A stretch of 64,000 bases of DNA from Porphyromonadaceae bacterium. Lineage in GTDB: Bacteria; Bacteroidota; Bacteroidia; Bacteroidales; Porphyromonadaceae. A program made the translations under genes and the position numbers. Position 1 is the stretch's first letter, and each line of letters begins with the position of its first letter. Below are positions 1 to 64,000 of this stretch, piece after piece. The notes under the pieces are model-generated. The model made no database searches, was not told the origin of the DNA, and worked only from the letters and a program-made list of their open reading frames with translations. The stretch spans positions 1 through 64,000 of the forward strand of contig JAUMYQ010000009.1 in NCBI GenBank assembly GCA_030528555.1, in the 5' to 3' direction.

Positions 1-261
1 GACAGACAAAGTAAAGAAAAAAAAAAAAAACATCAAAATGAGTTGACGAATTTCCTGGAGTATCCTCCAGAAGTCTATGATTGCCGAGCTCTTCGCACGC
101 CGAAAGCGAAGTTTATCAGGGGCAATCGAAGCCCGTTAATCTGGAGCAAGGCGATGACGAAGGCACAGAAATCGCCTCCATAGGCCCCAGGATTTACGGG
201 CCGAAGCAGGAAATTTATATCTAACTGTAATCAAGCGAATTACCTTCCATCCTGAAAGACG
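1..261. other. Left-edge stretch with no recognised gene
   Basis: No convincing reading frame is visible on either strand. It starts with a run of 14 A at 17-30, followed by AT- and GC-mixed sequence with frequent stops. A short hairpin (CTGGAG/CTCCAG) lies near 55-70. It may be the decayed end of something that begins outside the window. Confidence 0.4.
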
Positions 262-378
262 CGAAAAAGCTTCCCGAACTTTTCAAAAAAACTTCCCGAT
301 CTTTTTCCAAAAAGTTCGGGAACTCCCCAAAAAAACTTCGGGAACTTTTTTTCGAGTATTCCCGAGCATTTTTTTGAG
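262..378 (-). repeat. 22-bp-period palindromic array, copy 1
   Basis: Five TCCCGA/TCGGGA cores start at 272, 294, 316, 338 and 360, exactly 22 bp apart. They are separated by T-tract/A-tract palindromes of the type CTTTTTCCAAAAAG. The conserved end unit (TCGGGAATACTCG as read on the minus strand) is at the right, so the copy is in minus orientation relative to copies 2-4. It lies upstream of the flavodoxin-like gene, about 290 bp from its start. It has no coding potential. See copies at 22250, 31358, 41620 and 53333. Confidence 0.9.
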
Positions 379-666
379 GTACCAAAAGAAGCATTTTTAG
401 GTGCTTCGAGAAGATTCATTAATTACCGAGAGGGTATGGATGGAGCATGGTGATTTTGATAGCGTTATCCTGATGTAGAACTGTCGGTATCACACTATAT
501 TGTACATTTGCTGTAGGGAGAGGGTTGGATGGGTCCTCCTAGTCAATCATACAGTCGAGGGCTACATATCAATTTCATCTATAAACTTATAGTCGATATC
601 TGTTGGATGATGACTATACATCGGCTTACTTTGTAAAGGTAGCGTTAGAACTATTTTGATGATTAA
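379..666. other. Long leader region before the flavodoxin-like gene
   Basis: No ORF is supported here. A -7-type box TACATTTG is at 503-510. A second promoter-like pair, TTG at 603-605 and TACTTTG at 627-633 (21-bp spacing, one base short of the usual box), is 34 bp before the start codon. Either could drive the flavodoxin-katA pair; I cannot choose between them. Confidence 0.35.
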
Positions 667-1113
667 ATGATGAAAGCAACTATACTCTATCAAAGCAGGA
701 GGGGACGAACAGCGGGCTATGCCCGAGCTATGGCCATGTATCTATGGAGCAAAGGTATAAGTGTAAGCTATAGCTCCGTGGCAGACTATAAGCCAGAGCA
801 ACTCGAGGGGTGCGACCTTCTGATGCTTGGCTGCTGGACCTCGGGCTGGTTCGTGATCAATCAGCATCCCAATAAATATTGGGTCGACTTTGCTCACAAG
901 CTCCCTGAGGACCTGCCCCCACGTCTCGTCCTCTTCGCTACCTACAAGCTACGTACAGGAAGCATGTTTGCCCGAATGAAGAAGAAACTTAACCTTAAAA
1001 ATGTACAGCAGCTAGACACACTAGAGTCCAAGACAGGTATCCTTGGCCCAACAGAGAAGGCTATACTCGACAGCTATATCAACGAAATAAAAGCGAAACA
1101 TATTACTGACTAA
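667..1113 (+). CDS. Flavodoxin-like domain protein
   Basis: This 148-aa protein starts with a beta strand and a Ser/Thr/Arg-rich loop (YQSRRGRTAGYA, residues 8-19) in the position of the flavodoxin FMN-phosphate loop. A second strand-loop, LLMLGCWTSGWF, near residue 52 fits the isoalloxazine-contacting region. Its length is normal for a single flavodoxin fold. A second ATG at 670 is an equally possible start. It lies 34 bp upstream of katA on the same strand and is probably co-transcribed, which suggests a redox or oxidative-stress role; that role is inference. The partner and substrate are unknown. It could also belong to the HemG-like/flavodoxin_5 branch. Confidence 0.7.
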   Translation: MMKATILYQSRRGRTAGYARAMAMYLWSKGISVSYSSVADYKPEQLEGCDLLMLGCWTSGWFVINQHPNKYWVDFAHKLPEDLPPRLVLFATYKLRTGSMFARMKKKLNLKNVQQLDTLESKTGILGPTEKAILDSYINEIKAKHITD

Positions 1114-1147
1114 ATGGGTAACTACCATTTCTTAAAACTTATTTAAT

Positions 1148-2605
1148 ATGGAAAAAAACAAACTGACAACAGCCGCTGGTGCGCCCGTGGCGGACAACCA
1201 AAACGTAGCTACGGCTGGTCGTCGTGGTCCCATGCTTTTACAGGACATTTGGTTCCTGGAGAAATTGGCCCACTTTGACCGTGAGGTAATCCCCGAGCGT
1301 CGTATGCACGCCAAGGGTTCTGGCGCGTTCGGTACATTTACCGTAACGCACGACATCACTAAGTATACTCGTGCTGCCATCTTCTCAGAGATCGGGAAGA
1401 AGACCGACCTATTCGTACGGTTCTCTACCGTGGCTGGCGAACGTGGAGCGGCAGATGCCGAGCGCGATATCCGTGGTTTCGCCATCAAGTTCTACACCGA
1501 GGAGGGCAACTGGGACCTCGTGGGTAACAATACGCCCGTATTCTTCCTGAGGGACCCACTGAAGTTTCCCGATCTCAACCATGCTGTCAAGCGCGATCCT
1601 CGCACCAACATGCGCAGTGCTCGCAACAATTGGGACTTCTGGACGCATCTGCCCGAGGCACTCCACCAGGTGACGATCACGATGAGTGACCGTGGTATCC
1701 CCTATTCATACCGTCATATGCATGGCTATGGTAGCCATACTTTCTCGTTTATCAACGCCTCAGGGGAGAGACATTGGGTAAAGTTTCACCTACATACGCA
1801 GCAAGGCATCAAAAATCTGACAGATGCCGAGGCTGAGGCCGTTATCGGAAAAGACCGAGAAAGTCACCAGAAGGATCTCTACGACAGCATCGAACGGGGC
1901 GACTTCCCTCGTTGGACAATGAAAGTGCAGATTATGACGGAAGAGGAGGCCAAGAACCTACCCTACAATCCCTTTGACCTGACGAAAGTATGGAGCCAAA
2001 AGGACTTCCCCCTCATCGAGGTAGGTGTGCTGGAGCTGAACCGCAATCCAGAGAATTACTTCGCTGATGTGGAGCAGTCCGCTTTTAACCCCGCAAACGT
2101 GGTGCCAGGTATCAGTTTCTCACCCGACCGTATGCTACAGGGTCGTCTCTTCTCCTATGGCGATACACAGAGATATCGCTTGGGAGTGAACCATCACCAA
2201 ATCCCCGTGAACAAGAGTCGCTGTCCGTTCCTCAATATGTACCATCGCGATGGTGCCATGCGTGTGGATGGCAATTTCGGTTCGCGCCTTGGATACGAAC
2301 CTAACAGTTATGGTCATTGGCAGGATCAGAACGAGTACAAAGAGCCACCTCTGGAGCTGGATGGAGCAGCCTATCAGTGGGACTTCCGTGAGGATGACAG
2401 CGACTACTACTCTCAGCCTCGTGCACTCTTCCGCCTCATGACGCCAGAGCAGCAGCAGGTGCTTTTTGACAATACGGCTCGTGCTATGGGAGACTGCCCC
2501 AAGGAAATCAAGCTTCGCCACATCGGCAACTGCTACCGTGCAGATGAAGCCTATGGTAAGGGCGTAGCAGAGGCACTCGGCATCGATGTCAAAGAGGCTC
2601 TCTAG
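1148..2605 (+). CDS. katA: Catalase (small-subunit, clade 3 type)
   Basis: The product decomposes hydrogen peroxide to water and oxygen using heme. The 485-aa length is that of small-subunit monofunctional catalases. The active-site block [15 protein letters not shown] puts the catalytic His at residue 54. The conserved Asn is in VGNNTPVFF (about 127). The heme-ligand block [12 protein letters not shown] has the proximal Tyr at 337. There is no C-terminal flavodoxin-like extension, so this is not the large-subunit type. It follows the flavodoxin-like gene closely and ends at a strong hairpin. Catalase is absent from P. gingivalis but occurs in other Porphyromonas, which helps narrow the host. 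Confidence 0.97.
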
Positions 2606-2635
2606 CCTCAAGAGGTTAGCCTCATAACGACTTCA

Positions 2636-2678
2636 AGAGGAGGATGTGTCTGAACTGAGTTCAGACACATCCTCCTCT
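2636..2678 (+). terminator. Hairpin terminator after katA
   Basis: A perfect 21-bp inverted repeat (2636-2656 with 2658-2678) has a one-base centre. A T-rich stretch follows (TTTGTTGTTCTT). It lies 30 bp past the katA stop. Confidence 0.85.
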
Positions 2679-2782
2679 GTTTGTTGTTCTTGGGTTATCT
2701 CAAATGGCAAGGTAGTGCTGAGCAAAAGTGAGGCCGTGTAAGGGCAATGCCCTTTCTGTTAGACAGGCCCGAGAGATATTCG

Positions 2783-2790
2783 TACATTTG
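2783..2790 (+). promoter_or_regulatory. -7 promoter box for the helicase-nuclease gene
   Basis: TACATTTG matches the Bacteroidota TAnnTTTG box, 36 bp before the ATG at 2827. No clear TTTG is found about 20 bp upstream, so the -33 half is weak. Transcription from here supports the ATG at 2827 as the start. Confidence 0.5.
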
Positions 2791-2826
2791 GGGGCGTATC
2801 TCAGACAGTTATGAAGAGTATTGCCA

Positions 2827-5611
2827 ATGGATAGAAGAGCCATCGTCTTTCTTAAACACAAGCATAGCAAAGGGTTTGAATATGCCCCCAATATAGTAGG
2901 TATTGAACGCCAAGGCAACATCTACCGAATAGACTTCGGCAACAGCAAAAGCTACAACTACAGCGCCCAGAATGTTCGCTACTACAAGCTTAAACAAACA
3001 CATCGGAGGGTTCGCCTCTACGACAATGGTCAACTACGAGGACGATATGATGAGCTAGACGACTATGGAGATTACCTCATAGGATACCATTCGGATACGC
3101 AGACTGACCCCATGCGTAAGCATGAAGGGCTGGTGCTTTGTCCTATAAATAGTGACCGAGATCAAGCGCAGAGGCTCCTAGCCTACTATAAGACCATTCT
3201 GGAGCAAGGTATTGAGGTATCGCGCGACATGCCCAACGATGAGGCACCTCTGCCAGAAAAAGACAAACAAAGTATCCGCGATATACAGCTCAGTGCTCTT
3301 GAGCGTATAGATCTCCATGAGAGCCAATCGGTCTGCTCCTACTACATGGAGGGAACAATACCACCACCTACTCCTCTTACTGAGCCTATTATCTATCCGT
3401 TTGGATGTAACGAGAGCCAAAAGCTCGCAGTAGAGACGGCCCTAAGTCATGCAGTAAGCGTAATCGAAGGTCCACCAGGGACAGGCAAAACGCAGACAAT
3501 ACTCAATATTATTGCCAATCTCGTTGTACAGGGCAAGACAGTGGCTGTGGTATCGAACAACAATGCGGCCGTCTTCAATGTCCGCGACAAGCTGACAAAG
3601 TATGGCTATGGTGGCTTGGTCGCTTCGCTTGGTAATAAAGAAAATCGGGCAGCGTTTTTTAATTCCTTACCCAAGGTAACGCTATCCGAGAGCGCACGCT
3701 TGGCCAAAGAAGATCTACACGCCGAGCGCGCAGAGGTAGGGCGTGTCGCAGCCCTGCTCTCGCAGAGCTTTGGCATACGTAGTAGCCTGGCGAAGCTCAA
3801 GACGCAGCTTCTCGAAGCCGAGATTGAGCAGCAGCATCTACTCGAGGAGCAACCCCTTGAGGCCAGAGTACAGATGGAGCTAGATGCCAAGTTTCTCCGT
3901 AAGCTCGATTATCAACGTATACTTAGTCTTAAGGACCTCCTTGAGGATATGATGAGAGGTGGGGGAAAAATACCTTGGCTCGGCAGGCTACGTCTAATGC
4001 TCTCATTTGGCCTTCTTGACCAACGTATCCTAGGGAGGTATAGGGATGAGCTGCTTGTGTATGCCAATCATAAGTTCTATGAGCTATATATTGCCCACCT
4101 CAAGGTAGAGATTGCCTCCAAAGAGGCTTGGCTAGTAGACCACGATGAGGACAAACTCCTCAAAGACCTCACCGAGCGAAGTAGAAAAGTATTCGAAGCC
4201 ATGCTTCTAGAGCGTAAGACTGACACCGATGAGGCATTTACTTTGGAGAAATATAAACAAGAGTTTGACAGCTTCGTCCGTCACTATCCCATAGTGATCA
4301 GCTCTACGCTCTCTCTACCGATGAGCATCCCTAGGGGCTACTTATTTGATTATCTCATCATAGACGAGGCTTCTCAGGTAGATAGTATCAAAGGAGCAAT
4401 AAGCTTCGCTTGTAGCAAACGAGCCGTGATTGTAGGCGACAGCATGCAGCTAGCTCACATCGTAGACTCGAGGAGCCAGGCTGTGGCAGGTGAGGCTTTT
4501 GCTGCCTGTACCCTCCCCGAGCCTTACGACTATGTGCGCCACAGCATCTTATCTTCACTCAAGTCCCTGCTAGGAGTTCGACTACAATGTACCCTACTCA
4601 AAGAGCACTATCGCTGCCATCCTGCCATTATTGGCTTTTGCAATAAGAAATACTACGATGGGCAGCTGGTGGTTATGACCGAGGGAGGGGGATCGCCATT
4701 TAAAATCATTGAGAGGGGGATCGCCATTTAAAATCATTGAGACGAATATCGCCAATGGCAACAACGACTATAGTCAGAGGCAGATAGACGAAACGGACAT
4801 CTACATACGATCATCACTGCTAGAGGAAGGGCTATCTGTAGGTGTCCTTACTCCCTACCGTAAGCATGCCAATGGGCTTCAGGCAACTTTGCCCGAGGAG
4901 GTTGAGGCCGACACGATACATCGCTATCAAGGCAGAGAGAAGGATATCATCCTCTTCAATACAGCGCGCCCAGAGATTACTAGCTTCATGGACAATCCGA
5001 ACCTAATCAATGTAGCTGTATCGAGAGCAATACGAGAGTTTATCATCGTCAAACCCGAGGGCATGGAACTGCCTCATGGGACAAACGTAGGTGACCTCAT
5101 TCGTTATATGATGTATCACGCTCCTGAGGGATGTCAGGTTATTAAGGGGCAGCTGCGCTCCGTCTTCGATATCCTGTATCGAGCATTAGGGGCTCAGAGA
5201 GCCAAACCTCGGGGCATGTTCGATGCCGAGGATATTGTCTGCACCCTTCTACGTGACAACATCTTAGCTTCCAACACTCAGTTCGCCTCTCTAACCTTCA
5301 TCCGAGAGTATAGTTTACGAGATCTGGTGCGAAATCTCAAGGACCTAAGTCCCGAGGAGAGACTGTACGTCAAACATAATGCTCGCCTGGACTTCCTCCT
5401 TTACAGCAAGCTGGACAAATCTCCAGTCCTGGCCATTGAGGTCGATGGTGTGGCCTTCCACTCTACCGCTGAACAGCAAACCAGAGATCGGATGAAGAAT
5501 CGTATCCTGGAGGTTATAGGGCTTCCTCTTTTGAGGCTCTCGACCGATGGTCACAGTGAAGAGCAGCGTATCGTAGAGGCCCTAGAGAAAGCTATTGATA
5601 TCCGAGGCTAG
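2827..5611 (+). pseudogene. SF1 helicase with C-terminal DUF2726-like nuclease, frameshifted
   Basis: One gene is split into two frames. The first (2827-4731) has Walker A GPPGTGKT near residue 216, the DEAS Walker B in YLIIDEASQVD, and HYRCHP. The second carries motif V/VI (RYQGREKD and NVAVSRA), then a PD-(D/E)XK-like segment (DFLLY, LAIEVDGVAFH, RDRMKNRILEVIGLPLLRL) resembling DUF2726. A perfect 28-bp tandem duplication at 4685-4740 adds +1 to the frame and stops the first part at 4731. Removing one unit restores a continuous 918-aa protein. The N-terminal part (about residues 1-200) is not recognised. Either the gene is inactive or the repeat acts as a reversible switch. The intact protein would be an ATP-driven Upf1/Dna2-type helicase-nuclease, possibly for repair or phage defence; that role is inference. 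It stands alone as a single-gene unit. Confidence 0.85.
4685..4740 (+). repeat. Perfect 28-bp tandem duplication inside the helicase gene
   Basis: Units 4685-4712 and 4713-4740 are identical. Each contains GGGGGATCGCCATTTAAAAT. Since 28 is not a multiple of three, the duplication causes the frameshift. The second frame resumes with SPFKIIETNIANG, showing that a single unit is ancestral. Confidence 0.95.
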
Positions 5612-5934
5612 AATATCTTATTAAAATAGATACTCTTGAGGTATTGGTCGCTATATCATTATGAATGCGCTGTACTTCAGGATAGAGGAGGCCGATGCAA
5701 GGCTTCTAGTAAGAAGCGTCAAGATTTAGGTCTCTCTCAAAAGACTCTTTGGTGATGCTTTGAAGCTAAACACCGTGAGAGCTCCTTAAGTGGATACAAA
5801 CACAATAAGCCAATAAAGCTTTAGGATGAGAACTCTCAGAACCACAAATTGGTGGCTATCTGTTTCGGCAAAACTCTTTACTTTTATCGTACGAGACAGT
5901 AGTCAGTATCCACTTAACAAAATATAATTGCTTT
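5612..5934. other. Gene-free stretch before gcvT with a 12-bp inverted repeat
   Basis: There is no ORF and no recognisable glycine-riboswitch core. TTAAGTGGATAC at 5786-5797 is exactly complementary to GTATCCACTTAA at 5906-5917. The second arm ends 17 bp before the gcvT ATG, so the pair could fold the leader or mark the ends of a small remnant. Confidence 0.5.
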
Positions 5935-7029
5935 ATGAAAGAAACGCCATTTACCCGTATTCATCAGAGCCTTGGAGCGAAGATGCATGAGTTCGCAGGC
6001 TATAATATGCCCATCGAGTACTCAACTGGTATCATCGAGGAGCACCTCACAGTGGTGAACAAGGTGGGGGTCTTCGATGTCTCTCACATGGGCGAGTTTT
6101 GGGTTAAGGGGCCTAATGCTTTGCAGTTCGTTCAGAATATCACTAGCAATGACGCCTCTAAGCTCAAAGTTGGCGATATCCAATATACTTGCATGCCCAA
6201 TGATAAGGGTGGTATCGTGGATGACCTGCTCGTTTATCGCTATGAAGATGAGAAGTATATGCTCGTAGTCAACGCTGCCAATATAGACAAAGACTGGGCT
6301 TGGTGCATGAGCCACAATGCCGTGAGCGCGCAGCTGGAGAATAGCAGCGACAATATCGCCCAGCTTGCCGTGCAGGGCCCCTTGGCAACGCAGGTGCTCC
6401 AGAAACTGACGGATGTGAACCTCAGCGATATCCCTTACTATACCTTCAAAGTAGGAACGTTCGCTGGCTGTCCCGAAGTCATTCTATCCAATACTGGCTA
6501 CACTGGGGCAGGCGGCTTCGAGCTCTATTTTTATCCTGAGCAGGCAACCAAAATTTGGGATGCCATTTTTGCCGCTGGTGAGGCCGAGGGCATCAAGCCC
6601 ATTGGGCTCGGTGCGCGAGATACTCTGCGTATGGAGATGGGTTTCTGTCTCTATGGCAACGACATTACCGACACGACATCGCCCCTTGAGGCTGGCCTCG
6701 GCTGGATAACCAAGTTTGTAGATGGCAAGGACTTCCCCTCTCGGACTGCCCTTGAGCAGCAGAAGGCAGAGGGTGTCACCCGCAAGCTCGTGGCCTTCAA
6801 GCTCCTTGACAAGGGGGTACCTCGCAGTCATTACGAAATAGCAGATGAGGCGGGCAACATCATCGGAGAGGTGACCTCTGGGACGATGTCACCTACGCTC
6901 AAGCAGGGCATCGGTATGGGCTACGTAGCTAAGGCGCATAGTGCGGTGGGCTCTCGTATTTTCATCGTAGTACGTGGGCGCAAACTGGTCGCCGAGGTCG
7001 TGAAGCCACCCATGCGTATGCAGGGCTAG
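5935..7029 (+). CDS. gcvT: Aminomethyltransferase (glycine cleavage T protein)
   Basis: The T protein takes the aminomethyl group from the lipoyl H protein, releases ammonia and transfers the one-carbon unit to tetrahydrofolate. The 364-aa length matches the family. Family blocks are visible: [11 protein letters not shown] near residue 46, [20 protein letters not shown] (about 82-101), [11 protein letters not shown], the [12 protein letters not shown] segment, and the C-terminal [20 protein letters not shown] barrel. gcvH and gcvP are not in this window, but a lipoamide dehydrogenase (the L protein function) is at 17082. The gene stands alone and ends at a long hairpin shared with the converging peptidase gene. 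Confidence 0.95.
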
Positions 7030-7080
7030 CGTAGTAGTTCTGGATAAGCTATACCACGAAGTTTAGGATAGCTGAGTCGA

Positions 7081-7129
7081 AAGCAAAGGCGGGGCTGACC
7101 ATGATCATGGTCAGCCCCACCTTTGCTTG
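7081..7129. terminator. Bidirectional hairpin between gcvT and the M3 peptidase gene
   Basis: A long inverted repeat centres on the palindrome GACCATGATCATGGTC, with arms reaching AAGCAAAGG and CCTTTGCTT and only one mismatched pair. It lies between convergent genes and can serve both strands. Confidence 0.8.
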
Positions 7130-7130
7130 T

Positions 7131-7256
7131 AGACTTGCCTAAATGTGGAGGCAGCAAGGCGCTGAGGGTATGGGTGATGGATGTGTACTTTAGTACGTCA
7201 CCGAGCCCAAGTCTCCCGAGGGCAATGCTACGAGTACTACATTTGGGTAAGTCTAT
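7131..7256. repeat. Imperfect inverted-repeat element between convergent genes
   Basis: The ends AGACTTGCCTAAATGT (7131-7146) and ACATTTGGGTAAGTCT (7241-7256) are complementary at 14 of 16 positions. The interior has smaller complementary pieces (GGTGA/TCACC around GTACTTTAGTAC). The right arm overlaps the peptidase stop codon. It may be a large secondary structure or a small MITE-like remnant. I see no second copy in the window. Confidence 0.45.
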
Positions 7257-9373
7257 TGTAGGCCTCGAGCTTTCATCAGACTTTCGATCTTGGGCTCTTT
7301 GAGGCCCGTCATGTCCTCGAAGATTTTGTTCAAGTCTTGCGAGTTACCTTGAGAAAGAATAGTTTGGCGGAGGCGGTCTCCATTCTCTCGGGTCAGGCCA
7401 CCGTGCTCGGAGAACCAGTCATAGGCATTGTTATCTAGTACCTCTGCCCAGAGATAGGCGTAGTAACCAGCCGAGTAACCCCCACCCATTGAGTGACGGA
7501 AGTAGGTGCTGCGGTAGCGTGGTGGGATTTGTCTATTAAGTATCCCAGTCTGCGCTAAGGCTTCCTGCTCAAACTTCGCCACATCGGTAACTTCGCTCCC
7601 AGCCGAACGTCCGTGCCAAGCCATGTCGACAATGACGGCAGCGAGGTTCTCTCCTAGAGCATAGGCCTGGTTAAATTGGGCTGCTTGCTTCATCTTCTCG
7701 ACAAGGGAAGCAGGCATCGCCTCGCCTGTCTTATAATGTTTGGCATAGCTGGCCAAGACTTCGGGATGGGTGGCCCAGTGCTCGTGAAACTGTGACGGCA
7801 TCTCCACAAAGTCGCGAGCAACGCTCGTGCCAGAAAGCTTGGCGTACCGTTGATTGGCGAAAAGGCCGTGGAGGCCGTGCCCAAATTCATGAAAGAGGGT
7901 TGTCACCTCGTCCATCGTCAGCAGCGTGGGTGCGCCATCTACGCCCCGAGTATAGTTGCAGACGTTGTAGACAACTGGCTTTTTACCTAGTAGGGTCGAC
8001 TGCTCGCTCCAGTTACTCATCCACGCCCCACCGCTTTTGGTGGGACGGCGGTAGTAGTCTGTGTAGAATAGGGCAAGCTTCTCCCCATCTGCATCATACA
8101 TATCGTAGACGTGTACGCCATCCGTGTAGACGGGCAGGTCGTGTCGCTCCTGAAAAGTCACGCCATAGAGCCTTTCGGCCATGAAGAATAGCCCATTCTT
8201 AACTACGCTATCGAGGACGAAGTAGGGTTTGATGTCGTTTTCGTCTAGATCGTACTTAGCTTTGCGCAGCTTCTCAGCGTAGTAGTCCCAGTCCCACGCC
8301 TCGAGCTTGAAGTTCATCCCAGCCGTTTCTTGGGCAAATCGCTCTAGCTCCCGAGCATCAGCCTCGGCTTTTAGACGGTAGGCATCAGCTAGACGGTGGA
8401 TGAAGCTGTAGACGTACTCTGGCTTGCCAGCCATTTGGTCGCGGAGCGTCCAGCTCGCATAGTTGTCGAAGCCCAGGAGCTGAGCCTTCTCTGCCCTTAG
8501 TCGAGTAATGTCTAGCACGACCTGGCGCGTGTCGTACTCATCGCCCCGTTCGCCTCGTTGCATAGAGGCCTCGAGGAGCTTGCGACGTAACTCGCGGTTG
8601 TTGAGCTCAGGCAGGAAGGCAGAGCGGGTAGTATTTTGGATTTCTAGGACATATTTGCCCTCCAACCCACGACTTTTAGCCGCTGCGCGAGCTTGGGCGA
8701 TGTGCTCTTCCGATAGCCCGTCCAATTCCTCCAAATTGTCGACTACGAGGGCGGCGGCTGCGCTGCCGTCTTTGACGAGGTTGCTAAATTTATTGGTCAG
8801 CACCGAGAGCTCGGCATTGATCTTTTTGAGCTGCTCTTTGCTTGCGGCATCGAGGCTAGCTCCTTGTTTGACAAAGTCACCGTAGACTATATCCAAGAGG
8901 CGCAGGTCTTCGCCCAAGAGGTTTACACGTTCGTTTTCATAGACTGTCTTGATGCGCTGGAAAAGCTGTTCATTGAGGCTAATGGCATCGTGATGGGCGG
9001 CCAGTTTGGGGGCAATTTCCTCTTCAATCTGCCGAATTTCATCCGTGGCATGTGCTGATGCTAGACCAAAGAAAATGCTGGCCGTGCGGTCGAGCAGTTG
9101 GCCAGTCTGCTGTAAGGCAACGAGCGTATTGGTGAAGGTCGGGGCTTCGCTGCTCGTGGCTATACGCTCCACCTCCTCGAGCTGCTGGCGCATACCCACC
9201 TCAAAGGCGGGTATGAAGTGCTCAGGCTTAATCTTGTCGAACTCAGGTGCGCCAAACTCGAGGCTGCTCCCCTTGAGGAGCGGGTTATTTGTGGGCGAAG
9301 AACTACTGGCTCCGCCTCCATTGCAGGCTGTCAACATCGCTGCTAAGCTTAGGGTTAAAATTAGTTTTTTCAT
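7253..9373 (-). CDS. dcp: Peptidyl-dipeptidase Dcp-like M3 metallopeptidase, lipoprotein
   Basis: This M3-family zinc peptidase probably removes C-terminal dipeptides from peptides. The zinc motif HEFGHGLHG is near residue 494, and long N-terminal helical domains plus the C-terminal RYRSTYFRHSMGGGYSAGYY substrate region are typical of Dcp. The start is set at 9373: MKKLILTLSLAAMLTAC is a lipoprotein signal with lipobox LTAC, and a -7 box lies at 9406-9413. The longer frame reaching 9448 would bury this signal. Export as a lipoprotein fits a peptide-feeding anaerobe; many M3 relatives are cytosolic. The length, about 706 aa, is normal. Confidence 0.92.
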   Translation of the reverse strand: MKKLILTLSLAAMLTACNGGGASSSSPTNNPLLKGSSLEFGAPEFDKIKPEHFIPAFEVGMRQQLEEVERIATSSEAPTFTNTLVALQQTGQLLDRTASIFFGLASAHATDEIRQIEEEIAPKLAAHHDAISLNEQLFQRIKTVYENERVNLLGEDLRLLDIVYGDFVKQGASLDAASKEQLKKINAELSVLTNKFSNLVKDGSAAAALVVDNLEELDGLSEEHIAQARAAAKSRGLEGKYVLEIQNTTRSAFLPELNNRELRRKLLEASMQRGERGDEYDTRQVVLDITRLRAEKAQLLGFDNYASWTLRDQMAGKPEYVYSFIHRLADAYRLKAEADARELERFAQETAGMNFKLEAWDWDYYAEKLRKAKYDLDENDIKPYFVLDSVVKNGLFFMAERLYGVTFQERHDLPVYTDGVHVYDMYDADGEKLALFYTDYYRRPTKSGGAWMSNWSEQSTLLGKKPVVYNVCNYTRGVDGAPTLLTMDEVTTLFHEFGHGLHGLFANQRYAKLSGTSVARDFVEMPSQFHEHWATHPEVLASYAKHYKTGEAMPASLVEKMKQAAQFNQAYALGENLAAVIVDMAWHGRSAGSEVTDVAKFEQEALAQTGILNRQIPPRYRSTYFRHSMGGGYSAGYYAYLWAEVLDNNAYDWFSEHGGLTRENGDRLRQTILSQGNSQDLNKIFEDMTGLKEPKIESLMKARGLQ

Positions 9374-9405
9374 CTCACATCGTATTTTTACAAACCGAAT
9401 ATCCC

Positions 9406-9413
9406 CAAAGGTA
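9406..9413 (-). promoter_or_regulatory. -7 promoter box for the M3 peptidase gene
   Basis: On the minus strand this reads TACCTTTG (TAnnTTTG), 32 bp before the ATG at 9373. It supports that start over an upstream in-frame one. No clear -33 element is seen. Confidence 0.5.
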
Positions 9414-9587
9414 GTCAATAAACTCACGCCCCCTAGCTCGCTCGACATGCGATATATTGTGCTATCTCATCGCTCCATATCAAAACCTGGGGTACGCTTA
9501 TCGTTTTTTTATCAATGTCATACAATTTAAACGTAAAAGACTATCTTAGCGCCCGAATTCAAGTAATTACAATTTCAAAGACTAAGA

Positions 9588-9746
9588 ATGAATAAGGAAC
9601 AACTAACCTACAGTGCTCCCAGCTTGGAAGCTTATGCGATGAGTGATACGACCCATCTATTGTCGGCCCTATCCCTGGCGGGAGACCTCAAAGATTACGA
9701 CGAGGGCGGGGACTATGATGGAGTATATTCATCAACTCCAGTTTAA
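9588..9746 (+). CDS. Small 52-aa protein upstream of a surface lipoprotein
   Basis: The ORF begins MNKEQLTYSAPSLEAYAM and ends GGDYDGVYSSTPV. It has no signal peptide or membrane segment. The C-terminal half is acidic and rich in Gly, Asp and Tyr (KDYDEGGDYDG). Only 12 bp separate its stop from the next ATG, so it is very likely translated from the same mRNA as the lipoprotein. Bacteroidota genomes often carry such short Y/P-start, acidic-Gly-tail peptides near surface-protein genes; that comparison is from memory. Function is unknown. It could be a precursor peptide, a chaperone-like partner or a leader regulating the lipoprotein gene. Confidence 0.6.
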   Translation: MNKEQLTYSAPSLEAYAMSDTTHLLSALSLAGDLKDYDEGGDYDGVYSSTPV

Positions 9747-9758
9747 AAGTGAAGCTTT

Positions 9759-11126
9759 ATGAACAAGAAGTACTATATCCTCTTTGCCTCGGCTCTCTTA
9801 GCTCTCGGGGCATGCAGCAAGGTAGAGGAGGAGCCCGCAGGCAATATCGAGGATCAAGGTAAGCCTTTACGAATAAATATCACAGGAAGCTTTGAACAAC
9901 CCGAGTGGGTGCATGTAGACAATGAGCACGCTATGCGCAACTTTGTGCTACGCCCCAATCAGGCTGGATACCCTAAGATCGTGCTTACCTCTCTTGAGGG
10001 CAAAGCCGAGGGGTTTGAGGCCTATCCCTCCATCGTACACCTATATAACAGTCAAGGGAAAACGATGGACTACCGCCTCGAGGTGGAGGACGATCTCAAC
10101 CCTTCAAGTGATGAGTCTGACAAAGTCAAAGGAAACAACAAAATCGTAGGAGCAAGTAACGAAGAGAAAGGTACCTCACGTATTGTTAAGAGGGATGGTA
10201 GCTACCGAGTACAGGTAGGTTTCGAGACTTCGGGCAAGAGAGGCTTCTCTTCTGGGTCGAGCAAGAAGGCAGATGTTGTCTATCCATCTCCATACAATGA
10301 TAGCGAATACTATGTCTTTGTGGCTCTTAATCCCAAACATCGCGACCATCCACAGTCAAATCACCGCATCTACTATCCATATGAACATAGGGTAGTTGGT
10401 GATAACTCATCCACTCCATCTATGCCAGCCCTCAAGCATACTATCGGAGATTACGAAGTGGCTAGACCCTCCAATGTGAGCAAAGAGCGTGATAATCATG
10501 ATGGATTTGTTATACCTGTCTTCTCGGACTTTCATAGGAGGGTTACAAAAACTAACGACAACCTCCTTCAGGTGGAGACACAGTTTCATATGAGCGGTGT
10601 CTTGGTGGCCCTTAAGCTAGACAATCGCACTGGGCGTGATATCATCGTCAAGAGGCTACGTACACGCAGCAATGACTTGTCTTATTCTGGTTACTATGAA
10701 CTCTGGGACTTTGACTGGTGCAATCCCAAAACAGGGCCCAATCAACGCTTTCATCCAACGGCAGGGCCTATCTTCGTCAGATACGACTCCCCCGACTTTA
10801 CCAGAGGACGTGCGCGCGTCTATACCTATGACGTGAAGGATGCCTCAGGAGCGAGAGATTATAGTCTGTCGGCAAGGAGCAGCTCTCCTGGACGATTCTA
10901 CCTTTGGGGAGCAATCGATGAAGGTAATCCTAGGCATGGAAAGGCCTCCAGATATGATGGCCCCTGGCACACACTTATGGAGATAGAGTATGCCTACGCT
11001 AATCAACCTAATAGGGTAGTTAGGTCGGCTACGGTGGACATTACCCCCACATACACCACCAAAAGACGTTTCGAGTATGGCAAAGCTTACCTTGTAACGC
11101 TCCCTATAAAGGAGGCGGGCTCCTAA
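9759..11126 (+). CDS. Surface lipoprotein, fimbrillin-like or unknown
   Basis: The N terminus MNKKYYILFASALLALGACSK is a lipoprotein signal with lipobox LGAC, giving a lipid-anchored Cys at residue 19. An acidic stretch (KVEEEPAGNIEDQ) follows, resembling Bacteroidota surface-export tails. The rest of the 455 aa has a beta-rich, low-hydrophobicity character with many Tyr, Asn and Ser, ending in a strand-rich segment (RRFEYGKAYLVTLPI). This layout is like Bacteroidota fimbrillin-associated or DUF4906-type proteins, but I recognise no diagnostic motif. It forms a two-gene unit with the 52-aa ORF and ends at a strong terminator. Confidence 0.65.
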   Translation: MNKKYYILFASALLALGACSKVEEEPAGNIEDQGKPLRINITGSFEQPEWVHVDNEHAMRNFVLRPNQAGYPKIVLTSLEGKAEGFEAYPSIVHLYNSQGKTMDYRLEVEDDLNPSSDESDKVKGNNKIVGASNEEKGTSRIVKRDGSYRVQVGFETSGKRGFSSGSSKKADVVYPSPYNDSEYYVFVALNPKHRDHPQSNHRIYYPYEHRVVGDNSSTPSMPALKHTIGDYEVARPSNVSKERDNHDGFVIPVFSDFHRRVTKTNDNLLQVETQFHMSGVLVALKLDNRTGRDIIVKRLRTRSNDLSYSGYYELWDFDWCNPKTGPNQRFHPTAGPIFVRYDSPDFTRGRARVYTYDVKDASGARDYSLSARSSSPGRFYLWGAIDEGNPRHGKASRYDGPWHTLMEIEYAYANQPNRVVRSATVDITPTYTTKRRFEYGKAYLVTLPIKEAGS

Positions 11127-11154
11127 ACAAGCTCTATTACATCTTAAGAATATC

Positions 11155-11191
11155 TAGGCGGCACCAAGTACAATTTACCTGGTGCCGCCTA
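11155..11191 (+). terminator. Terminator after the surface lipoprotein gene
   Basis: The perfect 12-bp stem TAGGCGGCACCA/TGGTGCCGCCTA has a 13-base loop and is followed by ATTTTTGC. This is a classical intrinsic terminator. Confidence 0.88.
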
Positions 11192-11268
11192 ATTTTTGCT
11201 TCCCATACTCCCAACCTATAGTATGTCTCTTGAGGGGATTTTGCCTCAAAAGCTTAGGGGCGAATAAG

Positions 11269-11276
11269 TATATTTG
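11269..11276 (+). promoter_or_regulatory. -7 promoter box for the alpha-2-macroglobulin-like gene
   Basis: TATATTTG matches TAnnTTTG, 36 bp before the ATG at 11313. A TTTG lies at 11240-11243, but the 25-bp gap is longer than the usual 19-21. Confidence 0.5.
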
Positions 11277-11312
11277 TGGGAGTAGTACAATCGTATCACG
11301 AGTTTTTTGATT

Positions 11313-14300
11313 ATGAGTAGGTTCGTCCGATATACTGCACTAAGCCTAGGGCTGCTCGCCTTGATGGGAAAACCGTTCGAGGGGCAGGGGCAGAAGCAAG
11401 CGAGTAAGCAGGCAAAGACCACAGCGCAGAGCGCAACAGCTATGAAGGCTAACGTAGAGTACAAAAATAAAGTAACCACGCTTGTGGAGCGTATCCGTAA
11501 GGCGAGGCGTAAAGACCGCCCCAAGGATGCGCTGTGCGCTCTCGGGGAGCTGGAGCAGCTAGCCGAGGCGCAGCAGTCCCTCGGGACGCTGATGCACACC
11601 ATCGAGCTGCGTGAGGAGGTCGCGAGCAGGATAGATGCCGAGGAGGCACGCCTCACTCGGGTGGCTGCCTACGAGCGGCTCTCTGGGCTGCCAGGGCTTA
11701 CGCCTACGGCACGCGCCCTTGTGCGCATTCATCAGCTGCATTATTATTTGGAGGTTTATGGCGATGTTTATTACGACCTCGAGCAGTTGCGTCCCACTGC
11801 AGAGGGAGCGGATGAGGTCTTCCCCTATAAATCTATAGAGGGCTACCGCAAGAAATGCCTCGCCTTGCTCGGTGAAATTGAGAGCCTCGCTCCTCTCTCT
11901 GCCACTACCGCCCCCTATGAGCCTTGGGCAGAACTGAATCCCCTCGTCCTAACGAGGGGTGGGGCTTGGCGTGGTACGCTCGCCTCCGATCTGTTTACGG
12001 GCTATGACGATGATGACGGTCTCATACGATCTCAAATGCTCGCCCTCCTTGAGCGGTATATCGAGAGCGCGAAGACTCCGAGCGAGCAGATGCACGCCTC
12101 TTGGTCGAGGCTAGATATGTTGCCCAAGGCGACAGCCGACGATTACCTCGCTTTCCTCGATCGCTATGAGCAGATGCCCGAAGCTTTCTCTTACCTCCGC
12201 TCGGCTCTAGACCGTGCCTATTTAGATGCTAAGAAGCGCAGCGCACGCCTGTATATGGCGCATTTGCACAGGTTGATGAGCCTGTCCTACCTCTCTGTCG
12301 AGCAAAAGAAGCGGCTTAAAGAGCGAGAGGAGGAGCTGACCAGCCCCTCGCTCTATGCGAACCTCCGCTATCTTGTGACCGTGCCGAGCAAGCGCAAGAC
12401 GCAGATCATCCTCTCTCACGCCTTTGTGCGGAATGTTGTGATCGAGGTGTTTCGCCTGCCACAGATCGTAGACCGCCCCGAGGATTGGAAGCCCCGAGCT
12501 GGCGATCCTCCTCAGTGGACGAAGACCTTCGCCCTAGAGCAAGACCCCGAGTGGCATAGCAAGACCGACACGCTCCGTCTCGACCTACACCGCACGGGCT
12601 ACTACTGCCTGCGCCTCACCAGCCCAGAGATTAAGGAGCGTCAGCCTATACTCTTGCATTTGCCTGTGACCGATCGGGTCGCCTACCAGCCCCCCCACGC
12701 AGGAGAGATGGGGCGTATACAGTGGCTCGATGCAACAACGGGTGCGCCTGTGATCGATGTGCCAGCCCTCAGTTGGGAGAGTAATTGGCACAGGGGCGAG
12801 CTACGTAGGCGCGATGTGCGCTCCCATCGGACGGATGCCCTTGGCTTCGTGACCATAGCGCAAGGCAAGGAGGGGCGTGCTGGCAGTCGGGTGGTGTGCC
12901 TAGAGGACGCTTCCGACCCCATTTTTGCCTCTCTTCGCAGATGGTACGAGGGGGCTTGGGGGGAGAGCTATACGGCTGCGATGCTGACCACCGACCGAGC
13001 CGTCTATGCCGAGGGGCAGACGCTCCACCTCTACGGCTACTTAGGGCGACAAGCTAGGCGTGTTGAGGAGGCACAGACGCTCGGGGGACAGACCTGCCAG
13101 CTCATCATCTATTCGCCCCAAGGCGAGGAGATCAAGACAGCTGAGGTCACCACCGATAGCTTCGGGCGGTTTACCCTCGACTATACCCTCCCTCGGGGTA
13201 TACTCCTCGGTCACTATCGGGCGGTGTGTCGCTGGGGCGATGGGCAGGGAGAGCAGGCGACCTCATTCCGAGTAGAGGCGTATCAGAAGCCGACCTTCGA
13301 GCTACATCTGACCGTCCCCACGGAGGCACTTCGCCTTGGAGACAGCGTACAGATACCTATTGAGGCAAGGGAGCTAACGGGTGCCGCCCTCGAGAGCGTA
13401 CGCCTCGAGGTGCAGACGACTGTGAGGCGCAACCGATGGTGGCGTTGGAGTTTGCGGCAGCGTACCGAGGAGCTACCCCTCGTGCAACTCATGACAGACA
13501 AGGAGGGGCAGGCGATGCATGCCCTCAAGCTCTCGCCCCTCTCTGCGGACGAAGAGGACGACGCTGAAGAGCAGGGCGGGCATCGGTGGAACGACCACTA
13601 TACCTACGACATCAGCCTGCGTGCAATAGCACCCTCGGGCGAGGTGGCGCACGAGCAGCTGCGCCTCAGTGTTGGGCGTGAGCTGGCAAGCGTGAGCCTA
13701 GAGATGCCTAGCCACATCGAGCGCACCACCCTCAGTGGGTCACTCTGCTTCAAGAGCCACACCCCACAGGGTAGGGAGGTAAGCCAAAGGGTAGCCTACG
13801 ACATTGTGGGCTACAGTGATCTGGAGCGTGTGCTGTGCTCGGGCGAAGCCGTGACGAATAAGCCCATCGACCTCAAGGATCTGCTCCGTGATCTGCCCTC
13901 AGGGCGGTACACGCTGCGCTATCGGCAGGCAGAGCTGAGTGGCCCAGAAGACAAGGGCGAGCAATACATCTTTAGGCTCTATGGAGTGGAGGATAAGGCG
14001 CTCCCAAGTGCTGAACCGCTAGAGCTATTCACGCTCAGCACGACCTACGAGGGGGGCGCAAGCCCTGCGGTCTTCTACGGCACAGCTCTCGGCAATGCCT
14101 ACATCTACTGCCAAGTGCGGTGCGACGATGAGCTGCTGCCCACACGCCTCTTGCGCCCCAGCTCGGGGCAGCTCTGCCGCCTTGACTTAGAGCTTGGGGC
14201 GCGTAAGCCCGAGCGCATTGGCGTGCTGCTCTACACGGCTCGTGAGGGCGTTGTCCTACAGAAGACGCTGGACCTCACGCGGCAGCTGCCCAGCCGTGAG

Positions 14301-17033
14301 CTAGATATAGAGGTGAGGAGCTTCCGCGACCGCACCACGCCTGGGGCAACAGAGGAGATTAGCGTACGTATCAGCCGTGAGGGGAAGCCCGTGCGTGCTG
14401 CCCTAGCGGCGTGGATGTACGACGAGGCACTGGAGCAGATTGCCCCCCTCTCGGTTCATCCCTTGAGGGCAACGCCCATCCTGCCCCCTGCCATCAGTCA
14501 GGGCTACCCCCTTATTAGAGCAAGAGATGTAGAGATGTTGCTATCTGAGTACGCTATGGAAGGAGACTTTAGTGCATCCCTCTATGGCGCATCCCAAGAG
14601 GCACTGATGGGATCTGCTGCTGGCGTTGATATGGCGGAGGCGGCAGCTGCCTCGCTCCAAGAGGTTGTGGTGCGAGGGCTTGCCCCGATGGCGATGCGCT
14701 CGGCCAAGATGGTAGCGCCCTCTGCTGCCCATGAGGCGCGCTTGGCTGTGCGGGGCGACTTTGCCGAGACGGCATTCTTTCGCCCGATGCTCACAACGAA
14801 TGCCGTGGGCGAGGCGATCTGGAGCTATCGTGTCCCCGACAACCTTACTCGCTGGCGGCTTTGCCTCCTGGCACATACCGAGGATCTCAGTGCAGGCTAC
14901 GCTCAGCGGTCAGTCGAGGTCTACCGCCCTCTGATGCTCAAGCCCTACTTGCCACGCCTCCTGCGCCAAGGCGATGAGGCGAGCCTTGCCGCTACGCTCA
15001 GGAGCGAAGCCGATAAACCGCTTAAAGGGGCGTGCGTCCTCGAGCTGTACGAGCCTCGGAGCGAGCGTATGCTGCGCCGAGTGGATCAGCCCTTTAGCCT
15101 TGCCCCCAAGGCGAGTACCTCGCTGCGCTTCGACCTCGCTCAGCTGCCCGAGGGGCTTGACTCCGTGGGCGTGCGCCTCACGGCAAAGGCTGGGGCGTGG
15201 AGCGATGGCGAGCAGCACCTCCTGCCCATCCTACCAGCCGTGCAACCCACGGTGCGCAGCCTAAGCATTACCCACGATGGGGGGCTACCGCTAGACCTCA
15301 ATCTCTCGCCCCTCTATCCCTCTACGGGCTTCATCCCCGAGGTAGGGCGTATCGAGGTGCGCCTAGAGAGCCATCCGCTCCTGCTTGCCCTCGAAGCCTT
15401 GCCCGTCCTCTTCGAACCCAATAGCGAGGATGCCATCAGCCTAAGTGCTGGCCTGCACGCTGCCGCCATTCGGGATCGAGTGCTTCGGCTCCCAGGGCTG
15501 GCGAGCTGGCTACAGGAGCGCAGCGAGGGGCAGGGCGGCATCCGCACCGACCGAGATAGTTTGCTTGCTACGACTACGGGGCAGACCCCATGGAGCAAGC
15601 TCCTCAAGGGGGACGATGAGGCTGGGCGTAGGGTGCTAGCCTACCTCCAACGAGACGAGCGCACAAGGGCGCAGGAGGCAGAGAAGCTCCTGGGCTCACT
15701 CGCCAAACTACAGGACGAGGCAGGCGGTTGGAGCTGGTACCCCGGCATGCGCCCCTCGCCTAGCCTTACCCTTATGATGATGCGCCAGCTGCTGCATGCC
15801 GATGGGCTTAGAAGTCCGCTATTGGATAGCATGCTGCGCAAGGGCTGGCAGGCGCTCGATGCCGAGCTGGTCGAGCAGCGCAAGCAGGTACTCGATGCCG
15901 AGTGCAAGCACAAGACTACGGTGCAGATCGCCGATGGCACGCTCGAGCAGCTCTACCTCATTGCTCGCTCGGGGCATAGCCCGAGGGGCGCAGCACGCAC
16001 GGCTTACGACTTCTTCTTGGACCGCTTGCGGAGTGAGGTGCATAGCCTCCCCCTCTATGCCAAGCCAAGGGCTGCCCTTGCCCTTGCGCCAAGGGATAGG
16101 AAGCTCGCAGGCGAACTGCTCGAGAGCCTGCGCCAGCACCTTAGCTCTACAGGTGGGGGGCTGTACTATGCGAACTTTGGCACGCGCTCCTACTGGTGGT
16201 ACAACCGCCTGTACACGATGCAGACCGAGACCATAGCCGCCCTCGCTGCCCTTGCGCCCCAAGACCACGACACCCTCGGAGGGCTGCAACGTTGGCTGCT
16301 CGGGCAGAAGCGAGGCGTGCGCTGGGAGAGTACGCTCGCCACAAGCGAAGCAATCGCTGCCCTCACCCTTGCTAGCCCCCCAAGTGACCTCACGAGGGTG
16401 CGTACCTCTAGGCTAGAGCTAATCGATGCTCGGGGAGGGGTAACCACAGTCGAGGGCGAACGACCCAGCATCGTGCAGGGCTTTAGCCGAGAGAGCTACC
16501 CCAAGACGCTCAAGCTAAGCACGAGTGCCGAGGGGCAGGTGTGGGGCGTGGCTTCGGCTCGCTATAGCCTGCCCATCACGGAAGACACCGCCTCGGGGGA
16601 TGTGCTGCGTGCCGTGCGCCACTACTACCGCCGTATCGAGGTTGAGGGTAAGCAGCAGCTCGTGGAGCTGCACGGGGGCGAAGCCCTCTCTGTGGGGGAT
16701 GTGCTGGTGGTGCGCCTAGAGATTACCCTAGATAGGGCTATGGACTTCGTGCGCCTTGCCGACCCACGCCTCTCCTGTGCCGAGGGTAGGGAGGCACGCT
16801 CGGGCTACGTTTACAGCCCCGAGGCACGGGTAAGCTACTACCTAGAGCATCGGCACGAGGCGATCAACTTCTACTTCGACCAGCTGGATCGGGGGCAGTA
16901 CCTCCTAGAGTATGAGCAGAGCGTGGTGCGCTCTGGGGTGTACCAAGCCCCCTCGGCACACCTGCAGTCGGTCTATGCCCCCGAGTACACCGCCTCTACG
17001 GGCTTCGGGGGGCGCATACGGGTAGAGCCTTAG
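11313..17033 (+). CDS. Alpha-2-macroglobulin-like giant secreted protein lacking the thioester
   Basis: This protein of about 1906 aa starts MSRFVRYTALSLGLLALMG, a signal peptide without a lipobox. An upstream in-frame TTG at 11307 is less likely as start. An MG2-type domain (TDRAVYAEGQTLHLYGYLG) is near residue 557, the alpha-2-macroglobulin domain (FFRPMLTTNAVGEAIWSY) near 1154, and a helical thioester-domain-like toroid with GGWSWYPG near 1471. Where family members have CxEQ, this protein reads EPNSEDAISLSAG (about 1367), so no thioester can form. Such proteins are thought to trap or shield against proteases in the periplasm or at the surface; the role here is inferred. The gene is GC-richer than its surroundings (37 of 60 bases at 15001-15060), as is the next gene. 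Confidence 0.88.
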   Translation: MSRFVRYTALSLGLLALMGKPFEGQGQKQASKQAKTTAQSATAMKANVEYKNKVTTLVERIRKARRKDRPKDALCALGELEQLAEAQQSLGTLMHTIELREEVASRIDAEEARLTRVAAYERLSGLPGLTPTARALVRIHQLHYYLEVYGDVYYDLEQLRPTAEGADEVFPYKSIEGYRKKCLALLGEIESLAPLSATTAPYEPWAELNPLVLTRGGAWRGTLASDLFTGYDDDDGLIRSQMLALLERYIESAKTPSEQMHASWSRLDMLPKATADDYLAFLDRYEQMPEAFSYLRSALDRAYLDAKKRSARLYMAHLHRLMSLSYLSVEQKKRLKEREEELTSPSLYANLRYLVTVPSKRKTQIILSHAFVRNVVIEVFRLPQIVDRPEDWKPRAGDPPQWTKTFALEQDPEWHSKTDTLRLDLHRTGYYCLRLTSPEIKERQPILLHLPVTDRVAYQPPHAGEMGRIQWLDATTGAPVIDVPALSWESNWHRGELRRRDVRSHRTDALGFVTIAQGKEGRAGSRVVCLEDASDPIFASLRRWYEGAWGESYTAAMLTTDRAVYAEGQTLHLYGYLGRQARRVEEAQTLGGQTCQLIIYSPQGEEIKTAEVTTDSFGRFTLDYTLPRGILLGHYRAVCRWGDGQGEQATSFRVEAYQKPTFELHLTVPTEALRLGDSVQIPIEARELTGAALESVRLEVQTTVRRNRWWRWSLRQRTEELPLVQLMTDKEGQAMHALKLSPLSADEEDDAEEQGGHRWNDHYTYDISLRAIAPSGEVAHEQLRLSVGRELASVSLEMPSHIERTTLSGSLCFKSHTPQGREVSQRVAYDIVGYSDLERVLCSGEAVTNKPIDLKDLLRDLPSGRYTLRYRQAELSGPEDKGEQYIFRLYGVEDKALPSAEPLELFTLSTTYEGGASPAVFYGTALGNAYIYCQVRCDDELLPTRLLRPSSGQLCRLDLELGARKPERIGVLLYTAREGVVLQKTLDLTRQLPSRELDIEVRSFRDRTTPGATEEISVRISREGKPVRAALAAWMYDEALEQIAPLSVHPLRATPILPPAISQGYPLIRARDVEMLLSEYAMEGDFSASLYGASQEALMGSAAGVDMAEAAAASLQEVVVRGLAPMAMRSAKMVAPSAAHEARLAVRGDFAETAFFRPMLTTNAVGEAIWSYRVPDNLTRWRLCLLAHTEDLSAGYAQRSVEVYRPLMLKPYLPRLLRQGDEASLAATLRSEADKPLKGACVLELYEPRSERMLRRVDQPFSLAPKASTSLRFDLAQLPEGLDSVGVRLTAKAGAWSDGEQHLLPILPAVQPTVRSLSITHDGGLPLDLNLSPLYPSTGFIPEVGRIEVRLESHPLLLALEALPVLFEPNSEDAISLSAGLHAAAIRDRVLRLPGLASWLQERSEGQGGIRTDRDSLLATTTGQTPWSKLLKGDDEAGRRVLAYLQRDERTRAQEAEKLLGSLAKLQDEAGGWSWYPGMRPSPSLTLMMMRQLLHADGLRSPLLDSMLRKGWQALDAELVEQRKQVLDAECKHKTTVQIADGTLEQLYLIARSGHSPRGAARTAYDFFLDRLRSEVHSLPLYAKPRAALALAPRDRKLAGELLESLRQHLSSTGGGLYYANFGTRSYWWYNRLYTMQTETIAALAALAPQDHDTLGGLQRWLLGQKRGVRWESTLATSEAIAALTLASPPSDLTRVRTSRLELIDARGGVTTVEGERPSIVQGFSRESYPKTLKLSTSAEGQVWGVASARYSLPITEDTASGDVLRAVRHYYRRIEVEGKQQLVELHGGEALSVGDVLVVRLEITLDRAMDFVRLADPRLSCAEGREARSGYVYSPEARVSYYLEHRHEAINFYFDQLDRGQYLLEYEQSVVRSGVYQAPSAHLQSVYAPEYTASTGFGGRIRVEP

Positions 17034-17081
17034 CCCTAGATGCTTAGCCAGATAATAATCATTCACTACACATAACGAAGT

Positions 17082-18434
17082 ATGACGACATTTGATGTAG
17101 CCATCATTGGCGCAGGACCAGGCGGTGCAGATGCCGCAGAGTATGCCGCAGCTCAGGGGCTGTCGGTAGTGCTATTTGAGAAGAACAAGGTGGGGGGCGT
17201 GTGCCTCAATGAGGGCTGTGTGCCTACCAAGACGCTGCTACACTCGGCGCACATCTACGCCAAGGCGAGCGAGGGGCGCAAGTATGCCGTGAGTGCTAGC
17301 GAGGTGAGCCTCGACCTTGGCAAGCTGATGGCGCGCAAGACGAAGATCCTCAAGAAGCTCTCGGCAGGCATCCGCATGGGGCTAGAGCGGCACGGCGTGA
17401 CGCTCGTCATGGAGGCGGCAGAGATTGCCAGCAAAGAGGGCGACATCTTCACGCTGCGAGCAGGGGGCGAAGCCTACACGGCGCGCCACGTCATCCTCGC
17501 CACGGGGTCGGAAGCCTTCATCCCTCCCATCGAGGGGCTGGACGGCGTGCCTTATTGGACGGCAAGGGAGGCGCTAGAGGTCAGCGAGCTGCCCGAGAGC
17601 CTCGCCGTCATCGGTGGGGGCGTCATCGGGATGGAGTTCGTGTCTTTCTTCTCCACGCTGGGCGTTAAGGTAACGGTCATCGAAATGCTGCCCAAGATCT
17701 TGGGGGCAATGGATGGCGAGGTGTCGAGCGAGCTTCAGGCAGCCTTCGCAAAGCGTGGCGTGAAGTTTCACCTCTCCACTCGGGTGCAGCGCATCGAGAA
17801 TGGCGTCATTGTCGCTACGGATGCCGAGGGGCAGGAGCTGCGCCTTGAGGCAGCGCAAATCCTCGTCAGCGTAGGGCGCAGAGCCGTGACCACAGGGCTA
17901 GGGCTGGAGACCCTGGGCGTAGCCATCGAGCGTGGCGCAGTGGTGGCGGATGAGTACCTGCGCACGAGTGTGGCTGGGCTGTATGCCGTGGGCGACATCA
18001 ATGGGCGGTCGATGCTGGCGCACACCGCTACCCGTGAGGGCATTGTGGCGGTCAATCACATCCTTGGGCGCAGCGACCAAATGAGCTATGGGGCGATCCC
18101 AGGCATCGTCTACACCGACCCCGAGGTGGCAGCCGTGGGGCGCACAGAGGAGGAGCTACAAGCCTCGAGTACGCCCTACGAGGTACACAAAGTGCCGATG
18201 AGTATGTCGGGGCGTTTTGTGATCGAGAATGAGATGGTCTCGGGGCTATGCAAGGTGCTGACCGACCCCGAGGGCGTTGTGCTGGGCGTACACATGCTGG
18301 GCAATACGAGTAGCGAGATCCTCGTACCAGCCATTATGGCGGTCGATCGGGGGATGAAGATCTCGGAGCTAGCCAGCTTCGTCTTCCCTCACCCCACCAT
18401 CAGCGAGGTGCTGTGCTCGGCTGCCCTCCACTAA
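17082..18434 (+). CDS. lpdA: Dihydrolipoyl dehydrogenase
   Basis: This FAD flavoprotein reoxidises dihydrolipoamide with NAD in 2-oxoacid dehydrogenase and glycine cleavage complexes. The N-terminal GAGPGGADAAEYAA binds FAD. The redox pair is Cys41 and Cys46 in GGVCLNEGCVPTKT. GGGVIGMEFVSFFSTLG binds NAD, and the catalytic His is in FPHPTISEVL near the C terminus. The 450-aa length is normal and there is no lipoyl domain. It starts 48 bp after the macroglobulin-like gene and shares its high GC, so co-transcription is possible. With gcvT 10 kb upstream it may serve as the glycine-cleavage L protein. Confidence 0.95.
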   Translation: MTTFDVAIIGAGPGGADAAEYAAAQGLSVVLFEKNKVGGVCLNEGCVPTKTLLHSAHIYAKASEGRKYAVSASEVSLDLGKLMARKTKILKKLSAGIRMGLERHGVTLVMEAAEIASKEGDIFTLRAGGEAYTARHVILATGSEAFIPPIEGLDGVPYWTAREALEVSELPESLAVIGGGVIGMEFVSFFSTLGVKVTVIEMLPKILGAMDGEVSSELQAAFAKRGVKFHLSTRVQRIENGVIVATDAEGQELRLEAAQILVSVGRRAVTTGLGLETLGVAIERGAVVADEYLRTSVAGLYAVGDINGRSMLAHTATREGIVAVNHILGRSDQMSYGAIPGIVYTDPEVAAVGRTEEELQASSTPYEVHKVPMSMSGRFVIENEMVSGLCKVLTDPEGVVLGVHMLGNTSSEILVPAIMAVDRGMKISELASFVFPHPTISEVLCSAALH

Positions 18435-18464
18435 TTGCTCTACACGCCACTCATAGAGGAGGGG

Positions 18465-18515
18465 CCCAACAAGGAAGCGAGCCGAGGCAATGCCTCGGCT
18501 CGCTTCCTTGTTGGG
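18465..18515. terminator. 25-bp perfect hairpin after lpdA
   Basis: Arms 18465-18489 and 18491-18515 are perfectly complementary around a single A. It sits between lpdA(+) and the converging DUF349 gene(-), so it can stop both. There is no long T-run on the plus side. Confidence 0.85.
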
Positions 18516-18557
18516 TATATTATGTAGGTGCGTGCCCCACGCTCTAGGATTAGAAGC

Positions 18558-20345
18558 CTAGAGCTTCGAGCGTAGGAGGGCTAGCTTCTCCTCCATCAGT
18601 GCCACCTCGCCTGCGAGCTGCTCACGCTTGCGCTCTACCATCTTGAGGAGGCCTGCGCCACCCTTGTTGTCTACATTGAGGAAGCCGAGGTTGTTTTCGT
18701 AGGTCTGTAGCTCACTCTTAGCACGTTCTAGGGCGTACTGGAGCTTGCGTAACTCTTGCTGCACACCGCCTTCTTGTCTGGCTACTTGTTCTATTTTGCT
18801 CGAGTAACCCTCTAGGCGACGCTGCTCACGCCCTTGGCGCAGGCGGTTGTAGTACTCGTCCATATAAGCTTTGTACTTGCCGTTGATCTCGTCCTTGTAC
18901 TTACCTGGGACATGGCCAATCTCTTTCCACAGACCTCCGAGACTATCCAGATGCTTTCGGAGCTCAGAGAGATCTGTTACCTCCTTGAGGTTTGCCAGCT
19001 GATCGAGGATGGCTCGCTTACGCTCGAGGTTCTGTTCATAGCTTGTGCCTTGTGCCTTTTGCTCGGCTGCCTTACGCTCAAAGAAGGCGTCGATATGCTT
19101 GCGCAGCTCCACCCATAGCTTGTGGTTGGCACGCACGGAGGGGATGTTTAATCCCTTCCACTCCTGCTGTATTTCCTTGATGCGCTGCGTGCCTGCCTCC
19201 CAGTCGTTACCCTCAGCGATGCGCTTAACCTCCTCGATAAGCTGCTCCTTGCGCTGGTTGTGGCTCTTGCGCTGATGGTGCATCTCACTAGTAAAGCTCT
19301 TCCACTTGGCATAGAACGTGTCGTAGCTCTGGCGGAAACGCTGGTAAATGCGGTCGTTCTCCTTCTTGGTGGCGTAGCCGATCTTACGCCACTCCTCTTG
19401 TAGCGCTTTGAGCCGCTCGGATGTCACTTGCCAAGCAGCATACCCCTCGGGCTGCTCTGCGATGATCGCTTCGACCGCCTCACACAGGCGCGTCTTGGCC
19501 TCTAGGTTCGCCTGCTCACGAGCCTTGCGCTCATCGTGGTAGCCTTGGTGTAGCTTGTAAATCTGTGTCGTTAGGGCTTTGAACTCGCCATGCACCTCCG
19601 CCCTAATGTCCTTGGCTACAGGGCCTAGCTCATGCCACTTGCTGATGAGCGGTAGCGCACTTTGGTAGAGAGCAAGCACGTCTGTCTGCTCCGAAAGAGC
19701 TTTCAGCTCATCTAGGAGCGCACGCTTGGCCTCTAGGTTTTTGCGGTAGTCATACTCACGCAGCTCTTCATTGATAGCTTTCAGCTCGTAGAACTTATCT
19801 CGCAGCTCGGCAAAGGTCTTGCGCAGTGCTGCCTCGTCCTGTGGGTCGAGCGGGCGACAGGCCTGCCACTCGTCTTTGAGCCTATGAAACTCAGCATATA
19901 CCTTGCCGAAGTCTTCGCCTGCATCGAGCAGCGCTGCCAGATCGCTGAGGATCTGCGCCCCTCGATCCTTGTTGGCAGCAAAGAGGGCGGTGCGTTGCTC
20001 TAACACTTTGCGCTCATGCTCTCGGATAGTACGGTTAAGGTCACCCAGGCGTGCCTCCTGTATGGCTGCCACCTCCACCTCCTCGGGCGTTACCGTGCGA
20101 CTAGAGTTGATCTCTTGTAGGCGACGGCGTGCCACGGAGCGGAGCTTGCTCACCTCTTCGAGGACTTCTTTGGAGACCTCCTCCACGCTGATGAGCGTAG
20201 CGATCCGATCTATGAGTGTCTTTAGCGAATTTGCCCCCTGCTCTTGGGGAGTTGCCTCTGCTTGCGTTGCTTGAACTTGTTCCGTAGAGGGAGACTGAAG
20301 GTCTATTTGAACTTCAGGCGATAGCGTAGTGTGCTGTGTTTCCAT
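18558..20345 (-). CDS. DUF349 domain protein
   Basis: About 595 aa, almost entirely helical and charged. Repeated modules of about 70 residues show the DUF349 pattern W-x-x-[IL]-G spaced by K/E-rich helices, for example EWRKIGYATKKENDRIYQRF, WHELGPV, EWKGLNIPS and WKEIGHVPGKYKDEI. The N terminus has a Gln/Ser-rich tail and the C terminus a coiled coil (LRKLQYALERAKSELQTYENN). The first ATG of the family-like frame is 20345; the frame reaches 20354 only through TTG. A cytosolic location is likely. Bacteroidota carry this gene widely but no biochemical function is known to me. Confidence 0.9.
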   Translation of the reverse strand: METQHTTLSPEVQIDLQSPSTEQVQATQAEATPQEQGANSLKTLIDRIATLISVEEVSKEVLEEVSKLRSVARRRLQEINSSRTVTPEEVEVAAIQEARLGDLNRTIREHERKVLEQRTALFAANKDRGAQILSDLAALLDAGEDFGKVYAEFHRLKDEWQACRPLDPQDEAALRKTFAELRDKFYELKAINEELREYDYRKNLEAKRALLDELKALSEQTDVLALYQSALPLISKWHELGPVAKDIRAEVHGEFKALTTQIYKLHQGYHDERKAREQANLEAKTRLCEAVEAIIAEQPEGYAAWQVTSERLKALQEEWRKIGYATKKENDRIYQRFRQSYDTFYAKWKSFTSEMHHQRKSHNQRKEQLIEEVKRIAEGNDWEAGTQRIKEIQQEWKGLNIPSVRANHKLWVELRKHIDAFFERKAAEQKAQGTSYEQNLERKRAILDQLANLKEVTDLSELRKHLDSLGGLWKEIGHVPGKYKDEINGKYKAYMDEYYNRLRQGREQRRLEGYSSKIEQVARQEGGVQQELRKLQYALERAKSELQTYENNLGFLNVDNKGGAGLLKMVERKREQLAGEVALMEEKLALLRSKL

Positions 20346-20379
20346 TTGTGACACAATGTTGTTTAATACTTTATCACTA

Positions 20380-20387
20380 CAAAAATA
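20380..20387 (-). promoter_or_regulatory. -7 promoter box for the DUF349 gene
   Basis: The minus strand reads TATTTTTG (TAnnTTTG), 34 bp before the ATG at 20345. The -33 element is not obvious. Confidence 0.45.
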
Positions 20388-20499
20388 AACTTATTTCTCT
20401 AATCTCCTTCCTTGCCTTGAGTAGAACCGTCGCCTCAATTTTGGCTTAGTTACCCCACATACCTTACCATGAAGTCGAGAGCAGTATCGCGTTTTTTGC

Positions 20500-20507
20500 T
20501 AACTTTG
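20500..20507 (+). promoter_or_regulatory. -7 promoter box for the NfeD-SPFH pair
   Basis: TAACTTTG lies 39 bp before the ATG at 20547. Because it is inside the first codons of the longer frame starting at 20469, it argues for the shorter start. Confidence 0.5.
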
Positions 20508-20546
20508 AGGAGAACAAATGGGCGTATAACTAAGCACTTCGCAACT

Positions 20547-20996
20547 ATGGACTTTGGATTGGCCGCTTGGCAACTATGGCTCATTGCAGCCATAGGGCTA
20601 TTTATTTTGGAGATTGTGTCTACCACTTTCGTCATGGCTTGCTTCGCTGTAGGCTCTTTGGGAGCCATGATTGTGGCGTTGTGTACCCTTGGGTGGTCAT
20701 GGCAGGTGGGGGCATTTGCTATCGTTAGCTTGCTTTCGTTTGTCTACCTACGCTCTTTCATGCAGGCTAAACGTTTGCGTAGCCCTGGGACGGCCACAGG
20801 AGTAGAGGCCCTTATCGGCAGGCGGATACGCCTGAAAGATCCCATCTCTCTAGAGCAAGACTATATAGAGCTGCCGATAGATGGCGATGTATGGCGCGCA
20901 AGGCTTATCATGCCACAGGCTCTTGAAGCTGGTATGGAGGTAGAGGTTGTGAGGCTAGATGGCATCATCTTAGAGATTAAGCTGGCGGACCAATAG
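20547..20996 (+). CDS. NfeD-like membrane protein
   Basis: The 149-aa protein starts MDFGLAAWQLW. Hydrophobic segments (LWLIAAIGLFILEIV, VMACFAVGSLGAMIVAL, VGAFAIVSLLSFVYL) are followed by a soluble beta-rich tail with the OB-fold signature of NfeD proteins (TGVEALIGRRIRLKDP, WRARLIM, GMEVEVVRLDGIILEI). The frame extends to 20469, but a -7 box at 20500 makes that start unlikely. It is followed after 44 bp by an SPFH protein; NfeD and SPFH/stomatin proteins are a well-known operon pair thought to form membrane microdomain assemblies. It is the short form, lacking the protease domain. Confidence 0.88.
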   Translation: MDFGLAAWQLWLIAAIGLFILEIVSTTFVMACFAVGSLGAMIVALCTLGWSWQVGAFAIVSLLSFVYLRSFMQAKRLRSPGTATGVEALIGRRIRLKDPISLEQDYIELPIDGDVWRARLIMPQALEAGMEVEVVRLDGIILEIKLADQ

Positions 20997-21040
20997 GACA
21001 TACTTGTCTGTAATATCAACTTTTAATCATATTTAGATCT

Positions 21041-22021
21041 ATGACACCTACCTTTTTTATCCTGATAGCTATCGTACTATTAGTGATCTTCATCATCACA
21101 CGAGGGCTAAAGATCGTACAGCAATCGCAGACCATGATCATCGAACGCCTAGGTAAGTATTACACCACACTCAACTCGGGCGTTAATATCATCATCCCCT
21201 TCATCGATCAGCCTCGTCCAATGCGCTGGCGATACACCATTCCTGCAGGCAATGGCGACACCTTTGTTCGCTTCACGGACGTGACTACTATCGATCTTCG
21301 TGAGACGGTCTACGACTTCCCTCGCCAAAGCGTCATCACGAAGGACAATGTTGTGACAGAGATCAACGCCATCCTTTACTTTCAGATCGTGGACCCTATC
21401 CGTGCGATGTACGAAATACAAAATCTGCCCGATGCTATAGAGAAGCTCACGCAGACAAGCCTGCGTAACGTAATCGGGGAGATGGATCTTGACGAAACGC
21501 TCACCAGCCGCGATACCATCAATAGCAAGCTGCGCACTATCCTGGATGATGCGACTAATAAGTGGGGTGTAAAAGTCAATCGTGTAGAGCTGCAAGACAT
21601 TAATCCCCCTCGAGATATCCGCGATGCGATGGAGAAGCAAATGCGTGCCGAGCGTGACAAGCGTGCTCAAATCCTCAATGCCGAGGGACAAAAAGAGGCT
21701 CTAATCCGTGGCTCTGAGGGGCGTATGCAGGAGTCTATCAATCATGCCGAGGGAGAACGCCAGGCTCAAGTACTACGAGCAAAGGCCGAGGCCGAAGCCA
21801 AGCTACTTACAGCCGAGGCCGAGGCCGAGGCTATTAGACTAATTTCTGAAGCAGCAAGTGGGTCCGGAGCTAATCCAACCCAATATCTTATCGCTGTTCG
21901 TTACCTCGAGACGCTCAAGGAGATGACCAGTGGTGAGGACAACAAGACCATTTATCTGCCTTATGAAGCCTCAGGTATCCTGAGCTCGCTTGGTGGCATA
22001 AAAGAGCTACTCGCCAAATAG
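21041..22021 (+). CDS. SPFH/Band 7 (stomatin-like) membrane protein
   Basis: The 326-aa protein has an N-terminal membrane anchor (FFILIAIVLLVIFIITRG). The Band 7 domain (about residues 25-200) includes QQSQTMIIERLGKYYTTL, VITKDNVVTEINAILYFQI and VELQDINPPRDIRDAMEKQM. An Ala/Glu-rich coiled coil (AKAEAEAKLLTAEAEAEA) near residue 250 follows, as in QmcA and stomatins. It would oligomerise at the inner membrane together with the NfeD partner encoded just upstream. An HflK-type role is less likely because the C-terminal motif of HflK is missing and no hflC gene is adjacent. Confidence 0.92.
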   Translation: MTPTFFILIAIVLLVIFIITRGLKIVQQSQTMIIERLGKYYTTLNSGVNIIIPFIDQPRPMRWRYTIPAGNGDTFVRFTDVTTIDLRETVYDFPRQSVITKDNVVTEINAILYFQIVDPIRAMYEIQNLPDAIEKLTQTSLRNVIGEMDLDETLTSRDTINSKLRTILDDATNKWGVKVNRVELQDINPPRDIRDAMEKQMRAERDKRAQILNAEGQKEALIRGSEGRMQESINHAEGERQAQVLRAKAEAEAKLLTAEAEAEAIRLISEAASGSGANPTQYLIAVRYLETLKEMTSGEDNKTIYLPYEASGILSSLGGIKELLAK

Positions 22022-22072
22022 CCTAATCTAAAGATAAGTTTGGGCTGGAGACTAGGCCCACGATATTGAACA

Positions 22073-22099
22073 AGGGGCGAGCCATATCGGCTCGCCCCT
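22073..22099 (+). terminator. Terminator after the SPFH gene
   Basis: The perfect 11-bp GC-rich stem AGGGGCGAGCC/GGCTCGCCCCT has a 5-base loop, followed by ATTGTATTGTCT. Confidence 0.85.
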
Positions 22100-22249
22100 A
22101 TTGTATTGTCTCTCTCTTGAAAATGTAGGCACCTAATACCGACAGCAAATGACCCTAAATGCCGTAAAATCTGGGCTACTCGTCTTACTTTCCCTGTGAA
22201 GCTTTAATAGGTTATATTCTAGTTGCTTATCTCGTTTCCTGATGAGGTC

Positions 22250-22387
22250 AAAAAAACTTCGGGAATACTCGAAAAAAAGTTCCCGAACTTTTTTGGGGGA
22301 GTTCCCGAACTTTTTGGAAAAAGATCGGGAAGATTTTTTGAAAAGATCGGGAAGTTTTTTTGAAAAGATCGGGAAGATTTTTTCGGC
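22250..22387 (+). repeat. 22-bp-period palindromic array, copy 2
   Basis: Six TCGGGA/TCCCGA cores start at 22259, 22281, 22303, 22325, 22347 and 22369, all exactly 22 bp apart. The left end carries the conserved CGGGAATACTCGAAAAAA unit. The last three units are near-identical direct repeats, suggesting recent unit amplification. It is the longest of the five copies, in the 600-bp gap between the convergent SPFH and tpx genes. Nothing else is seen in this gap apart from the two terminators. Confidence 0.92.
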
Positions 22388-22558
22388 CAATCAGGAGGGA
22401 GATTAGTTTGCTAATAACCAATTAATTACAATCCACAAAATAATAAGGAAATAGCCCTGATGCCGAAGCTACATTTTGACACTCTTGTGCTCTTCTTAGG
22501 CGAAGAGACACAACGACCTTGACAAGCACGTGACAAAAGTACCCAAACTTACAAACAG

Positions 22559-22597
22559 CTGCTGGCGATGTAAACCTGTTGTTTACACCGCCAGCAG
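22559..22597 (-). terminator. Terminator after tpx
   Basis: Arms 22559-22575 and 22581-22597 pair over 17 positions with one mismatch and a 5-base loop (CTGCTGGCG and GTTTACA as landmarks). It is 24 bp past the tpx stop. Confidence 0.8.
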
Positions 22598-22620
22598 AGT
22601 GTCCTCTTCCTTCTATACTG

Positions 22621-23208
22621 CTACTTAAGCACCTTGAGTGCAGCCTCGAAGTTGGGGTCTTGGGCTATCTCTGGGACAAGCTCCTTATAAATTACCTTAC
22701 CAGCCTCATCTATGATGACCACGGCACGAGCCAACAAACCACGCAGAGGGCCATCAACCTGAAGTACACCATAACCTTTCTCTAGGCAATCACAGCGAAA
22801 TGCCGAAGCAGCCACTACCTTATCTAACCCCTCTGCACCACAAAAGCGACCAAGAGCCATAGGTAGATCCTTAGAGAGGCAAAGCACCTCCGTATTGTCA
22901 AGGCTAGCGGCCTCCTCATTGAAGCGACGAACACTCGCGGCACACACACCTGTATCTACGCTAGGGAAAATATTAAGTACTACTCGCTTGCCACGCAGGT
23001 CAGATAGCTTGATTTCGCTCAAGTCAGTCTTCACGACAGTGAAGTCGGGTGCTACCGCACCAACAGCTGGCAGTTCGCCATTAAGGTTGATAACTAAATC
23101 TTTTTTTAGTGTTACTGTTGCCATATTCTTTGGGTTTTGTGCCATACTCTCTAGGACTGATATCCCGATAAGCAAGGCGGTTAATACGATTTTGAACAAA
23201 GTATTCAT
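22621..23208 (-). CDS. tpx: Thiol peroxidase, possibly exported form
   Basis: Tpx reduces hydrogen peroxide and alkyl hydroperoxides with thioredoxin. The peroxidatic Cys is in [15 protein letters not shown] and the resolving Cys in [26 protein letters not shown] and the C-terminal [17 protein letters not shown] are typical. The usual Tpx start would be MATVTLKK at 23124 (167 aa). The frame continues upstream to [19 protein letters not shown], a hydrophobic signal-like segment ending near AQN, giving 195 aa. If the long form is used the enzyme would be exported. A TACTTTG box overlaps the first codons of the long form, so the short start is also possible. It is last of four same-strand genes. 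Confidence 0.9.
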
Positions 23209-23247
23209 TATGTTGCTACTAAAAAATTGACTTCTCTCTTCATTGGT

Positions 23248-23832
23248 TCATTGCTCTATCAGCTTGAATGTCTTACGATGATGGGGAGAGATGCCATACC
23301 TGAAGATGGCCGCTCGATGGCTCGATGTCGGATAACCCTTATGTCTCGCCCAGCCATACTCGGGATACTGACTATCAAGGCGTATCATCGCCTCATCTCG
23401 GTGCGTCTTAGCTAGAATAGAGGCTGCAGCAATGGCGGCAAACTTGGCATCACCCTTGACGATACACTCGTGAGGAATGTCTGAGCAGGGAGTAAACCTA
23501 TTGCCATCCACCAACAGACGATCGGGACGAAGGCCGAGTGCCTCAACGGCTCTGTGCATAGCCAGATGAGAGGCCTTGAGGATGTTTAGCTCATCTATCT
23601 CCTGGGGCGTACACAGCCCTACGCCCCATGCCAGGGCCTCCTGCTCTATAATCGGCCGTAGCAGGTCTCGCTTGCGCTCGCTGAGCTGCTTAGAATCGTG
23701 TAGGAGTGGATGGCAAAAGCCATCTGGCAAGATAACAGCCGCGGCATACACTGGCCCCGCCAGGCAACCTCTGCCAGCCTCATCCAGCCCACACTCCAGG
23801 GCACCATCATCAATGTATCTGGCCAAAAGCAT
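23248..23832 (-). CDS. rnhB: Ribonuclease HII
   Basis: RNase HII cuts the RNA strand of RNA-DNA hybrids and single ribonucleotides in [18 protein letters not shown] near the N terminus carries the first catalytic Asp and Glu. [44 protein letters not shown] and the Tyr-Gly-Trp-x3-Gly-Tyr block ([14 protein letters not shown]) are family blocks. The 194-aa length is normal. A separate RNase HI gene is at 56201. It lies 33 bp downstream of sufS and 39 bp upstream of tpx. Confidence 0.95.
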
Positions 23833-23865
23833 GCTTGTCTCTCAATATAACCATCTCTCTAGTGC

Positions 23866-25089
23866 CTAGGACAGCATAGGCACTACCTTATGTAGGGCCG
23901 AGATGAAGCTATCCACCTCTTCTCTAGTATTGTACATGGCCAAAGATGCGCGAGCAATAGCAGTATGCCCAAACCTCTCAAGTAGTGGCTCGGCACAATG
24001 ATGCCCTGTGCGGATGGCAATACCCATCCTATCGAGCAGAGTACCGAGATCAAAGGGATGGATATCCCCTATGGAGAACGAAATCGTTGCCGCCTTGCCT
24101 GGAGTAGTACCAAGGATGTGTACGCTTTCAAACTCGCTCTTTAGCCGTTCCGTGGCGTAGCGAAGTAGCTCGTGCTCGTGCTGGGCAATTGCCTCGAGCG
24201 AATAATGGCTCACAAAGTCGAGAGCAGCGGCCAGAGCCGTCGACCCTACATAATCGGGTGTGCCAGCCTCATACTTGAAAGGTAGCTCATTGTAGGTCGT
24301 TCGCTCGAAAGTAACTTTAGCAATCATCTCGCCTCCGCCCATATAGGGTGGCATCTTCTCTAGCAGGTCTTCTCTACCATATAGTACGCCAATGCCCGTT
24401 GGGCCATAAAGCTTGTGGGAGCTGAAAGCATAAAAATCTGCCCCCAACTCCTGTACATCCACTGGGGTATGGGCAACGGCCTGCGCCCCATCCAGCAGAA
24501 CTGGCACGCCCTGCTCGTGCGCCAAGCGGATGATGTCCCGCACTGGATTGACCGTACCTAGTACGTTGCTCACATGCGCCACCGCTACGAGACGGGTACG
24601 CTCTCCGAGTAACTCTCTGTAATGCGCCATATCGAGCGCACCTGTCTCATCAATGTCTATTACCCTAAGGCTCGCTCCCGTACGTTCACAGAGCATTTGC
24701 CAAGGAACGATATTGGCATGATGCTCCATCGCCGAGATGATGATCTCATCACCTGAACGCACGAATGCCGACCCATAGCAAGTCGCCACAAGATTGATAG
24801 CCTCCGTTGTGCCACGCGTGAAGATAACGCTCCGCTCACTCGGAGCATTAATGAAGCGTGCAACCGTACGCCTTGCCTCCTCATGACGCTCCGTGGCCAG
24901 CTGACTGAGGTAATGCACACCTCGGTGCACATTGGCATTGGCCGTACGATAGCCCCTATCTATCGCCTCGAGAACACACATCGGTTTGTGCGTAGTTGCA
25001 CCATTATCTAAATAAACGAGAGGCTTGCCATGCACCAGAGTCTCGAGGATCGGGAAATGGCTACGTATCTCGTCTAGATCATATATCAT
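23866..25089 (-). CDS. sufS: Cysteine desulfurase SufS
   Basis: This PLP enzyme takes sulfur from cysteine for Fe-S cluster assembly. LVYLDNGATTHKP opens the fold. The PLP lysine is in SSHKLYGPTGIGVLYG, DGAQAVAHTPVDVQ holds the PLP-pyridine Asp, and the persulfide Cys is in RTGHHCAEPLLERF. This RxGHHCA form marks the SufS/group II type rather than IscS. The ATG at 25089 is preferred over the GTG at 25104. The scaffold genes sufBCD are 25 kb away (48439-51855), an unusual separation. No sufE or sufU is seen in the window. Upstream neighbour rfbC is 36 bp away. Confidence 0.95.
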   Translation of the reverse strand: MIYDLDEIRSHFPILETLVHGKPLVYLDNGATTHKPMCVLEAIDRGYRTANANVHRGVHYLSQLATERHEEARRTVARFINAPSERSVIFTRGTTEAINLVATCYGSAFVRSGDEIIISAMEHHANIVPWQMLCERTGASLRVIDIDETGALDMAHYRELLGERTRLVAVAHVSNVLGTVNPVRDIIRLAHEQGVPVLLDGAQAVAHTPVDVQELGADFYAFSSHKLYGPTGIGVLYGREDLLEKMPPYMGGGEMIAKVTFERTTYNELPFKYEAGTPDYVGSTALAAALDFVSHYSLEAIAQHEHELLRYATERLKSEFESVHILGTTPGKAATISFSIGDIHPFDLGTLLDRMGIAIRTGHHCAEPLLERFGHTAIARASLAMYNTREEVDSFISALHKVVPMLS

Positions 25090-25125
25090 ATCGTTCGTAA
25101 ACACTTATCTTGCAATGCCTGGAGC

Positions 25126-25686
25126 TTAGAAATTTAAATGCTGAAACTCCTTGAGGCTCAACCCCTTTTTGTCACGATCCGAAAGGATAAACTGCCCCTT
25201 CTCAATACCCTTTTGCTCCCAATTGATCCCCAGATCTGGATCATCAAAACGGATGCTACATTCACTCTCGGGGTGATAGACATTGTCCACTTTGTACTGT
25301 AGAGTAGCATACTCTGTAAGGGTGAGAAATCCGTGGGCAAAGCCCCGCGGGATATAAACCTGACGATGATTGTCACTGCTCAGCTCTACCGTCAGGTGGT
25401 GCCCATAGGTAGGAGAGCCCTTACGCAAGTCTACCGCCACATCCAGTACAGCGCCCTCAACGCAACGCACGAGCTTAGCCTGAGCATAGACCCCTTTTTG
25501 CAAATGCAACCCACGCAGTACAGCATACTGCGAGCGAGACTGATTTTCTTGTACTACTGCCAGATCGCCAATGTGTGCAGCAAAGTCCAAAGCCCTAAAG
25601 GACTCCATGAAATATCCTCGGTCGTCGCCCAAGGCAACAGGGTCTATAAACCATAACCCAGGGATTGATGTCTGTGTATAGTGCAT
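25126..25686 (-). CDS. rfbC: dTDP-4-dehydrorhamnose 3,5-epimerase
   Basis: RfbC converts dTDP-4-dehydro-6-deoxy-glucose to its L-lyxo epimer in dTDP-L-rhamnose synthesis for surface polysaccharides. The catalytic His is in LRGLHLQKG, the conserved Asp in VLDVAVDLRKGSPTYG, and the IPRGFAHGFLTL and TLQYKVDNVYHPESE blocks include the conserved Tyr. The 186-aa length is typical. The partner genes rfbA, rfbB and rfbD are not in the window, so the gene is an orphan here. It is first in the rfbC-sufS-rnhB-tpx run. Confidence 0.95.
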   Translation of the reverse strand: MHYTQTSIPGLWFIDPVALGDDRGYFMESFRALDFAAHIGDLAVVQENQSRSQYAVLRGLHLQKGVYAQAKLVRCVEGAVLDVAVDLRKGSPTYGHHLTVELSSDNHRQVYIPRGFAHGFLTLTEYATLQYKVDNVYHPESECSIRFDDPDLGINWEQKGIEKGQFILSDRDKKGLSLKEFQHLNF

Positions 25687-25841
25687 ACCTAAATACTTTT
25701 TGTGTACGCCTTAAAGGTAATAAAACAATCTTTCACCCTCACTTGGCCCTGAGAAACTCAGGACACAAACACCAAGATTGGCCCTAACGCTCCAGAGATA
25801 CGGAGCAAGGCTCGTCATACTTTGCACAGAAGCCCCCCAAA

Positions 25842-25880
25842 AGAGCGCCAAACAGAGAAAACTGCTCCGTTTGGCGCTCT
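25842..25880 (-). terminator. Terminator after ftsZ
   Basis: The perfect 12-bp stem AGAGCGCCAAAC/GTTTGGCGCTCT has a 15-base loop. On the minus strand it is followed by TTTTGGGG. It lies 35 bp beyond the ftsZ stop. Confidence 0.85.
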
Positions 25881-25914
25881 ACTCCGTACTAGGGCAATTT
25901 ATCCGAAGTACTCT

Positions 25915-27399
25915 CTAGAAATAAATAACGTCGTCTTCCGTACCTGGGGCTTCGCCGAACGTATCTGGAGTATCCTCTCCCCCTACCAAGGAAGGCTCTA
26001 TGGACATTGGTCCCTGACTGGTCGTGTAAGGCTGACTGCGCTCCACTAGGCTTGTCCCTGACGATGACGGACCACTCACAGCGGAGACAAACCTCCCTGC
26101 ATAAGTCCCTGTAGATGTATGAGGCATCTGCTGCCCCACAGCGTTTAGAGATTTGTAGCGCAACCGAATATTCTCAGCAACCTTACTATCACGCCTGATG
26201 GCTGGTGTCTGCTCAAGCTCCTCAAGCAAGTCTTCATTGTCTAGCTCGCTGATGGTAAGCACGAGTGGGTGAGTCTTTTTCGTTCCTCCCGAACCAACCA
26301 CGCCCTGCCCATAAAAGTCCTCTAGAAGACGCTCTTCTTCCTCGGTGATGCCACTACCATGAGCCTCCGCGCCTGTACCTCTAGCCTGCTCACCGTCCAT
26401 ATTCATGCGAATGTAACGGTCGGTCTCACTATAGTCGAAGCCAGAAGCAAGCACTGTAATAGCCACCCTGTCCACCTCAGCCCTAGGGACAGAGCCCCAG
26501 ATGACATCTATATCCGAACGAAGCGAGTCTATGAAGTCTTGCAACTCTTTGAATTCGTGCATCGACACTGGGTCATCCTTGGGTGAATATACGTTGAAAA
26601 GCAAACGCTTGGCGTTCTTCACATTGTTGTTATTGAAGAGAGGAGAGTGCAGAGCATCTTTGATAGCCTTGGTAACGCGCCCAGCTCCCTCACCATAGCC
26701 TGTGTTGATTACCGCAACCCCTCCGTCCTTGAGCGTAGTGCGCACATCGGCAAAGTCGAGATTGATACGAGCAGGCTGATTGACCATATCGGATATCCCC
26801 CTAGAGGCCGTAGTAAGAGTCTCGTCCGCATGCCTAAAAGCCTCTTCGATATCTTCCGTAGGATAGAGGTCTATCAACTTTTGATTATTAACAACGAGCA
26901 GAGCATCTACATTCTTTTCCAGCTCCTTGACCCCCTTGAGGGCCTTGAGTATCTTGTTACGTCCCTCAAAAGCAAAGGGAATAGTCACAATACCAACGAC
27001 AAGCAGCCCTGCTTGCTTGGCAATGCGCCCCACTACGGGCGATGCACCCGTACCTGTACCACCACCCATACCAGCTGTGATGAAGACCATCTGCGTCTCA
27101 CCATCGCATAGCGCCTTCTTGATGTTCTCCTCACTTGCCTCGGCAGCTTGCCTGGCTACATCGGGGAGGTTACCAGCACCGAGCCCCTCGCCAAGGATTA
27201 CCTTGTCGGGCACAGCGCTCTGTCTAAGGGCTTGCTGGTCAGTATTGCAGAGCAAAAAGCTTACGCCAGCAACTTGCCCCGTTGTAAACATATGAGTAAC
27301 GGCATTGCCTCCGCCACCACCTACGCCCACCACCTTGATAAGCTTGGGTATCTCCTGAGTACTATACTGAAAGTTCGTTCCTCCCATCACTTCTTCCAT
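25915..27399 (-). CDS. ftsZ: Cell division GTPase FtsZ
   Basis: FtsZ polymerises into the mid-cell ring. The GTP-binding signature GGGTGTGASPVVG is near residue 112. The N-terminal IKVVGVGGGGGNAVTHM and the T7-loop region (NLDFADVRTTLKDGGVAVINTG) are present. The tail from about residue 340 is a long low-complexity linker typical of Bacteroidota FtsZ, ending in acidic residues (GTEDDVIYF). At 494 aa it is longer than enterobacterial FtsZ because of that linker. It is the last gene of murC-ftsQ-ftsA-ftsZ, 52 bp after ftsA. Confidence 0.97.
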   Translation of the reverse strand: MEEVMGGTNFQYSTQEIPKLIKVVGVGGGGGNAVTHMFTTGQVAGVSFLLCNTDQQALRQSAVPDKVILGEGLGAGNLPDVARQAAEASEENIKKALCDGETQMVFITAGMGGGTGTGASPVVGRIAKQAGLLVVGIVTIPFAFEGRNKILKALKGVKELEKNVDALLVVNNQKLIDLYPTEDIEEAFRHADETLTTASRGISDMVNQPARINLDFADVRTTLKDGGVAVINTGYGEGAGRVTKAIKDALHSPLFNNNNVKNAKRLLFNVYSPKDDPVSMHEFKELQDFIDSLRSDIDVIWGSVPRAEVDRVAITVLASGFDYSETDRYIRMNMDGEQARGTGAEAHGSGITEEEERLLEDFYGQGVVGSGGTKKTHPLVLTISELDNEDLLEELEQTPAIRRDSKVAENIRLRYKSLNAVGQQMPHTSTGTYAGRFVSAVSGPSSSGTSLVERSQPYTTSQGPMSIEPSLVGGEDTPDTFGEAPGTEDDVIYF

Positions 27400-27451
27400 A
27401 ACCTTAATTGCCTAAAATTATCATTGCTACCCTCTACAAGATGCCACAACG

Positions 27452-28888
27452 TCAGTCTTCATATTCATCTTCGTCCTCTCCATTGATCTTATCGATCATA
27501 CCCATAAAGCCTTTCTTGACAGACCCCCAAAAACCTGAGCCTCGAGAAGGAGCCTTAGTCCTCTGCTCTACGGAGGGGACTGCCTGAGTAGGACCATTGT
27601 CAGCCAAACCAGCTGCTATCTCGAGTGACTGATCTGGCTCATCCGAACCAATAGGCAAGTCTTCGAGATTGGCATCTAACACATCCTCTTCCACTGGGTC
27701 TTGCGTAAGAATATCCATCGCTTGATAGACTAGTTCTATGCAATCTTTGCTCGCCAAATGGGTTAAAGCCAGCTCACTGACATAGCTTGCACGCTCGGCT
27801 TCACTCACCGCTCCACTAACAAACTCTGGACGTATGCCTCCGACACGCACTGGTTGTCCAATCTGCCCCTCGATGCTCTCGACAAAACCCATGAGCTGAG
27901 TAGCACCACCAGTCAGGACCCAACTGGCGATATTGCTCTGCTCTCCTGCACTAGCTTCACTAACGATATTAATAACGTTGAGCATAATCTCCACCATACG
28001 TGCCATAACGGTACGATTGATATCGATTTGTTTGATGCTTACCCCCTCGATATTGATCGCTTCGTTGCGATCCACCTCTAGACTCATGGCAGCCTTGGTG
28101 AGCTTCACCTGCTCGGCATAACTCTCTACAAGCGATAAGCTCTCGAGGTCTTTGGTCACATCTCTGCCACCCATCGGAAGGACATACAGCCCTGAGAGCA
28201 ACCTATCTTTATACAAAGAGACGCTGGTACAACCTCCACCGATATTGACATAGACGCAGCCAAGCATAGCTTCTTGGCTAGAGAGAATCGTTGTAGCCTC
28301 GGCCACTGGTGTAATAAGAATATCATTGATCTCCAAAGCAAGCTTTTGTTCGAAAGTGGTTCGGAGGTTCTCAAGAATATTTTTGCGTGCAGTAATTACC
28401 TGATAAACTGCGTCAATGCGCTGGCAACGAACGCCCTGGGGCTTCATCTCTGGTTTTCCATCGACAAAAAAGCGCGGATGCAAGACACGTACCACCTCGT
28501 CCTTACCATAGTCGGCATCTTGCACCTGATCGCGGAGTGTCTGCAGATGCTCGTGCGAGACAATCTCTCCCCCATGCGGCAGAGTCAGCTGACTACGATA
28601 GACACGTGAGCGCATAGACACGCATTCTAACCCGACGTAGACGCTGCTAATCTTCTCATTCTCCTCAAGCTGTGCCGATAGTTCGTCTATAATTAGCCCG
28701 ATACTCTTAGCCGTACCATCAATGTTGTGGATGTAACCACGCTTGACATTGTCACGGCTTGGCTGGCGACTCATGGCTATAGGCTGCACCAATCCTCCAG
28801 GATGCTTGATAGACAACATTCCCGTGATGGATGAGCTACCTATATTAATGACCACGTATTTCTTGTCCTTTGGGGTCGTAGCTTGCAT
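27452..28888 (-). CDS. ftsA: Cell division protein FtsA
   Basis: FtsA is the actin-fold protein that tethers FtsZ to the membrane. The phosphate-1 segment is YVVINIGSSSITGML, and GCVYVNIGGGCTSVSLYK is phosphate-2. ASWVLTGGATQLMGFVESIE is the adenosine region. A C-terminal amphipathic helix (GFWGSVKKGFMGMIDKI) after a poorly conserved linker is the expected membrane-targeting element. It is 478 aa. It precedes ftsZ and follows ftsQ by 76 bp. Confidence 0.95.
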   Translation of the reverse strand: MQATTPKDKKYVVINIGSSSITGMLSIKHPGGLVQPIAMSRQPSRDNVKRGYIHNIDGTAKSIGLIIDELSAQLEENEKISSVYVGLECVSMRSRVYRSQLTLPHGGEIVSHEHLQTLRDQVQDADYGKDEVVRVLHPRFFVDGKPEMKPQGVRCQRIDAVYQVITARKNILENLRTTFEQKLALEINDILITPVAEATTILSSQEAMLGCVYVNIGGGCTSVSLYKDRLLSGLYVLPMGGRDVTKDLESLSLVESYAEQVKLTKAAMSLEVDRNEAINIEGVSIKQIDINRTVMARMVEIMLNVINIVSEASAGEQSNIASWVLTGGATQLMGFVESIEGQIGQPVRVGGIRPEFVSGAVSEAERASYVSELALTHLASKDCIELVYQAMDILTQDPVEEDVLDANLEDLPIGSDEPDQSLEIAAGLADNGPTQAVPSVEQRTKAPSRGSGFWGSVKKGFMGMIDKINGEDEDEYED

Positions 28889-28964
28889 ACTTTACGTTTT
28901 AGTATTTAGTCCGATGTGTTGTTTGTCTTCTCTCTTGTTCTTTTGAGGCGCACCAGCTCCCTTG

Positions 28965-29726
28965 CTAAGCGGCCGTTTCTTTGCCATACTCTTTGACAAT
29001 AACTTGTGGCTCTATATAGAGCTTGATATACTGGATGCTATCCCAGCCTTTCTTAGAGATAACGAGCTGTTCGTAGATACGTAGTTTCTCGAGCATGGCC
29101 ACCCACTTCTCGGAGGCATGCCCAAAGTAGATAGCAGCATTTCCCAAGCGTGGAGTGAGCACCAATCCCTCCTTTGGGCTATAGTACCCATGCCCAAAAT
29201 AGCCACGATAGTAGTCACTCCCATCGAGATAAAGCACAAGATCATAGAAACTCCCTGTGGCCATCTCGCGACTGATAGTCCCACTAAAGAGTAGTACATA
29301 GGCATGAAAGCTCGTATTGGTGGGGATGATGCTTCGCTTACGTGATACGTAGTAAGACTCATCGTTGGTCTCTACCCTAAAGAAAGGGTCTTTCTGCTCG
29401 ATGCGTATCTTAAGTTTGCTGCCATGTCTACTACGATAGACCTCAGCTCGATGAAATATGGGATTTAGGCGCAGTGTATCTTCGAGGGCTGCCAGATCTA
29501 TAGAACGCAGTGGCTCACCCTCTAGCTTGATGCCCATCTTCTTAAGTTCCAAGAGAACGTCCTCCGCCCGAATTATCTCTTCTCTTCCAGACTCAGTATC
29601 AATGATAACTTCAACGCTCTGACAAATATCCTCTCGCTCTGCCTCACTCTGCCGGTGCATCAGCCAATAGGCAACGAAGTAGGCTACTAGAAGTAGGGCA
29701 GCTAACCACAGCAGTACTTTCTTCAT
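28965..29726 (-). CDS. ftsQ: Cell division protein FtsQ/DivIB
   Basis: A bitopic membrane protein of the divisome. A short cytoplasmic start and one membrane segment (VLLWLAALLLVAYFVAYWL) are followed by a periplasmic region. The first part (IIRAEDVLLELKKMGIKLEGEPLRSIDLAALEDTLRLNP, residues about 53-91) fits the POTRA domain. The FtsQ beta domain (KLKIRIEQKDPFFRVETND and on) follows. It is 253 aa. The assignment rests on the fold pattern and on its position between murC and ftsA, as sequence conservation in FtsQ is low. Confidence 0.9.
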   Translation of the reverse strand: MKKVLLWLAALLLVAYFVAYWLMHRQSEAEREDICQSVEVIIDTESGREEIIRAEDVLLELKKMGIKLEGEPLRSIDLAALEDTLRLNPIFHRAEVYRSRHGSKLKIRIEQKDPFFRVETNDESYYVSRKRSIIPTNTSFHAYVLLFSGTISREMATGSFYDLVLYLDGSDYYRGYFGHGYYSPKEGLVLTPRLGNAAIYFGHASEKWVAMLEKLRIYEQLVISKKGWDSIQYIKLYIEPQVIVKEYGKETAA

Positions 29727-29734
29727 ACGCTCAT

Positions 29735-31114
29735 CTAGCTTTTCATCAAGGCTGCGACGTCTGGCACCAGGCGGTCTATATCGCCTGCCCCTACCATAAG
29801 CACGACATCAAGATCATCTTTACGCTCACGAAGATAAGGGAGGAGCTGACCTTTGGCAAGGACCACCTTATTGGACAAACCCATCTCTTGAGCAATCATC
29901 TCGGAGCTCACGCCCTCGAGGGGCTTCTCTCGAGCAGGATAGATATCCAATAGAATGGCCTCATCTAAGAGATCCAGGCTAGAGGCAAAGGCCTGATAGA
30001 AGTCTCGCGTACGGCTATACAAATGCGGCTGAAAGACACCGAGCAGTCTACGATTGGGATAAAGCCTGCGCACGGAGCGAATTGAGGCCTCTAGCTCTAC
30101 TGGGTGATGAGCATAATCGTCTATCAATACTCGGCTCGGTGTATCCACTACTCTATCGAACCGCCTACAGACCCCCCTAAAACCTGCCAGAGCTTCGGAC
30201 AAGTGCTCTGGAGAAACACCTGTTAGATAGCCTATAGCAAGAGCTGCCACGGCATTCTCCACATTGATAAGCAACGGTACTCCGAGCTCTACCTCTAGGC
30301 TACCAGCAGACTTAGTCTGGATGGCAGGATAATGCCATCGGAAGAACAAGCGTCCGCCCTCGATGTGCACATCGCTGGCATAGAAATCAGCCTCTTCGTC
30401 TAAAGCGTAGGTGTAGAACGCCACGTCCACACCGAGGCGAGGCGTGAGGGGAATCCCCTTACGCATAACAAGCGCACCTCCAGCCTCGATGAGTGATGTA
30501 AAGTGTTCAAAACTCTCTCGATAGGCCCCTTCCGTGCCATAAATATCTAGATGATCGGGGTCGGCAGAAGTAATAATAGCCATGTGAGGCTTAAGGCGAT
30601 GAAAGGAACGGTCGAACTCATCTGCCTCCACAACAACATAGTCATTAGCCTCTGAAAGCAAAAGGTTCGTTTTGTAGTTGTTGGATATGCCTCCAAGAAA
30701 TGCGCTACACCCCAATGTGCTGTAGAGTAAATGAGCCAGGAGGGTAGATGTCGTGGTCTTGCCATGCGTACCTGCCACACAGAGACCTCGTCCCAATCGG
30801 GTTATTTCGCCTAGAGCCTCGGAGCGCTTGAGCATGCGATAACCTCTAGAACGGTAATAATTTAGCTCGCCATGCTCTTTAGGTATTGCAGGTGTATAGA
30901 TAACGAGTGTCTCTGGGACAAGAAAACGATGAGGAATACTCGCCACATCATCCTCATAATGTACCCAAATATTCTCCAACTCAAGCGTTGCTGTCAAGGA
31001 ACTGGGGGTCAAGTCATAGCCCCCTACCTCCCAGCCCTGATGGTGAAAGTACCGAGCTAAAGCACTCATCCCTATCCCTCCAATACCTATAAAGTAAACA
31101 CTGCGCATACCCAT
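29735..31114 (-). CDS. murC: UDP-N-acetylmuramate--L-alanine ligase
   Basis: MurC adds L-alanine to UDP-MurNAc with ATP, the first amino acid of the peptidoglycan stem. The N terminus SVYFIGIGGIGMSALARY is the UDP-binding Rossmann start. The ATP loop GTHGKTTTSTLLAHL is near residue 116. DDYAHHPVELEASIRSVR and FQPHLYSRT are MurC-specific. It is 459 aa. It heads the murC-ftsQ-ftsA-ftsZ unit and ends 8 bp before ftsQ. The upstream genes usually found in the cluster (murG, ftsW, murD, mraY) are absent; a repeat array lies there instead. Confidence 0.97.
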   Translation of the reverse strand: MGMRSVYFIGIGGIGMSALARYFHHQGWEVGGYDLTPSSLTATLELENIWVHYEDDVASIPHRFLVPETLVIYTPAIPKEHGELNYYRSRGYRMLKRSEALGEITRLGRGLCVAGTHGKTTTSTLLAHLLYSTLGCSAFLGGISNNYKTNLLLSEANDYVVVEADEFDRSFHRLKPHMAIITSADPDHLDIYGTEGAYRESFEHFTSLIEAGGALVMRKGIPLTPRLGVDVAFYTYALDEEADFYASDVHIEGGRLFFRWHYPAIQTKSAGSLEVELGVPLLINVENAVAALAIGYLTGVSPEHLSEALAGFRGVCRRFDRVVDTPSRVLIDDYAHHPVELEASIRSVRRLYPNRRLLGVFQPHLYSRTRDFYQAFASSLDLLDEAILLDIYPAREKPLEGVSSEMIAQEMGLSNKVVLAKGQLLPYLRERKDDLDVVLMVGAGDIDRLVPDVAALMKS

Positions 31115-31220
31115 ATCCTAATATTTCATTGTCGCCTGGGATGGTCCCCCTAGGACCTCACCCACAGGTTGATAATTAACTGCTGAAAATCTTGGATTTA
31201 CATCATCTTCAGAATATTGA

Positions 31221-31228
31221 CAAATATA
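31221..31228 (-). promoter_or_regulatory. Candidate -7 box upstream of murC
   Basis: The minus strand reads TATATTTG, 106 bp before the murC ATG. No -33 match is seen. The stretch 31115-31357 holds nothing else I can identify. Confidence 0.4.
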
Positions 31229-31357
31229 ATAAAAACAACAGTTCGCCCCCCTGCTCTACAAAGCAAGAGCCTCAAAATCTTCATCACTCAAACATCAATT
31301 CCCCCTATCCAGGCCAATCCTCTCAAAACAAGCAATAAAATGCCCCTTTTAATCCCT

Positions 31358-31473
31358 CAAAAAAATGCTCGGGAATACTCGAAAAAATGTTCCCGAACTT
31401 TTTTCTCGGAGTTCCCGAACTTTTTGGAAAAAGTTCGGGAAGTTTTTTTCAAAAGTTCCCGAAGATTTTTCGC
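31358..31473 (+). repeat. 22-bp-period palindromic array, copy 3
   Basis: Cores start at 31369, 31391, 31413, 31435 and 31457, exactly 22 bp apart, with orientations GGG, CCC, CCC, GGG, CCC. The left end is the conserved ATGCTCGGGAATACTCG unit. Its central spacer is CTTTTTGGAAAAAG. It lies upstream of murC, where the rest of the division/wall cluster would normally be. Confidence 0.92.
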
Positions 31474-31579
31474 ACAGATCCAGAATCAACATAAATAACT
31501 AGTAATAAGTAGCTTAGAAGAAAACCCTCATGAGAGCAGAAAATCTCATCACCCAACCATATCGACCTGACTATACACC

Positions 31580-31619
31580 AAGGGCTACGACTATACCTCA
31601 CGGCACGGTCGCAGCCCTT
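31580..31619 (-). terminator. Hairpin after the saccharopine-dehydrogenase-like gene
   Basis: Arms 31580-31591 and 31608-31619 (AAGGGCTACGAC/GTCGCAGCCCTT) pair with one mismatch. It is 45 bp past the stop on the minus strand. Confidence 0.65.
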
Positions 31620-31664
31620 AATATCTATCGTGGCCCAGGTTCTACACTAGAAGCCTTACCTTTA

Positions 31665-32858
31665 TCAAAGCTCTAGGTCAATGTCGAAGCGCTCTTCCCA
31701 AGGTAATCCTTGCGTCATGAGCTGAGCCATGAATGGATCGGGATCGAACTCCTCAACGTTGTACACTCCTGGCTTACGCCACAGCCCCTTCATAAACATC
31801 ATCGCGCCAATCATGGCGGGTACCCCCGTAGTGTAGCTTACTCCCTGAGCACCTGTCTCCTGATAGGCAGCTTGGTGGCTACAGTTGTTCCAAACGTAGT
31901 AAGTACGCTCCTTACCATCCTTGATACCACGAATGCGACAGCCGATCGAAGTCTCTCCCGTGTAATTCTCTCCAAGATCGCCTGGGTTGGGCAACACCGC
32001 CTTAAGGAACTGAATGGGAACAATCTCAACACCGTTGTACATAATAGGATCGATACGCGTCATGCCGATATTCTGCATCACACGTAGATGCGTGAGGTAC
32101 TCCTGTCCAAAGGTCATCCAAAAGCGAGCTCGCTTGATAGTAGGAAAATTCTTAACCAAAGACTCCAGCTCTTCATGATAGAGTAGATAGCTCTCACGAG
32201 AACCGATATTGGGATAAGTGAGTGGCAAGTGAATCTCCTGTGGCTCGGTCTCTACCCACTGACCATTCTCCCAATATTTACCCCTCTGAGTAATCTCGCG
32301 GATGTTGATCTCTGGATTGAAATTCGTGGCAAAAGCCTTGTGATGATCTCCACCGTTGCAGTCCACAATGTCGAGATAATGGATTTCATCAAAGTGATGC
32401 TTGGCTGCATAGGCCGTAAATACGCCCGTCACACCAGGATCAAACCCACAGCCGAGAATGGCCGTCAGCCCAGCTTCCCTAAATCGTTCTTGATAGGCCC
32501 ACTGCCAACTATACTCAAACTTAGCTTCGTCTAGCGGCTCGTAGTTGGCCGTATCCAAGTAATGCACCCCTGCCTCAAGACATGCATCCATGATATGCAA
32601 ATCCTGATAGGGCAAAGCCACATTGATACACAAGTCAGGCTTGAACTCCTTCATCAGAGCTACCAGCTCGGGAACATTGTCAGCGTCGACCTGCGCTGTC
32701 TGTATCTTGACGTTCTTAATCTCAGAAGCTATTTTATCGCATTTGCTCTTGGTGCGGCTTGCTAGCATGATATCGGTGAAGACATCGCTATTCTGAGCCA
32801 CTTTTTTCGCCACCACGGTGCCGACACCTCCAGCACCGATAATGAGTACTCTTCCCAT
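31665..32858 (-). CDS. Carboxynorspermidine synthase (saccharopine dehydrogenase family)
   Basis: The 397-aa protein begins with a Rossmann motif (VLIIGAGGVGTVVAKKVA). MLASRTKSKCDKIA, DLCINVALPYQDLHIMDACL, HYLDTANYEP and GCGFDPGVTGVFTAYA follow. The DPGVTxxF block and the length match the carboxynorspermidine dehydrogenase branch, which reductively condenses aspartate semialdehyde with a diamine to make (nor)spermidine precursors. Lysine-forming saccharopine reductase is the main alternative. No decarboxylase gene adjoins it, so the polyamine assignment is from family resemblance only. It is a single-gene unit. Confidence 0.8.
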   Translation of the reverse strand: MGRVLIIGAGGVGTVVAKKVAQNSDVFTDIMLASRTKSKCDKIASEIKNVKIQTAQVDADNVPELVALMKEFKPDLCINVALPYQDLHIMDACLEAGVHYLDTANYEPLDEAKFEYSWQWAYQERFREAGLTAILGCGFDPGVTGVFTAYAAKHHFDEIHYLDIVDCNGGDHHKAFATNFNPEINIREITQRGKYWENGQWVETEPQEIHLPLTYPNIGSRESYLLYHEELESLVKNFPTIKRARFWMTFGQEYLTHLRVMQNIGMTRIDPIMYNGVEIVPIQFLKAVLPNPGDLGENYTGETSIGCRIRGIKDGKERTYYVWNNCSHQAAYQETGAQGVSYTTGVPAMIGAMMFMKGLWRKPGVYNVEEFDPDPFMAQLMTQGLPWEERFDIDLEL

Positions 32859-32937
32859 TTTCTAATATTATCCGATTATTACGTTATACCTAAAACAGAT
32901 TGTATTTTTTAGCCCAAGCCTCCCTGGGCTCACTCCT

Positions 32938-33408
32938 CTAGCGCAGTCTGTTGGACAGACGCACAAGCATCTCGTCTCTGAGAATACTCCTTATCGCCAA
33001 ATACTCCAAGACAAGAGCCACCAATGGCAGAGCAAGGGCAAACTTCGCCCCAAAACTCAAATCCGTAACAATGCAGTGCTGATAAGTAATAACGCCCATG
33101 TAGCCCAGCATCCCTAAGAGAATTAGGCTCGAAAGCACAGAAATCCTTACCTGATAAGCGCGCCCTCTGCTACCTTTATAAAGAAATAAGCTTACAAATG
33201 CCAACGATGCCACAACGATTGTGAGCACGCCTATGGGCCAACTCACGCCTACCAACGCTCCCGACATATCCTCGATACCCCAAGCTGTCATCTGGTGCAC
33301 TGCTATGCCACTGACACGGTCTACGAATGCTACCATGGGCAACACCAGTAAGAGGCACATAAGCATCACTACGAGAGCTAGCCATAAGGTCTGTATCCTT
33401 TGCCACAT
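32938..33408 (-). CDS. DUF4293 family membrane protein
   Basis: A 156-aa protein starting MWQRIQTLWLALVVMLMCLL, the signature opening of DUF4293. Four hydrophobic segments are visible (residues about 7-28, 55-75, 88-108 and 122-140) with short loops and a basic tail. The function is unknown. It is 14 bp downstream of the omega-like gene and after bamD, an arrangement common in Bacteroidota. Confidence 0.85.
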   Translation of the reverse strand: MWQRIQTLWLALVVMLMCLLLVLPMVAFVDRVSGIAVHQMTAWGIEDMSGALVGVSWPIGVLTIVVASLAFVSLFLYKGSRGRAYQVRISVLSSLILLGMLGYMGVITYQHCIVTDLSFGAKFALALPLVALVLEYLAIRSILRDEMLVRLSNRLR

Positions 33409-33422
33409 AGTACCGTTGTACT

Positions 33423-33749
33423 TTACTTCTTGATGCGCCCTGCAACGTTGTGATACAGCTCGCCCTCCTCATACTCATGAGCTGCGATGAGAGTAGCCTT
33501 GGGCAGACGCTCATAATAGCGAGACACCTCCGTCTGTTCCTTGTTGTCAAAGACCTCTTGCAGGTCATCCGTAATCGTTGCAAACTCCTCCAACTTGCCC
33601 TCTAGCTCAGCCTTAAGCTCCTGAGAAATTTGGTTGGCACGCTTGGCAATCACCATCACCGTCTCATATACGTTGCCCGTATCCTGGCTCAGCGTCACCA
33701 TATCGCGACTAATCGTGTCGTGAGGGATGCTTGCTTTCTTGTAGTCCAT
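33423..33749 (-). CDS. rpoZ: RNA polymerase omega/Rpb6-like subunit, Bacteroidota type
   Basis: A 108-aa soluble protein. NVYETVMVIAKRANQISQEL in the first half matches the omega/Rpb6 helix that clamps the beta-prime subunit (the A-x-R-A-x-Q-I pattern). The tail is acidic, with DNKEQTEVSRYYERLPKAT, unlike proteobacterial omega. Omega helps assemble and stabilise RNA polymerase. It is 33 bp downstream of bamD and 14 bp upstream of the DUF4293 gene, the usual Bacteroidota order, which strengthens the call. Confidence 0.8.
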   Translation of the reverse strand: MDYKKASIPHDTISRDMVTLSQDTGNVYETVMVIAKRANQISQELKAELEGKLEEFATITDDLQEVFDNKEQTEVSRYYERLPKATLIAAHEYEEGELYHNVAGRIKK

Positions 33750-33782
33750 ACGTATTTTATTATAGTTTTATCGTTGATTACT

Positions 33783-34583
33783 TTAGTTTCGAATATGCTT
33801 TTTGAGTCGCTCGTGGAGACGAGTAGCCATACGCTGATACCGGCCCTCAGAGTACTCATTGATGTAGTTATAATAGTGATCTACGGCCTCGCGCAAACGC
33901 TCTTGCCTCTTCTCCTCTACACTCTGCTCGGCCTCCTCTGCCTTGGCCCTAAAAATGAGAAAGAGCAAGTCCTCCCTATGGCGCGTATAGGGATAGTCTT
34001 TGAGAGCATTCTTTGCTGTTACTACTGCAGATTGGTAGTTATTGCCCAAATACAATCCAAGCTCATAGTACAACTTGGCCGCTAGTAGTTCCTTATACGC
34101 CAATTTATCTTGTAAACGAAAGAGCATACCTTCCACTTCATCCCGATAACGTCCCTCAGGGAAATAATCGAGGTAAGCCTGTAGCTCCTTGATCGCTGAA
34201 TAAGTATCAGTTTGGTCTAGCCGAGGCTCAGGCGATGCCTCATAAAGACAATAGCCAGCCTTGTAACGTGCCTCCTCCACCATAGGAGCTTTGGGGTAGC
34301 TTGTGTAGTAGATTTGAAAGTAACGCGCGGCATCGGTCTCCCTTCTAAGGTGATAATAACTATCTGCCATGAGATAGGTGCTCTGCGGCCCCTCACTCGT
34401 GCCGCTCAGAGAGGTTACAATATCTTCCATTAGCAGGATCACGCGCCCATATTTCTTCTCATTGTAGCTCTTCTTGGCATACGAATACCGCTCCGAAACA
34501 TCGGTAGACTTCTGCACACGGTAGTACTCACCGCACGAAGTCAAAAGCCATAGCATACAGTACAGACCTAGTATCTTCTTCAT
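33783..34583 (-). CDS. bamD: Outer membrane assembly lipoprotein BamD
   Basis: BamD is the lipoprotein partner of BamA in inserting outer-membrane beta-barrels. The start is set at 34583 (MKKILGLYCMLWLLTSCGEYY), which gives a lipobox LTSC; the longer frame opens with TTG. TPR-like helical pairs follow: SYAKKSYNEKKYGRVILLMED, SEGPQSTYLMADSYYHL, DAARYFQIYYTSYPKAP and YKAGYCLYEASPEPRLDQ. About 266 aa, normal size. It is first of the bamD-omega-DUF4293 unit. Confidence 0.92.
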   Translation of the reverse strand: MKKILGLYCMLWLLTSCGEYYRVQKSTDVSERYSYAKKSYNEKKYGRVILLMEDIVTSLSGTSEGPQSTYLMADSYYHLRRETDAARYFQIYYTSYPKAPMVEEARYKAGYCLYEASPEPRLDQTDTYSAIKELQAYLDYFPEGRYRDEVEGMLFRLQDKLAYKELLAAKLYYELGLYLGNNYQSAVVTAKNALKDYPYTRHREDLLFLIFRAKAEEAEQSVEEKRQERLREAVDHYYNYINEYSEGRYQRMATRLHERLKKHIRN

Positions 34584-34643
34584 AAATTCTCCAGCCAATT
34601 GCCTCTATCTAGGCCTCCAAGAAAGGAACGCCTAGAGCAACCG

Positions 34644-34651
34644 CAAAGATA
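34644..34651 (-). promoter_or_regulatory. -7 promoter box for bamD
   Basis: The minus strand reads TATCTTTG, 60 bp before the ATG at 34583. A 7-bp hairpin (TCTAGGC/GCCTAGA, 34608-34636) lies between it and the gene. Confidence 0.45.
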
Positions 34652-34744
34652 ATCATTTCTATACGAACATGTCATCCTTACCCTACCTCACCATTCCCCC
34701 CTAAGAGACAACAGAGAGAGCAATCGAAAACTAAGCAAATAACT

Positions 34745-37700
34745 TTAGAGGCTCGGGCGATCAAGACTATCCAGAACCAAAGTCGAGCTTGGTAGCCAGG
34801 TCTTCGTCACTTGATCTTGCCCATTTATCCTAGGATAAAGACGACTGCGTCCTGGAGCAAATAACTCACTCAAGCGACCAAACCGCTGACGGAACGAAAT
34901 GCCCAGCCCTTGTATCGTCAATCCCTGACGCAGATATTGGTACATATGATTGTAGTGATTGTAGCCCTTGAGCCTAAAACTACCCGACTTATTGAGCTTG
35001 TACTCAAGATCAAACTCACCTATGTAAGTCTTACTCAAATATGGGTTGTCATGATATCCCACATTGGCGCTAATGAGCAAACGATCATCGAATAGACTAC
35101 CTGAAAGAAGTAATTCAATGTCTGTATCGTTGAACTCTGCATTGCGCGTCTTGATGCTTGTCCCGATGCTTATCTTCTCACTCAAACCACCCAACAGATA
35201 GGAGAGCTGCTCCGATATAGCGGACGAAGCCACAGAGGTGAGATTGTTCGTTGTACTCTGACTATTACGTAAGAAGCTGTCCAAGGTATAGAACTTACCC
35301 AAAGTAATGAGGTAAAGCATCTGGCGCATCACAGCATCATCCGTATTGAGTAATGAGCGTACGCGTCGCTCTAGCTCCACATCCATACCAGGGAGCTCTA
35401 TACCGAAGCGTATTTTGGGCTGAATGATCGACCCCGTCAGCCCCAAGACGCAATGTACAGGGACATTGGTACGCTTAATATCGAAAAGCAGATCTGCATC
35501 CAGGTCTGCAATATTGGCCGTCAGAGAATAGATAGCCTTAAGGTTCAATTCGGTACTCTCAATAGGCCCTCGGAAAGTGACCTCTCCTCCCTCGGCTAGT
35601 GCAAACCGTTTTTGTGCAAGCTGCTCGAGCCTAAAGGTATATTGCCCATCCACCACAGCTAGCCCTCCAAAGACATTTGCCTCGCCTCTCTCTGTGACTT
35701 GTATAGCTAAATGCCCCTGAGCTTTGCCCCTCAACTCACCGCCGCTACCATCATAGCCCATAAGCATGCCTATCTTGGCCTCAGGCGTAATACCTATATT
35801 AAGGCTCATCGATATACCTAAGGGCAGGTTACTGGGAGAGGTTACAGCGATAGAGTTGGCAGGCGCGAGGGATGGGCTCAGAGGTTTGAAGCGCATAATC
35901 CCCAAATCTCGCCCCACCTGAACGGTATTGAAATCGAGAGTAACATCCGTCTTAGCCTCACTCTGAATATCCAACCCCAGGGACAAATGCTGCTCATTCC
36001 CGACGAGACTAGCCGAGCCCGAGGCATAAGCTTTACCATAGATAGGGAGATCTCTATTATGGCTCGTGTGCAAGATGCAAATCTTGTCCAGCTCATCGGC
36101 TCGAAGCTGGAGGTTGATATCGGCAAAATGGTCATGACCGATATGGCCACTGATGACCCCTGTACCGTCTGCATTGTCACGAATACGCAAACGGTCGAAG
36201 ACAATTCGGTTCGGCTCAAAACGCACTCTATCCGAAAAAGCATATTCCGTACCAATTATCCCAAGGCCAAACTTACCATCTTGAACATCAGCTACCCCAG
36301 CAAGCGTCACACCCTGCTCGAACCTACCGAAGAGACGCACTCGCCCCGTTGCGGCTCCCTCCAGGCGCGAGAGGATATCCTGCATAAAAACGTGGGTAAA
36401 ACCAATATCTAATCGTTTGGCATCGAACATAAGATCAATACCAGCAGGTTCATCTATCTTAATATATCCACCCACCTTTGCCGAGCCTCCAAGCACATTT
36501 TGATGCACTATGCCAGCGAGGTTCAGTTTCATATCCCGACTGTTCCAATCTAAGGCTATGTCAATAGCTGCCGCGTCTCGCCCTTCAAGGAGGAAATGGG
36601 GGCTAGTCACCTTGGCATCAGCATAGAGAACTCCTTGTCGAAAGTTCGCACGAGCACGCCCCGTAAGGTCAGTCTCGAGCATCGTGAAGTCAACCCCTGC
36701 ACTCTCCAGGATGTAGCGCAGGTTAATATTCTTCATGTCTGCCCACAATTCATCAGTGACAGCCCCCAACGAACCAAAGAGACGTAGACTACGCCCCTTA
36801 GTAGAGAGCTGTAGATTATCGACAGAAAATCTATTAGGTTCAAGCAGTATACGCGCAGGCTTGAGTTCCCAGATAGCCGAGTGGATACGCAGACTTGAGG
36901 GATATAGAGATATCTCGGCTCGAAGGTCATCTAGGGAGTGTACCGCCTGGCTTGTCCCACCCAGCAGAGCATTTAAAGCAATGACACCATTCTCTTGTCC
37001 CTGCTCATCGGTTCCCAAGTCGCAGCGTAGGCTAAGAGCATCCCCCTGTGTACGGAGCCCAAGATTGAAGCCCGAGAGCATACCACCCGACAAGAGATTA
37101 ACATTTCCCTCAACATCGAGGCTATTGTTATCTAGCCTAAGCCTGAAATTACTGAGACGATGGTTGGCTAGCTCTAAAGAGTCCGCATCGAGGCTAACAA
37201 AAAGCCTGTCGCTATACTCCTCATACCTCCCCAAGAGGTCAAGAGGTCTATGTAGATGTAGCGGTAGAGCAAGCAACCTGTCGAGATGCCTTGGCGGAGC
37301 AGAGAGATGTAGGCGCAGAGTTGCCTCATTGTCTTTGGGCTGAATCTTAGTCCGACCAAGGCTGTGCAACACTGGGACACGTCGATAAAGCGAACGAAGC
37401 ATACGCCCTGGCAACTCCGTAGGGCTATATTTTCCACTGAGGCTCAAGCTAAGCCAGGGAGCCGTAAGCCTTAAATATCGCTCCTTACCATCAGCATCAA
37501 GGCGCAAGCGTAGGTCTTCCAAATGCAATGTATCTCCCTGCTGCACCATCATAAAAGAAGGGATGGCTAGCTCCCCTGTAGCCTTCTCTAGATCGATCGA
37601 GGAGAGCCCTACCCGAGCTTGCCCCGAGAAATACCTACTCTGCTCCGAAGACTCTAGTCCCAAATGGGTAGGGTTGATGCCACGTACATCTACCTGAGCA

Positions 37701-39256
37701 GAAAGATTATTCAGCTGCGCACCATCCCATCTCCCCGAAACTAAGGCAGAGAGCAACGCATTGGGGTCTTCGCTTGTGAGCTGGAGGCGATACTCCTGTA
37801 GTCTATCCGTGGTAAGCTGTATGGATAAGTCTCTATAGGTATAGCCCAAAGCTGTTAGGCTTGGGATGAGCGCCAATCCTTCTATATGCCAGTGATCGAT
37901 ATCCTTTGAACGAGAAATTCCTAAGTCTATCTCGGCAGCAAGAGTGCCGATAGGGAAAGTGTCTCCAAGGATCGTACTCAGCTCAAAAGCTTCGGTAGAT
38001 ACTCTAGCCTGCAACTCGCGTATCGTCCCCGAGACATCGAAGGCAAGGCCAGCTCTGAGGTCAAGCTGACCCTGATTGCAGCCGAGCCTGCCATCCAGAC
38101 TAAAGCTCTGTAGTTGCTCACCCCATGAGACTCTACCTCGATAATTGAGATCACCAAGTCGCCCTATCAGGCTTGGACTAATCGTTCTATCTGACTGGAG
38201 CAATTGTGGCAGCACATCGAGCCAAGGAGTACCAAGAGAGATGCTGTCCGAGACCAAATCTATTCGATCGATGCGCCCTAAAGTATCGGTATAGAAGCCT
38301 GCTCGAGCTCTGAGGTGTAGGGCTCGCCTTTGCCTGACATCAAACGAAGAACTCAGCCTCCCTGAGGCGGCATCACGTACTAAGCTTGCCGTCCCGCGCA
38401 GTGGCGCACTTGGCAACTTATCTATAGGCTGAGAGAAAAGGGGTGAGATATCACCTGGGCTAAGCTCGATAGAAGCCAGGTTCAGTGTGTCTATTAGTCC
38501 AATACCTCTACCTGAGATATTCAGTCGAGCAACTGGAATATCCAGCTCACTCTGTGGCAGTCTTAGATTAAGGTTCTTGATGCGCAAGTAGTCACCCCAG
38601 CCTGCGAGCTCGGCCGTGAGTTTACTTAACCGAAAGCCGTTAGAGAGACGGCCACTCAATTCGTCCACAATTGCCGAATAACCAGAAGGAGTAAGGCTCA
38701 GCCTACTAAGACGCAAATGTAGCTCCTCGGCACGGATCACTTCCTCCTCGGCCTGCAAATACTGCACATCGGCATCACGGAGTACAACGGCCCCTACAGA
38801 TAGTGCAAGGTCGCTCTTCCCCTCTCCCGAAGACAGAGCCTCGATAATAGGAGCTAGATTAAGCTGTCGTGTGGCGGGGTCCTCAACCAGCCTCAAGCGA
38901 GGAGCAAAGAGCTGTATTGACCCAATGCACCACTGCCTCCGTCTAATACTCTCAAGGAGATCGAACCCCAGCTGTAACCGTCTGGCAGAGATAATCGTGT
39001 CGGAGGCATCACTAAGGATAAGCAGGTCGTCAGCCTCTAGCCGTGTCCAGAGCGAGACATCCACCCTCCCAACATCCACAGGAGTTCCGAGGGTAGAACT
39101 TAAGCTGCTAGCCACCCAGCCACCGACCCTACGCTGCATACCCGGAAAGAGGAGTAGAACCGAGGGCAAGAAATACAGGGCTGCGAGCACCAAGATAGTA
39201 TCCCTAACGATGCGCAGCCTATTGAGCGTTTTCTTACCTACTTGCCGATGTAGCAT
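34745..39256 (-). CDS. tamB: TamB-like translocation/assembly module protein
   Basis: This 1503-aa protein has one N-terminal membrane anchor (TILVLAALYFLPSVLLLFPG). A very long repetitive beta-strand region of the AsmA/TamB kind follows. The C-terminal DUF490/TamB domain (about residues 1100-1420) has YGKAYASGSASLVG, GQYTFRLEQLAQKRFALAEGG and TIQFRGPIE-like strands, then RSLLNTDDAVMRQMLYLITLGKFY. Such proteins bridge inner and outer membranes and carry lipids or help assemble outer-membrane proteins. It precedes bamD on the same strand, consistent with an outer-membrane biogenesis neighbourhood, and follows DPP-IV by 33 bp. Confidence 0.9.
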   Translation of the reverse strand: MLHRQVGKKTLNRLRIVRDTILVLAALYFLPSVLLLFPGMQRRVGGWVASSLSSTLGTPVDVGRVDVSLWTRLEADDLLILSDASDTIISARRLQLGFDLLESIRRRQWCIGSIQLFAPRLRLVEDPATRQLNLAPIIEALSSGEGKSDLALSVGAVVLRDADVQYLQAEEEVIRAEELHLRLSRLSLTPSGYSAIVDELSGRLSNGFRLSKLTAELAGWGDYLRIKNLNLRLPQSELDIPVARLNISGRGIGLIDTLNLASIELSPGDISPLFSQPIDKLPSAPLRGTASLVRDAASGRLSSSFDVRQRRALHLRARAGFYTDTLGRIDRIDLVSDSISLGTPWLDVLPQLLQSDRTISPSLIGRLGDLNYRGRVSWGEQLQSFSLDGRLGCNQGQLDLRAGLAFDVSGTIRELQARVSTEAFELSTILGDTFPIGTLAAEIDLGISRSKDIDHWHIEGLALIPSLTALGYTYRDLSIQLTTDRLQEYRLQLTSEDPNALLSALVSGRWDGAQLNNLSAQVDVRGINPTHLGLESSEQSRYFSGQARVGLSSIDLEKATGELAIPSFMMVQQGDTLHLEDLRLRLDADGKERYLRLTAPWLSLSLSGKYSPTELPGRMLRSLYRRVPVLHSLGRTKIQPKDNEATLRLHLSAPPRHLDRLLALPLHLHRPLDLLGRYEEYSDRLFVSLDADSLELANHRLSNFRLRLDNNSLDVEGNVNLLSGGMLSGFNLGLRTQGDALSLRCDLGTDEQGQENGVIALNALLGGTSQAVHSLDDLRAEISLYPSSLRIHSAIWELKPARILLEPNRFSVDNLQLSTKGRSLRLFGSLGAVTDELWADMKNINLRYILESAGVDFTMLETDLTGRARANFRQGVLYADAKVTSPHFLLEGRDAAAIDIALDWNSRDMKLNLAGIVHQNVLGGSAKVGGYIKIDEPAGIDLMFDAKRLDIGFTHVFMQDILSRLEGAATGRVRLFGRFEQGVTLAGVADVQDGKFGLGIIGTEYAFSDRVRFEPNRIVFDRLRIRDNADGTGVISGHIGHDHFADINLQLRADELDKICILHTSHNRDLPIYGKAYASGSASLVGNEQHLSLGLDIQSEAKTDVTLDFNTVQVGRDLGIMRFKPLSPSLAPANSIAVTSPSNLPLGISMSLNIGITPEAKIGMLMGYDGSGGELRGKAQGHLAIQVTERGEANVFGGLAVVDGQYTFRLEQLAQKRFALAEGGEVTFRGPIESTELNLKAIYSLTANIADLDADLLFDIKRTNVPVHCVLGLTGSIIQPKIRFGIELPGMDVELERRVRSLLNTDDAVMRQMLYLITLGKFYTLDSFLRNSQSTTNNLTSVASSAISEQLSYLLGGLSEKISIGTSIKTRNAEFNDTDIELLLSGSLFDDRLLISANVGYHDNPYLSKTYIGEFDLEYKLNKSGSFRLKGYNHYNHMYQYLRQGLTIQGLGISFRQRFGRLSELFAPGRSRLYPRINGQDQVTKTWLPSSTLVLDSLDRPSL

Positions 39257-39289
39257 AATACCGTGGCACTACCCCCTCGGGACTTGCCT

Positions 39290-41479
39290 CTAAAGGTATT
39301 CTATTAGGTACTGAGCCATCTTGGCATAAAGGTGGCTAGAAGTATTACCTCCACGAATACTGTGATCTTTATCCGTATAGATCGCCATATCAAAGGGCTT
39401 ATTCTGATCTACCAGACGAGCCACAAGCTCCATCGTATTCTGCGGATGTACATTATCATCTAAGCTGCCATGGATGAGGAGAAGCCGTCCGCGGAGCTTA
39501 CCTGCGGCCTCAAGGACACTACTAGCCTTGTATCCCTCGGGATTCTCCTTGGGCGTACGCATATATCGCTCGGTATAGATGGTATCATAGTATCTCCAGT
39601 CCGTCACTGGAGCAACGGCTATCCCCAGCTTAAATACGCCCTCACCATGACAAAGGCTCATGAGAACATTATAGCCCCCATAGCTCCACCCCCAGATAGC
39701 CATACGGCTAGCATCGATATAGCTCCGCTCGCCTAAGGCACGCGCTGCAGCGACCTGGTCTGCACTCTCCTGCCGCCCAAGGCTCAGATATGTCCCTTTG
39801 CGCCATGCAGTGCCCCGAGCTCCTGTACCTCTACCATCTACACAGACTACGACAAAACCCCGACTTGCCAAATAATACTCCCAACCGAAGCCATAGCGAT
39901 CTAACACTTGCTGTGAGTTCGGTCCACTATACTGCGTGATAATAAGTGGATACTTTTTCTTAGGATCGAAGTCCTTGGGGCGCACCTCCCAAGCATTGAG
40001 CACTGTACCATCAGCAATCCTGATACTTGTCATCGTCTTGGGGCTAAAGCCATACTCCGAGAGACGGACAGATAAGGTGGCATTATCCTCCAGAAGACGT
40101 ACCTCTCTATTATCCGCCGTACGGTACACTGCCGTGTAGAGCGGAGTATTGAGCCGACTGTGGCTACCAATAAAATAATCGAAACTAGTTGAAAAAACAG
40201 CCTGGCTAACTCCATCCTTTGCTCCTAGGCGGCTCTTACGCCCCTTAGCGTCTGCGCGGTAGATACCACGCTTGGTGGGGTGCTCATCCGCAGCTTGATA
40301 ATATACCGCTCCACTCGCATCCACACCATAGAAGTCCGTCACATCCCAAGCTCCTTGCGTCAGGGGGCGAAGTACCTGGCCTCTATCGCTAATCAAATAG
40401 AGATGAGCATAGCCACTGCGCTCACTCACATAGGCAAAGCCTTGAGGAACAAAGCGGAGACTCTGTATATGCTCACTATCTATATAGGTCTCGCTGCGCT
40501 CCTCAAAAGTCAACTTAGGGAGCATCGTCTTGTAATTGACGTAGAACATACGGAAGTGATCCTGCCTACGATTGAGTGTCATGACTGCGAGGTTGCCATC
40601 ACGCCCTACAAACTCAATCCGAGGTATGTAGTAGCTTTCCTCCACCTTGAGCGGAATAGTTTTGAGTTTGCGACTAGCAATATCATAGAGATGTACACTC
40701 ACGAGCGAGTTATCCTCCCCCGCCTTGGGGTATTTGTAGTTGTAGCTCTCGGGGTAAAGCATACTATTATAAAAAGGTAGCTGCACCTCAGGAACGGACC
40801 TCTCATCGGTACGCACGAAAGCAAGGCACTCACTATCCTCACTCCAGCTCATTAGATTGGTAACGGAGAACTCCTCTTCGTACACCCAGTCGGTTATGCC
40901 ATTCATAATAGCGTTCACCTTGCCATCGGAAGTCACACGCACTTCTGTATCGAAGTCGAACTTCTTGACGAAGATATCCCCATCACGTACAAAAGCCACC
41001 ATCCTGCCATCGGGGCTGAGGGTTGGTATCCGAAGCATCCCTCCTCCTTGACTGAGAGGCTCTACTCGATTGCGCCGAACATCATAATGGTACACCTTAC
41101 TCTTGGTACTACGCCTATAGATCGAGGTTTGGTCCGTATGAATGAGGATATGGTGGCCATTGTCTGAGATTTGGTAGTCGTCAAATCTGTCGAACTCACA
41201 ATCTCGGGCCGTCTTGCAGCTAAAAAGCGTATCCACCAGCTTACCTGTGGCAAAGCTATAGCGCAGCAGAGCATCACCCCTCTGCGAGATAGAGGTATAG
41301 TGACGCCCATCGGACATTGAGCGCATCCCATGGCCTGCACTGCGAGCATAGAAGTGTCCTCCAACTATCTCGTCCAAGGTAAGGGTCCTACTTCCATCTT
41401 GCGCCTGAACTCCCAAACTCAAGAAGCACAGCCATAGGAAAAGTATCGTCTGCCTGAACGTCATCATCGCTATTCTCAT
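39290..41479 (-). CDS. Dipeptidyl peptidase IV (S9B)
   Basis: An exported serine peptidase that cuts X-Pro or X-Ala dipeptides from N termini. A signal peptide (MTFRQTILFLWLCFLSLGVQA) precedes an N-terminal beta-propeller with TDWVYEEEFSVTNLMSWS, holding the Glu pair that binds the substrate amino group. The alpha/beta-hydrolase domain has GWSYGGYNVLM (catalytic Ser near 597), the Asp in HGSLDDNVHPQN and the His in DKDHSIRGG. At 729 aa it matches P. gingivalis DPP-IV, a protein-degradation and virulence enzyme. ATGs at 41467 and 41464 are alternative starts. Confidence 0.95.
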   Translation of the reverse strand: MRIAMMTFRQTILFLWLCFLSLGVQAQDGSRTLTLDEIVGGHFYARSAGHGMRSMSDGRHYTSISQRGDALLRYSFATGKLVDTLFSCKTARDCEFDRFDDYQISDNGHHILIHTDQTSIYRRSTKSKVYHYDVRRNRVEPLSQGGGMLRIPTLSPDGRMVAFVRDGDIFVKKFDFDTEVRVTSDGKVNAIMNGITDWVYEEEFSVTNLMSWSEDSECLAFVRTDERSVPEVQLPFYNSMLYPESYNYKYPKAGEDNSLVSVHLYDIASRKLKTIPLKVEESYYIPRIEFVGRDGNLAVMTLNRRQDHFRMFYVNYKTMLPKLTFEERSETYIDSEHIQSLRFVPQGFAYVSERSGYAHLYLISDRGQVLRPLTQGAWDVTDFYGVDASGAVYYQAADEHPTKRGIYRADAKGRKSRLGAKDGVSQAVFSTSFDYFIGSHSRLNTPLYTAVYRTADNREVRLLEDNATLSVRLSEYGFSPKTMTSIRIADGTVLNAWEVRPKDFDPKKKYPLIITQYSGPNSQQVLDRYGFGWEYYLASRGFVVVCVDGRGTGARGTAWRKGTYLSLGRQESADQVAAARALGERSYIDASRMAIWGWSYGGYNVLMSLCHGEGVFKLGIAVAPVTDWRYYDTIYTERYMRTPKENPEGYKASSVLEAAGKLRGRLLLIHGSLDDNVHPQNTMELVARLVDQNKPFDMAIYTDKDHSIRGGNTSSHLYAKMAQYLIEYL

Positions 41480-41503
41480 ATATATTTAATGTATAAAGAC
41501 TGA

Positions 41504-41511
41504 CAAATTTA
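41504..41511 (-). promoter_or_regulatory. -7 promoter box for the DPP-IV gene
   Basis: The minus strand reads TAAATTTG, 24 bp before the ATG at 41479. The -33 element is not clear. Confidence 0.4.
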
Positions 41512-41619
41512 ATAAATCCTAGCCTCACACTCAGCAGCCTTATCACGTCCTCACACTCTGCCCCCTCTCATACCCCTTACCCTACCTCAGAGCATCTCAA
41601 AAAGGCCTCTCAAGGTCAT

Positions 41620-41736
41620 CAAAAAAATGCTCGGGAATACTCGAAAAAATGTTCCCGAACTTTTTTTTCGGAGTTCCCGAACTTTTTCCAAAAAGATCGG
41701 GAAGTTTTTTTTGAAAGTTCCCGAAGATTTTTTAGC
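41620..41736 (+). repeat. 22-bp-period palindromic array, copy 4
   Basis: Cores start at 41631, 41653, 41675, 41697 and 41719, exactly 22 bp apart. The left end matches copy 3 (ATGCTCGGGAATACTCG). Its central spacer is CTTTTTCCAAAAAG, the flipped form of the GG centre in copies 2 and 3. It lies between divergent DPP-IV and rlu genes in a 450-bp gap that otherwise holds only promoters. Confidence 0.92.
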
Positions 41737-41795
41737 CCTTTGGGAGGGGCTATTTTGCTTCACCTAAATGAGGCTTAATTAGGAGCAAGAGCAGC

Positions 41796-41827
41796 TTTGG
41801 ATAGAGAGGTAAAAGTGTGTATCTTTG
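41796..41827 (+). promoter_or_regulatory. Promoter of the rlu-asnS unit
   Basis: TTTG at 41796-41799, 20 bp, then TATCTTTG at 41820-41827: a full match to the Bacteroidota TTTG-N19-21-TAnnTTTG promoter. The start codon is about 100 bp downstream. Confidence 0.8.
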
Positions 41828-41929
41828 CCCCTATAATAGACGAATATAGTTTGCGATTAAACAGCAACATTACCAAGACACTAGCCGTGAGGCTGGCAAC
41901 AAATAGGTCATTATCTCTAAAACTTTGTA

Positions 41930-43141
41930 ATGAGTACAGACGAAAAAGACTTCTCTCTAGAAGCTAAGCCTACAACTAGGCGTACCAAGCCCATGCCCGT
42001 AGCTACCGCCAACGGCAACGAAACAACCAGAGCAGCCAACGAAAGTACCCCAGGGCGTAGACGACGAGTACGTATCACTACTGAGGAGGCAAAGACATCT
42101 CGCTTCCCACAGAGTACCACTCATCGCTTCGCTAACGATTATTCATCTACCTACGAGCAGCGTCCGTACCGACGAGAGAGTGCACATCAGTCCGCAAATG
42201 AAACTGAGAGGGCCAACCGTATCGACTATGAACAGAGATATCAGGCCAAGCGTGCCGAGGGTAGCTTCGACTACAACTATAATCGTAGCGAACGGCCCAA
42301 ATACAAATCTCAACCACAGCTAGCAGCCGATGGCACACCTCAGCCCTTCAGAAAGAAAAAAAAGAAGAAAAAGTTCGCCAAACCCATAGAGCCTATCAAG
42401 TATAAGCCTATGGAAGAACCAACGACAGAGATTCGCTTGAACAAGTACCTAGCCAATGCCGGGGTCTGCTCTCGTCGCGAAGCAGACCAACTTATCGCAC
42501 GAGGCGAAGTAACAGTCAATGGGGTTGTAGTCACGGAGCTGGGCAAGCGTGTGACACCGCAGGATGTTGTCGAGTATAAAGGCAATCGCGTACAGACCGA
42601 GAGCAAGGTATATGTACTGCTCAATAAGCCCAAAAACTGCGTAACGACCTCCGATGACCCTGAATGTCGCCTCACCGTCATGGACATTGTACGCAATGCC
42701 TGTCCCGAGCGCATCTATCCTGTTGGCAGGCTAGACAGGCACACTACAGGCGTTATCCTTATCACCAACGATGGTGATCTCTCCTCCAAGCTCACGCATC
42801 CTTCATTTATGAAGAAGAAGATCTATCATGTGTGGCTCAATAAGCCCGTGGAGGTAGAGCATATGCAGCAAATTGCCGATGGGATAGAGCTAGAGGACGG
42901 TGAGATCCACGCTGACGCTATCAGTTACGTCAAGGAGGACGACCTCAGCCAAGTGGGTATAGAAATCCACTCGGGGCGTAACCGCATTGTGCGCCGCATC
43001 TTCGAGCATCTGGGCTATCGGGTGATGAAGCTCGACCGTGTGTATTTCGCAGGACTGACCAAAAAGAACCTCGGTCGTGGCAGGTGGCGTTATCTCAATG
43101 AAGAGGAAGTAAACGCCCTACGTATGGGAGCTTTTGAGTAA
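41930..43141 (+). CDS. RluB/RsuA-family rRNA pseudouridine synthase with long N-terminal extension
   Basis: The enzyme isomerises a uridine in rRNA. Residues about 165-210 are the S4 RNA-binding domain (IRLNKYLANAGVCSRREADQ, VTVNGVVVTELGKRV). The catalytic Asp is in PVGRLDRHTTGVILITNDGD, and the C-terminal GRNRIVRRIFEHLGYRVMKLDR is typical. The first 160 residues are low complexity, rich in Thr, Arg, Asn and Tyr, with a Lys run (RKKKKKKKF) just before S4. Such extended forms are common in Bacteroidota. The site modified is unknown. asnS follows after 22 bp. Confidence 0.92.
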   Translation: MSTDEKDFSLEAKPTTRRTKPMPVATANGNETTRAANESTPGRRRRVRITTEEAKTSRFPQSTTHRFANDYSSTYEQRPYRRESAHQSANETERANRIDYEQRYQAKRAEGSFDYNYNRSERPKYKSQPQLAADGTPQPFRKKKKKKKFAKPIEPIKYKPMEEPTTEIRLNKYLANAGVCSRREADQLIARGEVTVNGVVVTELGKRVTPQDVVEYKGNRVQTESKVYVLLNKPKNCVTTSDDPECRLTVMDIVRNACPERIYPVGRLDRHTTGVILITNDGDLSSKLTHPSFMKKKIYHVWLNKPVEVEHMQQIADGIELEDGEIHADAISYVKEDDLSQVGIEIHSGRNRIVRRIFEHLGYRVMKLDRVYFAGLTKKNLGRGRWRYLNEEEVNALRMGAFE

Positions 43142-43163
43142 CGGACTACATTATATATAGACA

Positions 43164-44561
43164 ATGAAAAGAACGAAGATCGCAGAGCTACTCACTGGAC
43201 AAGCCCTTGGGCAGCAGGTCTGCGTCAAGGGCTGGGTACGTACTCGCCGGGGCAACAAGGCCGTGAGCTTTATTGCCCTGAATGATGGGTCTACTATCCA
43301 TAATATCCAAATCGTGGCGGACAATGACCGCTTTGACAGCTCTCTCGTTAGCAAAATCACCACAGGGGCAAGCCTCTCGGTCGTGGGCGAGCTTGTCGCC
43401 TCGCAGGGTAAGGGGCAGAGCGTTGAGGTGCTGGCCAATAAAATAGAAGTGCTAGGTGTCGCAGATCCTGAGACCTATCCGCTACAGAAAAAAGGGCATT
43501 CTTTGGAGTTCCTCCGCGAGATCGCTCACCTACGTCCTCGCACCAATACTTTTGGTGCCATCTACCGAATCCGACATCATATGTCGATGGCTATACATAC
43601 ATACTTTCATGATCGGGGCTTCTTCTATGTGCATACCCCCATCATCACGGGAAGTGATGCCGAGGGTGCAGGACAAATGTTTCAAGTGACAACGTTACCC
43701 ATGGAAAATATCCCCCATAAGGAGGATGGTTCGGTGGACTATTCGGAAGATTTCTTTGCTCGCCCCACCTCGCTTACTGTGTCAGGTCAGCTCGAGGGCG
43801 AGATGGCGGCCATGGCTCTGGGGGGTATTTATACTTTTGGCCCAACGTTCCGCGCTGAGAACTCCAATACACCTAGACACTTGGCCGAGTTTTGGATGAT
43901 CGAGCCTGAGGTAGCTTTTCTTGAGATTGAGGAGAATATGGACCTGGCCGAGGACTTTATCAAGCATTGTGTCCGCTGGGCTCTAGATCATTGTGCCGAT
44001 GATATTGCTTTTCTACAAGAACACTTCGACAAGGAGCTGACCGATCGTCTACGTTTCGTCCTTGAGAAGCCTTTCAAGCGGCTCACTTATACCGAATGTA
44101 TTAGCGTCCTAGAGGCGGCCGTGGCAAGCGGACATAAGTTTGAATTCCCCATATATTGGGGGGCAGACATGAGCAGCGAGCATGAGCGTTATCTCGTGGA
44201 GGAACACTTCCGCACGCCTGTAATCGTCACAGACTATCCCAAAGAGATCAAAAGCTTCTACATGAAGCTCAATGACGATGGTAAGACGGTCCGTGGCATG
44301 GATGTGCTTTTCCCAAAGATTGGTGAGATTATCGGTGGCTCGGAGCGTGAGGCTAACTATGAGAAGCTCCGCCAGCGCGCTAGCGAGATGGGCGTTCCTG
44401 ACAAAGACATTTGGTGGTATCTGGACTCTCGTCGCTATGGCACGGCACCTCACTCGGGCTTCGGTCTGGGCTTCGAACGTCTGTTGCTCTTCGTTACGGG
44501 TATGGCTAATATTCGGGATGTAATACCTTTTCCTCGGACTCCTCGTAACGCAGAGTTTTAG
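43164..44561 (+). CDS. asnS: Asparaginyl-tRNA synthetase
   Basis: Class II synthetase charging tRNA-Asn. The N-terminal OB-fold anticodon-binding domain ([19 protein letters not shown]) is at residues about 17-110. Motif 2 is near [20 protein letters not shown] and motif 3 is [20 protein letters not shown] near the C terminus. The final segment [11 protein letters not shown] and the 465-aa length are typical for AsnS and exclude the longer bacterial AspS. It is co-oriented with the rlu gene and ends at a 31-bp hairpin. Confidence 0.97.
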
Positions 44562-44588
44562 GAAGAGCCTTTCTCGGAATTTATACCG

Positions 44589-44656
44589 AGAGGACCATCA
44601 AAGACCTCAGAGGTGGCATTTATAGATGCCACCTCTGAGGTCTTTGATGGTCCTCT
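44589..44656 (+). terminator. 31-bp perfect hairpin after asnS
   Basis: Arms 44589-44619 and 44626-44656 are perfectly complementary with a 6-base loop (TTATAG). It is the longest perfect stem in the window and is 27 bp past the asnS stop. Only a short T-poor stretch follows (ATTATTCATG). Confidence 0.8.
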
Positions 44657-44856
44657 ATTATTCATGAAAATAAGGCTCAACCATATACCATCTTGCTTAG
44701 CCTCAATCTATATCTACGACGAAACATCGATATCATCTGGCCCAAAAGGACCTAACAGCTTCAATCACTTCTTTGTAATGGCTCAGTCAATAGCGTGTTA
44801 CCCTTTAATTACGTTTATTTTATTTGCGCTAAAAAGAAGAGAATAAGCGATGTAGC

Positions 44857-44887
44857 TTGCCGAATTAAGTGCTTTACATTACATTTG
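44857..44887 (+). promoter_or_regulatory. Promoter of the M20 peptidase-5'-nucleotidase unit
   Basis: TTG at 44857-44859, 20 bp, then TACATTTG at 44880-44887, 35 bp before the ATG at 44923. The rest of the gap 44657-44856 shows no gene. Confidence 0.7.
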
Positions 44888-44922
44888 AACGATGACACTA
44901 CACATTTAAATAGCTTATCACC

Positions 44923-46287
44923 ATGTCCGCCATCAAGCAGTACATTCGGGACAACGGAGCCCGATTTATCCAAGAGTTAACGGCACTCATCGCCATCCCC
45001 AGCGTCAGTGCTCAACCCCAGCACAAGGGCGATATGCAGCTCTGTGCCGAGCACCTGCGTGAGCATCTTGAGGGGCTCGGTGCAACAGAGACGAAAATCT
45101 TCTCCACCGAGGGTAATCCCATCGTCTATGCCTACTATCATTATGCCGATGATGCCCCTACCATCCTAGTTTATGCCCACTACGATGTAATGCCCCCAGA
45201 GCCATTAGAACTCTGGCGTACGCCACCCTTCGAGCTGACTATCGAGGGTGAACATATGTATGCTCGAGGGGCCGATGACGACAAGGGGCAGGGCTTTATC
45301 CAGATTAAAGGCTTCGAGACGGCACGGAGCTTGGGCCTCGTGCGCTGCAACGTGAAGTTCCTCATAGAGGGCGAGGAGGAGATAGGCTCGACTAATCTCG
45401 GGCCTTTCCTCGAGAACCATAAGGAACTACTCCAGGCCGAAGCCATCATCGTCTCCGACACCTCGATGGTCAACCGAGAGACCCCCTCACTGACCACTGG
45501 CCTACGTGGCTTGGCCTATTGGGAGATCGAAGTCACGGGACCCAACCGTGACCTTCACTCTGGCCACTTTGGTGGGGCGGTGGCTAACCCCATCAACGAG
45601 CTTTGCAAGCTTATTGCCCGAGTGCAGGACGAGCAGGGGCGCATCACCATCCCCCATTTCTACGATGACGTGGTAGACCTCTTGCCCCAGGAGCGAGAGA
45701 TGATAGCGAGCACCCCCTTCGACGAAGCCAAGTATAAGCAGGCCATCGGGGTAAAGGCTCTGTGGGGTGAGGAGGGCTACAGTACCCTCGAGCGCAATAG
45801 TTGCCGCCCAAGCTTCGATGTTTGTGGCATTTGGGGTGGATATCAGGGAGAGGGCTCCAAGACAGTGCTGCCGAGTAAAGCCTACGCCAAGGTGAGCTGT
45901 CGCCTAGTCGCAGCCCAAGATCACGAGCGGATTAGCCAAGCCTTCATCGACTACATCCAGAGCATTGCCCCAGACCATATCCAGGTGGAGGTACGTCCCA
46001 GCCATGGAGGGGAAGCTTATCTCTGCCCTATCACGCTACCAGCCTATCGGGCTGCCGAGGACGCGGTGGGCGTAGCCTTCGGTGTGAAGCCTCTAGCGGT
46101 GCGCCGAGGCGGAAGTATCCCCATCATCGCCACCTTTGAGCGAGTTTTGGGCGTAAAAACCGTGCTGATGGGCTTCGGCCTTGAGAGCAATGCCATCCAT
46201 TCGCCTAATGAAAACATGCCACTGGACTTCTTCTTCCGGGGCATCGAAGCCGTGGCCGAGTTCTACAAACGCTATCCTCTAAACTAA
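44923..46287 (+). CDS. M20 family zinc dipeptidase/peptidase
   Basis: The 454-aa enzyme has the M20 metal-site blocks: ILVYAHYDVMPPEP (first His, then Asp), ARGADDDKGQGFIQI (bridging Asp) and FLIEGEEEIGSTN (catalytic Glu pair). The C-terminal His is in LESNAIHSPNENMPLD. A dimerisation domain carries LHSGHFGGAVANPINEL. There is no signal peptide, so it is probably cytosolic. It matches the M20/M25/M40 dipeptidase branch (CNDP/PepV-like) rather than DapE; the exact substrate is unknown. The next gene begins 5 bp after its stop, so the two are co-transcribed. Confidence 0.9.
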   Translation: MSAIKQYIRDNGARFIQELTALIAIPSVSAQPQHKGDMQLCAEHLREHLEGLGATETKIFSTEGNPIVYAYYHYADDAPTILVYAHYDVMPPEPLELWRTPPFELTIEGEHMYARGADDDKGQGFIQIKGFETARSLGLVRCNVKFLIEGEEEIGSTNLGPFLENHKELLQAEAIIVSDTSMVNRETPSLTTGLRGLAYWEIEVTGPNRDLHSGHFGGAVANPINELCKLIARVQDEQGRITIPHFYDDVVDLLPQEREMIASTPFDEAKYKQAIGVKALWGEEGYSTLERNSCRPSFDVCGIWGGYQGEGSKTVLPSKAYAKVSCRLVAAQDHERISQAFIDYIQSIAPDHIQVEVRPSHGGEAYLCPITLPAYRAAEDAVGVAFGVKPLAVRRGGSIPIIATFERVLGVKTVLMGFGLESNAIHSPNENMPLDFFFRGIEAVAEFYKRYPLN

Positions 46288-46292
46288 ACACA

Positions 46293-48020
46293 ATGAATAT
46301 TCGTCAGATCCTTAGCGCGGCCGCCTTCGTGGCCGCCCTTGTCCTGCCGAGCTGTAGCCCAGTAGGCGAAGAGACGATTAGCCTGCGCATCATCCACACT
46401 ACCGATGTTCACGGCAATCTCCTCCCAACGGACGACATCAACGAGCGGCCAGCCACTGGAGGAATGGCACGCCTCTATACCTTGATGCAGGAGATTCGGG
46501 GGAGCGAACCGAACGTCCTTCTACTCGATGCCGGAGACTTCCTCCAGGGCGAGCCCATTACTTACTACTCTAACTATGTAGACAAGCCCCACATCGTGGC
46601 TGATGCGATGAACCTCCTCGGCTATGATGCGGCGACCATTGGCAACCACGACATAGAGCCTGGGCATGAGGTCTATGACCGCTTCGTGGAGCGAGCCAAG
46701 TTCCCTGTCCTAGCAGCTAACGCCATCCGAGAGATTAACGGAGAGCCCTATTTTGAGCCCTACAAGGTCTTTGAGCGTGGGGGGGCGCGCATTGCAGTCG
46801 TGGGCTTCATCACACCAGCCATTCCACAGTGGCTACCGCATAAGCTGTGGGAAGGGATGCATTTCGATGACATTGTCGAGAGCGCGAGGGTCTGGATTCC
46901 CCAGGTACAGAAGGTTGAGAAACCCGATCTCATCATCGCTATGATCCACTCTGGGCTAAAAAACGACAACGACCAGTACCTTGAAAATGCGGGCCAGATT
47001 CTAGCCGAAGCCGTCCCTGGCATCGACATCATCCTCATGGGGCATGACCACCGCCAGAGCAATCTCTGGGTCAAGCGCGGTGAGACAGATTCGGTACTCC
47101 TGATCAACCCAGCCAATCATCTCGATTTTGTGGGAGACATTCGGGTAACGCTCCATAAGAGCAAAGGTGGTGTACGTAAATCCATCGTAGCCGAGCTAAC
47201 GCCTCTCGAGGGCATTGAGCCGAGCGAAGACTACCTCCGCCACTTCTCTCCCAAAGAACTGGCGGACTACCACGCCTTCCTCTCTCGGCGCGTGGGGCTC
47301 CTGCAAACTCCGGTCGTAGCGATGGATGCCCTCTGGGGAGGGTCGGACTATATGGCCGTCATCCACCAGATGCAGCTAGCCACACTTCGGGCGGATATCT
47401 CCTTCGCCGCCCCGCTTGCTCTGAGCACTTCGCAGCCTTCTGGCGATGTCTATGTGCGAGACCTCTTTCGCTTCTGCCCCTTTACCAACTTCCTCTACGT
47501 GATGCGCCTGACGGGGCGAGAGATTCTTGGCTATCTGGAGCATTCCTATGCCGGTTGGGCTACCGAAATGACGAGCTCGGACGACCACCTTATCCGCTTC
47601 CGTCCCGATGCCAAGCCCACCGATAGATACAAGACCGAGGTACCGACCTTCAATTACAGCTCGGCCTACGGCATCGACTACGTGGTGGATGTGAGCAAGC
47701 CTCGTGGGCAGCGTGTGCATATCTTGCAGCTCTCCGGGGGCGAAGCCTTTGACCTTGACCGAGAATATCGGGTCGTGATCAATAGCTACCGCGCTGGCGG
47801 GGCTGGCGGTATGCTTACCGAGGGGGCGGGTATCCCTAAGGCTGAGCTCTCTGGGCGCATTGTCGAGGCTTCGGATACCGACCAACTGATGAGCCTGATG
47901 CGCTACATAGAGCGCGAGGCCATCATTGCACCGAAGAATGGTCGCAACTGGCACTTCGTCCCTACGGCATGGGTAGAGGCTGCACGTCCGAGAGATGAAG
48001 CCTTCATACTAGGTAAATAG
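46293..48020 (+). CDS. 5'-nucleotidase/metallophosphatase lipoprotein (UshA type)
   Basis: MNIRQILSAAAFVAALVLPSC is a lipoprotein signal with lipobox LPSC. The N-terminal calcineurin-like domain has IIHTTDVHGNLLPTDD, LLDAGDFLQGEPITYY, TIGNHDIEPG and ILMGHDHRQSNL. The C-terminal 5'-nucleotidase domain includes FCPFTNFLYVMRLTGREIL and YRVVINSYRAGGAGGML. It would hydrolyse nucleotides outside the cytoplasm to recover nucleosides. It is 575 aa. It forms a pair with the upstream M20 peptidase, both suggestive of nutrient scavenging. Confidence 0.93.
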   Translation: MNIRQILSAAAFVAALVLPSCSPVGEETISLRIIHTTDVHGNLLPTDDINERPATGGMARLYTLMQEIRGSEPNVLLLDAGDFLQGEPITYYSNYVDKPHIVADAMNLLGYDAATIGNHDIEPGHEVYDRFVERAKFPVLAANAIREINGEPYFEPYKVFERGGARIAVVGFITPAIPQWLPHKLWEGMHFDDIVESARVWIPQVQKVEKPDLIIAMIHSGLKNDNDQYLENAGQILAEAVPGIDIILMGHDHRQSNLWVKRGETDSVLLINPANHLDFVGDIRVTLHKSKGGVRKSIVAELTPLEGIEPSEDYLRHFSPKELADYHAFLSRRVGLLQTPVVAMDALWGGSDYMAVIHQMQLATLRADISFAAPLALSTSQPSGDVYVRDLFRFCPFTNFLYVMRLTGREILGYLEHSYAGWATEMTSSDDHLIRFRPDAKPTDRYKTEVPTFNYSSAYGIDYVVDVSKPRGQRVHILQLSGGEAFDLDREYRVVINSYRAGGAGGMLTEGAGIPKAELSGRIVEASDTDQLMSLMRYIEREAIIAPKNGRNWHFVPTAWVEAARPRDEAFILGK

Positions 48021-48044
48021 CCTTCGAACACGCTAGATAAATGA

Positions 48045-48075
48045 GGCAGCATCAGATTTGTTGACTGATGCTGCC
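48045..48075 (+). terminator. Terminator after the 5'-nucleotidase gene
   Basis: The perfect 11-bp stem GGCAGCATCAG/CTGATGCTGCC has a 9-base loop. It is 24 bp past the stop. Confidence 0.8.
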
Positions 48076-48377
48076 CTGTAAGTCGATTAAGCCTTCCATA
48101 TTATCTACGAGACTCTCCGTTCAAATCTCCTAGTGTAGATGCATCCTACTTTCTTGCCTATCAAGGTTAGAAGACATTCAAACCAATGACTAATATTAGT
48201 CAACCCTATTAGGCTGTTATGGTCTCAGAGCTTTTCTAGTCAAAAGCATTTCTTAAGATTATCGAACGCCCAGGGGCACACTAGAAGAAATGTTCTCAGA
48301 GGGGCTTTATGCCAACGAAGAACCTCTATACACTACTTCTCTCAGGCCACTGAAGATTAGGCTCTACATCTAAAAAG
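48076..48377. other. Gene-free stretch between two terminators
   Basis: I see no ORF, RNA gene or repeat here. It separates the converging 5'-nucleotidase and sufD genes and is AT-richer than both. Confidence 0.6.
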
Positions 48378-48418
48378 AACGAGGAGGTCTGGGGATATAC
48401 TCCCCAGACCTCCTCGTT
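48378..48418 (-). terminator. 18-bp perfect hairpin after sufD
   Basis: Arms 48378-48395 and 48401-48418 pair perfectly around TATAC. On the minus strand it is followed by CTTTTTAGATG, giving a T-tract. Confidence 0.88.
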
Positions 48419-48438
48419 GAGATATCAGAATAAATGGC

Positions 48439-49605
48439 TTAGTCAAAGCGAGTAGCTACTAGCTCCAGGAGACGCTCTCGCAGTGCTTCGTCTTCAATAC
48501 TTTCCAGCACCTCAGCTGCAAAGGCTACGCTTAGGAGCTTCTTGGCCTCGGCCATCGGGATACCTCTCTGGCGCATATAGAAGAGCGCACTCTCGCTCAG
48601 TTGCCCCGTAGTCATACCATGCGAACATTTGACATCATCGGCGTAAATCTCTAGCTGAGGTTTCGCCTGCATCCGGGCCTCTGAGCTAAGTAGCAGGTTG
48701 CGATTATTCTGATAGGCTAGCGTCTTTTGTGCCCCCTCGGCTACTAAGATACGCCCTGTGAAGACTCCATAGCTGCGGTCATGCAAGAGGTACTTGAATA
48801 GCTCATTGCTGGTGCAGTGGGGTACGGAGTGCGAGATGTAGGAGAAGTTATCCACGTGGCTCTCGTCGCTACCGATGACCACGCCCGATAGCGTGAGGCT
48901 AGCCCCCTCGCCTGAGAGGTCGCAGTGGTAGTTGTTGCGCGTCTTGCCAGCTCTTAGGCTGATAACATTGAGGCTCACTTGGCTATCTGCCTCTTGGTAG
49001 AGGTGCAGCGTGCTGATGCGCTGAGCCGAGGGCTCGCTATCCTCCACGCTGGTGAAGCTTAGCTTAGCTCCTGTCCCTAGATAGATCTCTGTACTTTGTA
49101 GATCAATGTTGCGCCCAGCAGAGGTGTTGCGCTCCCAGCCTATTAGGTTAAGTTCCGCCTCATCATCGAGGACAAGGATAAAGCGGCTCAGGTACATTGC
49201 TCCCTCCACCTGCTGCTCAAGGAAGTAGCTATAGTCAAATCGCTCACTTACCTTGCCACCTTTGGGGACGTAGACGAGGAATGTATGGTCGTCTAACCCC
49301 TCAATCAGAGCTTGAATGGGGTCGGTATCGGTCGAGGCGATCTTGGGGAGGTTGCCCTTAAATCCGCTTAGTGACCCAACGTAAGAACCTTCTGGCCAGG
49401 CAATGCTGTCCATATTGCCCTCGTATCGCCCTGGAGTAAGCGTCCATTTGCCCTCGAACATTGCCTTGAGATCGGTGCGCTGGTAAGCCTCCGAGCGGTA
49501 GGCTGGTACACCAAGGCGAGCAAACCTTTGTAGGGCTACCTGCCTACAGGGGCATAGTCCCTCCGTGGGGGCTAGTGCTGTGAGTTGTGATTCTAACTGT
49601 CCCAT
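48439..49605 (-). CDS. sufD: Fe-S assembly protein SufD
   Basis: SufD pairs with SufB in the SufBCD scaffold. The C-terminal beta-helix region is recognisable: HLYQEADSQVSLNVISLRAG, NNYHCDLSGEGASLTLSGV, GRILVAEGAQKTLAYQNNRN and DVKCSHGMTTGQLSESALFY (SufB/D hallmark CSHGATxG; here M replaces A). The end YMRQRGIPMAEAKKLLSVAF matches the family. It is 388 aa. Its start is 3 bp after the sufC stop. Confidence 0.95.
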   Translation of the reverse strand: MGQLESQLTALAPTEGLCPCRQVALQRFARLGVPAYRSEAYQRTDLKAMFEGKWTLTPGRYEGNMDSIAWPEGSYVGSLSGFKGNLPKIASTDTDPIQALIEGLDDHTFLVYVPKGGKVSERFDYSYFLEQQVEGAMYLSRFILVLDDEAELNLIGWERNTSAGRNIDLQSTEIYLGTGAKLSFTSVEDSEPSAQRISTLHLYQEADSQVSLNVISLRAGKTRNNYHCDLSGEGASLTLSGVVIGSDESHVDNFSYISHSVPHCTSNELFKYLLHDRSYGVFTGRILVAEGAQKTLAYQNNRNLLLSSEARMQAKPQLEIYADDVKCSHGMTTGQLSESALFYMRQRGIPMAEAKKLLSVAFAAEVLESIEDEALRERLLELVATRFD

Positions 49606-49608
49606 AGG

Positions 49609-50361
49609 TTATTCTCCTACCTCTTCCTTGATCCAGTCGTAGCCCTTTTCTTCTAGGAGGAGAGCAAGTTCGGCTCCACCGCTGCGCACAATGCGCCCAT
49701 TGTAGAGGACGTGTACGAAGTCGGGCTTGATGTAGTCGAGCAGTCGCTGATAGTGTGTGATGACGATGGTGCTGCGCTCGGGGTGGCGTAGAGTATTGAC
49801 CCCACTGGCCACAATGCGCAGAGCGTCAATGTCCAGACCGCTGTCTGTCTCATCGAGGATAGCAAGCTTAGGCTCTAGCATGGCCATCTGGAAGATCTCG
49901 TTGCGTTTCTTTTCTCCACCCGAAAAGCCTTCGTTTACTGAGCGACTGGCGAGCTTATTGTCTAGCTCAACGAGGGCTCGTTTCTCTTTCATCACTTTAA
50001 GAAACTCCGTTGCTCCCATAGGTTCAAGCCCATTGGCCTTGCGATGCTCATTGATGGCAGCACGCATAAAGTTCACCATGCTCACACCAGGTATTTCCAC
50101 TGGATATTGGAAGCTGAGGAAGAGACCACGGTGCGCACGCTCCTCGGCATCTAGATCGAGCAGCTCTTCGCCCTCGAAAAACACCGAGCCGCCAGTGACT
50201 TCGTAGGCTGGGTGCCCTACAAGGACGGATGATAGTGTACTCTTGCCCGAGCCGTTAGGTCCCATGATGGCGTGGATCTCACCTGGTTGCACCTCGAGGT
50301 TAATCCCCCGTAGGATCTCTTTGCCCTCAACGCTGGCTTGTAAATTTTCTATCTTAAGCAT
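49609..50361 (-). CDS. sufC: Fe-S assembly ATPase SufC
   Basis: ABC-type ATPase of the SufBCD complex, cytosolic. Walker A is GPNGSGKSTLSSVL near residue 35. The SufC-typical signature is FSGGEKKRNEIFQMAMLEPKLAILDETDSGLDIDA, read here as the ABC signature, Walker B and D-loop in sequence. THYQRLLDYI carries the switch His. It is 250 aa. It lies between sufB (48 bp upstream) and sufD (3 bp downstream). Confidence 0.97.
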   Translation of the reverse strand: MLKIENLQASVEGKEILRGINLEVQPGEIHAIMGPNGSGKSTLSSVLVGHPAYEVTGGSVFFEGEELLDLDAEERAHRGLFLSFQYPVEIPGVSMVNFMRAAINEHRKANGLEPMGATEFLKVMKEKRALVELDNKLASRSVNEGFSGGEKKRNEIFQMAMLEPKLAILDETDSGLDIDALRIVASGVNTLRHPERSTIVITHYQRLLDYIKPDFVHVLYNGRIVRSGGAELALLLEEKGYDWIKEEVGE

Positions 50362-50409
50362 ATAATATGTTGTCTTTGTTTTGTAATTTCTGTTCGTTGT
50401 TCTTTATTG

Positions 50410-51855
50410 CTAGCCCACTGACCCCTCCAATGAGATGCTGAGGAGCTTTTGCGCCTCTACGGCAAACTCCATCGGGAGCTTGTTCATCACCTCCTTAGCA
50501 TAGCCATTGACAATAAGCCCTACGGCCTCCTCTACGCCGATACCTCGCTGCTGGCAGTAGAAGATTTGGTCTTCGCTGATTTTGCTGGTCGTAGCCTCAT
50601 GCTCGATGATGGCGGTATCGTTGTCCACCTGTACATAGGGGAAGGTATGCGCTCCGCATTCGCTACCAAGAAGCAGGCTATCGCACTGCGAATGGTTGCG
50701 TGCGCCTATGGCGTTCTTGCCCACCTGAACCAGCCCACGATAGCTATTTTGGCTTCGCCCTGCGCTGATGCCTTTGGAGACTATGCGGCTGCGAGTGTTT
50801 TTGCCTAGGTGTATCATCTTCGTACCCGTGTCCGCCTGCTGATGGTTATTTGTCACTGCCACGGAGTAAAACTCTGCTACCGAGTCATCTCCCCGTAGAA
50901 CGCAACTAGGGTATTTCCACGTGATGGCCGAACCAGTCTCTACTTGCGTCCAGCTAATTTTGGATCGGTCGCCACGGCAAATGCCACGTTTGGTCACGAA
51001 GTTGTAGATACCGCCCTTGCCCTCCTTGTCGCCTGGATACCAGTTTTGCACAGTGGAGTACTTCACCTCGGCATCCGTCTCGGCAATGATCTCCACGATG
51101 GCAGCATGTAGCTGGTTTTCGTCACGCTGTGGGGCGGTGCAACCCTCGAGGTAGCTCACATAAGAACCTTCATCGGCCACGATGAGCGTCCGCTCAAACT
51201 GCCCTGTGTTGATGGCGTTGATGCGGAAGTAGGTCGAAAGCTCCATAGGGCAACGTACGCCCTTGGGGATGTAGACGAATGAGCCATCGCTGAAGACAGC
51301 GGAGTTGAGCGCAGCGAAGAAGTTGTCTTTGACAGGCACCACCGTACCTAGATACTTGCGCACCAGCTCGGGATACTCCTGAACAGCCTCGCTGAATGAG
51401 CAAAAGATGATGCCTTTCTCGGCAAGTTTTTCCTTAAATGTAGTTTTGACCGACACGGAGTCCATTACGGCATCCACGGCAATGCCACTAAGCATTTTTT
51501 GCTCGTGCAGGGGGATGCCAAGCCGCTCGAAAGTGCGTAGTAGCTCTGGGTCTACCTCGTCTAGGCTCTTCGGCCCTTCCTTTTTCTTTGGAGCGGCATA
51601 GTAGATGATGTCTTGGTAATCGATCGCTGGGATCTTGAGCTGCGCCCAATTGGGCATCTCCATCCCCTGCCAAACTCTGAACGCCTCGAGCCGATACTCC
51701 AGCAACCACTCGGGCTCTTGCTTCTTGGCCGAGATGAGACGCACAGTATCCTCCGTTAGCCCCTTACTAATAGTTTCTGTTTCTATCTCGGTGGTAAAGC
51801 CGTACTTATATTCGCTTGACGTTACCTCCTCTATAATATGATCATTCTCTTGCAT
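50410..51855 (-). CDS. sufB: Fe-S assembly scaffold SufB
   Basis: The main scaffold on which the Fe-S cluster is built. [60 protein letters not shown] and [20 protein letters not shown] are strong SufB blocks with the conserved Cys residues. It is 481 aa. It is first of sufBCD. No clear promoter is visible in the 62 bp after the upstream dehydrogenase gene, so the dehydrogenase may be co-transcribed. The sulfur donor gene sufS is not here but at 23866. Confidence 0.97.
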
Positions 51856-51917
51856 GAGGTCTATTTATATAGTTCCGTTTAGTTATAATGATACTCGCCC
51901 TAGTAAACAGCCAAGAG

Positions 51918-52964
51918 TTAGGAATTGTTTTTGTGCTTGTAAATGCTTTGGATAAGGCGAACCACGGCCAATCCTTCATCCAGGGTCGAGATCTCGGCCT
52001 CCTCTCCACGCAAGTCTGCCACTACGGAGGCGATGACGTGGTGGTGGTTCTGTGCCGAGCCACTGTAGCCACCGTAGTCGTTGCCCTCGGGCGAAGTCAG
52101 CCCCCTAGGTCTCTCTACGCCTCGAATGCAACAATGCTCTAGACGATTGAGATACGTTCCCCCTAGCTTAATAGCACCATGCTCTGCAAGTATGGTCAGA
52201 TTAACCTCCATATTTTGCCCATAGACGGCCGTAGAATAGAAGAGCGAGCCCTCGCCCCCACGCATAAGGCGAAAGCGAATGAGCCCCGTATCCTCAAAAT
52301 CGATCATACCTCGGTGAGCATGGTTAGCAAACTCTGCTCCCTGCACCTCTATCTCTCCCAACGTCCAAAGTAGGAGATCTAGAAAGTGTGAATACTGCGT
52401 GTAGAGCGTGCCGCCATCTAGGTCTGCTGTACCATGCCAATCTCTCGGTAGATAGTACCGCTCGTCCCTATTCCACAGGCACTGCATCTGTATGGTATAG
52501 ATCTCACCCAGCGCGCCCGAGGTAATGGTCTCTTTGAGCCAGCGCGCCGTGGGACTGTATCTATTTTGTAGTACCCCATAGATGCGCCTGCCGTGCTTCT
52601 GAGCAAGCTGGCGTAGCCACTCGCCATCCTCCAGCCGTAGGACTATGGGCTTCTCGATGAGGACATGCATTCCTGCCTCGATGAGCCGTGCCGCTACCTC
52701 GGCGTGTCGCCCATTGGGAACGCACACCGAGGCAATGTCGCAGCGGATGCCCGAGGTGATGAGAGCCTCCACGCTGTCGAAGAATGGTACATCGGGGTAT
52801 TTGTTCGTCACTCGGGTCTCACCCTTGGGCCGAATGTCGCACTGAGCTACCAGCTCTGCCCCTGCGTCCTCCACAATCTTCTCGCTATGTCTAGCCCCAA
52901 TGTGCCCGCAGCCAACGACGGCAAAGCGCACTTTCGGGAGGGCTTCTTTGGATGAACCTAGCAT
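51918..52964 (-). CDS. Gfo/Idh/MocA-family sugar dehydrogenase (WbpB/WlbA-like)
   Basis: The 348-aa protein (start MLGSSKEALPKVRF) has an N-terminal NAD(P)-binding Rossmann fold (VRFAVVGCGHIGARHSEKIV), then IASVCVPNGRHAEVAARLI and the EKPIVL motif. CLWNRDERYYLPRDWHGTADLDGGTLYTQYSHFLDL resembles the WbpB/WlbA enzymes that oxidise UDP-GlcNAc-uronate at C3 for 2,3-diamino sugars in surface polysaccharides, matched in pieces across residues about 170-205. The specificity is inferred; no other polysaccharide gene adjoins it. It lies between tRNA-His and sufB. Confidence 0.85.
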   Translation of the reverse strand: MLGSSKEALPKVRFAVVGCGHIGARHSEKIVEDAGAELVAQCDIRPKGETRVTNKYPDVPFFDSVEALITSGIRCDIASVCVPNGRHAEVAARLIEAGMHVLIEKPIVLRLEDGEWLRQLAQKHGRRIYGVLQNRYSPTARWLKETITSGALGEIYTIQMQCLWNRDERYYLPRDWHGTADLDGGTLYTQYSHFLDLLLWTLGEIEVQGAEFANHAHRGMIDFEDTGLIRFRLMRGGEGSLFYSTAVYGQNMEVNLTILAEHGAIKLGGTYLNRLEHCCIRGVERPRGLTSPEGNDYGGYSGSAQNHHHVIASVVADLRGEEAEISTLDEGLAVVRLIQSIYKHKNNS

Positions 52965-52993
52965 ATATTTAATGTATGCACTATAAAACAAAG

Positions 52994-53025
52994 GAGGCAG
53001 CAAAATCTGATGATCTTACTGCCTC
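52994..53025 (-). terminator. Terminator after tRNA-His
   Basis: Stem GAGGCAG/CTGCCTC (7 bp) with an 18-base loop; on the minus strand it is followed by CTTTGTTTTATAG. It ends just before the dehydrogenase start. Confidence 0.65.
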
Positions 53026-53028
53026 GGG

Positions 53029-53103
<75 letters not shown>

Positions 53104-53144
53104 ATCGATTCAAAACTGAAGCCCTAAGCCTCACCTTTGCGCCA

Positions 53145-53176
53145 CAAAGATAAGATACATTTCCGATTTCTCCAAA
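53145..53176 (-). promoter_or_regulatory. Promoter of tRNA-His
   Basis: On the minus strand TTTG (53173-53176), 20 bp, TATCTTTG (53145-53152): a full match to the Bacteroidota consensus, 41 bp before the tRNA 5' end. Confidence 0.85.
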
Positions 53177-53332
53177 TCTCTCAGTTATCCCATGATACAA
53201 GCAATCTACTGCAACTTATACAATAGCATCATCGTCAAATAACGATATAGCACAAGAGCCTATTTATATACTATGTATAAGTTGTTTGTCGAATAGACTG
53301 CAAGCAAGAGTTTTTTCCTTTGGTGTCCTCCA

Positions 53333-53458
53333 AAAAACAAGCTCGAGAGTACTCGAAAAAATCTTCGGGAACTTTCAAAAAAAACTTCCCGATCTTTTTG
53401 GAAAAAGATCGGGAACTCCGAAAAAAAAGTTCGGGAACATTTTTCGAAAAGATGGGGT
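53333..53458 (+). repeat. 22-bp-period palindromic array, copy 5, internally inverted
   Basis: Cores fall at 53343 (decayed TCGAGA), 53365, 53387, 53409, 53431 and 53453 (decayed), all on a 22-bp grid. The left end keeps the conserved CTCGAGAGTACTCGAAAAAA-type unit, but the next 80 or so bases match the reverse complement of the copy 4 interior almost base for base. The element lies between tRNA-His and the MATE gene. The rest of 53177-53599 holds no gene. Confidence 0.92.
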
Positions 53459-53599
53459 ACCCTCATAACGCTATAAGAATAAACAAGTTACCATCCCCTA
53501 AAAGAGGAGCACAGTTAGCCTAATGGATGCTATCGACTTTGATACGGCTACCCTTACCATCTATTCGGAAAGAGCGTAGGTAATGCAGCGAAAGCTTAG

Positions 53600-53607
53600 T
53601 ACCTTTG
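53600..53607 (+). promoter_or_regulatory. -7 promoter box for the MATE operon
   Basis: TACCTTTG matches TAnnTTTG, 54 bp before the ATG at 53662. No -33 match is seen at the right distance. Confidence 0.5.
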
Positions 53608-53661
53608 CTGGTCTAGTTAGATTCGGTTCATTGCGAGACAAATAAGACGACTATCACCCTA

Positions 53662-55044
53662 ATGAGCTACGGAGCAGAGCGTATTCAAAGACTCGCCCAC
53701 GAGCCCCTAAGGCGGCTCCTGCTACACTACGGCCTACCAGCTGTAGTGGGCACTATGGTTACTGCCCTATATAACATTGTAGACCGTATCTTCATCGGTC
53801 ATGGCGTGAGTGAGTATGCTCTCTCGGGGCTCGCCCTCACTTTTCCTATTCTCATCTTCATCCAGGCTTTTGGCATGCTCATCGGTTATGGAGCTGCAGC
53901 TCGGATCTCCATTCTTTTGGGACAGGACGACAGAAATGGGGCAGAACGCATCTTAGGCAATGCGATTGTACTGACTTTTGTGACGCAAGCTCTCGTTCTC
54001 ATACCTGCCATGCTTTGGATGAAACCACTCCTGGAGGCTTTTGGCGGTAGCGAGCGAACCATCCCCTATGCGACCGATTACCTAAGTATCATCATCCCAA
54101 GTAATATCTTCGCCACCCTATGCTTCAGCTACAACGCTGTAATGCGCGCCTCTGGCTATCCTCGCAAAGCGATGTATACAATGCTTATCGGAGCGGTAAG
54201 CAACACATTGCTTGATGCCCTTTTTATCTACGGCTTCGGCTGGGGCATCGCAGGGGCAGCTTGGGCTACTGCTATAGCTATGCTCCTCTCGGCAGCATTT
54301 GTACTGCATCATTTCTTTCAGGACGAGAGCGTTATTCGCTTTCGCAGGCAGCACATCCGTTTGTCGTGGAGCGATATCTTTGCCATCCTATCCATTGGGC
54401 TATCCCCATTTGCGGTCCAGCTCCTAGGCAGCCTGGTGAGCGTATTGTTCAATACTTCATTTGCTCGTGTCTCACCCACGGCAGAGGCCGCAGACATTGC
54501 CATAGGGTCCTATGGCATTATCGTTAGTATCGCCATGCTCGGCTTCATGTTTATGCTTGGTGTGGCTCAGGCTATGCAGCCCATCGTAGGGTACAATTAT
54601 GGGGCACAACAGTATGAGCGCGTCCGCCGAGCATTTGGTCTATGTGCGGGGGTCAATATGAGCATTGGTCTAGTTGTTGTCCTCGCTACCGCAGTGGCTC
54701 CTGGCTGGTTGGCTGGGATATTCACAGGGAGCGATGTGCTCCTCGATGCCACAGCCCATGCCCTCTCCTTTGCTCTTGGTGGTTTCGTCTTGGTAGGCTT
54801 CCAAATTACTGCCACGCAGTTCTTGCAGAGCATTGGGGTAGCTAGGCGAGCTTTCATCCTGAGTATCTCTCGCCAAACCTTCTTTTTTATACCTCTACTA
54901 CTCATTTTGCCAGATATGTTTGGCGTAGATGGCGTATGGTATTCGGCTCTTATCTCCGATATCTCTTCGGGACTGCTCGGCATGGGGCTGATATACTGGC
55001 AAATGAAAGAGCTTAATAACCTGCCGTCTACATCTCCATCCTAA
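53662..55044 (+). CDS. MATE family efflux transporter
   Basis: The 460-aa inner-membrane protein has about 12 hydrophobic segments in two related halves. Each half opens with the MATE pattern: ALYNIVDRIFIGHGVSEYAL and GYGAAARISILLGQDDRNGA in the first, LGSLVSVLFNTSFARV and GVAQAMQPIVGYNYGAQQ in the second. MATE proteins export drugs or metabolites in exchange for Na+ or H+. The substrate is unknown. It heads a tight four-gene run (gaps of 7, 18 and 34 bp) ending with an ATP-grasp-like protein. Confidence 0.93.
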   Translation: MSYGAERIQRLAHEPLRRLLLHYGLPAVVGTMVTALYNIVDRIFIGHGVSEYALSGLALTFPILIFIQAFGMLIGYGAAARISILLGQDDRNGAERILGNAIVLTFVTQALVLIPAMLWMKPLLEAFGGSERTIPYATDYLSIIIPSNIFATLCFSYNAVMRASGYPRKAMYTMLIGAVSNTLLDALFIYGFGWGIAGAAWATAIAMLLSAAFVLHHFFQDESVIRFRRQHIRLSWSDIFAILSIGLSPFAVQLLGSLVSVLFNTSFARVSPTAEAADIAIGSYGIIVSIAMLGFMFMLGVAQAMQPIVGYNYGAQQYERVRRAFGLCAGVNMSIGLVVVLATAVAPGWLAGIFTGSDVLLDATAHALSFALGGFVLVGFQITATQFLQSIGVARRAFILSISRQTFFFIPLLLILPDMFGVDGVWYSALISDISSGLLGMGLIYWQMKELNNLPSTSPS

Positions 55045-55051
55045 TCTAGTC

Positions 55052-56182
55052 ATGGTCTATATCTATTCTATCCTCTATCGACTGGTCCTCTATCCCCTCC
55101 TTATATTTTCAGGTACGAAAGTACTAGGGCCGAAAACCGTGCGCTTGATACGCTCTATACTCTTTATAGAGTTCGGACTTGCGCTGCTAGGAGTCCTGCT
55201 ACATCGCCACATACAGCATCCGCTCATGAGTTTGTATATGAGTGCAGGGCTGTTCATTTTCTTCTCTCTAGGATACGCATCGGCCTTTGCTCTTGGAATG
55301 AATGGCCTGCGTCTCTTAGACAATCGTCACCTAGGCTGGTACAGCTCCCTAGGAGCGCGAGGCAAACGCATCGGACAAGGTGCTACGCTTGCCCTCTCGG
55401 CCATCATCTTCGTCCTCTGTCTCTACTCAGGCTATCACAATGTACGCTATCCCGAGGTCGTGCATGAACGACTATTCATCGAGAGACTAACCCCACAAGG
55501 AGTGGCAGCAGAACATCGTTTGCGCTTAGCTCTCCTTACAGACCTGCATATAGGCGAAGGTATTACTCCCGACTATGTGGAACGAGCTGTAGAACTAATC
55601 CTTGCAGAGCAACCCGACCTCATCCTCGTCGGAGGCGACTACATCGACCACGATATAATCTATGCACGGGAAGATCGGATACAATCGGCAATGCGCCGAC
55701 TTACTGCTCCTCATGGCACGTATTATGTCCTGGGCAATCACGAGTATCGCTCTGATACGCTCGCCAACATGTCCTGGGTCGCCGAGGTGGGAGGGACGCT
55801 GCTCATCGATAGCGTGGCCTACCCTGCCGATAGCCTCATAGCTCTCGTTGGGCGTGATGACTATGTAAACCTTAGCCGAAGGGCACTGCATGAGCTGACA
55901 GCAGAGTTAGATCAGGCTCGTCCTATTATTCTCTTGGAGCATACGCCCCAAGGGATCGATAGCCTCCAGAATAACCCCATCGACCTTGCTCTATACGGAC
56001 ACACGCACGGAGGACAACTCTGGCCAATGCATGCGCTGATCTGGCTCAAGTATGGTATCATAGAAGGACGCAAGGAACAAGGGCAAACTACAATACACGT
56101 TTCTAGTGGCATCGGGGCAGCAGGAGCTCCCTACCGTATCGGAACGCGCAGCCAAATAGTTATCTATGACCTATATTGGTAA
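55052..56182 (+). CDS. Membrane-anchored metallophosphoesterase
   Basis: The 376-aa protein has four hydrophobic segments in the first 140 residues, then a calcineurin-type domain. Metal motifs are LALLTDLHIGEGI, LVGGDYIDHD, VLGNHEYRSD, LLEHTPQG and LYGHTHGGQLWP. This layout matches the YkuE/YaeI-like group of membrane phosphoesterases, some of which act on lipid precursors such as UDP-diacylglucosamine; the substrate here is not determined. It is 7 bp after the MATE gene. Confidence 0.88.
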   Translation: MVYIYSILYRLVLYPLLIFSGTKVLGPKTVRLIRSILFIEFGLALLGVLLHRHIQHPLMSLYMSAGLFIFFSLGYASAFALGMNGLRLLDNRHLGWYSSLGARGKRIGQGATLALSAIIFVLCLYSGYHNVRYPEVVHERLFIERLTPQGVAAEHRLRLALLTDLHIGEGITPDYVERAVELILAEQPDLILVGGDYIDHDIIYAREDRIQSAMRRLTAPHGTYYVLGNHEYRSDTLANMSWVAEVGGTLLIDSVAYPADSLIALVGRDDYVNLSRRALHELTAELDQARPIILLEHTPQGIDSLQNNPIDLALYGHTHGGQLWPMHALIWLKYGIIEGRKEQGQTTIHVSSGIGAAGAPYRIGTRSQIVIYDLYW

Positions 56183-56200
56183 TCCTAAACTCTTCCATCT

Positions 56201-56827
56201 ATGGCCAAACTCTCTAAATGGTATGTCGTATGGGCTGGACACAACCCTGGTGTCTATGACAGTTGGAGCGAATGCAAAGAGCAGATTGAGGGATATAAAC
56301 AAGCTCGCTACAAAGCTTTCCTCTCCAAATCTGAAGCATTGAGGGCCTACGAAGACGGAGCGGAGGCCTTCCTTAGGCACAACTACACGTCCTCCAAAGA
56401 AGCATTCAACAGTTCCCCTCCAAACGTAGTTGCTCTATCGGTCGATGCCGCTTGTGCAGGCAACCCCGGCGTAATGGAATATCGAGGTGTGATGGTAGAT
56501 GACAGACGTGAAGTGTTCCGTGTAGGACCTTTTCCCAAAGGGACGAACAATATCGGTGAATTTCTCGCCATTGTCCACGCCCTTGCTTTACTCAAGAAAC
56601 AAAATCTTCAGATGCCTATCTATTCGGACAGCGTAACGGCTATATCTTGGGTACGCAACAAACGATGCAAAACCCTGCTGGTGCGTGACAAACAGACCAC
56701 ACAACTCCTCGATCTTGTCTACCGCGCAGAAGAATGGCTACGCCAAAATCCACACAGTCATATCCCCATCCTCAAGTGGGACACTAGTCGATGGGGCGAA
56801 ATACCAGCCGATTTTGGTCGTAAGTAG
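56201..56827 (+). CDS. rnhA: Ribonuclease HI with N-terminal hybrid-binding domain
   Basis: Residues 1-50 (WYVVWAGHNPGVYDSWSECK, YKAFLSKSEALRAYEDG) form the N-terminal RNA-DNA hybrid-binding module known from eukaryotic RNase H1 and some bacteria. The catalytic domain has Asp in ALSVDAACAGNPG, Glu in NNIGEFLAIVHAL, Asp in IYSDSVTAISWV and a terminal Asp in PADFGRK or KWDTSRW. The 208-aa length is typical of the Bacteroidota form. With RNase HII at 23248, the host has both types. Confidence 0.92.
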   Translation: MAKLSKWYVVWAGHNPGVYDSWSECKEQIEGYKQARYKAFLSKSEALRAYEDGAEAFLRHNYTSSKEAFNSSPPNVVALSVDAACAGNPGVMEYRGVMVDDRREVFRVGPFPKGTNNIGEFLAIVHALALLKKQNLQMPIYSDSVTAISWVRNKRCKTLLVRDKQTTQLLDLVYRAEEWLRQNPHSHIPILKWDTSRWGEIPADFGRK

Positions 56828-56861
56828 TCCTGATCTCCCAAGCCCACACGCCTAGTACTTT

Positions 56862-58043
56862 ATGCAAAAGCTATTCGTCTTCAACCCTGGGCATGAGGAG
56901 GCTCTATTGCATCATTCGGCATCAAGCTACACACCTCGGCAAGAAGTACGACAATTAATGTACGACCTTGGCCACTTAATGCTCCTCCTCTGTGATGAAG
57001 GTGACTATGTGGCCCTCATCACAGAGGAGGGCCTCTGCATTATCGACCACTTGAGCAACCCTGTTTCGCCCCAAGACCTTCCCCCCTTGGAGCTTACTCC
57101 TTGGGCTCTAGAGCCTCATCTTATCGCATACATCGCCAAGCATGCCACAGTTTTGGGGATTTCTCTGAGCTTGCCCTTCGTCTCTCGACCGTACTTATCG
57201 CTATCGCATCGCTCTAGTAGCACGCGCCTGCTGCACTACCTCATAGAGCAAGGCTGGAATGTCGAAGATCTAATCCCTGAATGGCTGCACGCAAGTGAGG
57301 ACCTGTCTCTTGAGCTAGACAGATGTCTTACTGGTTTTATGACTCAAGGACATCTTCGACTGATAGCCAAGCGACCGTTCTCCTCGTCGGGTAGAGGCGT
57401 GATGCCCATCGACCTACCAGCGGACGCAGCTTGTCGCAAGATGCTCTTTGGGCAATGCTGTCGTTCGGGAAGCATTAGCCTAGAGCCGTGGTTACAGATT
57501 GAGCAAGATTGGGCAGTGGAGTACTATTACAGCTCTGAGGGAGCGCGTTATATCGGGCTATCTCGTTTCGACACCAAAAGAGATCTAGCCACATACGAAG
57601 GCAATCAGTTAGCCTCCGAGACAGAGTTGCGTGGTGAGATAATCCGACACATTGGTCAAGAGAGTTGGGAGCGACTGATAGAGGGACATCGGGCATTCCT
57701 AGCTGCGGAGCTAGGTGAGACCTATATAGGCTATATTGGTGTGGACATGTGCCTCTATAAGCAGGGCAAGGAGCTAAGGCTACACCCAGCCGTGGAGATT
57801 AATGTACGATGCACCATGGGGTTATTGGCACACGAGGCTTATCTACGCTACATAGAGCCAATGCTCTATGATGATACAACAAGGGTTAGGTATCGCTTTC
57901 AGCTGGACTATTATCCCGAGAAAGGCGCAGCTTTTCAGAGTTACCTGGCACACCTTAGGACAGAACCCTCTCCCCCGTCATTTATCCCTCTGACCAAGCC
58001 AACCCAGAATAGTCATTACTACACCTACCTCACTCCACGCTGA
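56862..58043 (+). CDS. Unrecognised ATP-grasp-like protein
   Basis: The 393-aa soluble protein is not a family I can name. Two features suggest an ATP-grasp fold: RLIAKRPFSSSGRGVM, with Lys170 and a glycine-rich loop, and HPAVEINVRCTMG, with an E-x-N-x-R (312-316) like the magnesium-binding end of ATP-grasp enzymes. Between them are EPWLQIEQDWAVEYYY and GETYIGYIGVDMCLY, in the right order for that fold. ATP-grasp enzymes ligate carboxylates to amines or thiols; the substrate is unknown. It is the last gene of the MATE operon and ends at a hairpin. Confidence 0.6.
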   Translation: MQKLFVFNPGHEEALLHHSASSYTPRQEVRQLMYDLGHLMLLLCDEGDYVALITEEGLCIIDHLSNPVSPQDLPPLELTPWALEPHLIAYIAKHATVLGISLSLPFVSRPYLSLSHRSSSTRLLHYLIEQGWNVEDLIPEWLHASEDLSLELDRCLTGFMTQGHLRLIAKRPFSSSGRGVMPIDLPADAACRKMLFGQCCRSGSISLEPWLQIEQDWAVEYYYSSEGARYIGLSRFDTKRDLATYEGNQLASETELRGEIIRHIGQESWERLIEGHRAFLAAELGETYIGYIGVDMCLYKQGKELRLHPAVEINVRCTMGLLAHEAYLRYIEPMLYDDTTRVRYRFQLDYYPEKGAAFQSYLAHLRTEPSPPSFIPLTKPTQNSHYYTYLTPR

Positions 58044-58175
58044 TTTATAAACTTTGAGATAGAGGCCTCTCGAATTTTGATGCGTCTATTTAGTCTTCTC
58101 ATTGAGGAACCTTTGATTAGGACGAGGGCTCTAGGGGGCTTCTCATGTAGATAGGGAGAAGCAATAGCTCATTCA

Positions 58176-58208
58176 AGATAGAGCAACACCAAATTTCTTG
58201 CTCTATCT
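58176..58208. terminator. Bidirectional terminator between the ATP-grasp-like and deacetylase-like genes
   Basis: The perfect 11-bp stem AGATAGAGCAA/TTGCTCTATCT has an 11-base loop, followed by CTCTTCATTTC on the plus strand. It ends only 5 bp from the stop of the minus-strand gene. Confidence 0.75.
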
Positions 58209-58212
58209 CTCT

Positions 58213-59595
58213 TCATTTCACTTTACGAGAGAGTTGGACGATGTAGTCAAGCAGCTCATGATAGAGCCTACCTAGCCAAGGGTGTACCTCAGGGGCGAAC
58301 TGCTCATTGTGCCACAGGAGGTTCAGCTCCCCGTGGTAGTGCGCCGTACGCTCTACGAGCCGCTTGGCGTAGGCAAGGGCTGCCTCGTAGTCTAGTGCCA
58401 TAAAGTCGGGGCGAGAGAGCGTAACGTCCATCATCGTCAAGGGGTGCAAGATCAGCTCGGTAAGGCTACGTGTATTGGGATTGATGAACTTCACTGGGCG
58501 GCATGTCCCGAGACGGAAGCCAGCCACATCGGCATAGCCCATAGTATAGTCGTGGCGGATGCCAGCACCATAGAGGATGTGCAGGTCTTCTGGCTCACGC
58601 TGAGAGAGGAAGTGGTGACGAGAGCAATAGATAGGCTCACCAAGTACACGTTGCAGCCTCTGCCTTTGGGGCAATAGGTATTCGGGATCTAAGCCTGCTT
58701 GATAGCTGCAATGCAGCCCCGACCTTGCTCCAGCCCTACGAGCCATCAAGAGGACGGAGCGCATATAGGGCGAGCGGAGGCTGTAGTTTGGTTTGTCGAG
58801 CGGATGATCCGCTGGCACTTTCCAAAAGAAAATGATGTCGGTTAGCCCCTTGGGCGTAGCACTGCGCAAGCGTTTATTGGCTTTGAGTAGCGTAGAGAAC
58901 GTATTGTATCTGTCTGACGAGGTCGCGCCAAAACACAGGCGCAGAGCCTCGGGAAGCGGTCTGCGCTCACGAAGCACAGCACGGCAGAAGCTCTTGACAC
59001 CCCGATAGAGATAGGGTTGATCTACATCATGCGTGAGGTTGATCTTGCGGAACGTATGGGGGCGTGGCTCGAGCTGCACCCCCACATCCAGCAGGTTGTG
59101 CTGCGTAATCAGCAAGCGCAGCTGCTCGGCATATTCGTCCACAATGGGGCGATCGAGGAAACCAGCCCGATAAGGAAGCGAATACTTCGCAAGGAAACGT
59201 CCGTGCTTGTCTCGCTCACTGCGCCGATACATCTCCTCATAGCGACTAAGTAGGTAATAGGCCGAGGCAATGATATCGGCATAAATGATGAGCGTCTGCC
59301 CACCATTCGTCCACTCCTCCCGTGCCTCTCCGAAGAGCAGAGGCACGCCACGCCACGAGGAGAGGGGCAGCCTTGGCTCGGCAGCCTCCGTACCATAAAC
59401 CGATATATCGAAGAAGTCGGAGGGATAGATGACAATGCGATAGCAGCGCATCTCCTCGGGGCAACGTGTATAGCCGATATACTCCTTTGTCCCTAAGCGA
59501 TATTCGTGCGAGAGATGCCGCTGGTCGGGCTGCGGCTCGGCTTCAATCCCAGAGAGGAAGCCCACAAGATAGTTGAGTAATTGCCTATTGATCAT
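58213..59595 (-). CDS. Polysaccharide-deacetylase-like protein
   Basis: About 460 aa from MINRQLLNYLVGFL. An N-terminal module has VPLLFGEAREEW and ADIIASAYYLLSRYEEM. A NodB-like part has the metal-binding Asp-Asp pair in NLTHDVDQPY, and GIRHDYTMGYAD and LLWHNEQFAPEVHPW at the end, where the late His residues fit the deacetylase barrel. Such Bacteroidota proteins are annotated as polysaccharide deacetylases but the substrate is not known. The ATG at 59595 overlaps the upstream yigZ-type gene by 11 bp, showing translational coupling; the longer frame to 59670 would overlap far more. Confidence 0.75.
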   Translation of the reverse strand: MINRQLLNYLVGFLSGIEAEPQPDQRHLSHEYRLGTKEYIGYTRCPEEMRCYRIVIYPSDFFDISVYGTEAAEPRLPLSSWRGVPLLFGEAREEWTNGGQTLIIYADIIASAYYLLSRYEEMYRRSERDKHGRFLAKYSLPYRAGFLDRPIVDEYAEQLRLLITQHNLLDVGVQLEPRPHTFRKINLTHDVDQPYLYRGVKSFCRAVLRERRPLPEALRLCFGATSSDRYNTFSTLLKANKRLRSATPKGLTDIIFFWKVPADHPLDKPNYSLRSPYMRSVLLMARRAGARSGLHCSYQAGLDPEYLLPQRQRLQRVLGEPIYCSRHHFLSQREPEDLHILYGAGIRHDYTMGYADVAGFRLGTCRPVKFINPNTRSLTELILHPLTMMDVTLSRPDFMALDYEAALAYAKRLVERTAHYHGELNLLWHNEQFAPEVHPWLGRLYHELLDYIVQLSRKVK

Positions 59596-60220
59596 CGCGC
59601 TCCTCCTCGTTAGACCAACGCACCTCCACGCCATAGATCCGCTCGTACCGCTCATAAAGCCAGGGGGCATCGGCTGCCCTAAGCGAGAGGGCTAGGCGAC
59701 AGCTCTCACGGAAGTCTTGCTCTATGATCCTTGCCCCCGACTCCTTGACAGCTCGCATCACCTCGCCCATCAGGTCATAGCCGAAGGTTAGCTCCATCGC
59801 TCGCTCGAGGATACAAGTCTTGCGCTCGGCAGCCTCAAGGGCGGCACAAGTAGCCTCACGGTAAGCCTCAATAAGACCACTCGTGCCGAGCTTTACCCCT
59901 CCAAAGTAGCGTACCACAAGGACGATAATATCAGTTAAGTCTGCCGAAAGCAGCTGCCCCAAGATTGGTTTACCAGCCGTACCGGATGGCTCGCCATCGT
60001 CATTACTGCGGTACTGCTCTCCACGAGGACCAAGGCGATAAGCCCAGCAAACGTGCCGAGCATCGTAGTACTCCGCCCGACAGCGTGCTACCTCGGCAAG
60101 AGCTTCCTTCTCGCTCGTCACAGGAAGAGCAAAGGCAATGAACTTGCTCCTCTGCGCTGAATACTCCCCCGAGGTAGCTTCCTCTATGGTGTAGTAAGTA
60201 TCTTGGATAGGCGTCTCCAT
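59585..60220 (-). CDS. YigZ/IMPACT family protein
   Basis: The 211-aa protein has the UPF0029 core: RSKFIAFALPVTSEKEAL, DARHVCWAYRLG, NDDGEPSGTAGKPILGQL and VVRYFGGVKLGTSGLIEAY, then a C-terminal DUF1949 ferredoxin-like domain. The biochemical role is unsettled; the eukaryotic IMPACT relative regulates translation stress signalling. It overlaps the deacetylase-like gene and begins 9 bp after truA, so topA-truA-yigZ-deacetylase is likely one transcript. Confidence 0.9.
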   Translation of the reverse strand: METPIQDTYYTIEEATSGEYSAQRSKFIAFALPVTSEKEALAEVARCRAEYYDARHVCWAYRLGPRGEQYRSNDDGEPSGTAGKPILGQLLSADLTDIIVLVVRYFGGVKLGTSGLIEAYREATCAALEAAERKTCILERAMELTFGYDLMGEVMRAVKESGARIIEQDFRESCRLALSLRAADAPWLYERYERIYGVEVRWSNEEERDDQ

Positions 60221-60229
60221 AGTGCGGCA

Positions 60230-61054
60230 CTAATCTTGGGCCCCCTCTGCGATGCCAGCGGCTTGCTCCGCCTCAAAGAGGGCTAGCGCCTCCTTGTCAG
60301 TAAGGAATAGCTCCTCGGGGTAAGTGACATTTTCAAGGAAGAGCGCATGCCCTGGAGCGGACGAGCCAGCCGAGCAGCGATCTTTCGCCTCGATGATGCG
60401 CACAAAGTCCTCCACACTGAGCCGCCCCTTACCTACTTGAAAGAGCGTCCCCACGATGGCACGCACCATATTGCGTAGAAAGCGGTCTGCCGTAATCGTG
60501 AAGATATACGCCCCAGACCTCGTTGGGTCTGCCTGCCAACGTGCCTCACGCACCTTGCAATTGTTGGTCTTCACATCGGTGTGCAGCTTACTGAAGCTGG
60601 TAAAGTCCGTAAACGAGGGCAGCAGAACTGCCGCCTCATTCATCCTGTCGATGTCTAGATGATGATAGAGGCGTAGGGTAAAGTCGCCCCAAAAGGGGTC
60701 TTTGGCCTCAGAGATATAGTAGCGATAAGTGCGCTCTAGAGCAGAAAAGCGCGCGTGAGCCTCGGGGTGCATCGGGCGAATGCCGTGTAGGGCAATGTCT
60801 TTGGGGAGCAGCCTATTGGTGCGCTCTAAGAGCCACACGGCTTCTTGTGGGGGGAGGCTGAGATCGAGGTGCGCCACCATCAGCCGTGCGTGTACGCCTG
60901 CATCCGTACGCCCAGCCCCTAGGATCGGGCAGGGATGGCGCAGCACGGTCGCTAGGGCTTCCTCGATGGTCTGCTGCACAGTCGGGGCATTGGGTTGGGT
61001 CTGCCAGCCACTGTATGCCGCTCCGTTGTAACTTAGATATAGGAAGTAGCGCAT
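60230..61054 (-). CDS. truA: tRNA pseudouridine synthase TruA
   Basis: TruA makes pseudouridine at positions 38-40 of the tRNA anticodon arm. The catalytic Asp is in GAGRTDAGVHARLMVAH. YFLYLSYNGAAYSGWQTQ opens the fold, and FTITADRFLRNMVRAIVGTL is the conserved C-terminal block. The 274-aa length is normal. Its start codon overlaps the topA stop by one base (TAATG), indicating translational coupling. Confidence 0.95.
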   Translation of the reverse strand: MRYFLYLSYNGAAYSGWQTQPNAPTVQQTIEEALATVLRHPCPILGAGRTDAGVHARLMVAHLDLSLPPQEAVWLLERTNRLLPKDIALHGIRPMHPEAHARFSALERTYRYYISEAKDPFWGDFTLRLYHHLDIDRMNEAAVLLPSFTDFTSFSKLHTDVKTNNCKVREARWQADPTRSGAYIFTITADRFLRNMVRAIVGTLFQVGKGRLSVEDFVRIIEAKDRCSAGSSAPGHALFLENVTYPEELFLTDKEALALFEAEQAAGIAEGAQD

Positions 61055-63456
61055 TAGCTCTTACTTACCTTCGTTGCTTTTGCCTTAGTGGTCGTCGTTG
61101 TCTTAGCTGCCTTAGCCGTTTTTGTGGTCGTCGAGGTGGCGATCTTCTTAGTCGTGGTCTTCGCCCCACGCTTAGGCTTCGTTGGTGCTTGGCGTATGAT
61201 GTCTAGAGAGGCTTCATAAGTCAGGCTGTCTATCTCCGTCCCCTTGGGCAGCTTGTAGTTCTCCCCCTGATACTTGATGTAAGGACCGAAGCGCCCTTGA
61301 CGCACCTCCAGCTCGGTATCCTCGGCGAAGGTACGCAGCAAGCTGCGCTCCTCACTAAGGCGTTTATCCTCAATCAGCGCAATGGCCTCCTCGAGTGTGA
61401 TGCTCAGAGGGTCGCTCCCTTTGGGTAGGCTGGCGAACTTACCATCGTGGCGCACATAAGGACCGAAGCGGCCCACTGCCACCGTCACGACCTTGCCCTC
61501 AAACTCGCCCAACTGCTTAGGCAGGGCAAATAGCCCGAGTGCCTCCTCGAGCGTAATGCTGTCGATCGATTGCCCGGGCTGGAGCGAGGCAAAGCGAGGC
61601 TTCTCCTCGTCTTCGTTCGTCCCAATCTGCACCATCGAGCCATAGCGTCCGAGGCTCGCAATTACCTTGCGCCCTGTCGTGGGGTCTAGCCCCAGCTCTC
61701 GTGCGCCAACGCGCCCCGAACCACGCTCCGAGGCACGCTCCACGATGGGATGAAAGTCTTTGTAGAAGCGATCGATGACGCTCTGCCACACCAACTCGCC
61801 CTCGGCTATTTGGTCGAACTCTGCCTCCACGCTCGCCGTAAAGTTGTAGTCTACGATGCTGGGAAACTGCTCCACAAGGAAGTCATTAACCACAAGCCCT
61901 GTGTCCGTCGGCAGGAGCTTACCCTTATCCGCCCCATAGACCTCGGTGCGCTCAGTGCGCCTCACGCCATCCGTCTCTAGGCTTAGCACTACAGCTGTGC
62001 GCTCCTGCCCAGCCCTATCGCCCTTCTCTACGTAGCCACGAGCCTGAATGGTTTGGATCGTGGGGGCGTAGGTGGAGGGGCGACCAATGCCCAGCTCCTC
62101 CATTTTGCTGACCATCGAGGCCTCGGAATAGCGTGCTGGTCGCTGCGTAAATCGCTCGTCCGCCACAAGGCTCACGGTGCGTAGCTGCTCTCCTTCGGTC
62201 ATTGGGGGCAGGAGCTTCGCCTCATCGGCATCGGCATCCATATAAAGGTCGAGGAAGCCACGGAAAGTAACCACCTCACCTTGGGCTACGAACTGATAGG
62301 GGCTGCCCTCGACAGGCAGCGTGATGGTCGTGCGCTCCAGGCGAGCATCTGCCATCTGTGAGGCAAGCGTCCGCTTACGAATGAGGTCATAGAGACGTTG
62401 CTCCTGGGGCGTGCCATCTATCGTAACCTTATCAACAAAGGTTGGGCGGATGGCCTCGTGTGCCTCCTGCGCCCCCTTACTCTTGGTCTGGTAGCGTCTA
62501 GGCTGATGGTACTCCTTGCCATAGGTCTCGGTAATGGTCTTGCCGAGCGCACTCATAGCCAGCGAGGAGAGGTTCACCGAGTCCGTACGCATATAGGTGA
62601 TATGTCCTGACTCGTAGAGGCTTTGGGCTAGGCGCATCGTCTGTGTCACAGAGTAGCCAAGCCGCCCTGCTGCCTCCTGCTGGAGGGTAGATGTCGTAAA
62701 GGGGGCTGCTGGCGAGCGCCGAGCATCGCGCCGAGCGATAGATCCGACAGAGAAGCTCTGCCCAGCACACAGTTCGAGAAAGCTCCGTGACTCCCCCTCG
62801 GTAGCAAAGCGATGATTCAGTTCTGACTTAACCCTATGTCCAGAGGCCAGCTCCAGCTCGGTCTGCACTCGGTAGCTACTCTCGGGGACAAAGGCGTTGA
62901 TCTCACGCTCACGCTCTACGATAAGGCGCACCGCCACGGACTGCACACGTCCTGCCGAGAGCGAGGGGCGCAGACGCTTCCACAGTACAGGCGAAAGCTC
63001 AAAGCCCACGATGCGGTCCAGCACACGCCTTGCCTGCTGAGCGTCTACGAGGTTTTGATCGATGTCTCGAGGATTGTCGAGGGCGGCAAGGAAGGCATCG
63101 GACGTAATCTCATGGAAGACAATACGCCGCCTGCGCTCTGCTTCTAGCCCTAGGGCTTCGCTCAAATGCCAAGCAATGGCCTCCCCCTCACGGTCTTCAT
63201 CGGATGCGAGGTAGACGTACTGGCTTTTCTTCGCCTCTGCCTTTAGTTCTTTAATCAAGGTGCGCTTATCGGCGGACACCTCATACTCAGGCGCATAGTT
63301 ATCCTCCACATTGATACTAAAGGAGCGTTGCTTGAGGTCACGCACATGCCCTGCGCTAGCCATTACCTTATAGCCTTTGAGGTTCTTCTTACTTAGGAAG
63401 CCCTGTATGAGCTGAGCTTTCTTGGGCGACTCTACGATGACAAGTTTCTGATCCAT
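61054..63456 (-). CDS. topA: DNA topoisomerase I
   Basis: Type IA topoisomerase that relaxes negative supercoils. The TOPRIM domain has LVIVESPKKAQLI and ASDEDREGEAIAWHL. The active-site Tyr is in SGHITYMRTDSVNLS. C-terminal repeats without zinc Cys clusters follow (EVRQGRFGPYIKYQGENYKL and similar), then a Lys/Thr/Ala tail (KTTTTTKAKATKVSKS) that would bind DNA non-specifically. The ATG at 63456 (MDQKLVIVESPKK) is preferred over the GTG at 63477. About 800 aa. It is first of topA-truA-yigZ-deacetylase. Confidence 0.95.
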   Translation of the reverse strand: MDQKLVIVESPKKAQLIQGFLSKKNLKGYKVMASAGHVRDLKQRSFSINVEDNYAPEYEVSADKRTLIKELKAEAKKSQYVYLASDEDREGEAIAWHLSEALGLEAERRRRIVFHEITSDAFLAALDNPRDIDQNLVDAQQARRVLDRIVGFELSPVLWKRLRPSLSAGRVQSVAVRLIVEREREINAFVPESSYRVQTELELASGHRVKSELNHRFATEGESRSFLELCAGQSFSVGSIARRDARRSPAAPFTTSTLQQEAAGRLGYSVTQTMRLAQSLYESGHITYMRTDSVNLSSLAMSALGKTITETYGKEYHQPRRYQTKSKGAQEAHEAIRPTFVDKVTIDGTPQEQRLYDLIRKRTLASQMADARLERTTITLPVEGSPYQFVAQGEVVTFRGFLDLYMDADADEAKLLPPMTEGEQLRTVSLVADERFTQRPARYSEASMVSKMEELGIGRPSTYAPTIQTIQARGYVEKGDRAGQERTAVVLSLETDGVRRTERTEVYGADKGKLLPTDTGLVVNDFLVEQFPSIVDYNFTASVEAEFDQIAEGELVWQSVIDRFYKDFHPIVERASERGSGRVGARELGLDPTTGRKVIASLGRYGSMVQIGTNEDEEKPRFASLQPGQSIDSITLEEALGLFALPKQLGEFEGKVVTVAVGRFGPYVRHDGKFASLPKGSDPLSITLEEAIALIEDKRLSEERSLLRTFAEDTELEVRQGRFGPYIKYQGENYKLPKGTEIDSLTYEASLDIIRQAPTKPKRGAKTTTKKIATSTTTKTAKAAKTTTTTKAKATKVSKS

Positions 63457-63771
63457 TCCTCTATACATTTTACCCACCCCCCTTGCTCGTAGCGGAGACA
63501 GGACCTATTTGTTTGACCACAAAAGTAATTGTTTATTGGATTATGCCTCTCCCCAGGGGTTTGAGCCATGAAGCTTGTATGGAGATTTTTAGCGAGGCTG
63601 TCTCTGTCTCATAAACAATTGAGCATATAGGCTCGAAGCTCTAAACATAGCCTTATAGGAATGTTCCTGCTCTCCCCGGGCTGAGATTATCAACCCTGGG
63701 ATAGGACCACACAAAGCTCGAAGTACGACGAAAATATAAGCAACTACACAATCGGAGTTTTTAATCAAATA
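63457..63771. other. Upstream region of topA
   Basis: A minus-strand -7 box TACTTTTG at 63520-63527 lies 63 bp before the topA ATG and is the likely topA promoter; its -33 half is unclear. I see no gene in the rest. Confidence 0.5.
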
Positions 63772-63801
63772 TTGAGCGTTCTATCAAAATACTTACTTTT
63801 G
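63772..63801 (+). promoter_or_regulatory. Promoter of the right-edge gene
   Basis: TTG at 63772-63774, 19 bp, then TACTTTTG at 63794-63801. It fits the Bacteroidota consensus and points rightward to the ATG at 63868. Confidence 0.7.
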
Positions 63802-63867
63802 CGGAGTAATGGATTAGAGAGCCTAACTAGCTTTTGCTGGGATGGCTTGGAGTGCATCGAGGAAGAG

Positions 63868-64000
63868 ATGACAGCGAAAGAAGAGCTGGAGCTTAGGCGG
63901 CTAGAGGTCAATGTACGTAGGCTCATTGAGCAAACTAAGACCCAAACGGCAGAACTCATGGAGCTTCGTGATCTTACCCAGGTACAAGCCACGAAGATAA
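63868..64000 (+). CDS. Partial coiled-coil protein, runs off the window
   Basis: The frame opens MTAKEELELRRLEVNVRRLI and stays open to the edge (44 codons). It is highly charged with a heptad-like spacing of Leu, Ile and Val (EQTKTQTAELMELRDLTQ), so a coiled coil is likely. It has its own promoter. It resembles the short coiled-coil proteins that precede zapA in some Bacteroidota, but that is a guess. Its end and full length cannot be seen here. Confidence 0.55.
   Translation, partial: MTAKEELELRRLEVNVRRLIEQTKTQTAELMELRDLTQVQATKI

Follow-up and report, generated by a model that had tools for sequence, protein, structure and literature searches.

REP and BIME elements, and the REPINs mobilised by RAYT transposases, are short quasi-palindromes present in many copies; they cluster between genes, their order is mosaic and their orientation alternates, and we know of no fixed pitch in any of them. 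The matS sites of MatP and the sites of SlmA and Noc are palindromic, spread over the chromosome and bound by a dimeric organising protein; they are single sites, and their motifs are conserved among relatives. Sites repeated at helical pitch and bound cooperatively are found in plasmid iterons (22 bp in R6K) and in ParR centromere arrays (11-bp repeats).

The arrays described here resemble REP, BIME and REPIN elements in being many-copy short quasi-palindromes in intergenic clusters, and matS, SlmA and Noc sites in being palindromic and spread along the chromosome; they differ from the latter in forming fixed-pitch arrays, and the organising protein is in our case a proposal. With iterons, ParR arrays and the BldC arrays of PMC5859096, they share repeated sites at the helical pitch of cooperative binding, although those systems occupy one locus per replicon or selected promoters, while here many arrays lie along one chromosome. 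Unlike in REP and REPIN systems, the partner transposase was not found: PF01797, the Y1 (RAYT) family and the only transposase family searched for, is missing from the window's genome and from 22 others of 26 same-genus genomes, including G016, G006, G011 and G012. RAYT-driven REP elements are rejected on this result, the window's genome being 85.6% complete. The three congeners with PF01797 are G001, G017 and G023, so that G017, which is rich in arrays, does have one.

Within the same genus, Klein et al. (PMC4596501) give the BrickBuilt MITE as a 23-nt unit, AGAYCATARTATCCTCTCRTRTG, with leader and tail, IS5-like terminal repeats and 19 copies; they also mention 41-, 23- and 22-nt tandem direct repeats earlier described in strain W83, with exact locations not given. 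BrickBuilt as presented there is, like our arrays, intergenic, dispersed and made of short tandem units of near-equal length. Nevertheless, the 22-bp units of the window's genome do not match the 23-nt unit, and the terminal GAGACC(T/A)TTGCA quoted in that source is unmatched, the aligned flanks showing TAA-N19-TTA dyads. The arrays are hence not BrickBuilt, in agreement with an earlier note on this DNA. Nor do they resemble a CRISPR array, given a unit length of 22 and 16-bp inter-core spacers that are common to several loci.

The same note had allowed that the element might already be catalogued. This is not borne out among the literature matches listed, where no paper deals with fixed-pitch arrays across the genus (subscription literature falling mostly outside their scope). 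Our results suggest that they form an unrecognised system of putative protein landing strips along the chromosome.

Fixed-pitch arrays in the window and its genome

The window, by which we mean the whole 64,000-nucleotide stretch analysed, holds five runs of TC(CC/GG)GA cores in exact 22-bp steps, starting at 272 (5 cores), 22259 (6), 31369 (5), 41631 (5) and 53365 (4). Copy 1 (262..378, minus strand) has its cores at 272, 294, 316, 338 and 360, and was also recovered by our sequence model R2 as G000:C10:205-412, where G000 denotes the window's genome. Copy 2 (22250..22387, plus strand) carries six cores at 22259-22374, where an hflK-like gene and a thiol peroxidase gene converge. Copy 3 (31358..31473, plus strand; cores 31369-31462), upstream of murC, and copy 4 (41620..41736, plus strand), in the divergent gap between a peptidase-like gene and a pseudouridine synthase gene, belong to class A, in which the first core is intact. 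Copy 5 (53333..53458, minus strand), between tRNA-His and a MATE transporter gene, belongs to class B; its four exact cores at 53365-53436 are preceded on the grid by a one-mismatch core, TCGAGA. The five places, their coordinates and their pitch were therefore described correctly before, while the five or six cores assigned to each place come down to four exact ones at 53333. A single oriented consensus fits all five arrays. Core pairs 22 bp apart number 20 in the window versus 0 in 50 order-2 Markov sequences of equal length, which excludes a chance product of AT-rich gaps.

The window's genome comprises 1,777,083 bases in 42 contigs. By BLAST and model R2 the element is dispersed throughout it, in at least 111 distinct places (the model's matches, merged by us, with the best 150 of 569 candidates scored). 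Fifteen of these places reach the very edge of a contig whose length is known: the assembly breaks at arrays, and there are probably more of them than counted. In the loci retrieved from this genome, 94 distinct intergenic arrays have at least three cores on the grid, and 340 of their 348 core-to-core steps are 22 bp. At one pair of places (window 218-378 and G000:C16:78017-78220) the right flank is identical over at least 60 bp, so that the duplication there is longer than the array. A different repeat, a 28-bp unit present 2.3 times, lies at window 4685-4754, at the end of the ORF 2821-4731.

The core had been called palindromic, but it is no more than a quasi-palindrome, with CC or GG at its centre; CG or GC in this position occurs in none of 435 grid cores, though the search pattern permitted both. 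Likewise, an alternation of dyads every 11 bp holds for the middle of the array and not elsewhere, since the second palindrome, CTTTTTssAAAAAG, occupies a single spacer of each array (90 matches over the 94) and the remaining spacers are chiefly CTTTTTTCTCGGAG, GTTTTTTTTGAAAG and ATACTCGAAAAAATG.

By naive ORF calls, the genes on either side of the 94 arrays converge in 12 cases, diverge in 25, run in tandem in 53 and have no defined arrangement in 4; 20 arrays are overlapped by a short ORF (80-127 codons). The arrays are thus intergenic in all three settings, as the earlier note had it and as the gap-based comparison below bears out. Gene context relative to array direction is 28/25/25/12. 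In the same naive calls, start codons stay clear of the array by 97 bp or more on the left and 126 bp or more on the right; stop codons approach to 6 bp and 24 bp, respectively.

When 53 of the 94 copies (score of at least 97, full flanks) were aligned, the 112-bp core was 90.6% identical between copies, while the flanks were nearly unrelated (30% on the left, 41% on the right). Such a pattern resembles recent spreading. It counts against a protein filament and in favour of the strongest rival, a MITE-like mobile family, in which the array would be the transposase-binding part of a non-autonomous element, the pitch would follow from transposase geometry, and the spacing of copies from target immunity of the Tn7 or Mu type. 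We consider this family with target immunity unlikely, with roughly a one-in-four standing, although a mobile origin of the arrays is possible.

The flanks hold a further signal. On the right, a TCnGGA site lies one grid step out and a 25-bp AT-rich dyad, TAA-N19-TTA, two steps out, as at 31492..31516 (plus strand), two grid steps past the last core of copy 3. With one mismatch allowed, this right-hand dyad occurs in 67 of 82 aligned copies (37/45 of class A, 30/37 of class B), and its left-hand equivalent in 2/45 of class A versus 24/37 of class B; seven control offsets gave 0 to 3 matches. The alignment took 82 of the 94 arrays, eleven having been removed by hand and one by an edge rule, and class B, defined as "first core not intact", is a mixed class. 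By flank comparison, class B copy 5 has its dyad at 53466..53490 (minus strand). Dyads on both sides of class B copies are what a mobile element might carry at its ends. However, no parent element shorter than 4.9 kb with arrays at both ends was seen, as the places listed in this genome never come within 4.9 kb of each other; no target-site duplication or fixed end is established; and the missing RAYT transposase likewise speaks against mobility.

Distances between arrays and the nature of the sites

Array density is one per ~15 kb in the window's genome, one per ~10 kb in the congener G017 and one per ~80 kb for the main family of G006, a genome that we assign to P. gingivalis on the strength of the published BrickBuilt unit in it. 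Among the places listed in the window's genome, 75 neighbour distances on 17 contigs have a minimum of 4.95 kb and a median of 11.6 kb. None is below 4 kb, versus 18.6 expected (the fewest in 5000 trials was 8), and the coefficient of variation (CV) is 0.58 versus 0.90 expected. Comparison with random choice among real gaps of at least 150 bp, over 374 kb of continuous reading with 31 arrays and 28 distances (arrays masked, 29 of 31 within a called gap), gave a minimum of 5.8 kb, 0/28 distances below 4 kb versus 6.7 expected (P<1e-4), and a CV of 0.47 versus 0.82 (P=0.0004). With gaps of at least 300 bp the P values are 0.007 for short distances and 0.0085 for the CV. The two-core run C29:55302, which lies 2.6 kb from an array and inside a long ORF, was left out for having fewer than three cores; with it added, one distance falls below 4 kb versus 7.3 expected (P=0.0005, or P=0.025 with gaps of at least 250 bp).

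In G017, four distances are below 3 kb versus 9.4 to 12 expected (P from 0.0016 to 0.012 by gap set, the latter for the narrowest). In G006, none of the distances among the 30 places listed is below 18 kb, versus 6.0 expected under uniform placement (P=0.0005; best 18 of 49 and 40 of 51 candidates scored), and adding two 60-bp matches from outside the main count leaves this result unchanged. A non-random chromosomal distribution, as matS has, is hence seen in the depletion of short distances in three genomes. The CV, in contrast, is lowered only in the window's genome and is not below chance in G017 or G006, where short distances alone are missing; this counts against the reading preferred below. 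A minimum spacing would also suit target immunity.

G017 serves as a replicate. In 460 kb of it there are 48 arrays of TGAGGGATATCCCTCA, all 48 within gaps between called genes, and 125 site pairs at 22 bp; one Markov sequence has no such peak. Adjacent units are 92-99% identical in four key site columns, 37-82% in the other site columns and 38-49% in the spacer columns. The key site columns are thus kept while the spacers are not, which is unexpected for dead copies of a mobile element. The centre of the site, on the other hand, varies like the spacers (37-38%), which counts against a binding site; the 28 four-unit arrays have a similar column pattern, with a centre that depends on unit position. 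The units of an array are polar, with 66 concordant and 6 discordant asymmetry directions, and array direction is unrelated to that of neighbouring genes (12/12/11/10). Start codons come within 22 bp of G017 arrays, so the wide start-codon berth in the window's genome is not general.

Folded as single strands, the five arrays of the window do far better than their shuffled counterparts (z -3.4 to -5.7). This favours an RNA or terminator element, in which a transcribed array would form hairpins that end or insulate transcription, and in the P. gingivalis-like element described below a GC-rich hairpin, whose arms change together by eye, follows the array. The arms of the array sites themselves do not co-vary. 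In the window's genome, the A/T positions of the arms are AA in 31 cases, AT in 25, TT in 20 and TA in 14, or 39 paired versus 51 unpaired of 90, and the centres are GG in 37, CC in 37, CT in 7, AG in 3, TC in 3 and GA in 3. In G017, identical half-sites are rarer than expected (14/194 versus 32.5), so that perfect palindromes are avoided, and position 3 is changed on both sides in 18 cases versus 41.8 expected; both deficits are the opposite of what selection for a hairpin would produce. G006 deviates in neither direction over 24 units. A hairpin or riboregulator reading of the array itself is rejected on these arm statistics. Placement is moreover independent of gene direction, and Rfam reaches no threshold at the window arrays (tRNA-His alone passes in the window) and gives only matches below the gathering score at the G006 element. 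We regard an RNA element as improbable.

Sites read by a protein dimer would fit better than hairpins, because the half-sites vary without compensation and G017 avoids perfect palindromes. The strict pitch and this uncompensated variation also lend indirect support to the earlier idea of protein-coatable DNA with two helical turns per unit. Its companion, bent DNA, is not supported: by a dinucleotide wedge table, the predicted end-to-end distance is unremarkable in all five window arrays, bending is equal or stronger in 8 to 78% of shuffled sequences, and the phasing of the A/T tracts is poor.

Two features of the G017 stretch (G017:C1 1400001-1860000) may be added. Successive arrays keep their asymmetry direction in runs, 13 runs among 45 signed arrays where ~23 would be expected (hand count). 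The largest stretch free of arrays, 55 kb at ~1477133-1532350 (L352-L355), has genes for a phage tape-measure protein and for a protein with a papain-fold toxin domain, and is probably prophage in part; the tape-measure gene counts in favour of an architectural role. The second-largest array-free stretch (32 kb) holds ordinary metabolic genes, which counts against an architectural role.

Pitch and sequence among related species

As a DNA query, the window's array matched only its own genome and G016 among 26 same-genus genomes, and the model matched only these two, G024 and G028 among 38 family genomes. G016 has head-to-tail arrays of its own, CTCTCGGAAC[T/A]TTTT, in which most steps are 22 bp and a few are 23 or 24; its CTCTCGGAAC units are not palindromic, which counts against general palindromy. 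Across 38 G016 loci (29 distinct places), no array has both flanking genes in common with one of the window's genome, and one similar protein is common to 11 locus pairs.

The other congeners were represented by sampled stretches. Self-similarity of the non-coding DNA is highest at lag 22 in the window, G005, G008, G011, G012, G017, G024 and G028; P. canoris has a weak peak there too (z 2.1), and G002, G013 and G014 have theirs at lag 23. The peak is elsewhere in G001 (21), G006 (41, then 22), G009 (44), G015 (4, then 22), G025 (14) and P. loveana (20), and lags 22 and 23 are outside the six leading lags in G003, G004, G010, G018 and G023. Of the 22 samples other than the window, just 11 thus have lag 22 or 23 in the lead, which counts against one ruler throughout; 78 loci from other Bacteroidota peak at 7, 21, 4 and 14.

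A strict array finder (periods 12-60, non-coding) found 88 arrays in 19 genus samples, window included: 58 with period 22/44, 15 with 23/46 and 15 with another. Of the 18 congener samples, 13 have at least one array of period 22/44 or 23/46, an equal or almost equal pitch made up of other sequence. The same finder gave 15 arrays in 1.48 Mb of other Bacteroidota, four of them with period 22. Some genomes keep a single pitch (22 in 10/10 arrays of G012, 22/44 in 21/21 of G017, 23/46 in 5/5 of G002). Against one pitch per genome, G006 has 14 arrays at 22/44, 7 at 23/46 and 2 at 41, G001 and G025 have 14, 21 and 22, and G013 has 23 and 24; several of the period-23 arrays of G006 are the BrickBuilt 23-bp repeat (dyad test p 0 to 0.15). 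Array sequences differ among species and include TTTCC....GGAAA, CTATATAG, GACCAGTACTGGTC, AAACGTATACGTTT, the G017 site given above and GATTTATATATAAATC in the P. gingivalis-like G006. At the 5% level, 46 of 78 genus arrays with period 21-23 or its double are more palindromic than their column-permuted versions, versus 0/5 arrays outside the genus and just 1/10 in G012. In G028, from a second genus of the family, a 17-copy 22-bp array of TAATTACCGTTTCTCGGATTAG lies at L288:12946-13325, adjoined by a shorter array of other sequence.

Tandem repeats are common in AT-rich gaps, and the arrays might accordingly be neutral minisatellites, made by slippage and drifting without function. The coexistence of several periods in G006, G001, G013 and G025, and the gain or loss of whole units between the sister species G006 and G008, would suit this. 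Slippage, however, should yield many unit lengths, yet 73 of the 88 genus arrays are at 22/44 or 23/46; in G017 the inter-unit spacers are little alike while the key site columns are kept; and arrays avoid one another in all three genomes measured. Neutral minisatellites are in our judgement very improbable.

A pitch common to unrelated sequences requires a ruler, and the simplest would be protein dimers touching at two helical turns. We infer a protein, its cooperativity and an architectural role as follows. Each array would be a polar set of about 3 to 7 sites for a putative DNA-binding protein that acts as a dimer; spaced by two helical turns (22 bp, or 23 bp in some species), its dimers would bind cooperatively and form a short filament. 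Indifference to gene direction, intergenic placement and a minimum distance fit an organising role better than regulation of neighbours; the arrays may thus be chromosome-organising sites, either domain boundaries or nucleation points for a nucleoid protein. As the recognised sequence shifts by species while the pitch persists, the recognition surface of such a protein would have to shift too. Our preferred reading, put forward tentatively from sequence comparison and with slightly less than an even chance, is a chromosome-organising element formed by cooperative dimers at a pitch of two turns, with a sequence that varies from species to species. A stronger form, in which Porphyromonas chromosomes are divided by a lattice of minimum-distance, fixed-pitch candidate protein-binding arrays, with one conserved ruler and a species-rewritten sequence as in centromere-like concerted evolution, is doubtful by comparison.

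If true, the lattice would be a class of bacterial boundary or anchoring element not described before. Length conserved between species without conservation of sequence points to a molecular ruler, and if a protein filament is that ruler, co-evolving pairs of site and protein form a natural series within the genus, P. gingivalis included. The minimum distance between sites would bear on the division of bacterial chromosomes into domains, and BrickBuilt and the 22- and 41-nt repeats of P. gingivalis may gain a common frame.

The P. gingivalis-like element

The array of G006, G008 and G009 is part of a dispersed intergenic body of ~370 bp (for example L305:15282-15640), present in at least 30 places in G006. 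It includes a 51-bp module (GTTTTCAACAACGAAGACGAGTTTGGAATGATTCTAAATAAG and neighbours) that is 92-98% identical across matches, and the GC-rich hairpin mentioned above. A body of this size with a common module again favours mobility. Against it, the corresponding place in G008 is occupied for all six G006 sites compared, the match of one site (L302) being based on a single flank. The orthologous arrays of these sister species differ by exactly one 22-bp unit at three of the six loci and have no indel at the other three. Summed over four pairs (L311 and L296 left out), site columns are ~96% identical, spacers ~89% and the rest ~91%, the L305 pair being without difference, and the 51-bp module is 98.6% identical over all six pairs. 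In one further G006 copy the module and the array lie ~1.4 kb apart (L309:11202 and L309:12684), as if an insertion had interrupted the element.
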